Origin: Clostridiales bacterium | GTDB lineage: Bacteria > Bacillota > Clostridia > Oscillospirales > Acutalibacteraceae | Assembly (NCBI GenBank): GCA_022799115.1 | Contig: JAAWNT010000002.1 | Location: 62,001 to 126,000 of the forward strand | DNA length: 64,000 nt | Direction: 5' to 3' | Translations under genes and position numbers: made by a program | Part shown: one piece after another, positions 1 to 64,000 of the stretch | Numbering within the stretch: position 1 is the stretch's first letter | Layout of the letters: each line of letters opens with the position of its first letter | The notes under the pieces: model-generated | The model's database searches: none | What the model was told of the DNA's origin: nothing | The model's input: the letters and a program-made list of their open reading frames with translations, nothing else

Positions 1-154
1 GCTGGACGTTAAAATCCCCATAATACAAAAAATACCCCTGGTCGTAGATGATAAAGGGGATAAAAAACAGGAACGATACCCCGATACCCAACAGAAACGC
101 CTTGAGGAAGTATCGATTCTTATAATTGGAGCTTTGCAGTCTTGTTTGCGTCAC
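1..154 (-). CDS. YfhO-like membrane protein, N-terminal fragment
   Basis: The gene runs off the left edge; only the first 51 codons are present. It starts at a GTG (154-152) eight bases after an AGGAGG (168-163 on the minus strand). The visible peptide has a short charged N-terminus, a hydrophobic segment at about residues 17-35 and then the stretch DQGYFLYYGDFNVQ. This resembles the N-terminus of large YfhO-type polytopic membrane proteins, which in Firmicutes are implicated in glycosylation of wall polymers. The family call rests on a short fragment and is tentative; a plain hypothetical membrane protein is the alternative. A good promoter lies about 280 bases upstream, leaving an unusually long leader. 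Confidence 0.55.
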   Translation of the reverse strand, partial: MTQTRLQSSNYKNRYFLKAFLLGIGVSFLFFIPFIIYDQGYFLYYGDFNVQ

Positions 155-435
155 ACGTTACGCCTCCTCTTTTTTGGCCAATGGCTTGCGGTCCTATACC
201 GCCGCGGCTCTCTCCTGCTGCGGAAGTCAAGTCCGCGGGGAAAATCGTTTAAAAAGCAGGTTCCATCTGTGGGAGATGTCCTCCTTGCCGCTGTTCAAAC
301 GATAGGAAAAGACTCCCCGTAAACGCCTGCGTGCGGTAAGGAAACTGGAAAAACAGTTATCGGGGAGAGGGCAATAGGTCAGCCGATGGATTGAACGCCA
401 TACAGTAGGATTCTACAATCGCCTTTTCTGTATGT

Positions 436-464
436 ATTATATCATGCAGGATCGGTGCAGGCAA
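436..464 (-). promoter_or_regulatory. Sigma-A-type promoter for the YfhO-like gene
   Basis: Minus strand: -35 TTGCCT (464-459), 17-base spacer, -10 TATAAT (441-436) preceded by TGA (extended -10). Transcription would start near 430, about 275 bases before the GTG at 154. Confidence 0.6.
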
Positions 465-677
465 TTATAAAACCGGTTTGATTGGCAAAATGTTGGAAGC
501 CTTTCTAAGAAGAGGAGATTATTGCAGGAAGAATTAAGCATGGAAATGGGAGGAAAACAGGGAGATATGGCTGTTTTTTTCCTTTGCAAGAGGGTAAGAA
601 AGGGAATTTTTACACAATCTCACTACTTTTACAGAGGATTCGACAAACAAAATCTGCATTTTCGGTATTATAAGAAT

Positions 678-706
678 ATGACAATGCCGCAGACTTGTAT
701 TATAAT
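678..706 (+). promoter_or_regulatory. Promoter for yfbR
   Basis: -35-like ATGACA (678-683), 17-base spacer, perfect -10 TATAAT (701-706), about 40 bases before the yfbR start. Confidence 0.65.
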
Positions 707-753
707 GAAGGTTATGAAAAAAGAGCGCCTGGAAAGAAAGGAGAAGGATGATA

Positions 754-1332
754 ATGGAAGGAAGCCATTTTTTTGCCATTCTCTCCAGAATGAAATACAT
801 CAACCGCTGGGGGCTGATGCGTAATACCCGCAATGAAAACATCAGCGAGCACAGCTTGGACGTGGCGGTGCTGTCCCATGCTTTGGCGGTGCTGCGCAAC
901 CGAAGATTTGGAGGAACGGTAAATCCCGAGCGCGCCGCGCTGCTGGGATTGTATCACGACGCCACAGAGATTTTTACTGGAGATCTGCCCACTCCGGTGA
1001 AATATGAGAATCCAAAGATCCGCGACGCCTATAAAGAGGTGGAAGGCGCGGCCAGAGAGAAACTGCTTTCCCTTCTGCCGGAGGATTTAAGGCCGGATTA
1101 TGCAAGCCTGTTCGGGGACAGCGAGCCGGAGCTTATGGCGCTTGTAAAGGCGGCGGATAAGCTATCCGCCCTGATTAAATGCGTGGAGGAGCGGCGGATG
1201 GGAAACAGGGAGTTTATGAAGGCGGAGCATTCGCTGCGAACAGCGATAGCCGATATGCATTTGCCCGAGGCAGAATGCTTTCTGGAGCAGTTCCTGCCTT
1301 CTTACAGCCTGACATTGGATGAGCAGGACTGA
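754..1332 (+). CDS. yfbR: 5'-deoxynucleotidase YfbR (HD domain)
   Basis: This 192-residue HD-domain phosphohydrolase should remove the 5' phosphate from deoxyribonucleoside monophosphates in the cytosol. It follows the E. coli YfbR sequence almost from end to end: SHFFAILSRMKYINRW at the N-terminus, NISEHSLDVA with the first metal His, LYHDATEIFTGDLPTPVKY with the HD pair and specificity loop, and KAADKLSALIKC with the distal Asp. I chose ATG 754 over ATG 748 because it lines up with the E. coli start and is better spaced from AGGAG at 739-743. It is preceded by a good promoter and followed 111 bases later by an LCP gene in the same direction. The catalytic residues all appear intact. Confidence 0.92.
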   Translation: MEGSHFFAILSRMKYINRWGLMRNTRNENISEHSLDVAVLSHALAVLRNRRFGGTVNPERAALLGLYHDATEIFTGDLPTPVKYENPKIRDAYKEVEGAAREKLLSLLPEDLRPDYASLFGDSEPELMALVKAADKLSALIKCVEERRMGNREFMKAEHSLRTAIADMHLPEAECFLEQFLPSYSLTLDEQD

Positions 1333-1443
1333 TTGGAAAGCCAGAAGAGGGCATAAGCCCGAAATAAACGCCCCGCCGCAAACGATTGGAAAGAGAAACC
1401 AGAGCGGGGACCGATCCGGAGAACCGGAAAGGAGCGTGAGCAT

Positions 1444-2556
1444 ATGGGAATTAAACGTTGGAGAACAGCCAGGAAAGAAAAAACAGCGGAACAACAGAAG
1501 AAGTATTTTCGCAAAAAGATGATACTTTCTTCCGTTGGGGTGTTTTTATTGCTGTGCGGTGTGGTGACCGGCGGATTGACTTATGGATATCAGGTTTGGA
1601 AGAGCATGTACAAGCCGCTTCCGGACGCGCCTGTGGTGAATACGCAGTCCTCGGCATTGCAGACAGAGCCGCCCTTGGCCTTTGCGCAGGGAAAGCAGCC
1701 GGAGATGAATTTGATTAAACCAGCCGCGATACCGCCCAAGTATCGGGATCAATACACCAATATCTTATTGATTTTATCCGATGGGTTCGGCGCTTGCGAC
1801 CTGATGCTGCTTACCATAGACCAGGCGCACGAGCAGCTGAAGCTGACCTCTTTTTTAAAGGAAATCTGGGTCAAGATTCCCGGTTTGGATAGGGAGTCCC
1901 GATTGGACGCGGCCTATGCTGCGGGAGGGGCCAAGCTGGCGGCCCAAACGTTAGAACAAAATTTTGGAGTGACGATAGACCGGTATATAGAGGTGGACTT
2001 TCAGCAGCTTCCCGATCTGATTGACCGTTTGGACGGAGTGGAACTCACCATCAGTCAGGCGGAGGCGGAGTACATCAATGAATATTCCGCTTCCACACCG
2101 ACCCTTCCCGGTGCGGGTACCTATAATTTAAACGGCAGGCAGGCCTTGTGCCATGCCCAAAACAGGACGGTGGAGGTGCATGATTTCGACGCGGTGAATC
2201 GGGTTCGGGACGTGGTTATGGCGGCGTTTGTCCGGTTTCAGACCACCAGCGATATGATGCGGCTGGCCAAGCTGGTCAACGATTCCACCTCCATGCTTTC
2301 CACCGATCTGGAACTGGAAGAGTTCCAAAAACTGCTGCTGGGCTGTTTTGATTATGTGGATTATGAAACCTGTCAGTACCTGCTGCCCTGCGGCGACGGT
2401 TATGTAAAAACTACGGTGAAGGGCGCCAAAGGAACCCAGGACGTGCTGCTGATCCGGGATATCGACCAAGTGAGGGAACGAATCTATCGTTTTGTTTATG
2501 GAGATTACCATAGCAGCGGGGTATGCCAGCCGGATGATCCATTATATAATCCGTGA
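1444..2556 (+). CDS. LytR-CpsA-Psr family protein with degenerate active site
   Basis: A 370-residue membrane-anchored LCP protein: basic N-terminus, one TM segment at about residues 29-52, then an extracellular LCP domain. LCP enzymes move lipid-linked glycopolymers onto peptidoglycan using conserved Asp and Arg residues. Fold landmarks remain (LKLTSF, AAYAAGGAKL, NFGVTIDRYIEVDF, LDGVEL), but catalytic positions differ from the family. The usual SFMRDT is SFLKEI, the GxDxR block is SDGFGACDLM, and the late R..R..RQR cluster is reduced to AQNRT...NRVRD. RBS AAAGGAG (1428-1434) is nine bases from the ATG. It lies upstream of an intact LCP gene that has its own promoter. I infer a non-catalytic or altered paralogue, perhaps a partner of its neighbour. 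Confidence 0.85.
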   Translation: MGIKRWRTARKEKTAEQQKKYFRKKMILSSVGVFLLLCGVVTGGLTYGYQVWKSMYKPLPDAPVVNTQSSALQTEPPLAFAQGKQPEMNLIKPAAIPPKYRDQYTNILLILSDGFGACDLMLLTIDQAHEQLKLTSFLKEIWVKIPGLDRESRLDAAYAAGGAKLAAQTLEQNFGVTIDRYIEVDFQQLPDLIDRLDGVELTISQAEAEYINEYSASTPTLPGAGTYNLNGRQALCHAQNRTVEVHDFDAVNRVRDVVMAAFVRFQTTSDMMRLAKLVNDSTSMLSTDLELEEFQKLLLGCFDYVDYETCQYLLPCGDGYVKTTVKGAKGTQDVLLIRDIDQVRERIYRFVYGDYHSSGVCQPDDPLYNP

Positions 2557-2621
2557 CCGCTGATTTTACAACTTTGTGACACAATCCTTTCAGGAATCAT
2601 ATGTTTCCGGCGCTATTTTAT

Positions 2622-2650
2622 TTGATTATTGTCCCCAAATGATGTATAAT
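2622..2650 (+). promoter_or_regulatory. Promoter for the second LCP gene
   Basis: TTGATT (2622-2627), exactly 17 bases, TATAAT (2645-2650). It lies in the 180-base gap between the two LCP genes, so the second can be expressed independently of the first. Confidence 0.75.
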
Positions 2651-2737
2651 GTGTGCCAGCAAGAGACTGGATGAAAAGACAAGATGTCCCGCCAAAGGCG
2701 GTAATACGCAAAAGTCAGTAAGGAGCGTGTGGGTCAA

Positions 2738-4054
2738 ATGCCACAAAATCCCAGGGGCCGCCGTCCTGGACCGGGACAAGGTCCCCGGACAGGAGGGCAA
2801 AGAAGACCGCCTCAACGGCATCGCTATCAGCAAACGCCTCCGTCAAGCAGGAGGGAGCAGAATCGGGGATCCCCCAATAAAGCCAGACAAGACCGGCGCT
2901 ATGCCGGCGACCGGTATGAAGAGAGGCGTTCCGCTTCCCACAGGAGAAGCGGGCAGGCAGAAAGGAAGGGACGTACTTTGGAAAGAAAGAGAACGAAAAA
3001 GACGTCGACAGGCAAAAAGGTTGTCAATGCAGTCATTATTGTTTTTTGCGTGTTGTTCATCGCCATGGGCGGTTTGATGGTTTGGGGGCACAGCGCGCTG
3101 AGCTCCATGTATAAGCCGTTAAACGGCGGAGACGTCAATGATTCCAATATTCTCCCCAGCGGGCTTACGCAGGATCAGGTCAACCAAATACTTCCAGGCG
3201 CTGGAAATCATCTCACCGACGATCTGTTCAGCGACCAAGAGGTGTTTAATGTTCTGCTGGTGGGTGCGGACGACGATGGGAACAGCGATACCATGATGCT
3301 GATTTCCATTGACAACAAACATCAAAAGCTAAAAATGACCTCCTTCATGAGAGACACCGTGGTGGATATCCCCGGGAAACAGGGCGTTTATCGCTATAAA
3401 CTCAACGCCTCCTTTGGCGCGGGAGGAGTCCCGCTGGTCATTGAAACCATTGAGCGGAATTTCGGGATTAACATCGATAAATATGCGGAGGTAGACTTTG
3501 AATGTTTCCGCAAGGTCATTGATATTCTGGGAGGCGTGAAAGTGACGCTGACCCAGCCTGAGGTTGAATTCATCAACGATCGATGGAAGGATGGGCATCC
3601 CCTGACAAACGGCGCCGGTACTTATGTTTTGGATTCCGGAAAAGCTTTGGTTCACGCCCGCAACCGATCTTCGGGTATGTGGGACTATGGCCGTACCGCT
3701 CGTCAGAGAGATGTAATCCGGGCGACCATTGAAGGGTTCAAGAATACTGATGTGGTATCCATGCTTAAAATTGCCGCCAGTATGATGGAATATGTGAATA
3801 CGGACATGAATCCCCAGGAACTCAGCCAGTTGATTTACAAGGCCCCCACCTATATGAACTATGAGATGGAAGAATTCCGGCTGCCCACCAATAACAATCT
3901 GGAGGAAAAAACGATCAGCCAGTTCGGCGGGGCCGTATTAATCATTCCGGATATCCAACAGGCCCGGGCAGATCTGAAAGAATTCATTTACGGCGAAGGC
4001 GCGCCGGAGGGCACCATGCCCAGCACCACCGACCGTGTGCGCAATGGAGAATAA
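2738..4054 (+). CDS. LytR-CpsA-Psr family glycopolymer transferase
   Basis: A 438-residue LCP protein with a long basic, Gly/Pro/Arg/Gln-rich cytosolic tail (about residues 1-93), one TM segment (about 97-118) and an extracellular LCP domain. The catalytic landmarks are present: NVLLVGADDDGNSDTMML, SFMRDTVVDIPG, YKLNASFGAGG, NFGINIDKYAEVDF and HARNRSS...YGRTARQRDV. It should attach undecaprenyl-linked wall polymers to peptidoglycan. ATG 2738 is 12 bases after AAGGAG (2720-2725); GTG 2729 is in frame but only three bases away, too close. It has its own promoter and ends in a strong terminator, so it is probably monocistronic. The arginine-rich tail is unusually long for the family. Confidence 0.88.
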   Translation: MPQNPRGRRPGPGQGPRTGGQRRPPQRHRYQQTPPSSRREQNRGSPNKARQDRRYAGDRYEERRSASHRRSGQAERKGRTLERKRTKKTSTGKKVVNAVIIVFCVLFIAMGGLMVWGHSALSSMYKPLNGGDVNDSNILPSGLTQDQVNQILPGAGNHLTDDLFSDQEVFNVLLVGADDDGNSDTMMLISIDNKHQKLKMTSFMRDTVVDIPGKQGVYRYKLNASFGAGGVPLVIETIERNFGINIDKYAEVDFECFRKVIDILGGVKVTLTQPEVEFINDRWKDGHPLTNGAGTYVLDSGKALVHARNRSSGMWDYGRTARQRDVIRATIEGFKNTDVVSMLKIAASMMEYVNTDMNPQELSQLIYKAPTYMNYEMEEFRLPTNNNLEEKTISQFGGAVLIIPDIQQARADLKEFIYGEGAPEGTMPSTTDRVRNGE

Positions 4055-4084
4055 ATCTGAAATCGTTTCAAGGCAGTATGATAG

Positions 4085-4127
4085 AAGCGGCCCCTCCCCT
4101 GTAAATGGGGGAGGGGCCGCTTTATTT
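4085..4127 (+). terminator. Rho-independent terminator after the LCP gene
   Basis: A near-perfect GC-rich stem (AAGCGGCCCCTCCCC with its complement) around a short loop, followed by TTTATTT. Confidence 0.9.
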
Positions 4128-4331
4128 GAAAATGGTTGGTGTGTAGGTTACCGGTCGATATAAGAAGTGAAGACAAATCGACTTCGCTGCGCGCACCGTG
4201 AGGCCGTGGTTCTCAAACGGCCAAGGACCTGAAAATGTATAGGAAAGGGGGGCAATACGGTTTGCCGTGTTTGTGGAAGCGGTTTTTTCGTCCTCTTCCC
4301 AACGTGTAAAAAGACTTGCGAAATGCCCGCC

Positions 4332-4347
4332 TTGAGCGCGCGCTCAA
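4332..4347. repeat. 16-bp perfect palindrome spanning the Smr stop codon
   Basis: TTGAGCGCGCGCTCAA is perfectly self-complementary and contains the TGA stop of the Smr gene (4346-4344). Flanking bases (CCTTG and GGCGG) extend partial pairing. No U-tract follows, so it is not a standard intrinsic terminator; an mRNA 3'-end stabiliser is possible. Confidence 0.5.
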
Positions 4348-4607
4348 CAAGGCTCCTTGGGCTTTAAAACCAGAGTCGTCTGCCCGCTGTTCAGTGAAAG
4401 AAGCTTGCGCTGAATGCGGGGATGTTTTAGCTCTGAGCGAACCATATCCTGTAGTATTTTTCCGCCATGGTAGCCATGGATGACCACAATCTCCCGGATA
4501 TCCTTTCCCACTCGTCCTAAGAGCAGTTCCAGTTGCCGCTTGGCCTCAGCGGCGCGCATCCCGTGGATGTCCACTTCCAGGGTCCAGCCAAATTTCCGTT
4601 CCATCAT
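4344..4607 (-). CDS. Stand-alone Smr-domain protein
   Basis: An 87-residue protein that is almost entirely one Smr domain. It has the VDIHGM motif (residues 12-17) with a downstream EAKRQLELLLG helix, the VIHGYHGG motif (residues 42-49; usually HGxGxG) and a terminal TTLVL strand. Smr domains act as nucleic-acid nicking or endonuclease modules in MutS2 and in small single-domain proteins, some linked to ribosome rescue. Here the second His-Gly motif carries His in place of the middle Gly. The start overlaps the end of the upstream lipoprotein gene by four bases (4604-4607), so the two are translationally coupled. The stop lies inside a perfect palindrome. Confidence 0.8.
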   Translation of the reverse strand: MMERKFGWTLEVDIHGMRAAEAKRQLELLLGRVGKDIREIVVIHGYHGGKILQDMVRSELKHPRIQRKLLSLNSGQTTLVLKPKEPC

Positions 4608-6490
4608 GATGGACTTCCTCCCCGCTTTTTACGTGTCTTTTTGGGCTTCTCAGCTTGATGATTCTCCCATACAATGGGTTGTCCGCATTTAGTACAAAAC
4701 AGCATCCCTTGATACAGCCTTGCTCCGCAAGACGAACAGCGCTGCCTGGAGAGAGGGAACGCTCCGGGCAGGCAAACCCGCTCGGATTCTCTTTTGCGCA
4801 CGGTATGGCGATGAGCCAGCAATAAAACAGCGGCAACGGCAGCCAGGAATAGCAGAGCGGCGCCGCCTAACATCAGGACAAACCAGGGATTGGCCCATTG
4901 CACCACTGCGGTAAGGGAAGCTTTGCCATCCTGGGGAAGCTGACGAGTTACGGTTTGAGGATCTACACGAACCGCCTGGGAGATTTGGTTGCCCTCCTCG
5001 TCCAGAGAGGACACTGGGGAGTCCCCAATATAGGTATAGGAAACCGGCCCTCCGTAACCGATTTGACGTAAAAAAGATTGCAGATCCATGCGGTCGTGGA
5101 CCAATGTCGAGTGATAGAGCTGGAATCCATCCTGTTTGCCCAGCGTGATTTCATTTCCCGGGCCCAATAACCGGGTAAGAGAGGCGCTGAGCTCACTGGG
5201 GGCTCCTTGCAGGGAAAGGGTACAATGGGTTCCTTCCGCAGCGGCGGAGAGGCCGTCGATGTTCAGGCCTTCAAAGTAGCGGCATGCAGTTTGCGCCCCG
5301 CGTTGGCCGGTTTCTCCAGCAAATTTCAATTGGATTTCGCGCTGAAAGCTGCCTTGGGACATGCGCTTCGTCGCAATCGCCACCGACTCCACGGAGTATT
5401 CGTTCTGGCTTTGCAGGCGAACCTGCATCAGGCAGCTGTCCTGCTGGAACAAAAAGCCTTCGCTGTCCAGATATCCGTCTACCGTCATCCACCGGCCGGA
5501 CTGGAACAGCTGGGCTTCCGATACGCCGGAAGTGCTGTCTGAGGCAAATCGGTATTCCACAAAGGTTTTGCCGTACCGATTGGAAGGAAAGGAGGAAAAA
5601 TTCAGACGTTCGGTAAACGCCACCTGACTGTTGAAAAGGGTGTCTTTCTGCTGCTCCATGACGCTTTGGGAGGAGGCGCTGTCCAAAGCCTGGGCGGTTT
5701 GGGCGGCAAGGGAATCGTTGGTTGAGGCCATAAAAGAGATGGAAAAGGTTTTGCCGGAGGCGGTTTCGCTCCATTCTCCCGTTCCTCCTTGGGGAATCCG
5801 CTGCTGTAAATAGGGTTCTAAGGATTCCCCCGACTGTTCAAGGGTGCTCTGCGGAATGGAAATGGCGATTGTGCGTTCAAAACGATCATTGTCCAACAGG
5901 CGGGTGAAAACCGTCACCTTATTCACGGGAAGATAATCAAATTCCCGCACCTCCAATTGGCCGGGAGAAGAAAAAACTTGTCCCTCCACCGTAACCTGGG
6001 CTTCGCCCTCTGAAAACAGTCCCGGCTTCCCATCACAAAGCTGTTGATCGACGAGGGCCTGATCCAGCCAGCTCATCAGATCGCCGCTGGAAAAGTCCTC
6101 CTCCAAGCGAACTCCCCGCGCAAAAACACCGGAAGGACGGGCATATAACAGATAGCACTCACGGCCCAAAAGATCCTCCACCTTTTCCCGGTATTCCTGT
6201 TCGCTCTCAAAGGACAGGGTAAAGGAGTAAACGGCTCCATCTCCCTGTCCAGCTTTCTCCCAGGAGAGCTGCTTTGGGCAGGATTGGCGTAACAGCGCGT
6301 CCAGCGCCTCCTCTCCGCCTGCGATTTGGTCCAATCCGCCGTTTTTGAGGGTGCATATCATGACCCGCTGTCCGGAGAACCCATGCTCTATGGTCATTTG
6401 GGTTACCGGCTGGGTGGAACAGCCGCCCAACAGGCAGGCGAAAATAAAAACAAGCGCGGCGATAATAACCGGGCGAATATGCTGTCTCAT
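4604..6490 (-). CDS. Large lipoprotein with TM segment and cytosolic zinc ribbon
   Basis: A 628-residue protein of unknown function. It begins with a lipoprotein signal (hydrophobic residues 7-20, lipobox LLGGC with Cys24). About 500 residues of predicted extracytoplasmic, beta-rich sequence follow, then a strong TM segment at about 533-559. The basic C-terminal tail carries a four-cysteine zinc ribbon (Cys585, 588, 599, 602: CSSCG and CTKCG). A lipidated N-terminus plus a TM and cytosolic ribbon means two membrane attachments; otherwise the N-terminus is an uncleaved anchor. The periplasmic part shows internal similarity (FERTIAISIPQS and FQREIQLKF-type segments). It is co-translated with the Smr protein downstream. 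No catalytic motif was recognised. Confidence 0.75.
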   Translation of the reverse strand: MRQHIRPVIIAALVFIFACLLGGCSTQPVTQMTIEHGFSGQRVMICTLKNGGLDQIAGGEEALDALLRQSCPKQLSWEKAGQGDGAVYSFTLSFESEQEYREKVEDLLGRECYLLYARPSGVFARGVRLEEDFSSGDLMSWLDQALVDQQLCDGKPGLFSEGEAQVTVEGQVFSSPGQLEVREFDYLPVNKVTVFTRLLDNDRFERTIAISIPQSTLEQSGESLEPYLQQRIPQGGTGEWSETASGKTFSISFMASTNDSLAAQTAQALDSASSQSVMEQQKDTLFNSQVAFTERLNFSSFPSNRYGKTFVEYRFASDSTSGVSEAQLFQSGRWMTVDGYLDSEGFLFQQDSCLMQVRLQSQNEYSVESVAIATKRMSQGSFQREIQLKFAGETGQRGAQTACRYFEGLNIDGLSAAAEGTHCTLSLQGAPSELSASLTRLLGPGNEITLGKQDGFQLYHSTLVHDRMDLQSFLRQIGYGGPVSYTYIGDSPVSSLDEEGNQISQAVRVDPQTVTRQLPQDGKASLTAVVQWANPWFVLMLGGAALLFLAAVAAVLLLAHRHTVRKRESERVCLPGAFPLSRQRCSSCGARLYQGMLFCTKCGQPIVWENHQAEKPKKTRKKRGGSPS

Positions 6491-6852
6491 AGGAACTCCC
6501 TCCGTTGTGGTGCGGTTTGACGGAGAAAATGACGGTGCGGCGCACAGCGGTTCTTCTGCAAACTCCGTTGGGCGGGGTTGCCGGACGGGTGAATTTCTCC
6601 ATCGTATTTGGCTTCCATTATACTATGTTTTCCGTGGTATTGCTATAGAAGAGCCGATAAAAAGGCCGGAACTCTGTGAATTGAGGGCGGCGCTCCTGAA
6701 CGGCTGTCTGTTAGATCCTGCGGGCGGGAGAAATCCTGCTGTTTTTACCGGATTCGCCAACATGTTGCAGAATGTGGGGAGAATCCCAAGAAAAATACCC
6801 GTTGGCTGTCGATGAAAATTCACGGAATACAGATGAAATGAATTTAGGGGTA

Positions 6853-6861
6853 TGCTATAAT
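6853..6861 (+). promoter_or_regulatory. Extended -10 promoter
   Basis: TGCTATAAT with no clear -35 box, about 40 bases upstream of the ATG at 6904. Confidence 0.55.
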
Positions 6862-6903
6862 AATATAACATTGGCACCGGCGGGGAAAGGGAGGAGAGTC
6901 GCG

Positions 6904-8082
6904 ATGACCGTTGTAGATATCAGAAGCTTCATTACTGTGCGCAATGTGGAGCTGATTGAAGTAAATAACGACTTTATCTATTATGCGGAGGAGAAAAACG
7001 AGGAGGGGCATAATAACCTCTTTTTGTTAGAATATAACCGGGTAACTCGACGGGAACGCGTCATCACCCATTACTCTCTGGATGATCCAACCTTTGTCCA
7101 GCATATTTATTCATTTGTGGACAGTATCGTTCTCTTATTGGAGAATGGCGGCAGCGCCGTATGGGTGTTTCGGGTGGATAAAAATACCGGAGAGGAAACG
7201 GTTCGTACGCAGCTTAACTGCATCGGCGGTTTTGCCGGCAGTAAGGCTTTGGACAAGCGGCATGTTTTGGTGTATACGGAGGCAAACGAGGAATTCTTCG
7301 ACCTGTTTAAGGAATATCAGAGAGTGACCGGATGCGCCCGGGTCGCCTATCTTTATGATATTGAAAAAGAGGAAAAGTACTTTGTCAAAAATTTGCGGCT
7401 TTGCAGACGGTCCGGAGAGGATTTCTTGCTGTATTCCACCCAAGAGGGCAAACAGGTGCTTCTGCTTGATCCCTACGGCGACGAAACGCTTAAGCAGCGG
7501 TGTTATCGGAGTGCGCGCTGGATCAATACCCAAGTCCGCGACAATCTGTGGGTGATTCCCCTGAAGAGACTGATGGAAGGCATCAAGCGGGGGGAAGAGG
7601 AGTTTCGGGAGCGCCCGGTAATCACCGCGGATATCAACGGCCTGGTGCGCTTCAGCGGGATGGACAAACACAATATATACTTTAAAGCCAAGCACTTCCC
7701 CACAGGGAGGGAACGGATCTGCCGTTATGACAAAAACAGCGGTGAGATACAGGTGGCGGCGGATCTTGCGCAGAGCGAAACCCAGGCGTGCAGCTACTAT
7801 ATCGAGGAGCGCAACGCCAAGGCGTACCGGCTGGAAGAATACGATGAGACCATTCTGGTTCACGGGGTGGTCAACAGCGCGGTACACGCGGAATATGAAA
7901 AAAAGCTTGGGCAGTTGGTCAGCTGTGTGGAGGATCGCTTTTTGATTACCCGAAAGGTTGTCTATGACGATCAGGGAAATTATGAGTTTGAGTATAATTC
8001 CATTTACGACATTGTGAAAAAAACGGAAGAAAGCTTTGAATGCAAATGCGCCGTGTGGGGCAACACGCTGGTTCTGTTTTGA
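6904..8082 (+). CDS. Hypothetical protein, propeller-like repeats
   Basis: A 392-residue soluble protein I do not recognise; there is no signal peptide or TM segment. The ATG at 6904 follows a strong GGGAGGAG site, so the longer open frame upstream is not needed. The sequence alternates short beta-type segments with turns and repeats a characteristic phrase (FRVDKNTGEE at about residue 90, ICRYDKNSGEIQ at about residue 275, YLYDIEKEEKY between them). This is typical of WD40/DPP-like beta-propeller blades. It is followed 82 bases later by a DUF308 membrane protein. A cytosolic propeller acting as a scaffold or sensor is inference only. Confidence 0.7.
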   Translation: MTVVDIRSFITVRNVELIEVNNDFIYYAEEKNEEGHNNLFLLEYNRVTRRERVITHYSLDDPTFVQHIYSFVDSIVLLLENGGSAVWVFRVDKNTGEETVRTQLNCIGGFAGSKALDKRHVLVYTEANEEFFDLFKEYQRVTGCARVAYLYDIEKEEKYFVKNLRLCRRSGEDFLLYSTQEGKQVLLLDPYGDETLKQRCYRSARWINTQVRDNLWVIPLKRLMEGIKRGEEEFRERPVITADINGLVRFSGMDKHNIYFKAKHFPTGRERICRYDKNSGEIQVAADLAQSETQACSYYIEERNAKAYRLEEYDETILVHGVVNSAVHAEYEKKLGQLVSCVEDRFLITRKVVYDDQGNYEFEYNSIYDIVKKTEESFECKCAVWGNTLVLF

Positions 8083-8164
8083 TTTTGGCCGCCCGCTGAG
8101 GCTTGTTTTTCGGGCGGCGCGTGGGCGTTTGTTTTGTAGTATCAAGGATATAGGAGGCTTACGT

Positions 8165-8707
8165 ATGAGACACTGGTGGATGAGATCCTGGAAATGGGCG
8201 GACGCCTGTGTGGGCGCTCTTGTCGCGCTGTTTGGCGTGCTTTGCCTGGCTGCGCCGGGTTTTTTGTTACGGTTTATTTCCGTTGCGGTGGGAAGTTCCA
8301 TACTGCTTTTTGGGGCGGTTCAGGGGTTTCGCAGCGTGCGAATCAATAAGACGGCGGGGGCTTTGCCGATGCCCATGCTGTTGTCCGGCGTGATCGCCGC
8401 AGTGGTGGGATTGATGTTCCTTATCCATCCCTCTACGCCCGTTGCGATTTTTGCCACCATATTCGGCATTTGGGCGCTGGGTTCGGGCGCGGTTAAGATG
8501 AATCGCGCCATTGGGGCCCGTCAGTCGGGGAATTCCAGCGCGTGGATGTTTGTGCAGAGCTTTATTCACATCGCCTTTGGATTCTATTTGATTATCAATC
8601 CGGTGAATATCACGGAACTATGGGTGAGAGTGGTGGGCGTCTATCTGGCATATTTGGGAATTGTTTTTATGATCGGAGCGCTCACCGCAAAGGAAGAGCC
8701 CTTTTAA
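8165..8707 (+). CDS. DUF308 (HdeD-like) membrane protein
   Basis: A 180-residue integral membrane protein with about six TM segments, arranged as consecutive two-helix units: ADACVGALVALFGVLCL, FISVAVGSSILLFGAV, LLSGVIAAVVGLMFLIHP, FATIFGIWALGSGAV and later pairs. The repeated pattern of a Gly-rich helix, a short loop and a Pro-containing turn is that of the DUF308/HdeD family. Some members of this family protect against acid stress, but most have no known function. AGGAGG precedes the ATG with nine bases between. It may share a transcript with the propeller-like gene upstream. Confidence 0.78.
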   Translation: MRHWWMRSWKWADACVGALVALFGVLCLAAPGFLLRFISVAVGSSILLFGAVQGFRSVRINKTAGALPMPMLLSGVIAAVVGLMFLIHPSTPVAIFATIFGIWALGSGAVKMNRAIGARQSGNSSAWMFVQSFIHIAFGFYLIINPVNITELWVRVVGVYLAYLGIVFMIGALTAKEEPF

Positions 8708-8974
8708 TTTACGCCCGGATTGCGAGAGCCGATGAAGATTTTTGCAGGGCGAGGGGATTTGAACGCTTATATGGGCGTAGGACGTCGGAGTCTTAACCTT
8801 GGGACCATGCAAACCAGTTATCGGATCAACCGGCAGCTGACGGAGAAATTGCACGGAACATGTGATGGGGCAGTCAGCCGTTTATGGGGACTGACTGCGG
8901 ATTTGCGCAGGATACAGGAAAGATACCGCCGATGAGATGCCCAAAAACGGACAGTTCCAATCGGAAAACAATAA

Positions 8975-9014
8975 AAAACAAAAGGAGGGCTGAAATCAGC
9001 TCTCCTTTTGTTTT
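8975..9014 (-). terminator. Terminator containing the stop codon of the XRE gene
   Basis: The stem AAAACAAAAGGAG-GCTGA pairs with TCAGC-CTCCTTTTGTTTT around a two-base loop. On the minus strand it ends in a T-rich tract, and the TGA of the XRE gene (8998-8996) lies in the stem. Confidence 0.8.
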
Positions 9015-9349
9015 CGCATACTGTCAAGCAGCGCTCGAACGACATCTACAATAACGCGTATTTCCATATCGTCGGCATCCTTTACCAATTTCCCCAATTC
9101 ATCGATAAAAACTGCTTTGGAACGGTACACGCAGTCGCAAGCAAGTACATCCAGTGAAACATCCAACGCATTGGCGATATTTAAAAATGCAGTGAGACTG
9201 GCTTTGCTGTGGGCGTTTTCCAGATTGCTGATGTGGGTTACCGACATGCCGATCTTTTCTGCAAGCGCCTCTTGTGTCACGCCTTTTTGTTCCCTAGTTG
9301 ATTTGATCCGTTTCCCAATTGCAGCATAAGGCTCCACATGAATCTTCAA
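8996..9349 (-). CDS. XRE-family transcriptional regulator
   Basis: A 117-residue regulator with a Cro/C1-type helix-turn-helix at about residues 10-65 (IGKRIKSTREQKGVTQEALA, then GMSVTHISNLENAHSKASL and IANALDVSLDVLA). A C-terminal helical tail of about 45 residues probably dimerises. Translation starts at TTG 9349-9347, seven bases after AGGAGG (9362-9357). The promoter region is extremely AT-rich and shared with the divergent gene at 9552. The target is unknown. The stop codon sits inside the terminator hairpin, so ribosomes finishing the gene would touch the hairpin. Confidence 0.85.
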   Translation of the reverse strand: MKIHVEPYAAIGKRIKSTREQKGVTQEALAEKIGMSVTHISNLENAHSKASLTAFLNIANALDVSLDVLACDCVYRSKAVFIDELGKLVKDADDMEIRVIVDVVRALLDSMRKQKES

Positions 9350-9551
9350 GTCTACGCCTCCTATTACAAAAAATGAGTATATGTTATTGTATAATAAAAT
9401 AATTTATGATAAAATAAACTATAACAATTATAAATTCATATAATTGAAAATGCGGTAAGGTTTTAATCGGTTTTGCCGCATTTATTTTTCTGTAACAAAG
9501 TGTAAACGGTTCACAAAATCATGTGAGGTTAAAAGAAAAGGAGTTGAATGA

Positions 9552-9896
9552 ATGTTTCCAAGCAGCAAAGAATTTGCGGAAGATTTTAAAATTCGTTACA
9601 TAGAGCTTGCAAAACGTTTGATGGTGTTGCGGCTTTTGGAGGAGCCTATGACAAGTTATGAGCTGAGCGAGGCCATCCATCAGGGGAGCAATCGGATTTT
9701 TCCGGTCAGACAGGTTTTCGCCGTATTGGTGGTACTTGAGCAGATGGAAGCGGTGGAAAAGCTGCGCCAGGACGGCCGGGAGGTTTACAGGATCACAGAA
9801 AAGGGCCGAGAATGCCTGCAATTATGCTTGGATGAGTTTTATCCCTTGCGAGACGGTGTGAATATGATTTTACAAAAAGACGCGGCATACAAATAA
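9552..9896 (+). CDS. PadR-like winged-helix regulator
   Basis: A 114-residue DNA-binding protein. The N-terminal half reads as a winged helix: LMVLRLLEEPMTSYELSEAI, then a recognition region around FPVRQVFAVLVVLEQMEAV and a wing DGREVYRITEKGREC. The tail is a dimerisation helix. The pattern fits PadR/HTH_34-type regulators, where the wing carries the phrase YxITxxGRE. RBS AAAAGGAG lies eight bases before the ATG. No obvious target gene adjoins it: a terminator separates it from the CoA-disulfide reductase gene. Confidence 0.7.
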   Translation: MFPSSKEFAEDFKIRYIELAKRLMVLRLLEEPMTSYELSEAIHQGSNRIFPVRQVFAVLVVLEQMEAVEKLRQDGREVYRITEKGRECLQLCLDEFYPLRDGVNMILQKDAAYK

Positions 9897-9913
9897 ACGG
9901 ATATAGAAATTTT

Positions 9914-9951
9914 AAAAGAGCGGTGTTTCTATCAAGAAACAGCGCTTTTTT
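9914..9951 (+). terminator. Terminator after the PadR-like gene
   Basis: The stem AGCG-TGTTTCT pairs with AGAAACA-GCGCT and is followed by TTTTTT. Confidence 0.8.
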
Positions 9952-9991
9952 GTGTTGCCATCCTGTTTTATCCATGGGAATGTTTATAAAT

Positions 9992-10020
9992 TTTACAAAG
10001 ATAAACGCATATGATACACT
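9992..10020 (+). promoter_or_regulatory. Promoter for the CoA-disulfide reductase gene
   Basis: TTTACA (9992-9997), 17-base spacer, TACACT (10015-10020), about 40 bases before the ATG. Confidence 0.55.
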
Positions 10021-10060
10021 GAAAGCATGTGAACTTAGAACGGTAACAGGAGGAAGCTAT

Positions 10061-11737
10061 ATGAAAACAGTCATTGTAGGCGGGGTGGCGGGAGGAGCGT
10101 CCGCTGCCGCTCGATTGCGCAGATTGAATGAACAGATGGAAATCGTCCTGCTGGAACGGGGACCCGATATCTCTTTTGCAAATTGCGGATTGCCCTATTA
10201 TATCGGCGGTGATATCCCCAAAAAGTCCGACTTAACGTTGCAGACTCCGGAGAGCTTTCACGCACGGTTTGATGTGGATGTGAGGGTTGACAGTGAGGTG
10301 ACCGCCATTAATCCGCAGAGAAAGACGGTTACGGTAAGAAACGGGGAGAATACATATGAGGAGAGCTACGATCAATTGATTCTCTCACCCGGAGCCAAGC
10401 CGGTACAGCCTCCCATCCCCGGCATTCCCAATCAAAAGGTATTCACCCTGCGGAATATTCCGGACACGGTAAAAATCAAAGAATATGTGGAAAAGAAGCT
10501 TCCAAAGAGCGCCGTTATCATTGGTGGCGGTTACATCGGGGTGGAAATGGCGGAAAATCTGGTTCAGGCGGGGCTATCCGTAACCATTGTGGAGATGGCA
10601 AACCATGTAATCGCCCCGTTGGATGAAGATATGGCCTGCGATGTGCACCGTCATCTAAACGCAAAAGGGGTGCGCCTGATGCTGGGACGCCAGGTGAAAG
10701 CGGTGAAAGAGGATGGAAGCGGCCTACGCTTTACGCTGGACTGCGGGGAGATTTCAGCCGATATGGCGGTGCTGTGCGTGGGAGTACAGCCGGATACTGG
10801 GTTTTGCAAAGAGGCCGGGATTGCCTGTAATTCGAGGGGAAGCATCGTGGTGGACGAACAGATGCGCACCAATGTGCCGGATGTGTATGCGGTGGGCGAC
10901 GCGGTGGAAATTACAAACTTTGTCACTCATCAAAAAGGATTTATCCCGCTGGCCGGGCCGGCCAACCGCCAGGGAAGAATTGCCGCCGACAATGTGTGCG
11001 GGCTGAATAGCAGATATACCGGAACTCAGGGATCGTCGGTTCTCAAGGTGTTTGACCTGACGGTGGCAGCTACGGGGATCAACGAGAGTACCGCCCGCAA
11101 AGAGGGAATCAATTATGACAAGATGTTCACCTACTCCCCCTCTCACGCGGGATATTATCCAGGGGGAAGTCCCATGTCCGTCAAGGTCATCTACGAGCGG
11201 GGGACAGGAAAGATTCTGGGGGCTCAGATTGTGGGAAGCCAAGGGGTGGATAAGCGCTGCGACGTGTTGGCGGTGGCCGTCCGCGCAGGCATGACCGCGT
11301 TTGATCTTACAGAGCTGGAGCTGTGCTATGCGCCCCCTTACTCGTCGGCAAAGGATCCGGTCAACATGGCGGGCTTTGCCATTGAAAACGTACTGACCGG
11401 AAAGGTGAAAACCTTCCACTGGCATCAGGTGGACGCCTTGCCACGGGACGGAAGCGTGACTTTGTTGGATGTGCGCACGCCCAGCGAATATGCCATGGGA
11501 CACATCCCGGGTTTTCGTCATATTCCGTTGGATGAGCTGCGTCGGCGCATCGAAGAGCTGCCCAAGGAAAAGCCGGTGTATGTGCATTGTCACAGCGGGC
11601 TGCGCAGCTATGTTGCCTGCCGCATATTGTCGGGGCGCGGATTTGATTGCTACAACCTGTCCGGCGGATACCGTCTCTACGAATCTGTGGTGTCCGGACG
11701 GAAGATTCCGGACCATAGCTGCATAGATCCAAACTGA
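10061..11737 (+). CDS. CoA-disulfide reductase with C-terminal rhodanese domain
   Basis: A 558-residue flavoprotein. The N-terminal FAD-binding motif is IVGGVAGGASAAARLRR. The redox cysteine is Cys42 in FANCGLPYYIGG, matching the single active-site Cys of CoA-disulfide reductases. A second Rossmann motif for NAD(P)H follows (VIIGGGYIGVEMAENL), then VYAVGDAVE and the C-terminal dimerisation domain. Residues from about 455 form a rhodanese domain with active-site Cys510 in VHCHSGLRSY. This fusion (CoADR-RHD) reduces CoA persulfides or polysulfides and protects low-molecular-weight thiols. ATG 10061 follows AGGAGG; the longer open frame upstream overlaps a terminator and promoter and is rejected. 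It is monocistronic. Confidence 0.92.
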   Translation: MKTVIVGGVAGGASAAARLRRLNEQMEIVLLERGPDISFANCGLPYYIGGDIPKKSDLTLQTPESFHARFDVDVRVDSEVTAINPQRKTVTVRNGENTYEESYDQLILSPGAKPVQPPIPGIPNQKVFTLRNIPDTVKIKEYVEKKLPKSAVIIGGGYIGVEMAENLVQAGLSVTIVEMANHVIAPLDEDMACDVHRHLNAKGVRLMLGRQVKAVKEDGSGLRFTLDCGEISADMAVLCVGVQPDTGFCKEAGIACNSRGSIVVDEQMRTNVPDVYAVGDAVEITNFVTHQKGFIPLAGPANRQGRIAADNVCGLNSRYTGTQGSSVLKVFDLTVAATGINESTARKEGINYDKMFTYSPSHAGYYPGGSPMSVKVIYERGTGKILGAQIVGSQGVDKRCDVLAVAVRAGMTAFDLTELELCYAPPYSSAKDPVNMAGFAIENVLTGKVKTFHWHQVDALPRDGSVTLLDVRTPSEYAMGHIPGFRHIPLDELRRRIEELPKEKPVYVHCHSGLRSYVACRILSGRGFDCYNLSGGYRLYESVVSGRKIPDHSCIDPN

Positions 11738-11814
11738 AACGCTGGCGGAATCCATTCTATTCTGTGATTCAAATCAGGCGTCTGTCAACAGCCGTGGGCG
11801 TTGTCTTCCGACAT

Positions 11815-11857
11815 AAAAAATCCCTCGCGCGCCATTACGCGCAGCCGAGGGGTTTTT
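11815..11857 (+). terminator. Terminator after the CoA-disulfide reductase gene
   Basis: AAAAAA, stem CCCTCG with inner GCGC, loop, CGAGGG, then TTTTT; the flanking A and T runs allow it to work in both directions. The remaining bases up to prfC hold only the prfC promoter. Confidence 0.75.
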
Positions 11858-11986
11858 GCTGCACAGAAGCGGGAGGATGAACGAAAGGGAACCTGGGTTG
11901 AAGATCATAAAACAGAATCTTTCACCCGCGTTGGGCCGTTTACGAATAAAGAATGGGAATTCGGAAAAAATCTCCAGGTCTGCCCA

Positions 11987-12015
11987 TTGACGCGCACAGG
12001 GAAAAGCCGTAAAAT
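11987..12015 (+). promoter_or_regulatory. Promoter for prfC
   Basis: TTGACG (11987-11992), 17-base spacer, TAAAAT (12010-12015). Confidence 0.6.
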
Positions 12016-12081
12016 AAAAAAGTTATGAATCAATATGTTTGATGTAGGACCCATGGGGTCTTGTTGAGTGGAGGAACAGAC

Positions 12082-13668
12082 TTGGTAAATCAATTAGAAC
12101 ATGAGATCAATCGCAGAAGAACGTTTGCCATTATCTCTCATCCCGACGCGGGAAAAACCACCCTGACGGAGAAGTTTTTGCTATACGGAGGGGCCATCAC
12201 TCTAGCGGGGGCAGTCAAGGGAAAAAAGGCGAAGCACGCCGTATCCGACTGGATGGAGATTGAAAAGCAAAGAGGAATCTCGGTCACTTCTTCGGTGATG
12301 CAGTTTCAGTATGAGGATTATTGCATCAACATTTTGGATACGCCCGGACATCAGGATTTCTCGGAGGATACCTACCGTACCCTGATGGCCGCAGACTCGG
12401 CTGTGATGGTAATCGACGCTTCCAAGGGTGTGGAAAATCAGACGAGAAAGCTTTTTAAGGTGTGTCTGCTGCGGGATATTCCGATCTTTACCTTTATTAA
12501 TAAAATGGACCGGGAGGCCCGCAACCCCTTTGACCTGCTGGAAGAGATCGAGCAGGAGCTGGGTATAAAGACCTGCCCCATCAACTGGCCCATCGGATCA
12601 GGCAAGGAGTTCAAGGGGGTGTATGAACGGGAGAAAAAGCGGATTTTGGCCTTTACCGCCAACAACGGACAGCGGGAGGTTGAGGCGGTGGAAGCCGATT
12701 TGGCCGACCCCGATTTGGAACAGCTCATCGGCAGAGAGCACAGGCAAGCCTTGGTGGACGACATTGAGCTGCTCGACGGCGCGGGAGACGCCTTCGATCT
12801 GGGACAGGTACGCCACGGTAAACTGTCCCCGGTGTTCTTTGGGTCCGCCCTTACCAATTTTGGCGTGGAGCCCTTTTTGGAGGATTTTCTCAAGATGACC
12901 ACAGCGCCTTTGCCCCGTCACTCCAATCTGGGTGAGGTGGACCCCTTTGATCCGGATTTTTCCGCCTTTGTCTTTAAGATTCAGGCCAATATGAACAAAG
13001 CGCATCGGGACCGTATCGCCTTTATGCGGATCTGTTCCGGTAAATTTGAAAAGGGGATGGAGGTCCAGCATGTGCAGGGGGGCAAGAAAATGCGCTTGTC
13101 CCAACCCCAGCAAATGATGGCTCAGGACCGTGAGATCATCGAGGAGGCTTACGCCGGCGATATCATCGGGGTGTTTGACCCCGGCATCTTCTCCATTGGA
13201 GACACGGTATGCGCTCCCTCAAAAAAATGGGAATTTGAAGGAATCCCCACCTTTGCGCCGGAGCATTTCTCCCTGGTGCGGCAGGTGGATACCATGAAGC
13301 GCAAGCAGTTCATCAAGGGAACCTCTCAGATCGCCCAGGAGGGCGCCATTCAGATCTTCCAGGAGCTGGGGGGAGGCATGGAAGAGGTGATTGTAGGCGT
13401 GGTGGGCACCCTGCAATTCGACGTGTTGGAGCACCGGCTTAAAAACGAGTACAATGTGGATATCCGTATGGAGGGCCTTCCCTATCAATACATCCGCTGG
13501 ATTGAGAATGAGGATCTTGATCCCAAAACTCTCCAATTAAGCTCCGATACCAAGCGAATCCAGGATCTTCGTGGCAATCATCTGTTGCTGTTTGCCAATG
13601 AATGGAGCATTCGCTGGGCGCAGGAGCATAACAAAGAACTGCGCTTGTCTGAGTTTGGAAGATCTTAA
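12082..13668 (+). CDS. prfC: Peptide chain release factor 3
   Basis: A 528-residue translational GTPase, the same length as E. coli RF3 (529). It recycles RF1/RF2 from the ribosome after peptide release. The G1 motif is SHPDAGKTT (residues 19-27), switch region KQRGISVTSSVMQF, G3 DTPGHQDF and G4 NKMDRE, followed by domains II and III typical of RF3 (GGGMEEVIVGVVGTLQFDVLEHRL). It starts at TTG 12082, seven bases after GGAGG (12070-12074); the upstream TTG at 12061 has no ribosome site. It is bracketed by its own promoter and a strong terminator. Confidence 0.95.
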   Translation: MVNQLEHEINRRRTFAIISHPDAGKTTLTEKFLLYGGAITLAGAVKGKKAKHAVSDWMEIEKQRGISVTSSVMQFQYEDYCINILDTPGHQDFSEDTYRTLMAADSAVMVIDASKGVENQTRKLFKVCLLRDIPIFTFINKMDREARNPFDLLEEIEQELGIKTCPINWPIGSGKEFKGVYEREKKRILAFTANNGQREVEAVEADLADPDLEQLIGREHRQALVDDIELLDGAGDAFDLGQVRHGKLSPVFFGSALTNFGVEPFLEDFLKMTTAPLPRHSNLGEVDPFDPDFSAFVFKIQANMNKAHRDRIAFMRICSGKFEKGMEVQHVQGGKKMRLSQPQQMMAQDREIIEEAYAGDIIGVFDPGIFSIGDTVCAPSKKWEFEGIPTFAPEHFSLVRQVDTMKRKQFIKGTSQIAQEGAIQIFQELGGGMEEVIVGVVGTLQFDVLEHRLKNEYNVDIRMEGLPYQYIRWIENEDLDPKTLQLSSDTKRIQDLRGNHLLLFANEWSIRWAQEHNKELRLSEFGRS

Positions 13669-13670
13669 AA

Positions 13671-13717
13671 AAAGAAGCGTGCCGCCAGGGAATTCTCCCG
13701 GGATGGCACGCTTCTTT
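13671..13717. terminator. Bidirectional terminator between prfC and the small membrane gene
   Basis: AAAGAAGCGTGCC pairs perfectly with GGCACGCTTCTTT, with a further GGGAA/TTCTCCC pairing inside. A and T runs on both sides suit the convergent genes. Confidence 0.9.
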
Positions 13718-13738
13718 CCGTATGCTGATTTTTTCAAG

Positions 13739-13978
13739 TCAATCAAAGCGGAAAAACAGTGAGATAAAAATGGAAATGCCGATGGGGATCAAAAAAACCA
13801 GAGAGCGCAGTCCTTCTCCTCTACAAAAGCTGATCACGATATTGACGGTGTAAAGAACGGCAGATAACCACAAAGCCAACCAGAACAGCCGTTTTAATAA
13901 ATACAGGAGTTTTTCTTTTTCGTTGCTACTATAGCCGAAAAAGAACCATTCAAATCGATTTGTTAAAGTGTTTTTCAT
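13739..13978 (-). CDS. Small two-TM membrane protein
   Basis: A 79-residue hypothetical protein with two predicted TM segments (about residues 30-50 and 56-75), preceded by a charged N-terminus (FFFGYSSNEKEKLLYLLKRL). It lacks any motif I recognise. The ribosome site is weak (TTAGGT, eight bases before ATG 13978), so the coding call rests on the coherent amphipathic and hydrophobic pattern. It converges on prfC and shares the terminator. Confidence 0.5.
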   Translation of the reverse strand: MKNTLTNRFEWFFFGYSSNEKEKLLYLLKRLFWLALWLSAVLYTVNIVISFCRGEGLRSLVFLIPIGISIFISLFFRFD

Positions 13979-14236
13979 TTTGATTACCTAACTGATTCAA
14001 AAAACTAAATTTTTGGCGAATATAACTGAAGAGGCAATGGAATGCCATAAATATCATAAAGACCGTTATTAACATCTAACTGACCGGAATTTGAAGAATC
14101 CATATTCTATTGCTTAATTTTTGTCTGCATTGAAATCATCGCTTTCTTTATACATTATATGTTATAAATTCATTGATTTCAATGCGGAATGTTGATAATT
14201 TTTAACTGTAATTATTATAATAATAGACTAACAAAA

Positions 14237-14317
14237 AGTGTGCCGCCCTAAACATCTCATTATCACAGATCGTTTTAAGACATAACTGATAAAGGGAGAT
14301 GATATGAGCGGCACACT
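14237..14317. repeat. 81-bp three-helix inverted repeat
   Basis: The outer arms AGTGTGCCGC (14237-14246) and GCGGCACACT (14308-14317) are perfect complements. Inside them CATCTC pairs with GAGATG and TTATCA with TGATAA, separated by a symmetric 6x6 internal loop and a small bulge. The right arm contains AAGGGAGATGATATG, a ribosome site and start codon for a 12-codon frame (14304-14342). The surrounding 13979-14491 is AT-rich and otherwise empty. It could be a miniature transposable element, the left end of a lost IS, or a regulatory RNA; I cannot assign it. Confidence 0.6.
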
Positions 14318-14491
14318 GATGTCGTATAGCAAGAAAATTTAACGTAGTATGGCGGGAAAAGATCCGCCCTTTGGACGTTTTGTCTTTTTTCAAACAAGGC
14401 CTAGTTAATATGATAAAAATAAAAATACGAAAAAGATCAAGTTGTTCCAATGTGAAATTAGCAAGCAGCGAGAACATGAAGAGCTGAAAAA

Positions 14492-15334
14492 TTACGCCCG
14501 CGCACGGAACCGATGGATAAAAAAGGTGACGAAAAACAGGACGGCGGCCGCAAGCACGATGGTGCCTCCGGCGGCGGTGCCCAAATAGTAGGACAAGATC
14601 AATCCCACCAGCCCGGAGGCCATGGAGAACAACACCGAAAGCCCGTGATAAGACCGCATGCTGCGTGCTATGTTGCGGGCGGCCGCGGCCGGCAAAACCA
14701 GCAGAGAATTGATGATGAGGATGCCCACCCATTTGATGGATACCGTTACAATAATGGCGATGGCGATCACAAATAAGTTTTTATAAAGACGAACGTTGAT
14801 TTTTTTGCTGACCGCTAAATCAGGGTTTAGACTGGCGGTCATCAGCCGGTTAAAGGAGAATACCCACAGCGCCGCCACCAGGACCAGCACAAAAAGAAGC
14901 AGGAGCAGCTCGCCGCCTTGCACGGATAAAATATCACCGATCAGATAGTTGGAATATTTGGAAAATCCCCCGTTGATGGACAGCAGTACGATGCCAAGCG
15001 CTACGCCGGCAGAGGAGAAAACCCCGATGATGGTGTCGGAGGAGGAGGTTCCCGACTCTATGATGGCGGAAATCCCCAAGGCAAACAACAGGGCGAATCC
15101 CAACATCGACAGCAAATAGTTGTCGATGCCCAGCATTACCCCGATGGCGATGCCGGTGAGGGCGGAATGGCCCAGGGCGTCTGAAAAAAAGGACATCTTA
15201 TTATTGACGATCATGGTGCCGGTCAGACCAAACAGGGGCGTAATAATCAGTACGGCCAGCAGAGCGTTTACCATAAAATGGAACTGAGTCCACTCAAAGG
15301 GCAGCTGTTGGAAAAACGAATAAATTGCATCCAT
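14492..15334 (-). CDS. znuB: Zinc/manganese ABC transporter permease (ZnuB-like)
   Basis: A 280-residue polytopic permease of the ABC-3 (metal) family with about eight TM segments. Landmarks are VNNKMSFFSDALGHSALTGIAIGV near the N-terminus and VKWVGILIINSLLVLPAAAARNIARS, the conserved coupling and metal-path region. It pairs with the ATPase upstream, sharing one base (TAATG) at 15334. It is the last gene of the znuA-znuC-znuB set transcribed leftwards. Zinc specificity is inferred from the His-rich binding protein and the divergent Fur-family regulator. Confidence 0.9.
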   Translation of the reverse strand: MDAIYSFFQQLPFEWTQFHFMVNALLAVLIITPLFGLTGTMIVNNKMSFFSDALGHSALTGIAIGVMLGIDNYLLSMLGFALLFALGISAIIESGTSSSDTIIGVFSSAGVALGIVLLSINGGFSKYSNYLIGDILSVQGGELLLLLFVLVLVAALWVFSFNRLMTASLNPDLAVSKKINVRLYKNLFVIAIAIIVTVSIKWVGILIINSLLVLPAAAARNIARSMRSYHGLSVLFSMASGLVGLILSYYLGTAAGGTIVLAAAVLFFVTFFIHRFRARA

Positions 15335-16086
15335 TACGGGTTCCCTCCCACGGCGTCTAAGCCGAATGTCTCCCGCACCACGGGGTTGTTAAGAACCTTA
15401 TCCACAGTGTTTTGCATCACCACGGTACGGTCCAGAAAGGCGGCGTTGGTGGCGTATTTTTTCACATGGCCGATGTCATGTGAAACCAGAATAATGGGCA
15501 TGTGGTACTCGCTGCGCAGAGAGGTTACCATTTGGTAAAAGACGCCGGTTCCCTTTCGATCCACAGCGGAGACCGGCTCGTCCAGCAGCAAAAGGTCCGG
15601 GATGGGATCTAAGGCATAGGCCAGCAGGATACGCTGCAATTCTCCGCCCGATAAGCTGCCCAGCGTTTTATGCAGCTGGGCGTGGGCCCCCACCTTTTTG
15701 AGCATTTTCTCAACCTGTTCCAGTTGGGACTGACGGTGCCCCAGCCACACGGGCAGACGGCTGCGGTTGGCGCAGAACATGTCCGCCACGGTGACGGGAG
15801 TGCTGCGGTCAAAGGCCAGGCTTTGGGGAACATAGCCGATGCGCGGACGGTCGATGGAAGCTCCCTGGGCGTTAAAAAACGAGATGGTTCCGGTATGAGG
15901 GAGCTGACCCATGATGGCCTTAAGCAGGGTGGTTTTTCCGGCGCCGTTTCTACCGATAAGGGCGAGGATTTCTCCATGATTGGCGGTAAGGGTCACATCC
16001 TGCAAAATGACATTGTCCCCCTTTTTTACGCCGAGATGTTTAATCTTTACGCTGCAATGGCAGGAACAAGGGATGGTGTGGGACAT
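15334..16086 (-). CDS. znuC: Zinc/manganese ABC transporter ATPase (ZnuC-like)
   Basis: A 250-residue ABC ATPase: Walker A GRNGAGKTT, Q-loop YVPQSL, signature LSGGELQR, Walker B LLLLDEP, switch His in VSHDI. It energises metal import with the ZnuB-like permease. ATG 16086 follows AGAGGAG with eight bases between; the longer open frame upstream (to 16209) lacks a ribosome site. A Cys/His-rich stretch near the start (CSCHCSVKIKH) is unusual for ZnuC and might bind metal. The gap to znuA is 128 bases without a clear terminator. Confidence 0.92.
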   Translation of the reverse strand: MSHTIPCSCHCSVKIKHLGVKKGDNVILQDVTLTANHGEILALIGRNGAGKTTLLKAIMGQLPHTGTISFFNAQGASIDRPRIGYVPQSLAFDRSTPVTVADMFCANRSRLPVWLGHRQSQLEQVEKMLKKVGAHAQLHKTLGSLSGGELQRILLAYALDPIPDLLLLDEPVSAVDRKGTGVFYQMVTSLRSEYHMPIILVSHDIGHVKKYATNAAFLDRTVVMQNTVDKVLNNPVVRETFGLDAVGGNP

Positions 16087-16214
16087 ATGGGAATCTCCTC
16101 TCTTTGGATAGGATAAAAATCGATGGAAACACGTTTGAAGCAAAACGATCGAAAAGATTGCAGACGGCACGGCTGTCCGTTCAGGGATGAAAGACGGGGG
16201 AGAAACCATGTATA

Positions 16215-17147
16215 TTACGAAGCAAGCGCCTCCAGCAGTACCTGAAGATTTTTCTCCATCGCGTTAAGATAGGCGTCTTTGGTTTCTTCGCCGGTAACCA
16301 GAGGGTCCAGCACATAGACCTTGGCCTCCGTTTCGCTGCCGACGATATCGGCGGCGGTTTTGGGGTATTGAGGCTCTACAAACAGGGCCTTTACTCCGGT
16401 GGAGCGCACTAGGCGAATGGTATCCGCCAACTCTCGGGCATTGGGTTCGCTGCCAGGCTCCCGGTTGATTACCGAGACGATATGCAGGCCGAACTCGTGG
16501 GCAAAGTAGGGGAACGCCTCGTGAAACGTGATAATATCCCGGCTGGACAGGGAATCCAGTTCCCGGTGCATCCGGTCCCGAAGCTCGGTCAGCTTGGCTA
16601 CGTACTGATCGGAATTGCTTTGATACTTGTCCGCGAACTGGGGATCCAGCGCCATCAAACCGTCCCGAATGGTTTCCACCTGCGTGATACAGTTGGAGAT
16701 GGATACCCATACGTGGGGATTAAACTCGGAATGGTCATGTCCGTCTCCTTCCGTGTGTTCCTCATGCCCATGCTCGTCCTCTCCCGACGGGATCAGGGCA
16801 ATCCCCTCGCTGGAGTTGATTACCGATAGGGAAGGCAGTTCTCCAGTCACCTTATCCAAAAAGGATTCCATCCCCGCGCCGTTGATGATAAAGGCGTCGG
16901 CGGTTTCCAGGTTTTTCATGTCGTCCGTCTGCATCTGAAAGTCGTGCAGGCAGCCCGTCTGCTGGCCCGCCATGCTGTCTACCTGGACATTTGGAATACC
17001 GTCCGTTAAATTTAGCAAAATAATATACATAGGATAAAAGGAAGCCACCAGCTTTAGCCGGGGCTGTTCCTGGGAGGCGGTGGAAGCGCAGCCGGAGATT
17101 CCCGCGGCAAGGCATAGCGCCAGCAAAAAAGATAAAAATCGTTTCAA
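16215..17147 (-). CDS. znuA: Zinc-binding lipoprotein of an ABC importer (ZnuA-like)
   Basis: A 310-residue cluster A-I (ZnuA/TroA) substrate-binding lipoprotein. The signal ends at lipobox ISGC (Cys20). The family start LVASFYPMYIILLNL is followed by a charged His-rich loop (about residues 127-145: EDEHGHEEH and GDGHDHSE), the hallmark of zinc-type members. Metal-ligand regions are NPHVWVS, FHEAFPYFAHEF and VEPQYP. It starts at TTG 17147, seven bases after GGGAG. It captures Zn outside the membrane and delivers it to ZnuBC. A promoter and a candidate Zur operator lie directly upstream. Confidence 0.93.
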   Translation of the reverse strand: MKRFLSFLLALCLAAGISGCASTASQEQPRLKLVASFYPMYIILLNLTDGIPNVQVDSMAGQQTGCLHDFQMQTDDMKNLETADAFIINGAGMESFLDKVTGELPSLSVINSSEGIALIPSGEDEHGHEEHTEGDGHDHSEFNPHVWVSISNCITQVETIRDGLMALDPQFADKYQSNSDQYVAKLTELRDRMHRELDSLSSRDIITFHEAFPYFAHEFGLHIVSVINREPGSEPNARELADTIRLVRSTGVKALFVEPQYPKTAADIVGSETEAKVYVLDPLVTGEETKDAYLNAMEKNLQVLLEALAS

Positions 17148-17220
17148 AGCGTCACTCCCTATTGATCGTTTTCCCGTTGCGGGGCGGCCTGCCCAATCAC
17201 GGGAAAAACGATGGATCAGT

Positions 17221-17241
17221 AAATGCAAATGGTTAGCATTT
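17221..17241. promoter_or_regulatory. Candidate Zur/Fur operator
   Basis: A 21-bp imperfect palindrome, AAATGC outer arms around an AT-rich centre (15 of 21 positions symmetric). It lies just downstream of the znuA -10 box, overlapping or next to the expected transcription start, where a bound repressor would block initiation. Confidence 0.6.
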
Positions 17242-17250
17242 GGCTTTCCT

Positions 17251-17280
17251 ATGATAAGCCCAAACGGCGGCAATTGTCAA
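17251..17280 (-). promoter_or_regulatory. znuA promoter
   Basis: Consensus -35 TTGACA (17280-17275), 18-base spacer, -10 TATCAT (17256-17251) on the minus strand. Confidence 0.75.
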
Positions 17281-17372
17281 GCGTATTGCGTCGATTCGTG
17301 AAATCGGCAGGCCCGGCGGCCAAAGTTCGGCTTTGACGCGGCCCGACGTGTAAATCCGGGAGAAGCTTCCGG

Positions 17373-17401
17373 TTGAAATTCCCCGGCGGAAGCGTTACAA
17401 T
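17373..17401 (+). promoter_or_regulatory. Promoter for the Fur-family gene
   Basis: TTGAAA (17373-17378), 17 bases, TACAAT (17396-17401), about 20 bases before the ATG. Confidence 0.7.
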
Positions 17402-17422
17402 AACAGCGAAAGGGGTGAGGCT

Positions 17423-17815
17423 ATGCAAGCGTTGAAGAATACCAAACAGCGGGAGGCGATTTTGCAGGCGCTCAACCGGGCGGAGGCTCCGCTTTCCGCC
17501 GAAGAGGTGTGCGTCCAGGTAACAAAAGAGTATCCACGATTGGCCTTATCCACGGTATATCGCAACCTGGAACGGTTTGCCGACGCCGGATTGCTGGAGC
17601 GGTGCTTATTCCACGACGGGATTACCCGTTACAGTCCGAAGCGGGAGCATCATGGCCACTATCTGATTTGTACCGCCTGCAACGCCAAGCTTCGTATCGG
17701 CGGGTGCCCCTTGGAAAACGTGAAGCAGACGCTGGAGAGAGAGACAGGCTACGAGATCTCCGGACATGATCTCACCATTTATGGGGTATGTCCCCGCTGC
17801 AAGCGGGACCAATAG
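17423..17815 (+). CDS. Fur-family metalloregulator, probably Zur
   Basis: A 130-residue Fur-family repressor. The winged helix holds KQREAILQALNRAEAPLSAEE and the recognition helix LALSTVYRNLERFADAGL. A metal-binding stretch HHGHYLICTAC follows, with structural Zn cysteines Cys83/Cys86 (CTAC) and Cys123/Cys126 (CPRC). It is transcribed away from znuACB, whose promoter carries a palindrome, so zinc-dependent control of that operon is the natural reading. A PerR or Fur role is less likely but not excluded by sequence alone. Confidence 0.85.
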   Translation: MQALKNTKQREAILQALNRAEAPLSAEEVCVQVTKEYPRLALSTVYRNLERFADAGLLERCLFHDGITRYSPKREHHGHYLICTACNAKLRIGGCPLENVKQTLERETGYEISGHDLTIYGVCPRCKRDQ

Positions 17816-17943
17816 CGGGGATAAGCGCGTTTGAATTTTTAGAAATTCTTTAAATATCCGGGGTTTGTCTATTTTATCTTCATAAGTTTGTGGTATATTG
17901 AAAACAAGAAGGAATCTATCTCTGAAAATCAGGAGGAAACGAT

Positions 17944-18171
17944 ATGAAAACATTGCTGAAATTGTTGGGTGTCGCTGCTGTCGCAGGAGGCGCGGTATAC
18001 GCGGTGAGCAAGTGGAAGGAGAAGCATCCCAGATATTCCGATATCGGCGTGGACGACATCCCTGAGGTGGACGACGATTGGGACGACTTTGAAATTGCAG
18101 AAGAGACGAAATCCGACGAAGAGGACTGCACGGTATTGCCGGAGCAGGAACCCGAGACTGTGGAGGAATAA
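17944..18171 (+). CDS. Small membrane-anchored acidic protein
   Basis: A 75-residue protein with one N-terminal TM segment (about residues 5-21, LKLLGVAAVAGGAVYAV), a short basic stretch (KWKEKH) and a very acidic tail rich in Asp and Glu. AGGAGG precedes the ATG. It is the first gene of a three-gene run with the phasin-like and UbiB-like proteins; two bases separate it from the next gene. Function unknown. The acidic tail could bind metal or a basic partner. Confidence 0.75.
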   Translation: MKTLLKLLGVAAVAGGAVYAVSKWKEKHPRYSDIGVDDIPEVDDDWDDFEIAEETKSDEEDCTVLPEQEPETVEE

Positions 18172-18173
18172 CG

Positions 18174-18482
18174 ATGGGCATTATGGAAGAATTGCGGAAA
18201 GTGCTGCTGGCGGGGGTGGGCGCAATGGCCATCACCGCGGAGAAGTCCAAGGAGTTGGTGGACGCCTTTGTAGCCAAGGGCGAGCTGACCGTGGAACAGG
18301 GCAAGGTGCTCAACGAAGAGCTCAAGCGCAACGTGTCCGAAACCGTGCGCCAGGTTAAGCAGCAGAAAGCGCCGGTGAATAAGAACGTGCTGGACCAGCT
18401 GGACGATCTGACCCCTGAGCAAATATGCGAGCTGAAGGCAAAGCTTGCGCAACTGGAGAATCAGCAGGATGAAGAAGGCTGA
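18174..18482 (+). CDS. Phasin-like coiled-coil protein
   Basis: A 102-residue, all-helical protein of the phasin/PHA-granule-associated-like family often found beside UbiB-type genes in Clostridia. The conserved core is MEELRKVLLAGVGAMAITAE with KELVDAFVAKGELTVEQGK and LNEELKRN. The C-terminus is a charged helix ending in LKAKLAQLENQQDEEG. GGAGG precedes the ATG by seven bases. It overlaps the kinase gene by 14 bases, so the two are probably translated together. No PHA synthase lies in the window, so a granule role is not supported; binding or regulating the UbiB partner is an inference from linkage. Confidence 0.8.
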   Translation: MGIMEELRKVLLAGVGAMAITAEKSKELVDAFVAKGELTVEQGKVLNEELKRNVSETVRQVKQQKAPVNKNVLDQLDDLTPEQICELKAKLAQLENQQDEEG

Positions 18483-20088
18483 CAAGCCCAGCCACAGAGA
18501 ACGAAAAAAGAGGGCCGACTCTCCTTCGGTTTCCCGGCTTAAAGAGATGCTGGGGGTGCTGCGCCGTTATGATGTGATGCATGGGGTAAGCCCGGAAAAG
18601 CTGCGGCTGATTCTGGAGGACATGGGCCCTACCTATGTGAAGCTGGGACAGATTATGTCCATGCGTTCGGATATTCTGCCCCAGGATTATTGCGACCAGC
18701 TCGCCCGGCTGCGGGCCGACGTGAAACCCATGCCCTTTTCCCAGGTGCAGAAGGTGGTGGAACAGGAGTATGGCGCCTCAATACAGGGGATTTTCTCTTC
18801 TGTGGATCCGGAGCCTTTGGGAGCGGCCTCCATCGCGCAGGTACACGCCGCCGTACTGAAGGACAAGAGGCGGGTGGTCATCAAGGTTCAGCGTCCTGGA
18901 ATTCGGGAGACTATGGCCCAGGATATCAACCTGATGCGCAAGGCGGTGCGCATTCTCAAGGCGGTGAGCGGCGCGGGAGACACGCTGGATTTCGCGGCCA
19001 TCATCGACGAAATGTGGCAGGTGGCCCAACAGGAGATGAATTTCTTGCTGGAGGCCGACCACATTGAGGAATTCAGCCGCCGAAATGAAACCGTTGAATA
19101 TGTAGCCTGTCCGCAGGTGGATTCTTCCCTGACCACCAGCCGGGTCCTGGTGATGGAGTATGTGGACGGCGTACAGGTGGACGACGTGGACGAGCTGAAA
19201 AAACGTGGCTACGATGTACGGGAGATCGGCGCAAAATTAGCGGAGAACTACTGCAAGCAGGTGCTGGACGACGCTTTTTTTCATGCGGATCCGCATCCCG
19301 GAAATATCTGGATCCGTGAAGGAAAAATCGTTTGGCTGGATCTGGGGATGATGGGCAGGCTTACTCGTAGGGACAAGCACCTCTTCCGTGCCGCTATCCG
19401 CGCCGTGGTCAACAACGACGTATACGAACTGAAAAATATCGTGCTGACCCTAGGGGTTGTGCGGGGACGCGTCAACCATGCCCGATTATATACCGACCTG
19501 GACGACATGCTGCTGAAATATGGAGACTTGGATTTGGGCAGTATCAATCTGGGCCAAATGGTGCAGGAGCTGCTGGAACTGGCCAAAAACCATGGAATCG
19601 GCATGCCTGCCGGGGTGACTATGCTGGGCAGAGGGGTGATGACCATTGAAGGCGTGCTCGCGGCCTGTTGTCCCGACATAAGCTTTCTCAAGATTGTAAG
19701 CGCCCATCTTGCGGGAGAGGCCGTCAGCGACTTTGATTTAAGCAAGGAGCTGCGCCACAAGGCCCGGGCCTTGTATAATCTGTTCAGCAAGGGGATCGAA
19801 ATCCCGGCCCATCTGGACGACGTACTCAAGATGACCGTCAAGGGGCAGACCAAGCTGAATTTGGAGCTGACCGGGTCGGAAGAACCGCTGGGAAACATTG
19901 ATCGCATGGTGAATAAAATCATTGTTTGCATCATTACTGCGGCGCTGCTCATTTCCTCCAGTACCATCTGCACCACCGACATGTCTCCCAAAATGTTGGG
20001 AATTCCCATATTGGGGGCGCTGGGTTATCTGGCGGCTTTGTTTCTTGGGGGATGGCTGCTGTTTCACGTGCTTCGGAGAAAAAAATAA
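18469..20088 (+). CDS. UbiB/ABC1-family atypical kinase
   Basis: A 539-residue ABC1/ADCK/UbiB protein-kinase-like protein. The family-specific KxGQ motif is at residues 58-61 (YVKLGQIMSMRSD) and the alanine-rich nucleotide loop is PLGAASIAQVHAA. The catalytic Lys is in VVIKVQRP, the catalytic loop is HADPHPGN and the metal Asp is in LDLGMMG. Two C-terminal TM segments (about 485-505 and 512-532) anchor it. In ubiquinone-makers UbiB supports quinone synthesis; this anaerobe shows no such pathway here, so the substrate is probably another lipid. ATG 18469 lies inside the end of the phasin-like gene; the ORF opening at 18445 is not needed. Confidence 0.92.
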   Translation: MKKADKPSHRERKKRADSPSVSRLKEMLGVLRRYDVMHGVSPEKLRLILEDMGPTYVKLGQIMSMRSDILPQDYCDQLARLRADVKPMPFSQVQKVVEQEYGASIQGIFSSVDPEPLGAASIAQVHAAVLKDKRRVVIKVQRPGIRETMAQDINLMRKAVRILKAVSGAGDTLDFAAIIDEMWQVAQQEMNFLLEADHIEEFSRRNETVEYVACPQVDSSLTTSRVLVMEYVDGVQVDDVDELKKRGYDVREIGAKLAENYCKQVLDDAFFHADPHPGNIWIREGKIVWLDLGMMGRLTRRDKHLFRAAIRAVVNNDVYELKNIVLTLGVVRGRVNHARLYTDLDDMLLKYGDLDLGSINLGQMVQELLELAKNHGIGMPAGVTMLGRGVMTIEGVLAACCPDISFLKIVSAHLAGEAVSDFDLSKELRHKARALYNLFSKGIEIPAHLDDVLKMTVKGQTKLNLELTGSEEPLGNIDRMVNKIIVCIITAALLISSSTICTTDMSPKMLGIPILGALGYLAALFLGGWLLFHVLRRKK

Positions 20089-20097
20089 ATACCGGCC

Positions 20098-20128
20098 GGG
20101 GCTTGCAGGCTTTGCATGCCCCTTTTTT
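20098..20128 (+). terminator. Terminator after the UbiB-like gene
   Basis: GGGGC-TGCA pairs with TGCA-GCCCC around a five-base loop, followed by TTTTTT. Confidence 0.9.
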
Positions 20129-20267
20129 ATGGGTTTGCATAGGCGGGGGCCTGGAAACTGCGGACAGTCCGCCTATGGAATAAAAATCTTGCGCGGGTGT
20201 GCCGCTGGGAAGGGATATCCCATCCAAAACCTGCCGCCCCATTCATTTGAAAGGAACGAAAACTGTT

Positions 20268-21365
20268 ATGAACTATTTTTCCGCTCTTATTAAGCCCGCA
20301 TCTTCTCTGTGCAACATGCGGTGCCGGTACTGCTTTTACGCCGACGTGGCGGATAACCGGGAGGTACCCTCCTATGGGGTGATGGATCGAACCACCATGG
20401 AATGCCTCATCGACCGGGTGATGAATGAAATACAGCCGCCCGCGCAGGTGACCTTTGCCTTTCAGGGGGGAGAGCCCACGGTGGCGGGCTTGGAATTTTT
20501 TCAACAGTTTACGGATTATGCGGAGCGCCGCAACGCGGGAAGGTGCAGGCTGCGCTATGCCATTCAGACCAACGGGTTGGTTCTCAACGAGGGATGGTGC
20601 GCGCTTTTTCAGCGATACGGCTTTTTAGTGGGAATCTCTCTGGACGGGGAGGAAAGTCTACATAATTTCGGCCGGCCGGACGCAAAGGGACAGGGAACGT
20701 ATTCCAGAGTGCGTCAGTCCATCCGACTACTGGAGGAGCACGGGGTGGAATACAACATTTTATCGGTTATTACCAAGCAGGCGGCCAAGCACCCCCAAAA
20801 GGCCTTTCAGTTTTACCGGCGCAACCATTTCGATTTTGTACAGCTGATCCCGTGCCTGCGCCCGCTGGACGCCGCCGAAGACGGCCCTTGTGATCTGACG
20901 CCCCGGCTGTATGCGGATTTTTACAAGCGCTTTTTTCAATTGTGGTTTGAGGCATTGCAAAAGGGCGAGTATCTCAGCGTGCGCCAGTTTGATAACATCC
21001 TGATGCTTTTGCAGGGACAGCCCGCCGAACAGTGCGGCATGATGGGCCGGTGCTCCCCTCAATTCGTTGTGGAGGCCGACGGCGGTGTTTATCCCTGCGA
21101 CTTTTATGTATTGGATGGCTATCGATGCGGCAATGTGAAGGAAAATACCCTTCAGGAGCTGTCCCGCTCCCAGGGAATCCAGGCGTTTTTGCAGCACCGG
21201 GAGCCGGAACATCCGTTGTGCGCCACCTGTCGGGTGCGGTCGCTGTGCAGGGGCGGCTGCAGGCGTTACCGCTCCTTTTACGCATCCGAACCGGGATATT
21301 GTCCCCACCAGGATTTCCTGTACGCTACGGTGGATCGATTTGCGGCGGCGGCCCGCATGGTATGA
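20268..21365 (+). CDS. Radical SAM/SPASM enzyme, anaerobic sulfatase-maturase-like
   Basis: A 365-residue radical SAM protein. The SAM-binding cluster motif is CNMRCRYC (residues 15-22), followed by FAFQGGEPTV. The C-terminal SPASM region carries the auxiliary-cluster cysteines (GGVYPCDFYV, then PLCATCRVRSLCRGGCRR). The layout and length match anaerobic sulfatase-maturating enzymes, which oxidise a Ser or Cys in sulfatases to formylglycine. No sulfatase lies in the window, so it either acts at a distance or modifies another target. ATG 20268 was chosen for its AAAGGAA site; the longer frame from 20199 is unlikely. Confidence 0.85.
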   Translation: MNYFSALIKPASSLCNMRCRYCFYADVADNREVPSYGVMDRTTMECLIDRVMNEIQPPAQVTFAFQGGEPTVAGLEFFQQFTDYAERRNAGRCRLRYAIQTNGLVLNEGWCALFQRYGFLVGISLDGEESLHNFGRPDAKGQGTYSRVRQSIRLLEEHGVEYNILSVITKQAAKHPQKAFQFYRRNHFDFVQLIPCLRPLDAAEDGPCDLTPRLYADFYKRFFQLWFEALQKGEYLSVRQFDNILMLLQGQPAEQCGMMGRCSPQFVVEADGGVYPCDFYVLDGYRCGNVKENTLQELSRSQGIQAFLQHREPEHPLCATCRVRSLCRGGCRRYRSFYASEPGYCPHQDFLYATVDRFAAAARMV

Positions 21366-21445
21366 ATCTGCCCCGGTTGGATGGGGCGCTATCGTGCGAC
21401 GAAAGAAAATTTACAAAAATGACACTAGCGGCCTATGGAAAACTA

Positions 21446-21454
21446 TGGTATACT
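21446..21454 (+). promoter_or_regulatory. Extended -10 promoter for the cytidylate-kinase-like gene
   Basis: TGGTATACT about 95 bases before the ATG; no clear -35 box. Confidence 0.45.
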
Positions 21455-21548
21455 ATAACCATAATTACAGGCGAGGCTGTCCAAAAAAGTAGTCGATTTT
21501 GCATAATTATATTCAAGAATTGCCTGTAAACCAGAAAGGGGTGTTTTT

Positions 21549-22172
21549 ATGGAAAAAAAAGTCATACTCACCATCGGCAGACAGTTCGGCAGCGGAGGCG
21601 CGGAAATCGGGAAAAAACTGGCAAAGGAACTTAACATTCCGTTTTATGATAAGGAAATCCTGACGGAGGCGGCGAAAAAGAGCGGTTACAGCGAGGATTT
21701 GTTTACACAGCGGGATGAGAAAAAAACCGGAAGCCTGCTTTTTTCCCTTTCTACCGGAGCGTATCCTATGGGCGGTCCCCTTTCTTATCTGTATGATCTG
21801 CCCTTGGACGACCGGCTTTTCTTGGCGCAGATCGACGCTATGAAACATATTACCCAGCGGGGCTCCTGCATCATTGTGGGCCGATGCGCGGAATATATTC
21901 TGCGGGACGACCCAGGGTGTATCAGTGTATTCATTCATGCCGCGCTGGAAAAGAGAGTAGAGCGCATCAGCCGGATTTACGAGCTGTCCCCGCAAAAGGC
22001 GGAAAATTTGATTGTTAAGACCGACAAGCGGCGGGCGCAGTATCATAACTATTACTCCACAGAGAAGTGGGGAGACGCCACCGCCTATCATATGTGTGTG
22101 GACAGCGGGGCCTTGGGTGTGGATCAGTCGGTAGAACTGATTCGCCGCTTGGTGGATCTCAGTCAAAAATAA
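21549..22172 (+). CDS. Cytidylate kinase-like family protein
   Basis: A 207-residue P-loop kinase-like protein of the Cytidylate_kin_2 type. The N-terminus ILTIGRQFGSGGAEIGKKLA is a GxxxSGG-type loop that replaces the classical GxxxxGK[ST]. FYDKEIL, IIVGRCAEYIL and a lid-like ALEKRVERISRIYELS region follow. Such proteins occur alongside true Cmk in Clostridia and their substrate is not established. AAAGGGG lies ten bases upstream of the ATG. It stands alone between two unrelated genes and ends in a good terminator. Confidence 0.85.
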   Translation: MEKKVILTIGRQFGSGGAEIGKKLAKELNIPFYDKEILTEAAKKSGYSEDLFTQRDEKKTGSLLFSLSTGAYPMGGPLSYLYDLPLDDRLFLAQIDAMKHITQRGSCIIVGRCAEYILRDDPGCISVFIHAALEKRVERISRIYELSPQKAENLIVKTDKRRAQYHNYYSTEKWGDATAYHMCVDSGALGVDQSVELIRRLVDLSQK

Positions 22173-22180
22173 GAAATGTC

Positions 22181-22212
22181 AGCCCCTGTTCCAAAGGACG
22201 GGGGCTTTTTTC
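22181..22212 (+). terminator. Terminator after the cytidylate-kinase-like gene
   Basis: AGCCCC-GT pairs with AC-GGGGCT, followed by TTTTTT. The 260 bases after it, up to lacZ, show no gene. Confidence 0.9.
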
Positions 22213-22443
22213 TATTAAGCGGATTCGCCGCCATGGCTGTCGGGCGCAGCGTTAAATCGGCTTCCGTTGCGGCGGGTACAAATCCGTGAGAAAAGGCGTG
22301 ACGTTCCGACTCAGGGTTGCAGGAGGCGGTGACCTTTGCAGAAAGAGCGCGGCATTTGAACGCAAACCGGGGAAAAACCGAGGATGGTCCATAAAAAGGA
22401 GACAAACAGACCTATAAAGGCGTTTTTTGATGTGTTAAAATAG

Positions 22444-25557
<3,114 letters not shown>

Positions 25558-25690
25558 GCCGGGCGCCAGAGTCCTTGTTGTTCCCGAGAGGAAGGCGGAT
25601 GGATGATGTGGCTAAGAAGGAAAAAACGGTCCAAAAGTTGGGAGATTCCCCGCTTGCTCACCGGCAAACAGCCGATTTTACGCCCATTGG

Positions 25691-25720
25691 TTGTATCCTC
25701 ACGGGAATTTGTGCTACAAT
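25691..25720 (+). promoter_or_regulatory. Candidate promoter for fabV
   Basis: TTGTAT (25691-25696), 18 bases, TACAAT (25715-25720). It leaves a 220-base leader containing a GC-rich hairpin around 25780-25795 and a seven-codon frame. Nothing else is seen in 25558-25948. Confidence 0.5.
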
Positions 25721-25909
25721 AGGAAAATAGTTCAAGGGGGCGTTCGATTGCTTTGCCGCGCGGCTGAGTGAAGATCGGACCGCCGCGGAAAGGCGGCTTT
25801 GGATTGGACCTGCGGGAAGCGCCGGAACCGCTCCAGTTTTCCACATGAATTCCATCCATTGTTGAAAATGAGTCCCCCTTTCGCGCATCAATAACCCCAG
25901 GAGGAAGAA

Positions 25910-25933
25910 ATGACAGGCCTTCCGGGGAAATGA
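25910..25933 (+). CDS. Putative seven-codon leader peptide upstream of fabV
   Basis: The frame reads MTGLPGK and stops at TGA 25931-25933. It follows a strong AGGAGG (25899-25904) with good spacing. Its stop codon abuts the fabV ribosome site (AAGGAG 25934-25939), so ribosomes terminating here would be positioned to reinitiate on fabV. Expression is unproven and the peptide itself is probably irrelevant. Confidence 0.4.
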   Translation: MTGLPGK

Positions 25934-25948
25934 AAAGGAGTATGGTTC

Positions 25949-27133
25949 ATGGTAGTTCAGCCCAAGATCAGAGGTTTTATCTGCACCACGTCTCATCCGG
26001 AGGGATGCAAGGCCAACGTGGAAAGACAGATCGCCTATGTAAAACAACAACCGAAAACTCAGGGGGCAAAAAAGGTTCTGGTGATCGGCGCTTCCGCCGG
26101 ATATGGATTGGCTTCCCGGATTAGCTGCGCCTACTCCTGCGGGGCGGCTACTCTTGGGGTTATTTTCGATAAGCCTGCGTCCGGCAGCCGTACCGCTACC
26201 GCCGGGTGGTATAATACCGCCGCGTTTGAGCAGTGCGCCCATCGGGACGGATTGTATGCCAAGACCATCAACGGGGACGCGTTTTCCCTGGAAATCAAGC
26301 GTCAAACCATCGACCAAATCAAAAAGGATCTGGGAAAGGTGGACCTGGTGGTGTACTCTCTGGCAGCGCCACGTCGCACCACGGCGGAGGGCGTCACCTA
26401 TTCTTCGGTGCTTAAGACCACCGGGGAGCAATACACCAACAAGACCATTGATCTGCGCAGCGGACAGGTCACAGAGGTTACGCTCCCCCCGGCGACTGAG
26501 CAGGAAATTGAGGACACGGTCAAGGTGATGGGCGGAGAAGATTGGAAGGACTGGATCGCAGCCTTAAAACAGGCCGATGTTTTAGAGCAGGGTGCGGTTA
26601 CTGTGGCGTATTCCTACATCGGGCCGGAGCTGACCCATCCCATGTATTTAAACGGCTCCATCGGCCAGGCGAAACGGCACCTTCACGCCACCGCCCAGGA
26701 GATTACGCAGGAATTTGATGGAGTAAAGGGATATATATCGGTGAATAAGGCGTTGGTTACGCAATCCAGCACCGCCATTCCCATTGTTCCGCTGTACATT
26801 TCCATTCTCTATCAAGTAATGAAGCGGCACGGCTGCCATGAGGGATGCATTGAGCAGATGTATCGTTTATTCCACGAAAAGCTGCTGGTGGATTGTCCCC
26901 CGGTGGATGCCCAGGGCCTGATTCGTGTGGACGACTGGGAAATGCGCCCTGACATCCAAAGCGAAGTGGACGAGCTGTGGAAGGACATTGATACCGAAAA
27001 CGCCGAGCAGATCGCCGATATCAAGGGCTATTGGGAGGATTTTTATCAGATGTTTGGTTTTTCCATGTCCGGTGTGGATTATGAGCAGGATGTGGAAATA
27101 AACGTGCCCATCCCCAGCTTACAGGAATCCTAA
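25949..27133 (+). CDS. fabV: Enoyl-[acyl-carrier-protein] reductase FabV / trans-2-enoyl-CoA reductase
   Basis: A 394-residue short-chain dehydrogenase-like reductase of the FabV/Ter family, which reduces trans-2-enoyl-ACP or enoyl-CoA with NAD(P)H. The FabV start PKIRGFICTTSHPEGC is followed by the Rossmann motif LVIGASAGYGLASRI. The family-specific Y-x8-K active site is Tyr233-Lys242 (YLNGSIGQAK), close to Tyr235/Lys244 of Yersinia FabV. FabV-type enzymes are insensitive to triclosan. Without the rest of a fatty-acid or butyrate operon nearby, sequence alone does not decide ACP versus CoA specificity. RBS AAAAGGAG, nine bases before the ATG. Confidence 0.93.
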   Translation: MVVQPKIRGFICTTSHPEGCKANVERQIAYVKQQPKTQGAKKVLVIGASAGYGLASRISCAYSCGAATLGVIFDKPASGSRTATAGWYNTAAFEQCAHRDGLYAKTINGDAFSLEIKRQTIDQIKKDLGKVDLVVYSLAAPRRTTAEGVTYSSVLKTTGEQYTNKTIDLRSGQVTEVTLPPATEQEIEDTVKVMGGEDWKDWIAALKQADVLEQGAVTVAYSYIGPELTHPMYLNGSIGQAKRHLHATAQEITQEFDGVKGYISVNKALVTQSSTAIPIVPLYISILYQVMKRHGCHEGCIEQMYRLFHEKLLVDCPPVDAQGLIRVDDWEMRPDIQSEVDELWKDIDTENAEQIADIKGYWEDFYQMFGFSMSGVDYEQDVEINVPIPSLQES

Positions 27134-27190
27134 GAATCCGTTTGGTGAGCGTGCGCCTGTCAGGCAACAGACATAAAAACAGCGCAAAGC

Positions 27191-27226
27191 AAAAAAGCCC
27201 GGCTCTATACGCAACCGGGCTTTTGT
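27191..27226 (+). terminator. Terminator after fabV
   Basis: AAAAAAGCCCGG pairs with CCGGGCTTTT around a 12-base loop. Confidence 0.9.
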
Positions 27227-27421
27227 TGTCCAAGGCCGGGATGTACGGGATGTGAGGAAGGAACATCCGTGGAAAAACGCAGGCGCATCGGCGGCAGCGT
27301 CTGAAGCGGAAGCAAGGGCCCCTTCTTCCCTCAAAGGCTTGGATCATTGGAATCGATGGGAGATCCCCTTGCCGCATAGAACGAAATAATGGCGTGATTC
27401 TGATTGGGCCTGGAAAAAGCC

Positions 27422-27490
27422 CATAAGGAGCAGACAGAACCCTGGCCGGCGCGCAAGACCGCCCGGGGCGTCTGCTCCTCTTTTTTTACC
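27422..27490 (+). terminator. Long hairpin with T-tract, possible sRNA 3' end
   Basis: AGGAGCAGAC pairs perfectly with GTCTGCTCCT across a 43-base GC-rich loop that can pair internally, then C and seven Ts. It lies 290 bases beyond fabV, after fabV's own terminator, so it may end a separate short transcript starting in 27230-27420. No gene is seen in 27134-27715. Confidence 0.6.
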
Positions 27491-27619
27491 CGTTCCTCCT
27501 TTTTGTATATGAGCGGGAAAAGGCAGACGTGCGGCGGATTTCCCCATATAGGCTTTCAGGCTACGGCTTCAATCAACCGATGTAAGTCAAAAAGCATAGA
27601 AGGAAAGCAAGACATTCCA

Positions 27620-27648
27620 TTGCCCCAAAAGACAAAAAGAGGTATAAT
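27620..27648 (+). promoter_or_regulatory. Promoter of the cysteine desulfurase-thiI operon
   Basis: TTGCCC (27620-27625), 17 bases, TATAAT (27643-27648). Confidence 0.7.
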
Positions 27649-27715
27649 AAATTCTTAAGCTCCGTCTTTTTTGACAGAGACGGAGAAGTGCAACCAAACC
27701 TTTGGAGGTGTCCTC

Positions 27716-28852
27716 GTGAATACGGTTTATTTGGATAACAGCGCCACCACCCAAGTGTGCCGCCCTGCGGCCGATAAGGTGATGGAGCTGATGGTGGAGA
27801 AATACGGGAATCCGTCCTCGCTGCACACCATGGGCTATGAGGCGGAACGGGAGGTCGCCGCAGCGCGGGAGGCGGTGGCCAATATACTGGGGGCAAAGCC
27901 CAGAGAGATCACCTTTACCTCCGGGGGAACCGAGGCCAACAACCTGGCTTTGCTGGGCGCGGCGCATGCCAGAAGGCGTATGGGCAGCCGCATTGTCACC
28001 ACCTCTATCGAGCATCCCTCGGTGCTTGCCGCCGTGCAGCAGCTGGAGAAACAGGGATTTGAGGCGGTATACATACATCCCGGCGCTGACGGAACGGTGG
28101 ATCCCGAGCAATTGGACCGCGCGGTGAATACGGATACGATCCTTGTCAGTATGATGTGGGTGAATAACGAGGTGGGATCCATCCAGCCGGTGGACCAGGT
28201 GAAACGGATCATCAAACGTAAAAAAGCGCCCGCCTTGTTTCATGTGGACGCGGTGCAGGCGTTTGGAAAGCTGCCAGTGAAACCCGCCAAGCTGGGCATT
28301 GACTTGATGACGGTGAGCGGACATAAGATTCACGCCCCAAAAGGGACCGGCGCTCTGTATGTGGGAGAAGGGGCGCGTATTTTACCCCATACCTTTGGGG
28401 GCGGACAGGAGAGCGGCCTGCGTCCGGGCACGGAGGCGGCCCCTCTGATCGCGGGATTGGGCGCGGCGGTGAAAGCCCTCCCGGATACCATGGAGCAGCT
28501 CCAACAAATGAAGGAGCTGCGGGATTATACAAGAGAGCGGCTGTTGGGTCTGCCCGGGGTGGAGATCAACTCCCCGGAGGGCGGTCTGCCTTATTTGCTG
28601 AATTTCTCGGCGACGGGGATCCGCAGCGAAACCATGCTGCATCATTTGGCCTCCAAGGGGATATTTGTATCCAGCGGATCGGCCTGTGCCAAAGGGAAAT
28701 TGAGCCATGTGCTGGAATCCATGGGCTTGTCCCCCGACCGCATCATTTCCGCGATCCGGGTGAGCTTTTCCCGGATGAACACCCGGGAAGACGCGGACGC
28801 GCTCGTAAGAGGAGTGTCCGAGGGAATGGAGGTTCTGGCCCGGGCTAAGTGA
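27716..28852 (+). CDS. Cysteine desulfurase (IscS/NifS family)
   Basis: A 378-residue PLP enzyme that takes sulfur from cysteine as a persulfide. The N-terminus is VYLDNSATTQV. PLP-binding landmarks are TSGGTEANNLAL, the HVDAVQAFGK Asp/Gln region and SGHKIHAPKGTGALYV with the Schiff-base Lys. The persulfide Cys is in SSGSACAKGKLSHVL. It starts at GTG 27716, eight bases after GGAGG. It is followed by thiI, so in this operon it most likely serves as the dedicated sulfur donor for tRNA 4-thiouridine, as NifZ does in Bacillus. Confidence 0.94.
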   Translation: MNTVYLDNSATTQVCRPAADKVMELMVEKYGNPSSLHTMGYEAEREVAAAREAVANILGAKPREITFTSGGTEANNLALLGAAHARRRMGSRIVTTSIEHPSVLAAVQQLEKQGFEAVYIHPGADGTVDPEQLDRAVNTDTILVSMMWVNNEVGSIQPVDQVKRIIKRKKAPALFHVDAVQAFGKLPVKPAKLGIDLMTVSGHKIHAPKGTGALYVGEGARILPHTFGGGQESGLRPGTEAAPLIAGLGAAVKALPDTMEQLQQMKELRDYTRERLLGLPGVEINSPEGGLPYLLNFSATGIRSETMLHHLASKGIFVSSGSACAKGKLSHVLESMGLSPDRIISAIRVSFSRMNTREDADALVRGVSEGMEVLARAK

Positions 28853-28943
28853 ACGCCCATCCAATCGGGAGGGATGAAATTCGGAGCGGCTCACGGCCGC
28901 GACGGGACCACACAGAACAAAGGGAAACGAGGTAATAACCCCA

Positions 28944-30128
28944 ATGAAAGAATTAATTTTAATTAAAGACGGAGAGATCGCCCTCAAGGGACTCAATCGG
29001 AGGAATTTTGAGGACGCTCTTATGAAAAACATACGGTGGCGCATTGCCCCGCTGGGTTCCTTTGAAATACGCAGCGCCCAGTCTACCATATACGTCCGCC
29101 CTTTGAGCGAGGAAATTGATCTGGACGAGGCGGTGGAACGTATTTCCAAGGTGTTTGGCATCGCCTGTTTTTCCAGAGCTTGTATTGCCGATAAGGACAT
29201 GCAGTCCATTCAGAAGGCGGCCGTAGAGTATTTGAAGGAGGATTTGGAATCGGTATCCACATTTAAGGTCAATGCCAAACGGTCGGACAAGAGCTTTCCA
29301 TTGAACTCCCCCGCCATATGCAGCCAGCTGGGAGAATATTTGCTGGAGCAGTTTCCTCATTTGCAGGTGGACGTTCATAACCCGGAACTTACCGTTACCG
29401 TGGAGGTGCGGGATTTTGGCGCCTATGTGCGCGGCGGGGTGATCCCTGGAGCGGGAGGAATCCCGGTGGGCACCGGCGGCAAGGCGGCCATTTTGATTTC
29501 CGGAGGAATCGACAGCCCGGTGGCGGCTTATATGATGGCGAAACGAGGCGTAGAGCTCACAGCGATACACTTTGCAAGCCCACCATATACCAGCGAGCGG
29601 GCAGAAGAAAAGGTGCGCCAGCTTCTGCGGCGGGTGGCGGCCTACAGCGGACGTATTGTGATGTACACGGCGCCGTTTTCCCACATCCAGGAGGAGATTC
29701 GGGAAAAATGCCCGGAGGAGCTGTTTACCATTATCATGCGCCGCATGATGATGAAAATTTCCCAGCGCATCGCCCAAGCAAACGGCTGCGGCGCGCTGAT
29801 TACCGGGGAAAGCTTGGGCCAGGTGGCCAGCCAGACCTTACAGGCCATCGCCTGTACCGACGCGGCGTGTACCATGCCGGTATTCCGTCCTTTGATCGGG
29901 ATGGACAAGGAGGAGATCATTGGGATCTCCCGGAAAATCGATACGTTTGAGATCTCGATTCAGCCCTATGAGGATTGCTGCACGGTGTTTACCCCCAGGC
30001 ATCCCCGTACAAAACCGGTACTCAAGTTTGTGGAGCAGGCGGAAAGCGCCATGGACTGTCAGGCCCTGATTGAAGAAGCGGTGGAGCAAACGAAATTTAT
30101 AAAAATAGACGATTCATTTCCCGGTTAA
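28944..30128 (+). CDS. thiI: tRNA 4-thiouridine synthase ThiI
   Basis: A 394-residue enzyme with an N-terminal ferredoxin-like domain, a THUMP RNA-binding domain (about residues 60-165) and an adenylating PP-loop domain (SGGIDSP from Ser186). ITGESLGQVASQT and RPLIGMDKEEI are further ThiI landmarks. It activates uridine 8 of tRNA with ATP and accepts sulfur from the upstream desulfurase. It lacks the C-terminal rhodanese domain of E. coli ThiI, as usual in Firmicutes. ATG 28944, 91 bases after the desulfurase gene; the ribosome site is modest. Confidence 0.95.
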   Translation: MKELILIKDGEIALKGLNRRNFEDALMKNIRWRIAPLGSFEIRSAQSTIYVRPLSEEIDLDEAVERISKVFGIACFSRACIADKDMQSIQKAAVEYLKEDLESVSTFKVNAKRSDKSFPLNSPAICSQLGEYLLEQFPHLQVDVHNPELTVTVEVRDFGAYVRGGVIPGAGGIPVGTGGKAAILISGGIDSPVAAYMMAKRGVELTAIHFASPPYTSERAEEKVRQLLRRVAAYSGRIVMYTAPFSHIQEEIREKCPEELFTIIMRRMMMKISQRIAQANGCGALITGESLGQVASQTLQAIACTDAACTMPVFRPLIGMDKEEIIGISRKIDTFEISIQPYEDCCTVFTPRHPRTKPVLKFVEQAESAMDCQALIEEAVEQTKFIKIDDSFPG

Positions 30129-30223
30129 TAGAGGTTCTTTGATTCAGAAAGCCGCTCATATGAGCGATTTGACGGCCAAAAACCCCTTGATCGGGCAGGA
30201 ATAAGGAATTGGAGGTATGCCAA

Positions 30224-31321
30224 ATGAACCAGAATGAAAACGGAAAAGCGCAGGAGATTATGGAACAGCAGACGCCCAAGAAGAAAAAGCGCTGCTTTTT
30301 GGCGGCAATTTTTCCATGGAAAGGGGACCGCTTTGGAGAAGGGCTGAGAAAAATTGTGCTGCTCGTCGCCTTGATTACCTTGGTGGTATGCGGGGGACAG
30401 CTGCTTTACGAATCGGTTTACCTTCCCATGCAAAGCGACAGCGCCATGAACAACATCCAAAGCTTGTACCGCCCGGGAAATACCTCTTCCCAGCCCGATG
30501 GAACGGGGAGCGGGGATGGAGACGGGCAGTCCAAAGAGCCGGTTAAGGACAGCGAGGGACGGCTGGAGAAATTCCTGCCTTTGCTGGAAAAGAACAGCGA
30601 TATTAAAGGGTGGGTTACTGTTCCCAACACGGTGATTGATTATCCGGTGCTGCAATCGGAAAAGGATTTGGACATTCAGCCCGGCGGGAATGAAACCTAC
30701 TTGTATACAGATTATGAGGGAAACCACACCAAATATGGAAGTATCTTTATGGACGCCCATTGCGACGTCCGAAACTGCAAAAACATAATTTTACATGGGC
30801 ACCACATGAGGGATGGCCGTATGTTTGCAAACCTGATGAATTATTCCAATTTGGACTTTTATCAAAAAAGCCCGGTAATCACCTTTGACACCCTCTATGA
30901 GGAAGCCCAGTGGAAGGTGATCGCCGTTATCAAGACCAACACCAAAACAGAGCAGGGAGAACCCTTTCAATATCTGCGCTACTCCTTTGCGGACGACTCC
31001 GATTTCCTCAATTATGTCTATCAGGTGAGGGAGCGCTCTCTCTTTGATTTCCCTGTGGATGTAAACGAGAATGACCAGTTGATTACTTTGTCCACCTGCT
31101 CTTATGAATTCGACGAGTTCCGCACGGCGGTAATCGCCCGAAAGGTGCGTCCGGGAGAGGACGCCGGAGTGGATGTTTCAAAAGCCGTCAAAAATCCCGA
31201 TCCTTTGATGCCGGATGTGTGGTACAATCGGTATGGCGGGACCAAACCCCAGCTGACTACCTTTGAAGAGGCGCTGGAAGGCGGGGCGATCTCCTGGTAT
31301 CAGGCTCCGGGAGAGCAATAA
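30224..31321 (+). CDS. Class B sortase
   Basis: A 365-residue membrane-anchored transpeptidase. A basic cytosolic start (PKKKKRC) precedes one TM segment (about residues 44-64), a Gly/Ser/Asp-rich linker (about 88-110) and the sortase beta-barrel. The catalytic His lies in ILHGHHMRDG (around 191-194), Cys292 in TLSTCSYEF and Arg300 in FDEFRTAV. The insertion before the Cys and the TLSTC context fit class B. It should attach proteins with a sorting signal to the wall, but no LPXTG or NPQTN-type substrate is encoded nearby. ATG 30224 follows GGAGG by eight bases. A C-terminal extension after the Arg (about 60 residues) is longer than usual. Confidence 0.9.
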   Translation: MNQNENGKAQEIMEQQTPKKKKRCFLAAIFPWKGDRFGEGLRKIVLLVALITLVVCGGQLLYESVYLPMQSDSAMNNIQSLYRPGNTSSQPDGTGSGDGDGQSKEPVKDSEGRLEKFLPLLEKNSDIKGWVTVPNTVIDYPVLQSEKDLDIQPGGNETYLYTDYEGNHTKYGSIFMDAHCDVRNCKNIILHGHHMRDGRMFANLMNYSNLDFYQKSPVITFDTLYEEAQWKVIAVIKTNTKTEQGEPFQYLRYSFADDSDFLNYVYQVRERSLFDFPVDVNENDQLITLSTCSYEFDEFRTAVIARKVRPGEDAGVDVSKAVKNPDPLMPDVWYNRYGGTKPQLTTFEEALEGGAISWYQAPGEQ

Positions 31322-31424
31322 AGCGGGTTTCGCCCGACTAAGCCCGCGATGTAGAAGGGTTGTCCTTTTCTGCTGAGCGGAAGAGGACAGCTTTCCGTAT
31401 ACCGGCAAAAGGGGGACACAGGGA

Positions 31425-32093
31425 TTGAACTGCGAATTGATTTTTTATCTGGCGCGCCGGACGGGTGAAAACCAGGACGCGCTTTCAAACGTGCTGTCCA
31501 GAGTGGGGCTGCGCGTCACCACGGTGGCCTTTGCCACCAATGAAAGCGAATTGTGCTACGCGCTGGCCCAGGCGGTGGACAACAGCAATCTGATCTTTGT
31601 GGTGGGCGGTTTGAGCGCCCCGGCATCTCAACACGTCAATACCATCCTTTCCCGGGCGCTTACCATCCCCTTAAGAGAGGACGCCGGGGGAGAACCGGCG
31701 CTCAAGGGGGCGGGAATCCTGTACAACACCCACGGGGCCAACGGATATGTGTTGGAAAGCGGCCGTCAGGCCATAGTAATTCTGCCCGACGCGGCCCCGC
31801 AGATCACCGATCTGACCAGCGGAAGCCTGCTTCACTACCTGTGTAGAAAATACGGCCTCAATATGCGGAAACAGCTGGCGCCGCCCCAAGGCTTGTTCGC
31901 GCTGGAAAGCCAGCAGGACGCCCGGGAGGAAGAGGAGAAAGACCTTCGTTCCGTCCCCGTGACTGCCGCTCAAGTGGGAGGACGCGTCAAAAAAAGGCTG
32001 CCGTTGGGCGCAAAAATACTATTGCTGCTGGTCGCCGCGGCGGCGGTGGCGGGAGGCGTTTTCTTAATACACAACGGCCTTCAATGGTTTTAG
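31425..32093 (+). CDS. Membrane-anchored CinA N-domain-like (MoCF-fold) protein, degenerate
   Basis: A 222-residue protein whose first 150 residues follow the layout of the CinA N-terminal (molybdopterin-binding-like) domain, judged against the full CinA at 56957-58210. LSNVLSRVGLRVTTVAFATNE lines up with the LSRELAKLGIDVYH region and NLIFVVGGLSAPASQ with DLIITTGGLGPTYDD. GAGILYNTHGANGYVLES lines up with the GAIVLQNKNGTAPGLIVEE-type block, and QAIVILPDAAPQ with AVVLLPGPPRE. The functional GGLGPTxDD and PGPP motifs are altered, so catalysis is doubtful. A basic linker and one TM helix (about 196-216) close the protein, leaving the domain in the cytosol. Start is TTG 31425, nine bases after GGGGG. 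It follows sortase B. Confidence 0.65.
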   Translation: MNCELIFYLARRTGENQDALSNVLSRVGLRVTTVAFATNESELCYALAQAVDNSNLIFVVGGLSAPASQHVNTILSRALTIPLREDAGGEPALKGAGILYNTHGANGYVLESGRQAIVILPDAAPQITDLTSGSLLHYLCRKYGLNMRKQLAPPQGLFALESQQDAREEEEKDLRSVPVTAAQVGGRVKKRLPLGAKILLLLVAAAAVAGGVFLIHNGLQWF

Positions 32094-32132
32094 TTGACAG
32101 TAATAGATCCTATAAGAAAAGAGGGGGATGTC

Positions 32133-32678
32133 ATGGAGCTGCAAGCGGAGATTATCCATACGGTGAGCTGCGCCATTGTGGAGCAGCTCAGGCAGCGGAA
32201 AATCACAGAACCGGTTTATGGATTGATTGTAACCTATAGCGTACAAGAAGAGGATGAACTGTGCCCTTGGATTGCGGTGGGCGCCCAGCGGGAGAGGGAG
32301 GAAATTCTCCGCAGGGAACCCAGTCCCGGCTTGGTTTTATGGGATGGAGAATATCTGGAATCCTTTGATCCGGTGGAATCCCTTTTGGAAAACGGGGAAT
32401 TTCTGGATCAATGTGCGTTATGGAAACAACAGGCCCACGCGGGGGAACATGCGGAACTGCTCATTACCGCCCTGATGCAGCGCGTTTGCTTTGCGCTCAT
32501 GAAAACGGATTGGAAGTCTGTTTTTCCCATTACCGAGGATTTTGTGATTGCCGCCTGTACCTATGAGGGGGATTGGCTGATAGATAATATGAGCGTTCTG
32601 GCGGGGAACGAAACGGTGGAGCGGTTTCTGGAAAACGGTTATCTATGTTCCCGCAGCCTGGACAGGGAAGAGGAGTAA
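32133..32678 (+). CDS. Hypothetical soluble protein
   Basis: A 181-residue acidic protein I do not recognise. It is helical at both ends with a central strand-rich part (EPVYGLIVTYSVQEED, CPWIAVGAQRERE). The layout is reminiscent of small DUF families of the immunity or SMI1-like kind, but I cannot assign one. ATG 32133 follows GAGGGGG with five bases between; the longer frame from 32094 starts at TTG without a site. It lies 40 bases after the CinA-like gene and ends at a strong terminator, so the run from sortase to here is probably one transcript. Confidence 0.6.
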   Translation: MELQAEIIHTVSCAIVEQLRQRKITEPVYGLIVTYSVQEEDELCPWIAVGAQREREEILRREPSPGLVLWDGEYLESFDPVESLLENGEFLDQCALWKQQAHAGEHAELLITALMQRVCFALMKTDWKSVFPITEDFVIAACTYEGDWLIDNMSVLAGNETVERFLENGYLCSRSLDREEE

Positions 32679-32717
32679 GGAAACCCGGCCGCCCGTTGTG
32701 ACAGAAAAGTTCCAAAG

Positions 32718-32753
32718 CAAAAGCCCTATGGATTTTTATCCATAGGGCTTTTT
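32718..32753. terminator. Strong bidirectional terminator
   Basis: AAAAGCCCTATGGA pairs perfectly with TCCATAGGGCTTTT around six bases. A and T runs on both sides serve the convergent genes at 32133 (plus) and 32787 (minus). Confidence 0.95.
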
Positions 32754-32786
32754 GCTTGCGTTTATGGTATACAAATCCGTTTCAGG

Positions 32787-33545
32787 CTACCAGGATTTTT
32801 CCAGCTCCAGATTCCAATCCAAGGTATACGGGTTCTGATCCCCGGATTTCAGCGTTTCATAAACGGCGCGGCGGGCGGCGGTGGGAGAATTGCTGTCATT
32901 GGGGTCGTCCTCCTGCCAATACTGATATCCCCACAAATAACTTTCCATCATCTCTTCCCAGGAGGAATAACTCTGCTGCAGCGTTTTGGCGATCTCCAGC
33001 GATTGGTCCAGGGCCTCTTCCTTGGTGTAAAGGTCGGCAACATAATAGTATCCCAAAAGCTGCAAAGCGCGGCAGTAATCCCAGGCGGCAATGGCCTGTT
33101 CGCCAAACTTGTCATAGGGTTCCAGAAGGGAAAGCAGCATCTGTTTTTCCTCGTCGCTGTAGGTGCCGGTTTCATCCAAAAAGGCGTCGCGCTCTTGTTC
33201 ATTCATATCCAGAAATCCCGCCTCCTTCAGCGGCAGCAGATCATCCAGATACTGGGTGCGATGGCCTTCGGTCAGCAGCCAATCAAGCGTATCCTCCGCG
33301 CTTTCCCGATCGGTAACATCCCAATACTCTTTTAGAGAATTGATAATTAAAAGTTTGCCAACGGCGTTTTTGGACACCCCGCCAATGGCGTTTAAGTTGC
33401 CCTCGTTGGCCGCGGTTAAAGCCGCGTAGGCGGTGTTAAACCACTTGACGGTGTCGGGCAGGGGTTCTTCCTTTTTTCCGCAGCCTGCCAACATGGCGGC
33501 TGTTAAGAGCAGCGCGCCGATCAGAGCTAAAATTTTAGTTTTCAT
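32787..33545 (-). CDS. DUF1266-containing lipoprotein
   Basis: A 252-residue lipoprotein: signal residues 1-21, lipobox LAGC with Cys22. The body carries the DUF1266 pattern: LDWLLTEGHR, AWDYCRALQLLGYYYVADLY, KEEALDQSLEIAKTLQQSYS and SWEEMMESYLWGYQYW. Family members are predicted all-helical proteins of unknown function, seen in E. coli as cytosolic YbeR/YbeU; here the domain is exported and lipid-anchored. It has its own extended -10 promoter and shares a terminator with the convergent gene. Confidence 0.82.
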   Translation of the reverse strand: MKTKILALIGALLLTAAMLAGCGKKEEPLPDTVKWFNTAYAALTAANEGNLNAIGGVSKNAVGKLLIINSLKEYWDVTDRESAEDTLDWLLTEGHRTQYLDDLLPLKEAGFLDMNEQERDAFLDETGTYSDEEKQMLLSLLEPYDKFGEQAIAAWDYCRALQLLGYYYVADLYTKEEALDQSLEIAKTLQQSYSSWEEMMESYLWGYQYWQEDDPNDSNSPTAARRAVYETLKSGDQNPYTLDWNLELEKSW

Positions 33546-33593
33546 TTTCTACCATTCCTCCAACGTCCCGCAAAAGGGATATTTTATCTGCTT

Positions 33594-33602
33594 ATTATAC
33601 CA
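33594..33602 (-). promoter_or_regulatory. Extended -10 promoter for the DUF1266 lipoprotein
   Basis: TGGTATAAT on the minus strand, about 45 bases before the ATG; the -35 region is weak. Confidence 0.55.
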
Positions 33603-33741
33603 TAAAAAGTTGCCTTGATGGAGATAGAATTACATACCGTGGCTGTGTGTCATGGGCAAGCTCTGCGTTTTTGTAACGCCGTGCGTAATGAGGAAGCGAA
33701 CCCGTCCGCACAAAAGAGGAGGAGCCAGGAAAGGGATGGGT

Positions 33742-34434
33742 TCAACCGTTTTTCCCGGTCCGGCGCAGAGAACGGATCATAGATTTGTCCTGTTGAGAGA
33801 CACGGCGGGATTCTATTATTTTTTGCAGGGCCTTTCCATAGGTTTGGGCATCCAGCGTATTGTGAAGCAGATAGGGCGTCGTCTGGTCGGGAAATTGCGC
33901 AAAACAAACGGAAACCGCCCAAGCCACCGCCATTTTTACATAGTAACCCTCATGATGAATGCGATCAAACAGGGAAAACAAAACAGGAAGGCGATCTTCC
34001 TCAATGTAATAAAACAAGGCCGTCACCACGGCGAAACGCACGGTGAACTCATGTCCGCTGAAAAAATAGGGCTGCAAGAAATTCCACGTTTCTCCGGGAT
34101 GAATCTGCGCGATCTTCAGGCCGCTGCAAAAGCTGTCGCACACCGACCAATTGTCAATCAAAGGCAAAAAGCGGCGGATAGCGTTAAAAATATCGCCGGG
34201 ATCTCCCTTTGAATAGCCGATCACCATGCCTTGCAGCATGATTTCTTCAAACGTATCCTTCCCGGCCGTCTGAAGATATCCCTGCCAGTCCTGCTTGGCC
34301 AACCGGCGGGCGATCCGCCGCAGCTCAGGCAGCCGGACCCCCAAAAGACCGCGAACCCCAGGCAGAAGCTTTTGGGCAAAATCCCGGTATGCGGGGTCTT
34401 GCAACTGCTCTAATTGTCTCCGGATTTCCTCCAT
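33742..34434 (-). CDS. AlkD-like DNA alkylation repair (HEAT-repeat) protein
   Basis: A 230-residue all-helical protein of the AlkC/AlkD HEAT-like family, whose members excise alkylated bases. Landmarks are GVRLPELRRIARRLAK near the N-terminus, FEEIMLQGMVIGY, LIDNWSVCDSFCSGLK (the Trp/Asp region of the DNA-binding groove) and EGYYVKMAVAWAVSVCF. It matches the short clostridial AlkD-like group rather than AlkC. It stands between the DUF1266 lipoprotein and a MarR operon, all on the minus strand but separated by gaps over 150 bases, so it is probably expressed alone. Confidence 0.85.
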   Translation of the reverse strand: MEEIRRQLEQLQDPAYRDFAQKLLPGVRGLLGVRLPELRRIARRLAKQDWQGYLQTAGKDTFEEIMLQGMVIGYSKGDPGDIFNAIRRFLPLIDNWSVCDSFCSGLKIAQIHPGETWNFLQPYFFSGHEFTVRFAVVTALFYYIEEDRLPVLFSLFDRIHHEGYYVKMAVAWAVSVCFAQFPDQTTPYLLHNTLDAQTYGKALQKIIESRRVSQQDKSMIRSLRRTGKNG

Positions 34435-34587
34435 CCGATCGGCTCCTTCCGTCTGGAATACAATAGATCTGAAAAGCGGCTTAACCGCTCGGTATCACGC
34501 AGTTTTTTCTGGAAGTTTTCTTCTGCGGATCTCGCGGTTCCGCGCTTATAAAGCCCCAAGGCCTTTTCTATGCTCAAAAGGATACCG

Positions 34588-35028
34588 TCACAGCGCGCGT
34601 TGATTTTTCAGATTGCACTCAATTTTTTTTAGCCCCTCCCAAAGAGCGTCCATCTCTTGGGGAGTGAATCCCTGCCATAAAATATCGTCCAGTTGAGTAA
34701 GCGCCTGGCGTACCTGTCGGGCGGTTTCTCTTCCCTTGTCGGTGAGCAGAATACGGAAGGAGCGCCGGCATTCCGGATCCTTCCGACGCACGATCAGTCC
34801 GGATTTCTCCATATGATCCAGGGTTCTAGACAGGGTGGTGGCTTCTAAACGGCAGGTATCCGCAAGCTCCTTCTGCGTGACGGATTCCCGTTTCAGCAGG
34901 CTGTTAAGAATACGCGGCTGGCCCTGCCCAAGGGTGAGTCCCAGCTCTGTAAACCGGGGCTGTAAGAACTTCCGGCGGGCCTGGTCCAAAGCAAACAGGA
35001 TTTCTCTTAGTTCCGATTTTTCAGTCAT
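34588..35028 (-). CDS. MarR-family regulator of the ABC efflux operon
   Basis: A 146-residue MarR-type winged helix protein: GQPRILNSLLKRESVTQKELADTC as the first helices, LEATTLSRTLDHMEKSGLIVRR as recognition helix and lead into the wing, DPECRRSFRILLTDKGRE as wing. It is the third gene of a minus-strand operon after two ABC half-transporters, 16 bases downstream of the second. A palindrome overlapping the operon promoter at 38678-38704 is its likely binding site, giving ligand-relieved autorepression. Confidence 0.88.
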   Translation of the reverse strand: MTEKSELREILFALDQARRKFLQPRFTELGLTLGQGQPRILNSLLKRESVTQKELADTCRLEATTLSRTLDHMEKSGLIVRRKDPECRRSFRILLTDKGRETARQVRQALTQLDDILWQGFTPQEMDALWEGLKKIECNLKNQRAL

Positions 35029-35044
35029 GGCGCACGTTTCTCCT

Positions 35045-36910
35045 TTATTGCAGCTCGAATTGGCCGGTATATAGCTGATAATATTTGCCCTTTTGTTCCA
35101 GCAGCTCCTCGTGATCGCCGCGCTCGATCACCCGGCCCTTTTCCAGAACGAGAATTGCCTTGGCGTTGCGCACTGTGGACAGCCGGTGGGCGATTACGAA
35201 CACGGTACGGCCCTGCATGAGAGCGTCCATACCCGTTTCAATCAGTTTTTCGGTGCGGGTATCAATGGAGCTTGTGGCTTCATCCAGCACCAGCACCGGC
35301 GGACGGGAGATGGCGGCCCGGGCGATGGAGAGTAGCTGACGCTGTCCCTGAGACAAATTGGCCCCGTCGCTGTACAACATCGTTTGATACCCTTTGGGAA
35401 GCCGGCGGATGAAGGAGTGGGCGTTGGCTAATTTGGCGGCGGCAATCACCTCGTCGTCGGTGGCGTCCAGGCGTCCATACCGGATATTATCCGCAATGGT
35501 GCCGGTAAACAGGTGGGTATCCTGAATCACCATGGACAGGGAGCGGCGCAGGTCGTCCTTGCGGATGTCCCTGACGTCAATGCCGTCATAGGTAATGGTT
35601 CCGTCCGTTATCTCGTAAAACCGGTTAATCAGGTTGACAATGGTGGTTTTGCCCGCCCCGGTGGAGCCCACAAAGGCGAGCTTTTGGCCCGGTTTGGCGA
35701 ACAGGCTGACGTCTTGCAACACGGTTTTCTCCGGGGTGTAGCCAAAAGTGACCCCAAAGAAACGCACGTCGCCTTTGAGGGGAATTAGCTCGAAGGATCC
35801 GTCGGGCATGGGGTATTTCCAGGCGAACTGTCCGCTGTGATGGGGACATTCCTCCCGGCTTCCGTCCTCATGGATGACCACGTTGCACAGAGTCACCGTT
35901 CCATCGTCGATTTCCTTAGGCTGTTCCATCATATCAAAGATACGTTCGGCGCCGGAAAGGGCGGATAGCAGAAAGTTGATTAACTGGGTAAATTGATTGA
36001 GCGGCATGGCGCTCTGACGGACGTATACCAGATAAGCGGACAATCCCCCCAGATCCATGAGCCCCGAGAGCACAAACAACCCGCCGACGCAGGCGGAAAC
36101 CGCATAGTTGATATAGGAAAGACTGACAATGGTGGGGACCATCATACCGGAATAGGCGACGGCCTTGGTGGAGGATGCGCGCAGTTCCTCATTACGCCGG
36201 CAAAATTCCTCAAAGTCCGGGTCCTCATGATTGAATACCTTTTCCACCTTTTGGCCGCTCACCATCTCTTCGACAAATCCGTTGATTCCGGCCAGCCGCT
36301 CCTGCTGCTGGGTATAATATTGCTTGCTGCGACGTCCGTTATACTTAATAAAAGCGAACATAGCGGCTAAAAAAGCTACCACAATCAGAGAAAGCCAGAC
36401 GTTTAGAATAACCAGCATGGCAATGGTGCCCGAGATCATGATGGCGCTTTGGATCAGCAGCGCAAAGCTGTTGTTGAGAGCTTCCGAAAGGGTGTCCACA
36501 TCGTTGGTGAACCGGCTCATCAGTTCGCCGTGAGTGTGCGCGTCGAAATAGGAAAGGGGGAGATCTTGGGTACGGCGGAACAGCTCGGCGCGGATCTCGC
36601 TTACCACCTTTTGAGAGGTGCGCACCATCAGCTGATTATATCCCCAGGTGGCCAAAACCCCGGCCCCGTACATCACGCCCATCAGGATCAGGGCCCGAAT
36701 CAAGCCGGGAATATCGCCGGGAATGATGTAATCGTTGATAATGGGCTTGAGCAAATAGGTTCCCATGATATTTGCGGCGCTGCTGATAAACACCAACAGC
36801 GCGACACAGAGAAGCGCGAACGTATGCACGCCCAGATAACGGAAAAGTTCCTTCAGGGTTTTCCACGTATTTTTTGGCCGCTTATAGCCGCCGCTTTTGA
36901 TGGGGGGCAT
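35045..36910 (-). CDS. ABC exporter half-transporter (permease-ATPase fusion), second subunit
   Basis: A 621-residue type I ABC exporter with six TM segments in the first 320 residues and a C-terminal ATPase: Walker A GSTGAGKTT, signature LSQGQRQLLSIARA, Walker B PVLVLDEATSS, switch His IAHRLST. An insertion of about 40 residues between membrane domain and ATPase contains HEDGSREECPHHSGQF, a Cys/His cluster that could bind metal. It overlaps the upstream half-transporter by one base (TAATG), so the pair forms a heterodimeric multidrug-type exporter like YfiB/YfiC or TmrAB. Confidence 0.92.
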   Translation of the reverse strand: MPPIKSGGYKRPKNTWKTLKELFRYLGVHTFALLCVALLVFISSAANIMGTYLLKPIINDYIIPGDIPGLIRALILMGVMYGAGVLATWGYNQLMVRTSQKVVSEIRAELFRRTQDLPLSYFDAHTHGELMSRFTNDVDTLSEALNNSFALLIQSAIMISGTIAMLVILNVWLSLIVVAFLAAMFAFIKYNGRRSKQYYTQQQERLAGINGFVEEMVSGQKVEKVFNHEDPDFEEFCRRNEELRASSTKAVAYSGMMVPTIVSLSYINYAVSACVGGLFVLSGLMDLGGLSAYLVYVRQSAMPLNQFTQLINFLLSALSGAERIFDMMEQPKEIDDGTVTLCNVVIHEDGSREECPHHSGQFAWKYPMPDGSFELIPLKGDVRFFGVTFGYTPEKTVLQDVSLFAKPGQKLAFVGSTGAGKTTIVNLINRFYEITDGTITYDGIDVRDIRKDDLRRSLSMVIQDTHLFTGTIADNIRYGRLDATDDEVIAAAKLANAHSFIRRLPKGYQTMLYSDGANLSQGQRQLLSIARAAISRPPVLVLDEATSSIDTRTEKLIETGMDALMQGRTVFVIAHRLSTVRNAKAILVLEKGRVIERGDHEELLEQKGKYYQLYTGQFELQ

Positions 36911-38637
36911 TACAAATTCGCTCCTTCCTGCTGAGATTGGTAGATATCCTGGTATATGGAATTGGACCGGAGCAGGGTTTCGTGATTGCCGATGGCGTTG
37001 ACTTTGCCGTCCTCCAGAATAAGGATCTGGTCGGCGTGGGCCACGGAGGAGATACGCTGCGCGATGATGATTTTTGTGGTTCCCGGCAGAGCTTCCGCCA
37101 ATCCTTGGCGGATTTTGGCTTCGGTGGCGGCGTCCACAGCGCTGGTGGAATCATCCAGAATCAGCACCTTGGGCTTCTTCAGAATGGCCCGGGCGATGCA
37201 CAGGCGCTGTTTCTGTCCGCCGGATAAGTTAACGCCCCCCTGACCCAAATCGGTGTCATACCCTTGTTCCAGCCGGTCGATGAATTCATCCACACAGGCG
37301 ATGCGGCAGGCCTCCTCAATTTCCTGCTGGGTGGCGTCCTCCTTGCCCCAGCGCAGGTTATCCCGCACCGTGCCGCTGAACAGGGTGTTCTTTTGCAGAA
37401 CCATCGCCACGGCGTCCCGCAGACGGCGCATGGGATACTGAACCACGGGATGCCCATCCACCAAAACGTCGCCCTCGGTGGCGTCATATAACCGGGGGAT
37501 TAACTGCACCAAGGTGGATTTTGCCGAACCTGTGGGGCCGAGAATGCCCACAGTCTGGCCCGCCTTGATATGGAAGGAAACGTCGCATAGAACCGGTTCT
37601 TTCGCGTCCTTTTGATAGCGGAAGGATACATGATTAAAGGTGATTTCTCCCCGCTCCACGGAGATATTCCGCGCCTGTTCGTCGGTAAGGTCGGGCTGCT
37701 CATCCATCACTTCCAGAATGCGGCGCCCCGAAGCCAGGGAACGGGTGAACATCAAAAACACATTGGAAATCATCATCAGGGAGTTGAGCACCTGGAGCAC
37801 ATAGCTTAGAAATCCGGTGAGCTCTCCCACCTCCATGGATCCCACGGAGATGGCTTGGCCGCCAAACCACAGAATAGACAAAATGGTGGCGTACATTACC
37901 AACTGCATGGCGGGCATATTGAGTGAGGCCAGACGGAAGGCACGCTCCGAATTGGCGCGCAGAGAGAGGTTAGCCTCCTCGAATTTAGCGATCTCATAGT
38001 CTTTGCGGACGTAGGCCTTTACCACCCGGACGGCGGCGAGGGTTTCCTGGATGATGCGGTTTACTTGGTCCACGGCCCCCTGCATTTTGGAATACATGGG
38101 GCGTACCCGTCGAATGATGAGAAAAAGCAGAACGCCCAGCAGGGGGGCAGCCACAAGAAACACCAAAGCCAACCGGGGATTGATAAAAAAGGAGACGGCA
38201 ATGGATGTAATCATCATGACCGGCGACCGGCAGGCGGGACGCAGCCCGGTGGAGATGGAATTTTGGATGGTGGTGACGTCGCTGGTGAGCCGGGTAATCA
38301 GCGAAGAGGCGCGGAAGCGGTCGGTATTGGCAAAGGAAAAGCTCTGTATCTTGCGATATTCGGCTTTTCTCAGCTCGGCACCAAGCCCCTGTCCGCATTC
38401 GGCGGCAAACCGGGATCCGCCTATGCCCAGAAGCAATGAAAGCAGGGCGCACGCCAGCATCATCCCGCCTTTTTGAAAGATATACGCGTTGTTCCCGTAT
38501 TTGACTCCCACGTCGATGATATCGGCCATAATCAAAGGGATAATCAATTCAAACATGGTTTCCAGAGCCACGCAGACGATGGCAAGTATGGCGTAGGTTC
38601 GATAGGGCTTCATATAGGAGAAAATTCGTTTCAGCAT
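36910..38637 (-). CDS. ABC exporter half-transporter (permease-ATPase fusion), first subunit
   Basis: A 575-residue type I ABC exporter: MLKRIFSYMKPYRTYAIL opens six TM segments, followed by an ATPase with Walker A GPTGSAKSTL, signature LSGGQKQRLCIARA, Walker B KVLILDDSTSAVD and a switch residue Q in IIAQRISS where partner subunits have His. The Glu-to-Asp change after Walker B (LDDS for LDEA) and the loss of the H-loop His mark this as the degenerate-site half of an asymmetric heterodimer; the partner at 35045 has the intact residues. ATG 38637 follows AGGAG; the longer frame to 38970 crosses the promoter. Confidence 0.93.
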   Translation of the reverse strand: MLKRIFSYMKPYRTYAILAIVCVALETMFELIIPLIMADIIDVGVKYGNNAYIFQKGGMMLACALLSLLLGIGGSRFAAECGQGLGAELRKAEYRKIQSFSFANTDRFRASSLITRLTSDVTTIQNSISTGLRPACRSPVMMITSIAVSFFINPRLALVFLVAAPLLGVLLFLIIRRVRPMYSKMQGAVDQVNRIIQETLAAVRVVKAYVRKDYEIAKFEEANLSLRANSERAFRLASLNMPAMQLVMYATILSILWFGGQAISVGSMEVGELTGFLSYVLQVLNSLMMISNVFLMFTRSLASGRRILEVMDEQPDLTDEQARNISVERGEITFNHVSFRYQKDAKEPVLCDVSFHIKAGQTVGILGPTGSAKSTLVQLIPRLYDATEGDVLVDGHPVVQYPMRRLRDAVAMVLQKNTLFSGTVRDNLRWGKEDATQQEIEEACRIACVDEFIDRLEQGYDTDLGQGGVNLSGGQKQRLCIARAILKKPKVLILDDSTSAVDAATEAKIRQGLAEALPGTTKIIIAQRISSVAHADQILILEDGKVNAIGNHETLLRSNSIYQDIYQSQQEGANL

Positions 38638-38677
38638 ATCGTTCGTCTCCTGTTTCGAAAAATAAGCAACACAGCAA

Positions 38678-38720
38678 TTGCATATACAACTATTGTATGA
38701 GCAACTATTAAAATTGTCAA
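38678..38720 (-). promoter_or_regulatory. Efflux operon promoter with MarR-type palindrome
   Basis: Minus strand: -35 TTGACA (38720-38715), 17 bases, -10 TACAAT (38697-38692). A 27-bp palindrome at 38678-38704 (TTGC..ATACAA TAG TTGTAT..GCAA) covers the -10 box. It is the expected site for the MarR protein encoded at the end of the operon. Confidence 0.75.
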
Positions 38721-38978
38721 GAGATGTCCCGCCGGGGACTACGGGTTTACTGACGGCGGACGGGGGAACTTGTTTGGGCTGACATAGACAGCCCCATCTG
38801 GTCCCAGGGACCGCAGCGGAATGGGATTGTGTCATCTCAATCGAAACCGTACCTGCTATGCCGTGAGGATAAAAAAGCCTAGTCAAAATAAATTTGTATC
38901 CTGCAAGGTAAGCACCGCCGCTCCATGCCGAATGAAATCTGTTAGAGGTATTATAAAAGTGTGCATACAAATCTTCTG
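38721..38978. other. Gene-free spacer
   Basis: The spacer lies between the divergent efflux operon and the GH30 gene. I see no gene, tRNA or strong hairpin in it. Confidence 0.5.
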
Positions 38979-39007
38979 TTGATTCCTTTGCTTGTGTACC
39001 TTATAAT
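38979..39007 (+). promoter_or_regulatory. Promoter of the GH30 gene
   Basis: TTGATT (38979-38984), 17 bases, TATAAT (39002-39007), about 35 bases before the ATG. Confidence 0.75.
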
Positions 39008-39042
39008 AACCCTAAAATATTAATTTTAAAAAGGAGAATTTT

Positions 39043-40551
39043 ATGAAAGCTATACAGAACGCTATCCGCTTTGATAAAACTATAGGCCAGGCACATATCC
39101 AAACTGCGGACCTCCTCGTGCGGGACGAGCGTACTCTCACCCAGCAGAAGGAGCAGAACGTGGTAGGATTGTACCCCGCTTATTCCTATCAAACGTTTGA
39201 CGGCTATGGCTGCGCCATGACGGAATCAGCCTGCTTTCTGCTATCAAAAATGTCCCCAGAAGCCCGACGAGAGGCGCTCTCCTGCTGGTTCGGTCCCGGC
39301 GGCATGGATGCCAGGTTTATCCGTATCCCCATGGACAGCTGCGATTACTCGCTCTCGGAGTATCAGGCTGTTCCGGACCCCATTAAGGACCCGGATCTGA
39401 AAACCTTCTCCATTGAGCGGGATAAAATGTACATTCTGCCTATAGTTAAGGAAGCTATGGAGCTGGCAGGGCATCCGCTTTCTGTCCTGCTCAGCCCCTG
39501 GTCGCCGCCGGCCGTGTGGAAAACACCCCCGCTGCTCACAGAAAACGATGTGGCGATCTATGGCGGACAGGATCAAAAGGTAGAGATGGGGAAGCCCTCT
39601 CGAATCTTCGGAGGCAGCTTGAAGCCTGAGTTTTACCCCAGCTGGGCCAAATATCTTGTGAAATATGTACAGGCATATCTGGATGAGGGGATCAACATCA
39701 CTATGCTCAGCGTACAGAACGAGGCCTCCGCCGCCACAAGCTGGGACAGCTGCGTTTGGACCGCAAAGCAGGAAAAGACGTTCCTCCGGGACTACCTTTA
39801 CCCCGCTATGAAGAACGCGGGTCTACTGGATCGGGTTGGCCTGTTCATCTGGGACCACAATAAGGAGCGCATAGTTGAGCGCATCGATGAAATGATGGAC
39901 AGTGAAACCTCTGGTATGATTACCGGCTTTGCCTACCATTGGTATAGTGGCGACCACTTTGAAGCCCTCTCCATGCTCCATGAGAGATACCCTGACAAGG
40001 TGCTTCTGCACTCTGAGAGCTGTGGCCTACATATCCCCGGCAAAGTGCTGGCCTTCGACGTTCCCACCAGTCAGCTGAGGGAGCTCGGCCCGGAGCATCC
40101 TATGGCCCAGGCTCTTGAAAAAAGTCCGCATGAGGTGGATTTGGAGGATGCGATAAACTACGCCCACGACATATTAGGAGACTTGAATCACGGAATGGAG
40201 CGCTGGATCGACTGGAACCTGATAGTGGATCGTACTGGCGGGCCGCGTCACGTTCCCGGTGGCTTCGCGGCCCCACTGGTCTATGAGGAAGACGGCAGGT
40301 TTACCCGTACCGTCAGCTATGAGTACCTCAGGCTAATCGCCCATACCCTTCGGCCCGGCTCCATCAGGATCGGCAGCAGCGTCTTTGGCCGGGATATAGA
40401 CGTAGCGGCGGTACGCAACAAGGATGGAAGCCTGGGCGTGATCCTGCTGAACCATTCAAAGCAAGAGATGGTCATAAACCTGCGCGTGGAAGGCATGCTC
40501 GTTGAGGCCGTCGTTTCGGGAGAAACGCTGGCAGGGATCCTTATCAGCTGA
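39043..40551 (+). CDS. GH30 glycoside hydrolase (glucosylceramidase-like)
   Basis: A 502-residue GH30 enzyme without a signal peptide, so it acts in the cytosol on imported glycosides or released ones. The family start is YQTFDGYGCAMTESACFLL. The barrel carries the acid/base Glu227 (MLSVQNEASA) and nucleophile Glu325 (LLHSESCG), with AYHWYSGDHF and HGMERWIDWNLIVD as further GH30 marks. The C-terminal beta domain is present (TVSYEYLRLIAHTLRPGS, LGVILLNHS). Subfamily 1 or 3 (beta-glucosidase/glucosylceramidase) fits better than xylanases. It has its own promoter and AAGGAG site, and the relic of an IS200-type element lies directly downstream, so acquisition by transfer is possible. Confidence 0.9.
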   Translation: MKAIQNAIRFDKTIGQAHIQTADLLVRDERTLTQQKEQNVVGLYPAYSYQTFDGYGCAMTESACFLLSKMSPEARREALSCWFGPGGMDARFIRIPMDSCDYSLSEYQAVPDPIKDPDLKTFSIERDKMYILPIVKEAMELAGHPLSVLLSPWSPPAVWKTPPLLTENDVAIYGGQDQKVEMGKPSRIFGGSLKPEFYPSWAKYLVKYVQAYLDEGINITMLSVQNEASAATSWDSCVWTAKQEKTFLRDYLYPAMKNAGLLDRVGLFIWDHNKERIVERIDEMMDSETSGMITGFAYHWYSGDHFEALSMLHERYPDKVLLHSESCGLHIPGKVLAFDVPTSQLRELGPEHPMAQALEKSPHEVDLEDAINYAHDILGDLNHGMERWIDWNLIVDRTGGPRHVPGGFAAPLVYEEDGRFTRTVSYEYLRLIAHTLRPGSIRIGSSVFGRDIDVAAVRNKDGSLGVILLNHSKQEMVINLRVEGMLVEAVVSGETLAGILIS

Positions 40552-40732
40552 GTTGTTTTTATGAAGAATAAAAGGCGACTTATTCAGGTAAATCGCTTAC
40601 TCTCTTAACTGTAGCCATGTTAAATCCGCAAAGTTTTGCCCGTCAATTCCCGCGTCATCATTATAATACAGCGCCAAATGTGATCCAATTGCGTTGCTTG
40701 TGCTGCCAATATAGCCCTAATTGCGGTATATT

Positions 40733-40920
40733 TGATGAGCATATAACTATAATCCGGGCATGTATTCGCTTCTATCATTTCTACCCCCTTTTACTCGTAT
40801 CCTTTCTGAGTATGCTGCTTTTATTCATCGGTAGATTGCCTGCCTGCGATATTTTGGCGCAAACATAATATGATATTGACATCTCCACTTGGTATATCCT
40901 AAACGATTTAAGTCTTTCAT
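40733..40920 (-). pseudogene. tnpA: IS200/IS605-family tnpA relic
   Basis: Minus strand from ATG 40920-40918: the peptide reads MKDLNRLGYTKWRCQYHIMF then APKYRRQAIYR before a TGA. This is the conserved N-terminus of the small Y1 HUH transposase TnpA (the family has YHIVFAPKYRRQVIYGK). After a frameshift, KGVEMIEANTCPDYSYMLIK follows, matching the family block KGVEIIEANACPDHIHML; its HUH motif His-x-His is now Tyr-x-Tyr in this copy. The rest of the gene, including the catalytic Tyr, is missing. The copy is dead. The upstream hairpin (40927-40985) hides its ribosome site as in living IS200 elements. Confidence 0.8.
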
Positions 40921-40926
40921 GGAAAG

Positions 40927-40985
40927 AACTCCTCGATATTTTTAGTTAGGTTATCAGACTTTTCACTTTAATATATCGAGGAGTT
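40927..40985. repeat. IS200-type left-end hairpin
   Basis: The 13-bp arms AACTCCTCGATAT and ATATCGAGGAGTT are perfect complements around 33 bases. On the minus strand the second arm holds GAGGAG, the ribosome site of the tnpA relic, eight bases before its ATG. On the plus strand TTTTATTTT follows, so it can also stop transcription entering from the GH30 side. The stretch 40552-40730 shows only fragments. Confidence 0.7.
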
Positions 40986-41043
40986 TTTATTTTGTCCATA
41001 GCTGAACCCTTTTTCCCACTGGCATAGCTGGTGTTTTTTTCTT

Positions 41044-41083
41044 TAACAAAAACGGCAGGCAAGTTTTTAATCCCTTGTCTGCC
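41044..41083 (-). terminator. Minus-strand terminator-like hairpin
   Basis: GGCAGACAAG pairs with CTTGCCTGCC (one G-U-type mismatch), followed on the minus strand by GTTTTTG. Confidence 0.6.
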
Positions 41084-41180
41084 ATCTGTGCAGGTATTCG
41101 CTTATACGGGAGTTCAAATCCATGCTTAAAGGAAAAACGGTATCAAATACATACCTAAAAATCCCAGCTTTTGGGCAGCA

Positions 41181-41206
41181 AAAACCCCCGACAGAATCGG
41201 GGGTTT
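41181..41206 (-). terminator. Second minus-strand terminator after the tRNA
   Basis: AAACCCCCGA pairs perfectly with TCGGGGGTTT around a five-base loop; the minus strand continues TT. Confidence 0.75.
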
Positions 41207-41284
41207 CACGGAACATATCTTTTTATATTCCTTTTGCGGGTTTGCGCTACAAAAAAGATGCCAACTATAGACGCGAGTAAAAAG

Positions 41285-41330
41285 GCAAAATAAAAACTGA
41301 GCCCAGAACGCGAATTGCGTCCAGGCTCAG
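41285..41330 (-). terminator. Terminator immediately after tRNA-Arg
   Basis: Minus strand: CTGAGCC ... GGCTCAG with an inner ACGC/GCGT pairing, then TTTTTATTTT, starting six bases after the tRNA CCA. Confidence 0.85.
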
Positions 41331-41335
41331 CCTGG

Positions 41336-41412
41336 TGGCCCGCCCGGAGGGATTCGAACCCCCGGCCTTCAGAATCGGAATCTGCTGCGATATCCAGCTT
41401 CGCTACGGGCGG
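41336..41412 (-). tRNA. tRNA-Arg (anticodon CCG)
   Basis: The cloverleaf can be folded by eye. Acceptor CCGCCCG pairs with CGGGCGG; the D arm is GCGA/TCGC with GG in the loop. The anticodon arm is CAGA/TCTG with loop TTCCGAT (anticodon CCG after T33), and the T arm is GGGGG TTCGAAT CCCTC. The discriminator is G and CCA is encoded, followed by a second CCA. The outermost anticodon-stem pair is a G-A mismatch. It reads CGG arginine codons. Three terminator-like hairpins follow it. Confidence 0.93.
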
Positions 41413-41555
41413 ATAGACCTCAAAACGCCTCCATCTGGAAGCACGGTCTATTATACCCTTTTTGCAGCGAAGTTTCAAGCGTTTCCGTGAACTTTTTTCA
41501 AACGATTTGCGGCAGGCCCGGCACTGTTATCAATCTTAGGCGGAAAAAGGAGGGA

Positions 41556-42587
41556 TTATTCCTCGTATAAAAAGCGGTGCAAGGTTTCCCGCGCGTGATC
41601 CATATCCTCGATTACCATAACGTCCATTGGCAGATCCTGATAATAATAAGTCTCTTGGCGATAGGTGCCGTCTTCCGGTATGCGGTACTCCACCACGTCG
41701 TACTTCATATACTCCAGCGCGTTGGGAAGCATCTGCAAGCGTTCCTCGTTGGTCAGATCGGTGGTAATCATCGGCATGATCGTTTCCAATGCCGCCGCAA
41801 TCTGTCCTAAATTTGCATGGCGGAACTGGCTGACCACCGTACCGAGCACCTTGCGGTGGCGCTGGGTGCGTCCGAAATCGTCCCCCTCTAGATGGCGGGC
41901 GCGGGCATAATCCAGCGCGACCCCTCCGTTCATGGCGCAGGGGCCCGGCTGAAACAGATCGGTTTTGTAGATCTTATTGAGATAATTGGCTTCCACATCG
42001 GTGATCTCAATGGTAATTCCTCCAAGGCTATCGATGATCGCCGGAAAAGTGTCAAAATCCACTACCGCGTATTTATCCACTTTGATCCCGAAGTTGCGTT
42101 CCACCGTATCAATGGATAACCGCGGCCCTCCCAGCAGATAGGCGGTATTCAGACGATATTCCCGCTTACCCGGCACCATTACCCAGGTATCCCGCATAAA
42201 AGAGGTCATTTTCAGCTTCCGGTGTTCGGTATCAATGGATAGAAGCACCATGGCGTCCGCGTTTCCATATTGGCCCCCGTCGTTGGGACGGCGGTCGGAC
42301 CCGTACAGCATAATATTCATCACATGGGGATCGCTGGACAGATTTTGCGCAAAGGTAAGATCCGTGCCGTTTACCGAATCGGCCGGGGGTTCCTGACCGG
42401 TTTGGGATACGTCGGAATCGTCCAGGATAGGCATAGCGTCCCGGGAGAGATGCTGTGAGGAGGACAGCAGGCTGTTGACATAAGCAACCGCGCCGCCGCT
42501 AAAGGCCGCCAGAATTACCAGAACAACGGAAAGAATGATCCAAAGCTTTCGATGGGTTTTCCTTTTTTGGTTTGATTGGGTATGCAT
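41556..42587 (-). CDS. LytR-CpsA-Psr family glycopolymer transferase (third paralogue)
   Basis: A 343-residue LCP protein: short basic N-terminus (KRKTHRKLW), one TM segment (about residues 15-37) and an extracellular catalytic domain. The active-site blocks are intact: NIMLYGSDRRPNDGG with the GxDxR motif, SFMRDTWVMVPG, YRLNTAYLLGG, NFGIKVDKYAVVDF and YARARHLEGDDFGRTQRHR. It should ligate wall glycopolymers to peptidoglycan. AAGGAG lies eight bases before the ATG. It is monocistronic, 40 kb from the other two LCP genes, and the most canonical of the three. Confidence 0.92.
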   Translation of the reverse strand: MHTQSNQKRKTHRKLWIILSVVLVILAAFSGGAVAYVNSLLSSSQHLSRDAMPILDDSDVSQTGQEPPADSVNGTDLTFAQNLSSDPHVMNIMLYGSDRRPNDGGQYGNADAMVLLSIDTEHRKLKMTSFMRDTWVMVPGKREYRLNTAYLLGGPRLSIDTVERNFGIKVDKYAVVDFDTFPAIIDSLGGITIEITDVEANYLNKIYKTDLFQPGPCAMNGGVALDYARARHLEGDDFGRTQRHRKVLGTVVSQFRHANLGQIAAALETIMPMITTDLTNEERLQMLPNALEYMKYDVVEYRIPEDGTYRQETYYYQDLPMDVMVIEDMDHARETLHRFLYEE

Positions 42588-42816
42588 AGCAATGTCTCCT
42601 TATCCGGCGGAAAGATTGCCGGGTTTTGAAATATTCTTAGGGACTGTTCTCATAGCGTACCCATCGAAAGAGGCGTTCATACCGCCTTCTGATAGAAATG
42701 ACAATTCTGTGACAAAGCCGTTGCTCATTCGTTAAAAAAAGACTGCCGCGCAATCTTCTGCACGACAGTCCGGTATTTTTGGATTTTTGATTTTGCTGTG
42801 AATCGGAGAGCAGCCG

Positions 42817-44202
42817 TCAGCCCACAATAATCTTACCTTCGGGAAGGATGGTCTCCAACCGGGTGGTGTGGTGCATAGTGAGGGCCAGCACAAGGGAAAT
42901 GGGTCCCACGCGCCCGATAAACATGGTGATAATCAACACAATTTTGGAAACCGCGGTCAATCCCTGGGTGATGCCGGCGGTAAGACCGACGGTACCGAAC
43001 GCGGATACCGATTCAAACAAGGCGTCCAAAGCGGTGACGTGATTGGGCGTTTCCGCAATGGCCACCGCAACGGTGGTGGTAGTCACCACCAATAGGGCCA
43101 GTACCACAATCGCCAGGGAGCGATAGACCACCGTTCGGTCCACGCGGCGCTTTTTGATCACCGTTTCATTTTTGCCCCGCAGCACGCTGAGCACCGTGGA
43201 CATCAGCACTACAAAGGTGGTGGTTTTGATTCCACCGCCGGTGGAGGAGGGCGAAGCGCCGATAAACATCAGAATAATGGTCAGCATCTTGGTGATATCC
43301 AGCTGAGCGCCCACGTCGATGCTTGCAAAGCCGGCGGTGCGGGACGTGACCGACTGAAAGAAAGAGGCATGCAGCTTCTGGAAGAAATTCATTCCCGCCA
43401 AGGAGTTGTTATACTCAAAAAGCAAAAAGAGAACGGCGCCCGCTAAAAGCAGAATGGCTGTGGTTTTCAGCACAATCCAGGTGTGCAGTGCCAAATGAGG
43501 ATGGTTTTCCTCTTTACGGAATTTCCGAAGCCCCCAGGAATGAATGTCGTTGATGACGATAAACCCGATGCCGCCCACAATGATGAGCATGGCGATGGTC
43601 AGGCAAACAAGCGGATCGTTGACAAACAGGGTCAGGCTGCTATTCGGTTTTAAAAAGCCCAAAATATCAAATCCGGCGTTGCAGTAGGCGGATACCGCCA
43701 GAAACACCGAGATCCAAACCCCTCTCACTCCAAAATTGGGGATGAATCGGATGGCTAGCAAAAGGGCGCCCACCGCTTCGCAGGAAAAGGTCCAGATAAT
43801 GATTGTGCGCATCAGGCGGGGCGTATCCATCATGCTGCCGCTGGTGTATTCCTTGGCAATCTGCATATCTCTCAGCCCCAGCTTCCGCCGCATGAACAGG
43901 GTAAAGCCGGTGGCGAAGGTGACCAGCCCCAGTCCTCCCAATTGAATGAGGATGAGAATAACCCCCTGCCCAAAATAGGACCAGTGGGTCCAGGTATCAA
44001 ACAGGGCCAGTCCAGTCACGCAGGTGCTGGACGTGGCGGTGAAAAAGGCGTCCAATACATGGGTGGCCTGCCGTTCGCGGGCGGAGATCGGCAAGGTTAA
44101 GAGCAGGGTTCCAATCACAATAATCAGTAAAAAGCTGGATACGATCAAACGGACGGGAGAAATGTTTTTCAGCCGTTTAATCAGGGTAGGCTTTTCTTCC
44201 AA
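42817..44202 (-). CDS. TrkH/KtrB-type potassium transporter
   Basis: A 461-residue K+ translocating subunit with four pseudo-repeats of membrane-pore-membrane. The filter loops carry a Gly each: TSSTCVTGLAL, AYCNAGFDIL, SRTAGFASIDV and SAFGTVGLTAG. MFIGASPSSTGGGIKTTT is the gating-region signature and MFIGRVGPISLVLAL the last helix. The length fits KtrB rather than long TrkH. It starts at TTG 44202 seven bases after GAGGTGG. The regulatory RCK subunit (KtrA/TrkA) is not adjacent. A promoter lies about 150 bases upstream. Confidence 0.92.
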   Translation of the reverse strand: MEEKPTLIKRLKNISPVRLIVSSFLLIIVIGTLLLTLPISARERQATHVLDAFFTATSSTCVTGLALFDTWTHWSYFGQGVILILIQLGGLGLVTFATGFTLFMRRKLGLRDMQIAKEYTSGSMMDTPRLMRTIIIWTFSCEAVGALLLAIRFIPNFGVRGVWISVFLAVSAYCNAGFDILGFLKPNSSLTLFVNDPLVCLTIAMLIIVGGIGFIVINDIHSWGLRKFRKEENHPHLALHTWIVLKTTAILLLAGAVLFLLFEYNNSLAGMNFFQKLHASFFQSVTSRTAGFASIDVGAQLDITKMLTIILMFIGASPSSTGGGIKTTTFVVLMSTVLSVLRGKNETVIKKRRVDRTVVYRSLAIVVLALLVVTTTTVAVAIAETPNHVTALDALFESVSAFGTVGLTAGITQGLTAVSKIVLIITMFIGRVGPISLVLALTMHHTTRLETILPEGKIIVG

Positions 44203-44355
44203 ATCAGATCCACCTCTTTGAGCCGGACGACGGCCGGCGTCGAATTCAAATTTCCCCGGATTGGGGATGGAAAATCGCCAAGGACGAAACGGTCCCGGCA
44301 AGCCGATATCCTAAGCCGGATCCCATGAAACGCTTAGAATATTGGAGCAACCTAT

Positions 44356-44384
44356 AGGATACTGCATTCCCTTACAAAAATCAA
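44356..44384 (-). promoter_or_regulatory. Candidate promoter for the K+ transporter gene
   Basis: Minus strand TTGATT (44384-44379), 17 bases, TATCCT (44361-44356). Apart from this, 44203-44553 holds nothing I can identify. Confidence 0.5.
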
Positions 44385-44553
44385 GGCTTACAAGAACGGT
44401 TTTCACAAAACCCGGAACGCTGCCGGTGTTGTTTCGATGACGGAAGCGGCAAGAGGGCCGGTTTGGCGCGGGGAAGCCATATGGCGGCGAGTTCCTTATA
44501 AAACGCTTTGCACGCCCAACCGGCGGGCCGGGGCGCTAGGAATCCCCAAAAAT

Positions 44554-44581
44554 AAAAAAACCGGCACCATATTGATGCCGG
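44554..44581 (-). terminator. Terminator after the small conserved gene
   Basis: Minus strand ACCGGCA ... TGCCGGT followed by a run of seven Ts. Confidence 0.92.
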
Positions 44582-44598
44582 TATGCGCGTTGTGTCGT

Positions 44599-44847
44599 TT
44601 AAACTTCGCCGGTGTCCCCCAGCAGATTGAATCGGAACAGCTTGGTTTCGTCGCTGGGATTTTCGCAGACAATATAGGCTTCAGCGATTTTACCTCCCTC
44701 AATCAGCTGCGTAAGCCCTACCAGCTGGCAAAGCTTGCTCTTCAGATTTAAGTGATCCCCTTCCCGGGTAACCAGATAAACGTTTCCCTCGCAGCTATCC
44801 AGCACGGAAAGGAAAGAAGGGACGTCCACATTATGCAGTTCAATCAT
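44599..44847 (-). CDS. Small conserved clostridial protein
   Basis: An 82-residue soluble protein: MIELHNVDVPSFLSVLDSCE, GNVYLVTREGDHLNLKSKL, then a helix and AEAYIVCENPSDETKLFRF. Small proteins of this type are common in Clostridia and are sometimes labelled polyA polymerase in databases, for which I see no basis here: there is no nucleotidyltransferase motif. ATG 44847 follows GAAGGAGG; the longer frame to 44895 is unnecessary. It has an excellent promoter and terminator of its own, so it is a stand-alone, well-expressed unit of unknown function. Confidence 0.78.
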   Translation of the reverse strand: MIELHNVDVPSFLSVLDSCEGNVYLVTREGDHLNLKSKLCQLVGLTQLIEGGKIAEAYIVCENPSDETKLFRFNLLGDTGEV

Positions 44848-44922
44848 TCTAAAATCCTCCTTCATCGTCAAAAAGACATGGCTTGTCGGAAACAAAATCC
44901 GGCCCTGCGGCGGGATGGATTT

Positions 44923-44950
44923 ATTATATCACAGATAACCCCGCTGTCAA
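44923..44950 (-). promoter_or_regulatory. Strong promoter of the small conserved gene
   Basis: Minus strand TTGACA (44950-44945), 16 bases, TATAAT (44928-44923) preceded by TGA: consensus -35, consensus -10 and extended element. Confidence 0.82.
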
Positions 44951-45077
44951 TCCAATCCAGGATAAATGAGGAAAAATGCCGGGTTCTTCGCATAAGAGGG
45001 AAAGACGCTCGAAGGAGAAACTTGCGGCATTCCTTCTTAAAAACCGATGAAAACGCCGGTTTTTCATCCCAATGAGA

Positions 45078-45764
45078 TCAGGCCAGCCGTTCGTCCAAAA
45101 CGATTTTTCCGTCGTGAATATGGATGACCCGATCCGATTTTTGGGCGATGGAATTGTCGTGCGTGATTAAAATCACGGTCCTTCCCTCCCGGTTGAGTTC
45201 GCGCAGGATGCGAATCACGTCCTCGCCCGACTTGGAATCCAGATTTCCGGTGGGTTCGTCGGCAAAGATGATGGGAGGACTGGCGGCAATGGCCCGCGCG
45301 ATGGCCACCCTCTGCTGCTGGCCGCCCGACATCTCGGAGGGACGGTGGTTCAGGCGCTTTTTCAGACCCACCCGCACCAAGGACTGATAAACCAGCTTTT
45401 TGCGCTGCCCGCGATCCATCTTGCGGTAAATCAGGGGAAGCTCCACGTTTTCCATGGCGCTTAGGCTGGATACCAGATTGAATCCTTGAAAGATAAAGCC
45501 GATGCGCCGGTTGCGAATGTCGGACAATTTGTTGTCGCTCATGGAGGATACGTCCGATCCGTCCAGTAGATAGGCGCCCCGCGTGGGGGTATCCAGACAC
45601 CCCAAAAGATTCATCAGGGTGGATTTCCCCGACCCCGACTGCCCCACAATGGAGACGAATTCTCCGCTGTCGATTTGCAGGCTGACGCCGTCCAGCGCCC
45701 GAACCTCGGAATCTCCCGCCCGGTATATTTTGTAGATATCCTGTAATTCAATCAAATGACCCAA
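45078..45764 (-). CDS. Lone ABC transporter ATPase (MacB/LolD type)
   Basis: A 228-residue ATPase of the MacB/LolD/FtsE-like group: Walker A GQSGSGKSTL, Q-loop GFIFQGFNLV, signature MSGGQQQRVAIARA, Walker B IIFADEPTGNLDS, switch His ITHDNS. Such ATPases normally sit beside an FtsX-type permease, which is absent on both sides, so either the permease is elsewhere or the gene is an orphan. It starts at TTG 45764, ten bases after AGGAG. A weak hairpin with a T-run (45040-45066) follows it. Confidence 0.9.
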   Translation of the reverse strand: MGHLIELQDIYKIYRAGDSEVRALDGVSLQIDSGEFVSIVGQSGSGKSTLMNLLGCLDTPTRGAYLLDGSDVSSMSDNKLSDIRNRRIGFIFQGFNLVSSLSAMENVELPLIYRKMDRGQRKKLVYQSLVRVGLKKRLNHRPSEMSGGQQQRVAIARAIAASPPIIFADEPTGNLDSKSGEDVIRILRELNREGRTVILITHDNSIAQKSDRVIHIHDGKIVLDERLA

Positions 45765-45831
45765 AATTTACCCGCTCCTTTTGCCGTTCTGTTGACCGCA
45801 GATAGTATGCCCAAAAAAAAGGAAAAGAACA

Positions 45832-45860
45832 ATGACAAGTCAATATGTTTGCGCTATAAT
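45832..45860 (+). promoter_or_regulatory. Promoter of the phosphohexomutase gene
   Basis: ATGACA (45832-45837), 17 bases, TATAAT (45855-45860). Confidence 0.65.
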
Positions 45861-45940
45861 AGACGGACAAGGAATCCCGAAACGGGCGCTGGATCAGGCA
45901 CAGCAGCCAAGACGGCCGGCGATAAGAAGGAGGAAACGCC

Positions 45941-47470
45941 ATGTTGGACAAAAAATGGAAAATTTTAAAAAGCGGCACCGATATCCGGGGAGTGGCCACG
46001 GAAACAGAGGAACATACAATCAATCTTACGGACGAGACGGTGGAACGCATCATAAAAGGCTTTGCCCTTTGGCTGGAGGAAAAAACAGGAAAACAGAGCG
46101 GAGATATGACGGTATCAGTGGGACGGGATTCCAGAATCTCGGGTCCGCGCATCCAATCTGCCGTATTGCGCGGCCTGACGGAAGCAGGATGCCGAGTATA
46201 TAACTGCGGATTGGCGTCCACTCCTTCCATGTTTATGACCACCGTGGAGCTTGGATGCGACGGCGCGGTGCAGATCACCGCAAGCCACCATCCCTATTTC
46301 CGAAACGGGCTCAAGTTTTTTACCAGAGACGGGGGCCTTGAGGGAAGCGACATTGAAGCCCTGCTTACTTACGCGCAGGAGGGAAAGGGGCCCCGTGCGG
46401 CCTGTGCGGGAACCGTGCAGGAAACGCCCTTTATGGAGACGTATTCCAAACGGCTGCGGGAGCTGATCTGCAAGCAAGTGCAGGCGGAGGACTACGAGCA
46501 TCCTCTGAGCGGGTTTCATATCGTGGTGGACGCAGGCAACGGCGTGGGCGGATTTTATGCCCACGGGGTACTGGAACCCTTGGGGGCCGACGTGAGCGGA
46601 AGCCAGTTTTTGGAGCCGGACGGCATGTTTCCCAACCACATCCCCAACCCGGAGGATCCTCAGGCCATGCGTTCGATTTGCAAGGCCACGGTGGAGGCCG
46701 GGGCGGATCTGGGCGTGATCTTCGATACCGATGTGGACCGGGGAGGCGCAGTGGACGCCAACGGTCGGGAGCTTAACCGCAACCGATTGGTGGCGGTTGC
46801 CTCCGCCATCGCTTTGGAGGGAAACAAAGGCGCCACAATTGTCACCGATTCCATCACCTCAAGCGGACTGAAAACGTTTATTGAACAGGATTTGGGCGGA
46901 GTACATCACCGGTTCCAAAGAGGCTATAAGAATGTGATCAACGAGGCGCTGCGGCTCAATGCCCAGGGGATCTGTTGTCCACTTGCCATCGAGACTTCCG
47001 GACATGCGGCGTTGAAAGAGAATTATTTTTTGGACGACGGCGCCTATCTTGTGACCAAAATCATCATTAAAATGGCCCAGCTGAAAAAAGAAGGCAAAAC
47101 GCTGGATCACCTGATTGCGAATCTCAGGGAGCCGGTGGAAAGCCGGGAGGTGCGGCTGCCCATTTTGGAAGACGATTTCCGGGCATGCGGAATGCGGGTG
47201 ATCGAAGCCTTGGAGGACTATGCAAAGAAGCAGCCCCATTGGAACATTGCGCCGGATAACCGGGAGGGAATCCGGGTGTCCTTTGATCCGGATCAGGGAG
47301 ACGGGTGGTTCCTTCTTCGATTAAGCGTCCACGACCCCATTCTTCCTTTGAATGTGGAGAGCGATCAAACGGGAGGAACTCATACAATCCTAGAGAAGCT
47401 CTACGGGTTTTTACGCACGATTACGGGCGTGGATATCTCCCCTGTGGAACGGGAGCTCGCCGGGGAGTAA
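45941..47470 (+). CDS. Phosphomannomutase/phosphoglucomutase-family enzyme
   Basis: A 509-residue alpha-D-phosphohexomutase. The N-terminus is SGTDIRGVAT and the phosphoserine loop TASHHP has Ser115. The family normally has TASHNP, so the Asn-to-His change is notable. The Mg-binding loop is DTDVDRGG (Asp262, 264, 266) and the sugar loop is ETSGH (usually GExSGH). The C-terminal phosphate-binding domain ends EGIRVSF...SDQTGGTH. It interconverts hexose 1- and 6-phosphates for wall polymers or glycogen. GGAGG precedes the ATG. A slightly longer C-terminal insert than bacterial PMM/PGM gives it about 50 extra residues. Confidence 0.9.
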   Translation: MLDKKWKILKSGTDIRGVATETEEHTINLTDETVERIIKGFALWLEEKTGKQSGDMTVSVGRDSRISGPRIQSAVLRGLTEAGCRVYNCGLASTPSMFMTTVELGCDGAVQITASHHPYFRNGLKFFTRDGGLEGSDIEALLTYAQEGKGPRAACAGTVQETPFMETYSKRLRELICKQVQAEDYEHPLSGFHIVVDAGNGVGGFYAHGVLEPLGADVSGSQFLEPDGMFPNHIPNPEDPQAMRSICKATVEAGADLGVIFDTDVDRGGAVDANGRELNRNRLVAVASAIALEGNKGATIVTDSITSSGLKTFIEQDLGGVHHRFQRGYKNVINEALRLNAQGICCPLAIETSGHAALKENYFLDDGAYLVTKIIIKMAQLKKEGKTLDHLIANLREPVESREVRLPILEDDFRACGMRVIEALEDYAKKQPHWNIAPDNREGIRVSFDPDQGDGWFLLRLSVHDPILPLNVESDQTGGTHTILEKLYGFLRTITGVDISPVERELAGE

Positions 47471-47589
47471 AAGCCGGATCATCGGATGAGGCCATACAGG
47501 GAAAGAGGGGAGCTCCATCCGCTGGAAAACGGGGGGCCGTTCTCCGTTCTGGTTTTCCGATTACAAATCCAAAAGAATACAAATTCAGG

Positions 47590-47637
47590 GAAAAAGCATG
47601 GATGCGGGGAGAATGCCTCGGCTCCATGCTTTTTTCC
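47590..47637 (+). terminator. Terminator after the phosphohexomutase gene
   Basis: AAAAAGCATGGA pairs with TCCATGCTTTTTT across a 22-base loop. Confidence 0.85.
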
Positions 47638-47953
47638 GTATCAGGCCAAGAAAGGGGAGCAGCGAAGAACAGGAGGGGATAACGGCACGAATTTTTTCAC
47701 TCTGCGGCGAGAGATCCTGGCGGTGTCGCAGATAGAGGAAAAGTATGGGCGCATGGGGGGCCGGGCCAAAAGCAAGACGCCTTGGGCGCTTTTTCCAATT
47801 TGCCGGGCAAACCCGGAACTTGGGACTGGCTGGAAAAGAAGGGGCCAAAGGAACAAGAAGCCCTCCCGTCCCAATGATCGGGTAAAAGAAGGGAGGGGCG
47901 CGGCCGCTTCCCTTACGGTTTCACCGCGGGTGGAGGTCTGGGGAAAACCACAT
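47638..47953. other. Gene-free spacer
   Basis: No supported gene. A GC-rich imperfect hairpin at about 47852-47901 (GCCCTCCC with GGGAGGGGC) is the only structure seen. Confidence 0.45.
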
Positions 47954-47995
47954 AAAAAAGAACGCCTTTGATGCGTCAACACCAAAAGCGTTCTT
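47954..47995 (-). terminator. Terminator of the GGGtGRT operon
   Basis: Minus strand AAGAACGC-TTTG ... CAAA-GCGTTCTT followed by TTTT. Confidence 0.88.
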
Positions 47996-48024
47996 ATGAA
48001 AAAACGGTAACGTATTGCCCTCGC

Positions 48025-49035
48025 TTATTTGGCAAGCCCTTCGGCTACCGCCACGGCGCACGCAACAGTCGCGCCCACCATGGGGTTATTGCCCATACCG
48101 ATCAGGCCCATCATTTCCACGTGAGCGGGAACGGAAGAGGAACCTGCAAACTGGGCGTCGCCGTGCATGCGGCCCATGGAGTCGGTAAGACCATAGGAAG
48201 CGGGACCGGCCGCCATGTTGTCCGGATGCAGGGTACGTCCGGTGCCGCCGCCGGAGGCGACGGAGAAATACTTCTTATTGTTTTCACCGGCCCATTTTTT
48301 GTAGGTGCCGGCCACCAGATGCTGGAAGCGGGTGGGGTTGGTGGAGTTACCGGTGATGGACACATCCACGCCCTCTTTCTTCATAATGGCCACGCCCTCC
48401 AACACATCGTTGGCGCCGTAGCATTTCACAGCGGCTCTCTCGCCGTTGGAGAAGGCCTTCTCCTCCACCACGCTGAGCTCGTCGTTGTAGAAGTCATACT
48501 CGGTCTTCACATAGGTGAAGCCGTTGATTCTAGAAATGATATAGGCCGCGTCTTTTCCCAAACCGTTGAGGATAATGCGCAGCGGCTCCTTGCGCGCGCG
48601 GTTGGCGGTACGGGCGATTCCAATGGCGCCTTCTGCGGCGGCAAAGGACTCATGACCGGCCAGGAAGGCGAAACATTTGGTTTCGTCCCTTAACAGCATC
48701 GCGCCCAGATTGCCGTGACCCAAGCCAACCTTTCTCTGTTCCGCAACGGAACCGGGAATACAGAAGGCCTCCAGGCCGATTCCGATCGCCTCGGCGGCAT
48801 CGGCGGCGGTTTTTACATTTTTCTTAATTGCGACAGCGCAGCCCAGGGTATAGGCCCAAGAGGCGTTTTCAAACGCGATGGGCTGAACTCCCTTGACGAT
48901 GGCGTCGGCATCCACGCCCTTGCTCAGGCAAAGGTCGCGCGCGTCTTCGAGACTGGCCAGGCCATACTCGGCAAGACACTTTTCTATTTTGGCCATTCTT
49001 CTCTCTTTGCCCTCAAACTTAACATCGTTAGCCAT
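48025..49035 (-). CDS. GGGtGRT protein
   Basis: A 336-residue protein of the family named for its GGGtGRT motif, here VASGGGTGRTLHPDNM at about residues 262-277. Other conserved parts are KVGLGHGNLGAMLLRDET, FLAGHESFAAAEGAIGIAR and FQHLVAGTYKKW. Gly-rich loops suggest nucleotide or cofactor binding, but no activity is established. It follows the NifU-like scaffold gene by 39 bases and shares its promoter, an arrangement widespread in anaerobic Firmicutes. A role in Fe-S or other metal-cofactor handling is inferred from linkage only. Confidence 0.88.
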   Translation of the reverse strand: MANDVKFEGKERRMAKIEKCLAEYGLASLEDARDLCLSKGVDADAIVKGVQPIAFENASWAYTLGCAVAIKKNVKTAADAAEAIGIGLEAFCIPGSVAEQRKVGLGHGNLGAMLLRDETKCFAFLAGHESFAAAEGAIGIARTANRARKEPLRIILNGLGKDAAYIISRINGFTYVKTEYDFYNDELSVVEEKAFSNGERAAVKCYGANDVLEGVAIMKKEGVDVSITGNSTNPTRFQHLVAGTYKKWAGENNKKYFSVASGGGTGRTLHPDNMAAGPASYGLTDSMGRMHGDAQFAGSSSVPAHVEMMGLIGMGNNPMVGATVACAVAVAEGLAK

Positions 49036-49074
49036 AGTAGCTTTGTCCTCCTTATTGTCGTATGGTCCTGCGGC

Positions 49075-49767
49075 TTATTCTTCCCTCGGATCGATATACT
49101 TGGCGGCGCCGTCGTAGCGGCCGTACTGACCGATATTCTTTTCATAGGCCTCTTTGGGATCCACGCCGTGACGAATATCCTCCAGCATCTTTCCGAGCTT
49201 TACGAACTTATAACCGATTACCTCGTCGTTTTCATCCAAAGCGGTGGAAAGCACATAGCCCTCCGCCATCTCCATGAAGCGGACGCCCTTGGCCTTGGTG
49301 CTGAACATGGTACCCACCTGAGAGCGCAGGCCCTTGCCCAGATCCTCCAGGCTGGCGCCAACCGGAAGACCGCCTTCCGAAAACGCGGTCTGGCTGCGGC
49401 CATAGGCCAGCTGCTTAAAGATTTCGCGCATCGCTACGTTGATGGCGTCGCACACCAAGTCGGTATTCAGGCATTCCAAAAGGGTTTTTCCAGGCAGAAT
49501 CTCCGCGGCCATGGCGGCGGAGTGGGTCATACCGGAGCAGCCCAGGGTTTCCACCAGAGCCTCTTCCACAATACCGTCTTTCACATTCAGGGTTAATTTG
49601 CAGGCGCCCTGCTGGGGAGCGCACCAGCCCACGCCATGAGATAAACCAGAGATGTCCTTGATCTCATAGGCTTTTACCCACTTTCCCTCTTCCGGGATCG
49701 GGGCGGGACCGTGATGAGGTCCTTTGGCTACAGTACACATTTGTTCCACTTCATGGGAATAATTCAT
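49075..49767 (-). CDS. NifU/IscU-like iron-sulfur scaffold protein
   Basis: A 230-residue protein with an IscU-like core: GWCAPQQGACKLTLNVKDGIVEEALVE-type strands, then TLGCSGMTHSAAMAAEILPGK, the equivalent of the GC-A-A-S-S segment of IscU, and ECLNTDLVCDAINV. Cysteines at the first two IscU cluster positions are kept; the third IscU Cys region is replaced. A C-terminal extension of about 100 residues (RSQVGTMFSTKAKGVRFMEM) is not found in IscU and defines this group. ATG 49767 follows AAAGGAG; the frame to 49887 is not needed. It is the first gene of the pair with the GGGtGRT protein. Confidence 0.85.
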   Translation of the reverse strand: MNYSHEVEQMCTVAKGPHHGPAPIPEEGKWVKAYEIKDISGLSHGVGWCAPQQGACKLTLNVKDGIVEEALVETLGCSGMTHSAAMAAEILPGKTLLECLNTDLVCDAINVAMREIFKQLAYGRSQTAFSEGGLPVGASLEDLGKGLRSQVGTMFSTKAKGVRFMEMAEGYVLSTALDENDEVIGYKFVKLGKMLEDIRHGVDPKEAYEKNIGQYGRYDGAAKYIDPREE

Positions 49768-49926
49768 ATCGGTACTCCTTTCGGTTTGGGTTTCCTTCGC
49801 TTTCTTGCGGCGGGGCTTCGGAAGCGGCGCTGCCGTCCGTTCCAGATCCGGAGGACCGGAAGGAAGGGGCGAAAATGCCGGTCCCATGCGGAGTCCGCCT
49901 GTTCACAAAGGTATGAACATAAATCA

Positions 49927-49955
49927 ATTATAAGCATAATTCCTACAATTATCAA
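49927..49955 (-). promoter_or_regulatory. Promoter of the NifU-like/GGGtGRT operon
   Basis: Minus strand TTGATA (49955-49950), 17 bases, TATAAT (49932-49927). It leaves a 150-base leader without recognised structure. The rest of 49956-50121 shows nothing else. Confidence 0.78.
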
Positions 49956-50121
49956 GAGTTTCCTATAGGATTGAAAAAAATTTAACAGCAGCGAACAAAG
50001 CTTGCGTCAAATAGGCGGCAAAATTGATCATTATGCGCTTAATCCAAAAGAAAAGGCGGGAAAAGACCGCCCCGTTGTGGGGAGGCCGCGCTTACTGCGC
50101 CGGACGACAAGTTCTCAGGAG

Positions 50122-50150
50122 TTGATGAAATGCAGAACCGGTATTATAAT
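50122..50150 (+). promoter_or_regulatory. Promoter of the glyoxalase-fold gene
   Basis: TTGATG (50122-50127), 17 bases, TATAAT (50145-50150). Confidence 0.72.
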
Positions 50151-50184
50151 TGAAAAAAATATAACAGCAAAGGAAGGAATCAAT

Positions 50185-50550
50185 TTGACAAGCACATTTT
50201 TACACGTTAATTTTAACGTGCTCGATCTGGACCGATCTCTGGAATTTTATGAGCGGGCGCTGGGCCTTACCGAGCTCCGCCGCAAGGAAGCGCCGGACGG
50301 CTCGTTTATCATCGTGTTTTTAAGCGACGGCCGCTCGCCCTATCTGCTGGAACTCACCTGGCTGCGGGACCGCAAAGAGCCGTATAACCTGGGGGATAAC
50401 GAAATCCATCTGGCGGTTCGGGTGGAGAATAAGCGGGAGGCTTATCAGCTCCATCAAAACATGGGTTGTATCTGTTATGAAAACAAAGACATGGATCTTT
50501 ATTTCATTGCCGATCCGGACGGCTACTGGATAGAAATCCTGGACCGCTGA
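50185..50550 (+). CDS. Glyoxalase-fold (VOC) protein, GloA-like
   Basis: A 121-residue vicinal-oxygen-chelate protein with two paired beta-alpha-beta-beta-beta units. The metal-ligand positions resemble lactoylglutathione lyase: His in FLHVNFNVLDLDRSLEFYE, Glu in YLLELTW, His in NEIHLAVRVE and Glu in GYWIEILD. FIADPDGYWIEIL is the typical GloA ending. Methylglyoxal detoxification is likely, though the thiol cofactor in this organism is unknown. It starts at TTG 50185 after AGGAAGGA; a longer frame from 50002 crosses the promoter. Confidence 0.85.
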   Translation: MTSTFLHVNFNVLDLDRSLEFYERALGLTELRRKEAPDGSFIIVFLSDGRSPYLLELTWLRDRKEPYNLGDNEIHLAVRVENKREAYQLHQNMGCICYENKDMDLYFIADPDGYWIEILDR

Positions 50551-50605
50551 CCAAATCAAAACGGTCCGATTGAACCAATCTAAGTTTCGATATTTGGACA
50601 GCAAG

Positions 50606-50641
50606 AATAGCGCGCACCACTTTCAGGCGCGCGCTATTTTC
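50606..50641 (+). terminator. Terminator after the glyoxalase-fold gene
   Basis: AATAGCGCGC pairs with GCGCGCTATT around 16 bases, followed by TTTT; it may also serve the convergent PadR gene. Confidence 0.85.
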
Positions 50642-50663
50642 GTATTGTGCATACGTTTTTGGA

Positions 50664-51107
50664 TTATTCCTGAGGTTCCCCGGCGGCAACGGTCTCCGGT
50701 ACGGTTGCGTCTTTACAGTTCACGCTGGAGCACTCCGTCGTATCCTCTGAATTGAAGATCATTTCTACGGCGTCCACCAATTTGTGATATTCATCGCGCA
50801 AAGAATTCATATAAGCCGTGCCCTCTGGGGTGACTTCATAATATTTGCGCAGACGGTTATCCTCAGAGACGCATTTCGCGTATTCCTTGATAAACCCAAA
50901 CTTTTGCAACCGGTAGATCGCAGGATACAGGGTGGCCACGCTGTAAGCGGACTGACTCCTGTAATCGAGAGCCTGAATCATTTCGTAAACGTACATAGGT
51001 TTTTCGCCCAGCAGGAACAGGACGAGCATTTCTGTCGTCGCTTTTTTAAAGTTATCTTTCATACCGTCCGCTGTTCCGCTTTTTCCATTGTTAAAATTTT
51101 CCGTCAT
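50664..51107 (-). CDS. PadR-family regulator
   Basis: A 147-residue PadR protein. The N-terminal winged helix has ATTEMLVLFLLGEKPMYVYEM, the recognition segment SVATLYPAIYRLQKFGFI and the wing RLRKYYEVTPEGTAYMNSL, followed by a dimerisation helix. ATG 51107 follows GTGGAG. Its promoter carries a palindrome over the -10 box, typical of PadR autorepression. No transporter or phenolic-acid gene adjoins it, so it may control distant genes. Confidence 0.88.
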   Translation of the reverse strand: MTENFNNGKSGTADGMKDNFKKATTEMLVLFLLGEKPMYVYEMIQALDYRSQSAYSVATLYPAIYRLQKFGFIKEYAKCVSEDNRLRKYYEVTPEGTAYMNSLRDEYHKLVDAVEMIFNSEDTTECSSVNCKDATVPETVAAGEPQE

Positions 51108-51145
51108 GCCATCTCCACTCTATCCCTATTCATAATGTTATTTTT

Positions 51146-51180
51146 AATGGTAGTATACTACATTACTTAATAGATATCAA
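51146..51180 (-). promoter_or_regulatory. PadR promoter with overlapping operator
   Basis: Minus strand TTGATA (51180-51175), 17 bases, TATACT (51157-51152). The near-perfect palindrome AATG-TAGTATACTA-CATT at 51146-51164 covers the -10 box, resembling the ATGT/ACAT arms of PadR sites. Confidence 0.75.
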
Positions 51181-51466
51181 CAAATTATTGTTAATAAATT
51201 TGAATTTGGGAAAAATTATTTTTAAATTATTGTTTGTTATTGACTCATAATATTTTTAATGATATAATCATATGTAACGAATTGTGAAATATGCACTGCA
51301 AACAGAGCATTTACTTCTTAAAGAATAGTGAGTGCGGAATTTTTTTTGTTTACACCAAAACCTTCCCATACATGCGGCCTGGCAAATTTTTTTGCCGGGT
51401 CGTTTTTCTGTTTTTTGATAAAAATACAAAATAGTTGTCCGAAGACTCGTCTTTTCGATCAATTTA

Positions 51467-51475
51467 TGATATAAT
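51467..51475 (+). promoter_or_regulatory. Extended -10 promoter of the lipoprotein gene
   Basis: TGATATAAT about 65 bases before the ATG. Between here and the PadR promoter the DNA is very AT-rich, with a weak hairpin (TTTGCCGGG region near 51380-51405) and no gene. Confidence 0.55.
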
Positions 51476-51542
51476 AAGCGCTGCTTAAATCGTAAAAACG
51501 GTCCGATGGCCGGATTGGAAAAGTAAGAAAGGAAGCGTTACA

Positions 51543-52166
51543 ATGAAACAAAGAGTATGGTCTTTTGTGCTTGCGGTTATCATGCTTGCGGGCCTTTTGG
51601 GAGGCTGCGGGAACAAAGGCCCCAAAATAAAGGAATATGGCCAAAAGCCGCCGCTGGAACAGCTTGCCTGGGGGATGAGCCAGGAAGAAGCGCTCAAGGC
51701 GCTTAAACTGACCGAGGAAGATGTCACCATTTCCGGACGCGAGCATGTGAACAATATGTCGCTGGAGGGGGATATGGAGCTGTCGGGCATAACCGGCAAA
51801 GTGTCCATTCAGTTTCTGGAGTCGGCCGGCGACGAGGAGTTGGAGTTGGGACTTTATTCCGTAACCTTATCGCCCAACGAGCAGGATTTGGATGCCATCG
51901 CCGCAATACTCAATGAAAAACTGGGGAGTCAAGGCCAAAAAAATGGGGAAACCACCATTTGGTCCACAGATGCGGAGAAAATCAGCGGTTTGACGGAAAC
52001 TTGGAAGGATAGCCTTAAGGACCAGGTTGACAAGGACGGCGAGATTGAGGACAAGGACTCCTTTACCAATGTGATCCTTTCCAAGACCGCCAAGGATAAG
52101 AGCCGGGTGGTATACTTTGGAAAGGCCTCCGCATACAGCGTCGCCCTGCAAAAGCAGGCGGGATAA
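51543..52166 (+). CDS. Hypothetical lipoprotein
   Basis: A 207-residue lipoprotein: signal residues 1-21, lipobox LLGGC with Cys22. The mature part has a segment LEQLAWGMSQEEALKALKLTEEDV that looks like a small structural repeat, then beta-rich sequence (GKVSIQFLES, GLYSVTLSPNEQDLD). I recognise no family. RBS AAAGGAAG eight bases upstream. It has its own promoter and terminator. Confidence 0.7.
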   Translation: MKQRVWSFVLAVIMLAGLLGGCGNKGPKIKEYGQKPPLEQLAWGMSQEEALKALKLTEEDVTISGREHVNNMSLEGDMELSGITGKVSIQFLESAGDEELELGLYSVTLSPNEQDLDAIAAILNEKLGSQGQKNGETTIWSTDAEKISGLTETWKDSLKDQVDKDGEIEDKDSFTNVILSKTAKDKSRVVYFGKASAYSVALQKQAG

Positions 52167-52278
52167 TAAGGCGGGGCCCGGCGTTGTGTTGAGAAGCGCC
52201 GAAGCGCGCAGTTTGGTAATACTATATGCAATCCTGATCCGTTTCATACGAACGCGCAATGGAGCCGATTACATAAGA

Positions 52279-52305
52279 GCCCGGTGTAAAAACCGGGCTT
52301 TTTCA
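52279..52305 (+). terminator. Terminator after the lipoprotein gene
   Basis: AGCCCGGT pairs with ACCGGGCT around a short A-rich loop, followed by TTTTT. Confidence 0.93.
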
Positions 52306-52480
52306 TTTAAAAACCAAAATTCTCCTGTGTATGTTCCTTGCATTGGGGCAAAAGATAACTGTGAAAGAAATGTAGAAATCTTTCCAAAATCTTTCGCGGC
52401 TAATCAGAACAAGGTGGTAGAATCTAATGGTGAGTCTGAAATGTCTTAATATGATTTTTTTAGTATGGAGGTATTATCAA

Positions 52481-52660
52481 ATGAGCAGAAACGCAATGGG
52501 AATCATTAAAGGAGTAAGCGGAGGACTTGCGGCCGGCATGGCGGTGGGCTTTATCGGAGGACAGATGATGAAAAATTCCAAGCAGATGAAAAAGAAAGCC
52601 GGCAAAGCGATGCACGCCGTCGGCGACCTGTTTGAAAACGTACAATATATGTTTAAATAA
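52481..52660 (+). CDS. Small YtxH-like membrane protein
   Basis: A 59-residue protein with a glycine-rich TM segment (GVSGGLAAGMAVGFIGGQMM, about residues 11-30) and a basic tail (KNSKQMKKKAGKAMHAVGDL). The layout resembles the N-terminal part of YtxH-type stress-associated small proteins. ATG 52481 is nine bases after GGAGG; the frame opening at 52427 has no site. A strong terminator follows. Confidence 0.75.
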   Translation: MSRNAMGIIKGVSGGLAAGMAVGFIGGQMMKNSKQMKKKAGKAMHAVGDLFENVQYMFK

Positions 52661-52697
52661 TTGCTCCGGCCTATCGGTTTATGCAGAACAAACCCCG

Positions 52698-52764
52698 TCG
52701 GCGGTATCCTTTTCCTTTTCGGCTTATTGGATGGAAGGGAATGGGATACCGCCGCTTTTCTTTT
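52698..52764 (+). terminator. Terminator after the small membrane protein gene
   Basis: CGGCGGTATCC pairs with GGATACCGCCG across a 35-base loop, followed by TTTTCTTTT. Confidence 0.8.
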
Positions 52765-52913
52765 CATACAATCAATAGGGCGTGCCCTGTAAACGGGAAA
52801 AAGCCGCCGGAATAGTAACAGCAGTGTAATTGCAATCAGCCGCTGGAAATGATAAGATAACATCACAATCAAGAACATGAACAACAATGATTAACATATA
52901 TGGGTGATGCTTT

Positions 52914-54557
52914 ATGAGAACAGTGAAACGAAGCCTCTGTATTTTTTTATGTCTGCTCCTTTGTTTGAGTCTGGCGGCTTGTATGGGAAAGGAGGATGGC
53001 CCCACTGCGGAAACCATCTTCTATAACCTGGACAAAGAGCCCAAGAGCTTGGATCCGCAAATTGCGGACGATTACGCCTCACGAATTGCGATACTGGCTT
53101 TGTATGAGGGCTTGGTGCGCATCGGCGAGGACGGCGAGCCCAAACCTGGAGTGGCGGCTTCGTGGGAGGCAAATAAAGATTATACCGTTTTTACCTTTTC
53201 CCTGCGTCAAGACGCCCGTTGGCCGTCCTGGAGTAAAGGCAAGGAGGAGTCTGTAGAAAGCCGCCCGGTTACAGCAGGGGATTTTGTCTTTGGATTGCAG
53301 CGGGCTTTGGATCCTGGCACCGGATCGCCCACCGCAGGCGCGCTTTTTCCCATCAAAAACGCAGAGAAGGTGAACAAGGGGGAATTGCCGGCCAGTCAGC
53401 TGGGGGTTACGGCTCTTAACGATTATACCTTGGTGGTGGATCTGGAATACTCTTATGAGGATTTTCCGGCGTTAATGGCGCTTCCGGCCTCCATGCCCTG
53501 TAATCGGGAATTTTTTGAACAGTCCGGCGGACAGTACGGGTTAGAGGTGGCCTCCGTGCTGGGCAACGGCCCGTATCGGTTTGCCAACCGGTATAGCTGG
53601 GAGCATTCCGCCTCCATGGCCCTGGTGCGCAGCGATTTTTACAAGGGGGAAAATCAGCCGGTTCCCGCCGGGATCCGCTTTACCATCGGAGCGACACAAA
53701 CCAATACGGCGGGCGCCATTATGGACAACACGGTGGACGCCGCCCCGCTGCCCGGAGATCAACTGGAAATCGCCCAGAGCCAGGGCTTTCATCTGACTTC
53801 GTTTGAGGACACCACGTGGGGCCTGTGTTTTAATACGCAGAATGCGGTGTTTAAAAATCTGAATGTGAGAAAGAGCTTTGTCCAATCGCTGGACCGGGAG
53901 TACGTATTGTCGGCAATGCCAAAAAATTATACGATTGCAGACGATATCATTGCGCCGGGCGCCACCTTTGGAGGGGAGAAATACCGCTCCCTTGCGGGGG
54001 GAGGCTTTTACTTAAAGCAGGATGGCAAGGCGAGAACGCTCCTGGAGACGGGGCTTAGAGAGCTGGAACTGGAGAGACTGCCCTCGGTGCGGGTGCTTTG
54101 CCTGGAGGATCCCCAGACTGCCGCGATGGTCAACAACATGTTGGAGCTCTGGTCCCGCAAACTGGGCTATTACATTAATATGGTGCCCTTAAGCCGGAGC
54201 GAACTGGACAAACGGATACGCGCCGGAGATTATCAAATGGCCTTGGCGCCGCTGCGTGCGGAAAACGACGGCCCTATGGAGTTTCTATCCATGTTCGCCT
54301 CCGATCAGCCGTCCAATCCCGTGGGCTTGCAGAGCAGCCAGTTTGACGCTTATTTGGATCAGGCCGCTCAAAAGCCCCTCAACGAAGGAATCGAAAGCTA
54401 TGTGGCCGCGGAACAATACCTTAATAACCAGGCGATCGTTTATCCGCTGTGCTATGAGAAACGGTATTTCGCCTCCGCGGCCAATGTCACAGGAATTTGG
54501 TTTCACTCCTATGACAGCGGGGTTGACTTTATCCGGGCCACAAAGGTGACGGGGTAA
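52914..54557 (+). CDS. Oligopeptide-binding lipoprotein (OppA/DppA family)
   Basis: A 547-residue substrate-binding lipoprotein (SBP family 5): signal with lipobox LAAC (Cys23). The family start is FYNLDKEPKSLDPQIADDYAS, followed by LYEGLVRIGEDGEPKPGVAASWE, VTAGDFVFGLQRALDP and LGNGPYRFANR. It should bind peptides outside the membrane for an Opp-type importer. No permease or ATPase genes adjoin it, so it either feeds a transporter encoded elsewhere or acts as a sensor. The ribosome site (GGTGATG) is weak. Confidence 0.92.
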   Translation: MRTVKRSLCIFLCLLLCLSLAACMGKEDGPTAETIFYNLDKEPKSLDPQIADDYASRIAILALYEGLVRIGEDGEPKPGVAASWEANKDYTVFTFSLRQDARWPSWSKGKEESVESRPVTAGDFVFGLQRALDPGTGSPTAGALFPIKNAEKVNKGELPASQLGVTALNDYTLVVDLEYSYEDFPALMALPASMPCNREFFEQSGGQYGLEVASVLGNGPYRFANRYSWEHSASMALVRSDFYKGENQPVPAGIRFTIGATQTNTAGAIMDNTVDAAPLPGDQLEIAQSQGFHLTSFEDTTWGLCFNTQNAVFKNLNVRKSFVQSLDREYVLSAMPKNYTIADDIIAPGATFGGEKYRSLAGGGFYLKQDGKARTLLETGLRELELERLPSVRVLCLEDPQTAAMVNNMLELWSRKLGYYINMVPLSRSELDKRIRAGDYQMALAPLRAENDGPMEFLSMFASDQPSNPVGLQSSQFDAYLDQAAQKPLNEGIESYVAAEQYLNNQAIVYPLCYEKRYFASAANVTGIWFHSYDSGVDFIRATKVTG

Positions 54558-54627
54558 TCATAGAAGCGGTTTTCGCGCGCAAGGTTTTCAGCGCACGGCG
54601 CTCTAAGCGTGAAGGAAGAAATTCAGG

Positions 54628-55358
54628 ATGCGGATTCTCCGAAACAGGGATTGTTCAACGCCTGCCAACGTTTGGAGTGCCCAAGATGTCCGAAGTCAGG
54701 AAGGATGGTTGTTTTTGCAGCTAAACGAAATGGTGGAGCGGTTGCTTCAAGAGGGGGTTGCCCAGGTGGGATTTTCTCATCTGCATGAAGCGCTGCCCCA
54801 GAGGTACCGCCATCTCCCTTATGGAATTACCCTGGTGTATAAGTTATCTGACGCCGTGATGGACGAGGTTGTCAGTTGGCAGGAGCCCGGCCCCACCTTT
54901 GCCTATTTTCAGCATTACCGGGCGGTCAACGCCTTTTTAGACGGCCGGTCGTTGTGGGTTAGCGCGATGCTGGAGCAGATGGGTTATCGGGCCATGCCGG
55001 TGGCCGCTTCCCAGAGCGTGCGGGATATGGGGGAATTTAGCGGAATCTTTCCCCACAAAACCGCCGCTGTTCTGGCCGGGTTGGGCTGGATTGGGAAAAG
55101 CGCTTTGTTTGTGTCCCCGCAATACGGGCCGCGGGTCAGACTCGCTACCATCCTGACCGATTGTCCCCTGCCCAAGCCCTCACCGGGGAACCCTACCGGG
55201 CGGGGAAAAGCGTTCGGGAGGATGTGATAGACCCCAGGGCGTGCAGCGAGCACATGAAACGAGCGTATCAGCGGATCGGCCGGGGGGCGGTATGCGGAAT
55301 CTGCGCCGCCGTTTGCCCGTATGGCGCCAAAGAACACCGGCAGTGTATCATGGAATAA
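54628..55358 (+). pseudogene. Frameshifted QueG-like 4Fe-4S protein
   Basis: The first frame (to about 55180) matches epoxyqueuosine-reductase-like small clostridial proteins: VRDMGEFSGIFPHKTAAVLAG, GWIGKSALFVSPQYGPRVRL and TILTDCPLP. It then runs into a stop at 55227. The next frame continues GEPYRAGK, then VIDPRACSEHMKRAYQRIG and CGICAAVCPYG to 55358. So a one-base frameshift lies at about 55165-55190. In addition, the first CxxCxxCxxxCP cluster motif expected between GEPYRAGK and the second cluster is absent. Either the gene is decaying or a sequencing error hides part of it; the missing motif argues for real decay. The start is uncertain (ATG 54628 or a TTG near 54708). Confidence 0.72.
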
Positions 55359-55417
55359 GCGGGCTAGTCCGTTACGTTCTCCCAATAGGGAGCAATCCAG
55401 TCAAAGGAGAGTGAAAT

Positions 55418-56665
55418 ATGACGCATCAAAGACGCAATCTTGTTTTTCTTGTGGTGAGTCTGTTATTGATCGTTGGAGCGGCTGCTCTGGGAATTTATAT
55501 GAAGAATGGGGGATATGCGCCGCTTCCGGCGGCCTCGTCGTCCGGCGGCGAAGACGAAACCTCCCATCCGACGATTCCCCCTTCCGCCCCTTCGAAAGCG
55601 GATTCGGAGAATAATCAGGATGAATCAATGCCGGAGGCCAGCGGAATTTTTTCCGATTATTATGCCAACGCGAAACAAAAGGCCGCCGGGATGACCATCG
55701 AAGAAAAAGTAGGCCAAGTGTTTTTGGCACGGTATCCCGGAGAGGGCGCAAAAACGCAGATTACCGCCAATCATCCTGGAGGGTTTGTGTTGTTTGCCAA
55801 GGATTTTAAGAATAAAAGCAAGACTACGGTAAAAAATGAACTCAAAGACTGCCAGTCCGCATCCAACATTCCCCTAATTTTAGGCGTGGATGAGGAGGGG
55901 GGAACCGTGGTGCGCGTCAGCTCGAATACGGCGCTGTCCCCCCGCCGGTTTTTGTCTCCCCAGACCCTGTTCCAGCAGGGAGGTCTTGCGGGAATCCGCG
56001 AGGATACCCGCCAAAAATCCCAGCTTTTATTGGAGCTGGGGCTCAATTTGAATTTGGCGCCGGTGGCGGATGTGTCCACCGACCGCAACGACTTTATCCA
56101 TTCCCGTACCTTTGGCATGGGGGCGCAGGCCACATCGGAATACATACAGCAGGTAGTCCGTGAAATGAACAAAGAAAATTTATCGGGAGCGTTAAAGCAT
56201 TTTCCTGGATACGGAAATAATTCCGATACCCATACCGGCTTAGCCCGGGACACACGTCCCTATAGCGACTTTGTCTCCAATGATTTCCTGCCGTTTTCCG
56301 CCGGCATCAGCGAGGGGGTTCCCTGCGTGCTGGTTTCCCACGTTATTGTTGAGTGTATGGACGCTCAGCATCCGGCGTCCCTGTCTCCCAAGGTGCATCG
56401 GATTCTTCGGGAGGATCTGGGATTTACCGGCGTCATTCTCACCGACGATCTGGCGATGGACGCCATCGCGGACTACAGCGGGGGAGAAAATCCGGCGGTA
56501 TCCGCCTTTTTGGCGGGCAACGACATGTTGTTGTGTTCCGATTTGGAAACAAGCTATCAAGCGCTTTTAGAAGCGGTGCGCAGCGGACAGATCAGCCAAA
56601 ACCGCCTTGATCTGTCGGTGATACGGATTCTTTCCTGGAAATACAGCAAAGGAATTCTTTCTTGA
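55418..56665 (+). CDS. GH3 beta-N-acetylhexosaminidase (NagZ-like), membrane-anchored
   Basis: A 415-residue GH3 enzyme with an N-terminal TM anchor (about residues 8-28) and a Ser/Pro/Glu-rich linker (to about 75), so it acts outside the membrane. Barrel motifs are GGFVLFAKDF, LILGVDEEGGTVVRV and LNLNLAPVADV. KHFPGYGNNSDTHTGL is the NagZ catalytic-loop equivalent, with the His, and the nucleophile Asp is in LTDDLAMDAI (around 343-344). It removes N-acetylglucosamine from peptidoglycan fragments. RBS AAGGAGAG upstream. The gene converges with cinA across a perfect hairpin. Confidence 0.92.
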   Translation: MTHQRRNLVFLVVSLLLIVGAAALGIYMKNGGYAPLPAASSSGGEDETSHPTIPPSAPSKADSENNQDESMPEASGIFSDYYANAKQKAAGMTIEEKVGQVFLARYPGEGAKTQITANHPGGFVLFAKDFKNKSKTTVKNELKDCQSASNIPLILGVDEEGGTVVRVSSNTALSPRRFLSPQTLFQQGGLAGIREDTRQKSQLLLELGLNLNLAPVADVSTDRNDFIHSRTFGMGAQATSEYIQQVVREMNKENLSGALKHFPGYGNNSDTHTGLARDTRPYSDFVSNDFLPFSAGISEGVPCVLVSHVIVECMDAQHPASLSPKVHRILREDLGFTGVILTDDLAMDAIADYSGGENPAVSAFLAGNDMLLCSDLETSYQALLEAVRSGQISQNRLDLSVIRILSWKYSKGILS

Positions 56666-56842
56666 GGGCCGTCCCTCCCAAGCGTGAGTTTGTGAGGGTT
56701 GGGATTAAGCGCCGTGAAGCGGGAAATTTGGGCGGCGGACCGTCCTTTGTTACCGGCGTGCGGTCCTGTCCTCTTGTTCTGCCGCCGCGGATCAAAGAAG
56801 CCCCGCGGCGCACAAACGGTTTGTGAAAAATTCTATGAGAGT

Positions 56843-56887
56843 GAAGAAGCTCCCTTGGCAAACTCTTCCTGCCAAGGGAGCTTCTTC
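56843..56887. terminator. Perfect 18-bp hairpin between convergent genes
   Basis: GAAGAAGCTCCCTTGGCA pairs perfectly with its complement around nine bases. The T-tract is interrupted (CTTCTTC), so it is a bidirectional stop of moderate strength or an mRNA end protector. Confidence 0.7.
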
Positions 56888-56956
56888 GCGAAACGCAGCG
56901 CATACCAAAACGTCTCTGTTTTTTGGAGAAACTTTCTGTGGAGCGGATTCCATATG

Positions 56957-58210
56957 CTATCTTTGCAGCCGCCGTATGGTTTGCAGCGCCAGAAAGAGCG
57001 CGTGAGAGGAGGCGAGCCAGCGGATCAGCTCCCGCTCGTCGGGATACCCTCGGCTGAGCCTGAGCTCCAAAACCTCACGATGCCAGTCGCTGTCCACTCC
57101 CACATAGACAAGGCCTACGGGCTTATCCTTCGTGCCCCCGTCGGGGCCCGCGATGCCGGTGGTGGAGATGCCGATATCCGCATGAGACAACCGGCGCGCG
57201 CCGGCGGCCAGCTCGGCGGCGGTCTGCCGGGATACCGCGCCGTATCGGGCCAGCGTATCTTCAGAAACTCCCACCACGCGCCGCTTGATCTCGTTGGAGT
57301 AACAGCATATGCCGCAGTCAAATACCTGGGATGCGCCGGGAATTTCGGTGATTCGTTTGGAGATCAGTCCGCCGGTGCAGCTCTCCGCCGAGGCAAGCTT
57401 CTTATGATTTTCAGAGAGTGCCTGCACCACGGCGTTTTGCAGGGAGCCGGAATCCACCCCATATACGGCGTCGCCCAGCAGGTCGCTTACCTCGCTAAGA
57501 AGCGGCCGGATCATGGCGTCAGCGTGGGAAGCATCCTCAGCGGAAGCCGTGATCCGCAGCAGCATTTCCCCGTCTTTTGCATAGGGGGCGATGGTGGGAT
57601 TTTTCAGCTGTTCCATACGATCCCGCAGCATGCTCTCCACTTGGGATTCTCCCAGCCCAAATATATGGATGTTATGGGATACCAGCGTTGTTTGCGCGTC
57701 CCTGCGCAGATATGGCAGTACCCCTTCCAAAAACATGGGTTTCATTTCTCTGGGCGGGCCGGGCAGCAGCACCACTGCCTTCCCGTTTTCCTCTACAATC
57801 AGGCCGGGCGCGGTTCCGTTTTTATTTTGCAGCACAATGGCGCCCTTAGGCATCACGGCCTGTTTTTTGTTGTTGTCGGTCATGGGCCGGTCGATCCGCG
57901 CGAAAAAGGATTTGATCTCCTGCAGGGATGTTTCGTTGAGTTCCATCGGCAGGCCGAACAGCTCGGCCACAGTCTCTTTGGTGATATCGTCATAGGTGGG
58001 ACCAAGACCGCCGGTGGTGATAATCAAATCGCTTTGCTCCATGGCGTGCGCAAGGCAGGATTTCAAACGCTCTGAGTTGTCGCCCACTACGGATTGGTGA
58101 TAAACGTCAATGCCGAGCTTGGCAAGCTCCCTTGACAAAAACACCGCGTTGGTGTTCACAATGTCCCCCAGCAGCAGCTCGGTGCCTACGCATAGGATTT
58201 CCGCTTTCAT
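56957..58210 (-). CDS. cinA: CinA competence/damage-inducible protein
   Basis: A 417-residue CinA with both domains. The N-terminal MoCF-like domain carries VGTELLLGDIVNTN, TTGGLGPTYDDITKE and LLPGPPREM; the C-terminal nicotinamide-nucleotide amidase domain has ASAESCTGG, CYSNEIKRRVVGV and STTGIAGPDGGT. CinA hydrolyses nicotinamide mononucleotide and damaged dinucleotides. ATG 58210 follows GGGGG by seven bases. It is monocistronic. It also serves as the in-window reference for the shortened CinA-like protein at 31425. Confidence 0.95.
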   Translation of the reverse strand: MKAEILCVGTELLLGDIVNTNAVFLSRELAKLGIDVYHQSVVGDNSERLKSCLAHAMEQSDLIITTGGLGPTYDDITKETVAELFGLPMELNETSLQEIKSFFARIDRPMTDNNKKQAVMPKGAIVLQNKNGTAPGLIVEENGKAVVLLPGPPREMKPMFLEGVLPYLRRDAQTTLVSHNIHIFGLGESQVESMLRDRMEQLKNPTIAPYAKDGEMLLRITASAEDASHADAMIRPLLSEVSDLLGDAVYGVDSGSLQNAVVQALSENHKKLASAESCTGGLISKRITEIPGASQVFDCGICCYSNEIKRRVVGVSEDTLARYGAVSRQTAAELAAGARRLSHADIGISTTGIAGPDGGTKDKPVGLVYVGVDSDWHREVLELRLSRGYPDERELIRWLASSHALFLALQTIRRLQR

Positions 58211-58727
58211 AGAAATACCCCCTGTACTTTTGCATATACTAAACAAACCGGCGGACGCCTCGGCAACGGCGTTCCGCGGTTTTTCCTATCATTAGATTCA
58301 CTCTATCACATTGCTGCGCGTTTTGCAACGTCTCTCAAAGGCCGTATTTTCCAATGGAATCGGAACCGGCGTGACCGGTTTAACCGATAAGACCGGGAGC
58401 GGTCCTCCGGCTTGAAAAACGGAAGGTTCCCGCCGCGTGTTCTCGAGGAGGAAAACACGCAAGCGCCGTTTCCCAAGCGGCTAGGGCGTTTGCAAACGTG
58501 TTTCCTCCTCCTTGCTGTTTGCCGCAGCCGGCAATTCCTGGTTCAGCCGCGCAGCCCCCAAAAAAGCAGCCGTTTTATTAAGGATTGCCAATTGCGGAGC
58601 GAATATGGCTTGCTCATCAACAGTTCATCGTTTCTTAACAAAATCTGAAACGCCGTAGGCTACAATGAAGCTATCCTTAGTTGGCTAATAATTAGCTGCC
58701 TAACAGTATGAAAAGAGGTGCGGTGGT
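58211..58727. other. Divergent intergenic region with a long hairpin
   Basis: A 517-base gap between cinA and a MarR gene. Besides the operator at 58677-58703 and a TACAAT box at 58661-58666, it holds a long imperfect hairpin (58446-58511). There GGAGGAAA-CACG and GCGCC on the left pair with GGCG and CGTG-TTTCCTCC on the right. No open frame is convincing, so a small RNA or a structured leader are both possible. Confidence 0.5.
58677..58703 (+). promoter_or_regulatory. Tandem MarR-type operator
   Basis: Two 12-bp boxes, TTAGTTGGCTAA (58677-58688) and TTAGCTGCCTAA (58692-58703), each with palindromic TTAG/CTAA ends, three bases apart. They lie just after the -10 box and 25 bases before the MarR start, suggesting autorepression. 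Confidence 0.7.
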
Positions 58728-59219
58728 GTGGATAAGGAGCAAGAGAGGAGCCGTTCTTCTGCGGAGCCTTCCCCCAAAGACGCCTTGGACGTTTTCAACG
58801 CCATGGTGATGATAAGCCGGTTGCAGGACAAAAAGTTGCAGACGGCGCTTTCCAATCTTTCGGTACACCCGGCGCAGTATAGCTGCCTGTTTGTGGTATG
58901 CCGGAAAAAGGGTTTGAATCTGCGGGAATTGGCCCAGCTGCTGCGGGTTGAGAATTCCACCGCTTCGGTTACTGTGCGGCGGATGGAAAAGGCGGGGCTG
59001 ATCCAGCGCAGGCCGGACGAATCGGATTGCCGGATGACCCGGCTTTACCCCACCGAATATGGAAAGGAACAGTTTGAATCCGCCAAGCGTATCATGGAGG
59101 AATTTATTCAATTCTGTTTTGGGGAACTGGACAGCCGGGAGCTCCGCATATTGGGCGGGCTTTTGGATCGGGTATGCGCAAGACTGAATCAATATGAGAT
59201 TCAGCCGGCGTACCCATGA
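58728..59219 (+). CDS. MarR-family regulator
   Basis: A 163-residue MarR protein: LSVHPAQYSCLFVVCRKKGLNLRELAQLL, recognition helix ENSTASVTVRRMEKAGLI and wing DESDCRMTRLYPTEYGKE. It starts at GTG 58728 after AGAGGTG. Tandem TTAG...CTAA boxes precede it. It is followed by a CrtO-like membrane protein 17 bases downstream, so the two form an operon and the regulator probably controls both. Confidence 0.88.
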   Translation: MDKEQERSRSSAEPSPKDALDVFNAMVMISRLQDKKLQTALSNLSVHPAQYSCLFVVCRKKGLNLRELAQLLRVENSTASVTVRRMEKAGLIQRRPDESDCRMTRLYPTEYGKEQFESAKRIMEEFIQFCFGELDSRELRILGGLLDRVCARLNQYEIQPAYP

Positions 59220-59236
59220 TTTGAGGAGGTATTGGA

Positions 59237-59761
59237 ATGAGAGGAGCTTCTATTGGGACCATTTTGCTTACCAATGTCCTGCTGGTGGTGGCGTGGCATT
59301 TTTTGATGTTTTTGGCTTGCATAAAAGTAAAAACGTCTCTGTTTAATCCGGAAAACCGTTTTTATCAGGCCAAGTCCTGGGAAAAAAACGGGCGTTGGTA
59401 TGCAAAGCATTTAAAGATCAATTCTTGGAAGGATCATCTTCCTCAGCATACGGGGAAGGACGGGTTCACCAAAGAGCATATGCAAAGCAATATCACGCTG
59501 GAGTATTTGGACCGGTTTATTATGGAAACTTGCCGTGGGGAATGGGATCACTGGATGTGCTGCCTATACTTCTTTTTATCGCTGCTCATCAATCCGTTTT
59601 TGATCGGTTTGATTCTGGGATTGCTGACCATTCTGTTTAATTTGCCCTTTATCGCCATTCAGCGATACAACCGTTTTCGTCTGCAAACCCTTCGCAAGCG
59701 GATGCTGCGGGAACAGGAAAAAATGAGCGCCGGCGATCATAAGGCGCTGGCCGAATCGTAA
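59237..59761 (+). CDS. CrtO-like (glycosyl-diaponeurosporenoate) acyltransferase family membrane protein
   Basis: A 174-residue integral membrane protein with one TM segment at the N-terminus (about residues 7-28) and two near the end (about 108-145). The conserved soluble part has SLFNPENRFYQAKSWEKNGRWYAKHLKINSWKDH-type features, then HTGKDGFTKEHM and FIMETCRGEWDHW, which match the acyltransferase family that includes staphylococcal CrtO. No carotenoid genes are near, so a different acyl acceptor, perhaps a wall or membrane lipid, is likely. GGAGG precedes the ATG by eight bases. It forms an operon with the MarR gene. Confidence 0.72.
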   Translation: MRGASIGTILLTNVLLVVAWHFLMFLACIKVKTSLFNPENRFYQAKSWEKNGRWYAKHLKINSWKDHLPQHTGKDGFTKEHMQSNITLEYLDRFIMETCRGEWDHWMCCLYFFLSLLINPFLIGLILGLLTILFNLPFIAIQRYNRFRLQTLRKRMLREQEKMSAGDHKALAES

Positions 59762-60008
59762 GATGATTTTGTCGCCGGGCTGTGATCCGGGCGGCCGACG
59801 CTGAACAAATCCAGAGTTCCTGCCGGAAACGGACCATGGGTTTTGCGGATGCTGCCGCAATGCAGAATGGTTTCGGCGTTTGGAGCTTGGATGCGCCGCA
59901 GCGCGCGGAACGCCGCTGGAAGCGCCCGGCGATTTGCGTTTTTTCTTTTATGGATGAAAAGGGACGGCGCGGGCCATTCTAAAAGAGAAGAAAAGGGAGG
60001 TATCCGTC

Positions 60009-61271
60009 ATGCAGTCATTTTATGATTTATACAATCAGTTGGTACAGGCTTCGATGAGAGGGGAACTCAAGGAGCAACTGGAACAGGGGAGCGTAAAACT
60101 GGACGAGCATCAGCTGGATTGCCTGCTGAATCCCCGAAAATATGCGCCGGTGTGGCGGCTGGCCGATTGTGATTGCGCAGAAGGGGATCAAAAAGCCTGC
60201 GAGGGGCGATGTCTGTTCGACGCCTTTCACCGGGACGAACAGGGAAATATGATGGTGGATCCCGACCGCTGCGTGGGATGCTCCATGTGTATTGACCAAT
60301 GTAAGGCCAAGAAGCTCACAGAGAGTAAAGAGGTGCTCCCCTTGGTGGAGGTGCTGCGGGATGGAAAAAAACCGGTGTATGCCATGATCGCACCGGCCTT
60401 TATCGGACAGTTTAGCGAGGAGGTTACTCCTGGCATGCTTCGCACCGCCTTTAAAAAGCTGGGATTTACCGGGATGGTGGAGGTGGCTCTGTTTGCCGAT
60501 ATCCTCACCCTCAAAGAGGCGCTGGAATTTGACCGCACGGTAAAAACCGAGGAGGATTACCTGCTGACCAGCTGCTGCTGTCCCGTTTGGATCGCCATGA
60601 TCCGCAGAGTTTACGACCAGCTGCTTACCCATGTGCCGGGCTCCGTCTCTCCCATGGTGGCTTGCGGACGTTCGGTGAAACGCCTGCACCCGGAGGCGGT
60701 GACCGTGTTTATCGGCCCCTGCGTGGCAAAAAAGGCGGAGGCCAAGGAAAAGGATATTGCCGACGCTGTGGACTATGTGCTCACCTTTCAGGAGGTGCGG
60801 GATATTTTTGATTTTGCAAATATCAATCCCCTTGACATGGAACCGGACGAAAGGGACCATTCCTCCCGGGCGGGACGCGTTTACGCGCGCGCCGGCGGGG
60901 TCAGCGAGGCGGTGAAAACCACCCTGAAGAAGCTGCGCCCCGACCGAGAGATTCCCTTCACCACCGCCCATGCCAACGGGGTGCCCGAATGCAGGGCCAT
61001 GCTGAATCGTCTTCTGGAGGGAAAGGCCGACGGCAACTTCCTGGAGGGCATGGGTTGTGTGGGCGGCTGCGTGGGCGGGCCCAAGGCCATTCTCAGCCGG
61101 GATGAGGGACGTGTAAACGTCAATTACTACGGCTCTGCCGCCACCTATTACACGCCGGCGGAAAATCCCTATGTGATTGAGCTGCTGCGTCGTCTAGGAC
61201 TGCCTACGGTGGAAAGCCTATTGGAGCAAAGCGATATTTTTACCAGAGATTTGGAGGCCAAGGCAAAATAA
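60009..61271 (+). CDS. [FeFe]-hydrogenase-like protein with variant H-cluster motifs
   Basis: A 420-residue protein with a Cys-rich N-terminus (Cys54, 56, 64, 68), one ferredoxin-type 4Fe-4S motif CVGCSMCIDQC (Cys88, 91, 94, 98) and the H-cluster domain. L1 is LTSCCCPVW (Cys189-191; usually TSCCPxW), L2 is IGPCVAKKAE (Cys238; usually MPCxxKxxE) and L3 is EGMGCVGGCVGGP (Cys350, Cys354). The ligands are kept, but L2 lacks Met and L1 has an extra Cys. These motifs and the monomeric size fit the poorly studied putative sensory or group C/D-like hydrogenases rather than the classic H2-evolving ones. Maturases HydEFG are not in the window. RBS GGGAGG; it is a single gene. Confidence 0.85.
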   Translation: MQSFYDLYNQLVQASMRGELKEQLEQGSVKLDEHQLDCLLNPRKYAPVWRLADCDCAEGDQKACEGRCLFDAFHRDEQGNMMVDPDRCVGCSMCIDQCKAKKLTESKEVLPLVEVLRDGKKPVYAMIAPAFIGQFSEEVTPGMLRTAFKKLGFTGMVEVALFADILTLKEALEFDRTVKTEEDYLLTSCCCPVWIAMIRRVYDQLLTHVPGSVSPMVACGRSVKRLHPEAVTVFIGPCVAKKAEAKEKDIADAVDYVLTFQEVRDIFDFANINPLDMEPDERDHSSRAGRVYARAGGVSEAVKTTLKKLRPDREIPFTTAHANGVPECRAMLNRLLEGKADGNFLEGMGCVGGCVGGPKAILSRDEGRVNVNYYGSAATYYTPAENPYVIELLRRLGLPTVESLLEQSDIFTRDLEAKAK

Positions 61272-61416
61272 GAAAGGGACAGCGGAAAAACCGCTTGCCA
61301 AAGGGGAAACCGCGCGGGCCGTCGGACTCTGCGGGGTAAAGGAACCCAAGGCTGTTTTCAGTTCCGGCCCTGCCCAATCTTTTCCCAACCGCGAGAAACA
61401 AGGAGGCGGACTACAA

Positions 61417-63210
61417 ATGGATTTATTTGCACAAATGAAGATGGCGGATTTCTTTTTAAAGCTGTATCGGGGGGAGCTGAATCGCCTGTGCGGATATGAA
61501 TTTACTCCCCAGAAGGTTCGGACCATTCCCGATGAAAGCCGGGAAGGCCAGCTGCCCCGGGCGACCCCGGAGCAGCAGGGGATTTCCTCCGCCCATATTC
61601 AGCTGTTTCTCAAGGAGCTATCCCGCAGAAAAGACGTCAACCCCCACAGCGTGTTGGTGATGCGCCATGGAAAGGTAATCACCCAGGCCCATTTCCGCCC
61701 GTACCGGGCGGATTACCCTCATATGCTTTACTCTTTGAGCAAGACGTTTACCGCCACGGCGGTGGGAATGGCCATCGGAGAGGGAAAGCTCTCGCTCTCC
61801 GATCGTTTGGTGGATCTGTTTCCCGACAAGGTGCTTCCTCTGCATCATCCCAGGCTCAACGCGGTGACGGTGCGCGACCTGCTCACCATGCAGGCGGGAT
61901 TAAAATTCAACGAGCTGGGTTCAGTGATGGGACGGGACTGGGAAAAAGGATTTTTACAGTCGGAATTTTTGCATGAACCAGGGGCCAAGTTTTCATACAA
62001 CAGCATCAACAGCTATATGCTTTCGGCGGCGGTCAAACGGCGGACCGGACAGGGATTGGTGGAATATCTAACCCCCCGCTTGTTTGAACCGCTGGGAATT
62101 CGCAACGTTTATTGGGAGAAATGCCCCATGGGTCTTGAAAAGGGCGGCTGGGGATTGAGCCTGCGCATTGAGGATGCGGCCAAACTGGGGCTGCTTTACC
62201 TGCAAAGAGGAACCTGGATGGTGGACGGCGTTCCCCGTCAGCTGTTGCCTCAGCAGTGGGTGGCGGAGGCGACCCGTAACCAACTGACCGACCTGGAGGG
62301 AGCCGAGAACGGCTACGGATATCACGTCTGGATTGGAGAGGATGGAAACTCCTATCACTTTAACGGAATGTTTGGACAATATGTGGTGGTGTTTCCCCGG
62401 TACGACGTTGTGGTGGCCCTGTTCGCGGGCAGTCAAAACCTGATGCCTCAGGGCGGCGGGCTGGAGCTGATTCATCGCTTTTTTGGAAGCGAGGACTTTT
62501 ACAGCGACGTCCCGCTGCCAAAGAATGTGAGAGCCCTCAGAGGCCTGGTGCGCACCATGAAGGGGCTTACCTTTCAAAAGAGGGAGACTATGCCCCGTGT
62601 TTCCTATACGCCGAAGGGGATGTGCAGGCTGCTGAGCCGCCGCTTATTCCCGGAACAGAACCCTCACGAAAGGCTCACCGAGGCGCAGCGCCGGTATGAC
62701 GGCGCGGAATATGTGCTGCAAAAGAGCTTTGGCTCTTTGCTGCCGCTGGTGTTGCAGGGCGTGCATGGAAACTTCACCGGAGGGATGGAGAAAATACGCA
62801 TTCAAAACGCCTCGGGCTGCTGCACGCTCACCGTCTGGGAGGGAGGACAGGAAAACGTGGTGCGCATGGGCACGGACGGCGCCCCCCGATACAGCGAAAT
62901 TGACTGCAACGGAGAGACGTATATGGTGGGCTCCATGGCCCGCTGGACCACGGACGAGGACGATCGGGATGTGCTCAAGGCGTATCTTTCCTTTATTGAA
63001 ACCCCGGATACCCGAATTCTCAAGCTGATATTTGAGGAGGACCGGGTACTGATCCGGTTTGAAGAGCTGCCCAGCGTGCGCGACGCCTTTGAAAAGATTG
63101 GCGCCCCGCCGGTTCCCCAGACCGGAGGCGGGGAGCGTGTCAGGCGCAAGTTAAAACAGCTTCTCCAGCCCAAGACCACGGGCGAGAGAGTGGACTTTAT
63201 CACACATTGA
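61417..63210 (+). CDS. Beta-lactamase-fold serine hydrolase
   Basis: A 597-residue protein. The class C beta-lactamase/esterase fold spans about residues 45-370: SxxK at Ser106-Lys109 (YSLSKTF), a second active-site motif around FSYNSINSYML, GGWGLSLRIEDAAKLGLLY and a third region HFNGMFGQYVVVFP. About 220 further residues form a mostly beta C-terminal extension of unknown fold. No signal peptide or anchor is visible, so it appears cytosolic. Such hydrolases cleave esters or D-amino-acid peptides rather than antibiotics. GGAGG precedes the ATG. It ends in a good terminator. Confidence 0.88.
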   Translation: MDLFAQMKMADFFLKLYRGELNRLCGYEFTPQKVRTIPDESREGQLPRATPEQQGISSAHIQLFLKELSRRKDVNPHSVLVMRHGKVITQAHFRPYRADYPHMLYSLSKTFTATAVGMAIGEGKLSLSDRLVDLFPDKVLPLHHPRLNAVTVRDLLTMQAGLKFNELGSVMGRDWEKGFLQSEFLHEPGAKFSYNSINSYMLSAAVKRRTGQGLVEYLTPRLFEPLGIRNVYWEKCPMGLEKGGWGLSLRIEDAAKLGLLYLQRGTWMVDGVPRQLLPQQWVAEATRNQLTDLEGAENGYGYHVWIGEDGNSYHFNGMFGQYVVVFPRYDVVVALFAGSQNLMPQGGGLELIHRFFGSEDFYSDVPLPKNVRALRGLVRTMKGLTFQKRETMPRVSYTPKGMCRLLSRRLFPEQNPHERLTEAQRRYDGAEYVLQKSFGSLLPLVLQGVHGNFTGGMEKIRIQNASGCCTLTVWEGGQENVVRMGTDGAPRYSEIDCNGETYMVGSMARWTTDEDDRDVLKAYLSFIETPDTRILKLIFEEDRVLIRFEELPSVRDAFEKIGAPPVPQTGGGERVRRKLKQLLQPKTTGERVDFITH

Positions 63211-63232
63211 ATCGAACGTTTTAGAGAAAGGG

Positions 63233-63267
63233 CCTGGAAGCCGTTTGGTTTCCAGGTTCTTTTTTTC
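63233..63267 (+). terminator. Terminator after the serine hydrolase gene
   Basis: CCTGGAA-CC pairs with GG-TTCCAGG around four bases, followed by T, C and seven Ts. Confidence 0.92.
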
Positions 63268-63380
63268 GGCAGAGGAGGAAACGGCGTCCTTTTTGAGTGT
63301 GAGGCGGGCGGCGGGAGAGCGCAGAACCGCTTAATTTCAGGGGAGGCTTTAAGGGCGATGGGCTTATTGCCGCGGTATTC

Positions 63381-63427
63381 TTACAAAACAAAGGGAACGG
63401 CTTACAAAAATGTAATATGGATGTAAG
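63381..63427 (+). promoter_or_regulatory. Candidate BceR-type operator array
   Basis: TTACAAAA occurs at 63381 and 63402 (21 bases apart, two helix turns) and TGTAA at 63411 and 63422. The middle pair forms the inverted repeat TTACA-AAAA-TGTAA (63402-63415). The array lies 70-115 bases before the ABC gene, where a two-component activator would bind. Confidence 0.55.
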
Positions 63428-63496
63428 GAAAAGTTATGGAACTGTTGTTGTCCGGGGTGGTAAACTATAGGCAACAAATCAAATGGAGGGAACAAT

Positions 63497-64000
63497 ATGA
63501 ACACGATTTTAACCGTGCAGAACGTTGAAAAATATTACGGAAACAAAGGCAACATTACAAAGGCTGTGGACGACATCAGCTTTGAGGTGGAGCAGGGGGA
63601 ATATATAGGGATTATGGGCGCTTCCGGCAGCGGCAAAACCACTTTGCTCAACTGCATCTCCACCATCGACACAGTGACCGCGGGCCATATTTATATTGGT
63701 GAAAAGGATATCACCGCTTTGAGCGCCAAAAAGCTCTCCAAGTTCCGCCGGGAGGAATTGGGGTTTATCTTCCAGGACTTTAATCTTTTGGATACCCTCA
63801 CCGCATTTGAAAACATCGCCCTGGCTCTCACCATTGTCAAGACTCCGCCCTCTCAGATCGAAGGAATGGTTCGGGACGTTGCCAATAAGCTGGAGATCGC
63901 AGAGGTGCTCAATAAATATCCCTATCAAATGTCCGGCGGACAAAAGCAGAGGGTAGCTTCCGCCAGGGCCATCGTCACCCGGCCCTCCTTGGTGTTGGCG
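63497..64000 (+). CDS. BceA-type ABC ATPase, N-terminal part
   Basis: The first 168 codons of an ABC ATPase, cut by the window end. It has Walker A GASGSGKTTLL, Q-loop GFIFQDFNLLDTLTAFENIAL and signature MSGGQKQRVASARAI. The DFNLLDTLTAFENI phrase is characteristic of BceA/YtsC-like peptide-antibiotic ATPases, whose BceB permease would be expected next. GGAGGG lies seven bases before the ATG. The upstream repeats suggest control by a BceR-like regulator, whose genes are not in the window. Confidence 0.9.
   Translation, partial: MNTILTVQNVEKYYGNKGNITKAVDDISFEVEQGEYIGIMGASGSGKTTLLNCISTIDTVTAGHIYIGEKDITALSAKKLSKFRREELGFIFQDFNLLDTLTAFENIALALTIVKTPPSQIEGMVRDVANKLEIAEVLNKYPYQMSGGQKQRVASARAIVTRPSLVLA

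Follow-up and report, generated by a model that had tools for sequence, protein, structure and literature searches.

A degenerate CinA N-domain paralogue with a membrane helix, encoded beside a class B sortase in a Clostridiales bacterium

Gephyrin and Glp are described in PMC11733289 as MoCF-fold enzymes reused as scaffolds at the inner membrane; Glp, an actinobacterial paralogue of MoeA, has a degraded active site and is proposed to organize a network at the corynebacterial septum together with the membrane protein GlpR. CinA, an enzyme of NAD recycling, has an N-terminal domain (COG1058, ADP-ribose pyrophosphatase) of the same fold, followed by KH and NMN deamidase domains. Signature motifs of COG1058 given in PMC3680494 are GXEX3G and GGL/IGPX3D. 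For T. thermophilus CinA, PMC4246079 places Asp76, Asp45, and Glu12 at the Mg site and Glu156 at the ribose and reports that the COG1058 domains dimerize, with rotation of the dimer proposed as part of catalysis. Occasional fusions of CinA to other domains are noted in PMC3855486, whose main text does not contain the word “sortase”, and a SpoIID-like protein appears in PMC4877998 as a possible sortase substrate, a different matter from fusion. Here, we describe CinL (a name coined here), a 222-residue protein encoded beside a class B sortase gene (SrtB) in a Clostridiales bacterium of the Acutalibacteraceae, and its relatives in that family.

The window (the whole stretch of DNA analyzed, 64,000 nucleotides) belongs to a genome of 2.4 Mb in 71 contigs. 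CinL lies between the SrtB gene and a third gene, P3 (Table 1), and its first residues are the same in the same-genus homologue, L004. Four sortases of this genome match PF04203; because the other three stretches score at most 15.9 bits with the SrtB profile, the SrtB beside CinL appears to be the sole class B enzyme. The genome also has two SpoIID matches, both at other places. The full-length CinA, which the earlier note had also seen, is encoded about 25 kb from CinL, outside the thiI cluster; no second CinA amidase match was found in this genome. The hairpin after P3 is a likely terminator of the unit; a terminator scan listed no site between SrtB and CinL but missed this strong hairpin too.

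Table 1. Features of the window (nucleotide positions counted from its first letter; residues are those of CinL)
Feature	Position	Strand	Details
NifS/IscS-type cysteine desulfurase	27671-28852	+	Upstream of thiI in most surveyed loci
ThiI	28944-30128	+	TIGR00342, 377.5 bits; anchor of conserved cluster
SrtB, class B sortase	30224-31321	+	TIGR03064, 169.6 bits (cut-off 153.75); His/Cys/Arg triad intact
SrtB cytosolic juxtamembrane motif PWKGDRFGEGLRK	30314-30352	+	
CinL	31425-32093	+	TTG start, 222 aa; degenerate CinA N-domain (MoCF fold) and C-terminal transmembrane (TM) helix
CinL parts	Residues ~1-150; 150-191; then TM helix		MoCF domain; low-confidence linker; C-terminal TM helix
TM helix of CinL	32016-32072	+	Residues ~198-216
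P3 (third gene)	32133-32678	+	181 aa from ATG
Hairpin and U-run	32715-32757	+	-28.8 kcal/mol; z -7.5 vs shuffles
Full-length CinA	56957-58246 (ORF); 56957-58210 from ATG 58210	-	Motifs intact

P3, which the earlier note had counted as part of the sortase transcript, does not belong to the core of the cluster, because it is present in only 2 of 120 family genomes (that of the window and G029), both times directly after CinL. Its start is more probably the ATG at 32133 than the TTG at 32094, with the ribosome site judged by eye. A counterpart lies at L015:8816-9391, and the contig of the congener L004 stops before that place. The Pfam match to DMP12 is weak (E value, 0.005; below cut-off), NCBIfam gave no match, and the AlphaFold model is poor (pLDDT, 40.8).

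CinL was compared with known families by sequence, profile, and predicted structure. Its match to Pfam PF00994 (E value, 0.001; 19.2 bits) is below the gathering cut-off of 26.6; no Pfam or NCBIfam family reached its cut-off, and neither PF18146 (KH) nor PF02464 (amidase) matched in Pfam. We built a profile, A1, from 11 CinL homologue sequences, of which the other ten gave PF00994 and, once, MscS_TM in Pfam, with E values never better than 0.0008; PF00994 reaches an E value of 0.01 in 3 of the 11 members. Searched against the PDB, A1 matched the solved CinA 6mr3 (E value, 3.4e-6), while phmmer with the single CinL sequence found no CinA there, and hhalign of A1 against five CinA N-domains gave a probability of 98.1 (E value, 1.3e-13). 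CinL also matches the window's own CinA in BLASTP (E value, 4e-7; 25% identity). The AlphaFold2 model, based on a two-sequence alignment, is of low confidence (pLDDT, 56.8, and <50 for residues 150-191), and its last helix (194-221) is the TM segment. With this low-confidence model, the top six Foldseek rows were CinA (4ct8_A; E value, 3.8e-7), and VIA-align placed 141 residues on T. thermophilus CinA (4cta_A, residues 1-173; Z, 12.0; rmsd, 3.2), so the structural comparison proposed in the earlier note returned the MoCF/CinA fold.

A tree was computed from 78 rows, using 15 of 44 CinA; its bootstrap had not settled. It separates CinA from the rest (97/97) and sets apart CinL and, at 99/96, MoX, another degenerate MoCF-like domain, carried by active SrtB in 12 relatives. 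CinL falls in two blocks of 12 and 28 rows, whose joint origin is not supported by the tree, and MoX and several CinL rows are long branches. The window's CinL groups with L004 and L015, inside a block made up of 21 stand-alone copies. By profile, fold, and tree alike, the ancestry of CinL is the CinA N-domain (COG1058, MoCF fold), and a chance resemblance to MoCF is ruled out. Chance is also excluded because an unanchored search of 60 genomes, including the window's own, with the window's CinL as the query found a homologue in 11, each of them part of a thiI cluster that has an SrtB domain on the same strand.

The window's CinL reads GGLSAPASQ in place of GGLGPTxDD and PDAAPQ in place of PGPPxE, as expected of the motif-less paralogue proposed in the earlier note, which had rightly added that the amidase domain was dropped and a C-terminal TM helix gained. 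The Glu of the GXEX3G motif falls in an alignment gap, and Gln stands at the Glu156 position. Catalytic residues were then compared across 107 domains, with CinL represented by 25 rows classed as stand-alone and 15 fused. The Glu12 column is a gap in 40/40 CinL domains; Asp45 is retained in 2/40, Asp76 in 3/40, and Glu156 in 9/40 (8/25 stand-alone and 1/15 fused). Stand-alone copies mostly have PD.P for PGPP (Pro in 23/25, then Asp in 22/25). CinA rows were required to score >150 bits with the CinA N-domain profile, which leaves weaker ones (e.g., L050, L055, L060, and L068) outside the counts. All four residues are present in 11/11 CinA-sortase fusions with a well-scoring N-domain (L018, L023, L032, L039, L052, L053, L059, L067, L070, L074, and L094), and each in 43 or 44 of the 44 other CinA, where one row is gapped at two. 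The CinL family looks consistently non-enzymatic. Selection on it looks purifying: comparison of the window with L004 gives dN/dS values of 0.11 over the full gene and 0.15 over residues 1-145, next to 0.09 for SrtB and 0.06 for ThiI, with dS saturated in these comparisons. Three of the four (nearly) invariant columns of CinL, G107, I117, and L120, lie in the segment GYxxESGxQxIxxLPDxP.

Basic residues mark the cytosolic flank of a TM helix (the positive-inside rule). Five stand just before that of CinL (RVKKRLPLGAK), and the short tail after it holds no Lys or Arg; the protein is therefore predicted to be N-inside and C-outside, with the MoCF domain on the cytosolic side. Since the tail is about five to seven residues long, the window's CinL carries no outside domain. 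Where the locus holds SrtB, 26/34 CinL proteins have the helix; where it does not, 1/6 do (the one in L082). Of stand-alone CinL with SrtB, 8/20 have no helix. This association is not independent evidence, because the five TM-less copies without SrtB belong to one clade, together with L020 and L022 (SrtB present, TM absent), and it may reflect that clade.

The neighborhood survey was anchored on ThiI, present in 119/120 family genomes. Sixty loci were taken, largely in order of falling identity and away from contig ends; the addition of nine loci and L004, found through CinL, and of the window gave 71 loci, and same-family counts rest on the 64 with at least 6.5 kb after thiI. These hold cinA or its amidase part in 42 cases, SrtB in 47, CinL in 36, a CinA-sortase fusion in 11, MoX-SrtB in 11, and SpoIID in 15. 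Linkage of CinL homologues to sortases, which the earlier note had predicted, proved common but not exclusive: a class B sortase is found in 31/36 CinL loci, while 16/47 SrtB loci have no detectable CinL and 12 loci have neither. Over all 64 loci, which are related by descent, Fisher's p for the association is 0.012. When the ten loci chosen through CinL are set aside, 21/26 CinL loci and 16/28 CinL-less ones contain SrtB (p, 0.08), and the association is weak and not significant. With that value, and with loci related by descent, co-occurrence alone is modest evidence, and adjacency and fusion carry the case.

The exceptions place CinL next to CinA. CinL stands at the end of cinA, with no SrtB in the locus, in L030, L037, L041, and L045, and L036 has cinA-cinL with no SrtB seen on a contig that is cut short. 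CinL begins 6 to 55 bp after cinA in L030, L036, and L045; in L037 and L041 the longest ORFs of the two genes overlap, which leaves the true starts uncertain. Genomes G093 and G126 (97% and 100% complete) have cinA-cinL and no match to TIGR03064 or PF04203; in G115, G133, and G076, a class B sortase is encoded at another place in the genome, and L082 has only the fused dead-sortase form of CinL. Directly after CinL, the SrtB-less clusters of L037 (4533-6410) and L041 (6619-8505) encode a protein of 625 to 628 aa that, by eye, looks like a serine beta-lactamase-type hydrolase. As a separate observation, five loci (L032, L039, L040, L050, and L075) have a class B sortase gene directly upstream of thiI, a place taken by nifS in most of the others.

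For comparison, 40 loci were taken from 23 other families of the order, 38 of them long enough. In 27/38, cinA or its amidase part comes after thiI; SrtB is found in 8/38 (five families), a CinA-sortase fusion in 3/38, SpoIID in 5/38, and CinL in 0/38. From these 38 loci, the thiI-cinA arrangement looks old; SrtB seems to have joined it in several families, and CinL is seen only in the window's family. In L114 to L117 (family f25 of the same order), the CinA amidase domain alone, SrtB, and SpoIID are separate genes after thiI.

The main point was beyond the view of the earlier note, which had the window only: in relatives, CinA or degenerate N-domains are fused to SrtB or to a dead sortase with SpoIID, a lytic enzyme that acts on the wall during sporulation. 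In 11/64 same-family loci, a sortase domain is joined to CinA or to the amidase part of CinA. In L018, a CinA-TM-SrtB chain of 923 aa precedes a CinL-TM-dead sortase-SpoIID chain of 856 aa; the pair recurs in L023 (981 and 967 aa) and, in similar form, in L052 (963 and 818 aa). A single chain unites CinA, dead sortase, and SpoIID in L032, L039, and L050, and an SrtB gene immediately precedes thiI in these loci; the chain of L050 has the CinA amidase part with a weak N-domain. For L018 and L023, Pfam found MoCF, KH, CinA, and Sortase in the first chain and SpoIID (PF08486) in the second, where the dead sortase went undetected. The latter was assigned by BLASTP against the window's SrtB (32% identity, E value 3e-41; 33%, E value 6e-33) and by profiles seeded with those two sequences, and the L032, L039, and L050 chains were assigned by our own profiles only.

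Triads were counted for sortase domains of >100 bits only, which puts L082 outside. The triad is intact in 40/42 free SrtB, 12/12 MoX-SrtB, and 10/14 CinA-SrtB (L053, among the four failures, is truncated by a contig end), compared with 0/6 in the TM-dead-sortase group and 0/3 in the CinA-sortase-SpoIID chains. The TM-dead-sortase group (L018, L023, L052, L057, L059, and L070) follows a CinA-SrtB fusion or an SrtB gene, and 5/6 of its members are fused to SpoIID; over these last two groups, the triad is intact in 0/8 sortase domains that share a chain with SpoIID (five plus three). Dead sortases without SpoIID occur in L044, L055, L057, L073, and L075. CinA N-domain residues and sortase triad are both intact in eight chains (L018, L023, L052, L059, L067, L070, L074, and L094).

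MoX was assigned with a four-sequence profile (E value against CinA, 2.2e-8), with L047 alone against CinA (1.1e-7; for L047, matching to the degenerate set is circular), and with an HMM. Its homology to MoCF is less secure than that of CinL, because single-sequence hhalign matches to CinA were weak for most, a reversed-sequence control once reached an E value of 0.0095, and, of 26 N-extended SrtB without CinA amidase, the 14 not assigned to MoX gave no forward E value <0.078. Against the PDB, the MoX profile found nothing significant (best E value, 0.54; CinA 6mr3, 0.68). CinA is absent from the cluster in all 12 MoX-SrtB loci. Elsewhere in those genomes, it is present only as a short frame (187 to 212 aa) in six and as a full-length frame in four, and no CinA was found in two, one of them 59% complete. 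Two MoX-SrtB proteins (L019:2894-5146 and L021:8523-10937) carry two Big_2 (bacterial Ig-like) stretches at the C-terminus, which are, to our knowledge, unusual for a sortase.

Our leading explanation, which we put forward tentatively, is that CinL is a dead paralogue of the CinA N-domain reused as a membrane-tethered, non-enzymatic docking or oligomerization module. A duplicate of the N-terminal COG1058 domain of CinA would have lost catalysis, and the MoCF module would have been kept for binding; since COG1058 domains of CinA dimerize, a dead copy could pair with a live one. The C-terminal helix would tether CinL to the inner face of the membrane beside SrtB. There, pairing of CinL with another MoCF domain, from a second CinL or from CinA, would keep the sortase cluster together. 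Relatives hard-wire a similar arrangement, in a chain of CinA with intact N-domain residues and active SrtB and in one of CinL, TM, dead sortase, and SpoIID, so that the same module would reach the same place by different means: its own helix in the window, and fusion to SrtB or a dead sortase in relatives. The partner in the window might be SrtB, CinA, or CinL itself, and such contacts, if made, may affect wall anchoring. The juxtamembrane motif of SrtB may be a docking peptide; its P..GD form is present in 41/64 SrtB domains of loci with CinA/MoCF genes and in 0/5 without (Fisher's p, 0.009; loci related by descent, and one of the five, L040, cut by a contig end), but this is only a correlation. 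A role bound to sortase cannot be universal, because G093 and G126 keep cinA-cinL with no sortase match.

Those two genomes fit a second account, possible if doubtful, in which CinL is a pseudoenzyme subunit of CinA that pairs through the COG1058 dimer interface and tunes or localizes NAD recycling, the sortase being a later neighbor that received domains. It draws further on L030, L036, and L045, where CinL directly follows cinA with no SrtB seen, on the dimerization of COG1058 domains in T. thermophilus CinA (PMC4246079), and on the frequency of cinA or its amidase part after thiI in other families (27/38 loci); CinA may indeed be an older partner of CinL than SrtB. It sits less well with SrtB in 31/36 CinL loci and with the 12 MoX-SrtB clusters, which have no CinA: 6/12 of those genomes have only a short-frame CinA elsewhere, yet five of the six encode CinL, which has thus been kept where CinA seems to be without its N-domain.

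The fusions of working or dead CinA domains to sortases in relatives point to a protein complex spanning inside and outside at the cell wall, although CinA-SrtB fusions could be a mere result of the genes being neighbors. An extended version, which we consider unlikely, is a hetero-complex of two chains, active CinA-active sortase and dead CinA domain-dead sortase-SpoIID, that would couple the state of NAD recycling inside to protein anchoring and wall cutting outside. Both types of chain are complete in L018, L023, and L052; in the window, CinL would supply the cytosolic and membrane part of this pseudo-chain but no outer domains.

It is improbable that CinL is a sensor, with a nucleotide or a product of NAD breakdown bound in its degenerate pocket and a signal passed through the membrane to the sortase: CinA and SrtB do share one chain in several genera, and G107, I117, and L120 are kept in the GYxxESGxQxIxxLPDxP segment, but most CinA ligand-contact residues are lost and the window's helix ends in a tail of about five to seven residues with no outside domain. 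Least probable is a functionless, decaying fragment of a former CinA or CinA-SrtB gene in a merely conserved gene order, since, despite fast evolution (58% identity between congeners vs 85% for ThiI) and variable length (134 to 423 aa among rows classed as stand-alone), CinL is retained in 36/64 loci (26/54 of those not chosen through it), nearly all of different genera, has its own family-wide motifs, is recurrently fused to TM, dead-sortase, and SpoIID parts, and has dN/dS values of about 0.11 to 0.15 that, with dS saturated, also disfavor a pseudogene.

Should the docking-module explanation hold, CinA would follow MoeA/gephyrin/Glp as a second MoCF enzyme lineage made into a membrane scaffold, here beside a sortase; SrtB would gain an unexpected cytosolic partner, and a metabolic enzyme would be tied by direct fusion to cell-wall anchoring in clostridia. 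Searches of open-licence papers found no description of a sortase with a cytosolic CinA or MoCF domain, a CinA-sortase link, CinL, or a fusion of a (dead) sortase with SpoIID, and the combination appears new, its parts being known. CinL shares with CinA the MoCF fold, the homology of the N-domain, and, in relatives, the place after thiI; it differs in having no KH or amidase domain and no GXEX3G, GGL/IGPX3D, or PGPPxE motif, and in having a TM helix. The class B sortase loci are matched by its neighbor, a class B sortase with an intact triad. The window's CinL has no SpoIID (PF08486) domain; in L018 and L023, SpoIID forms the C-terminus of the CinL-TM-dead-sortase proteins and is thus joined to a cytosolic MoCF domain as well as to a dead sortase. 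Like Glp, CinL is a MoCF paralogue with a degraded active site; Glp and gephyrin, however, are MoeA-derived, have the four-domain MoeA architecture, and bind FtsZ/GlpR or receptors, whereas CinL, a relative of CinA, has a single MoCF domain and a TM helix of its own and is encoded beside SrtB.
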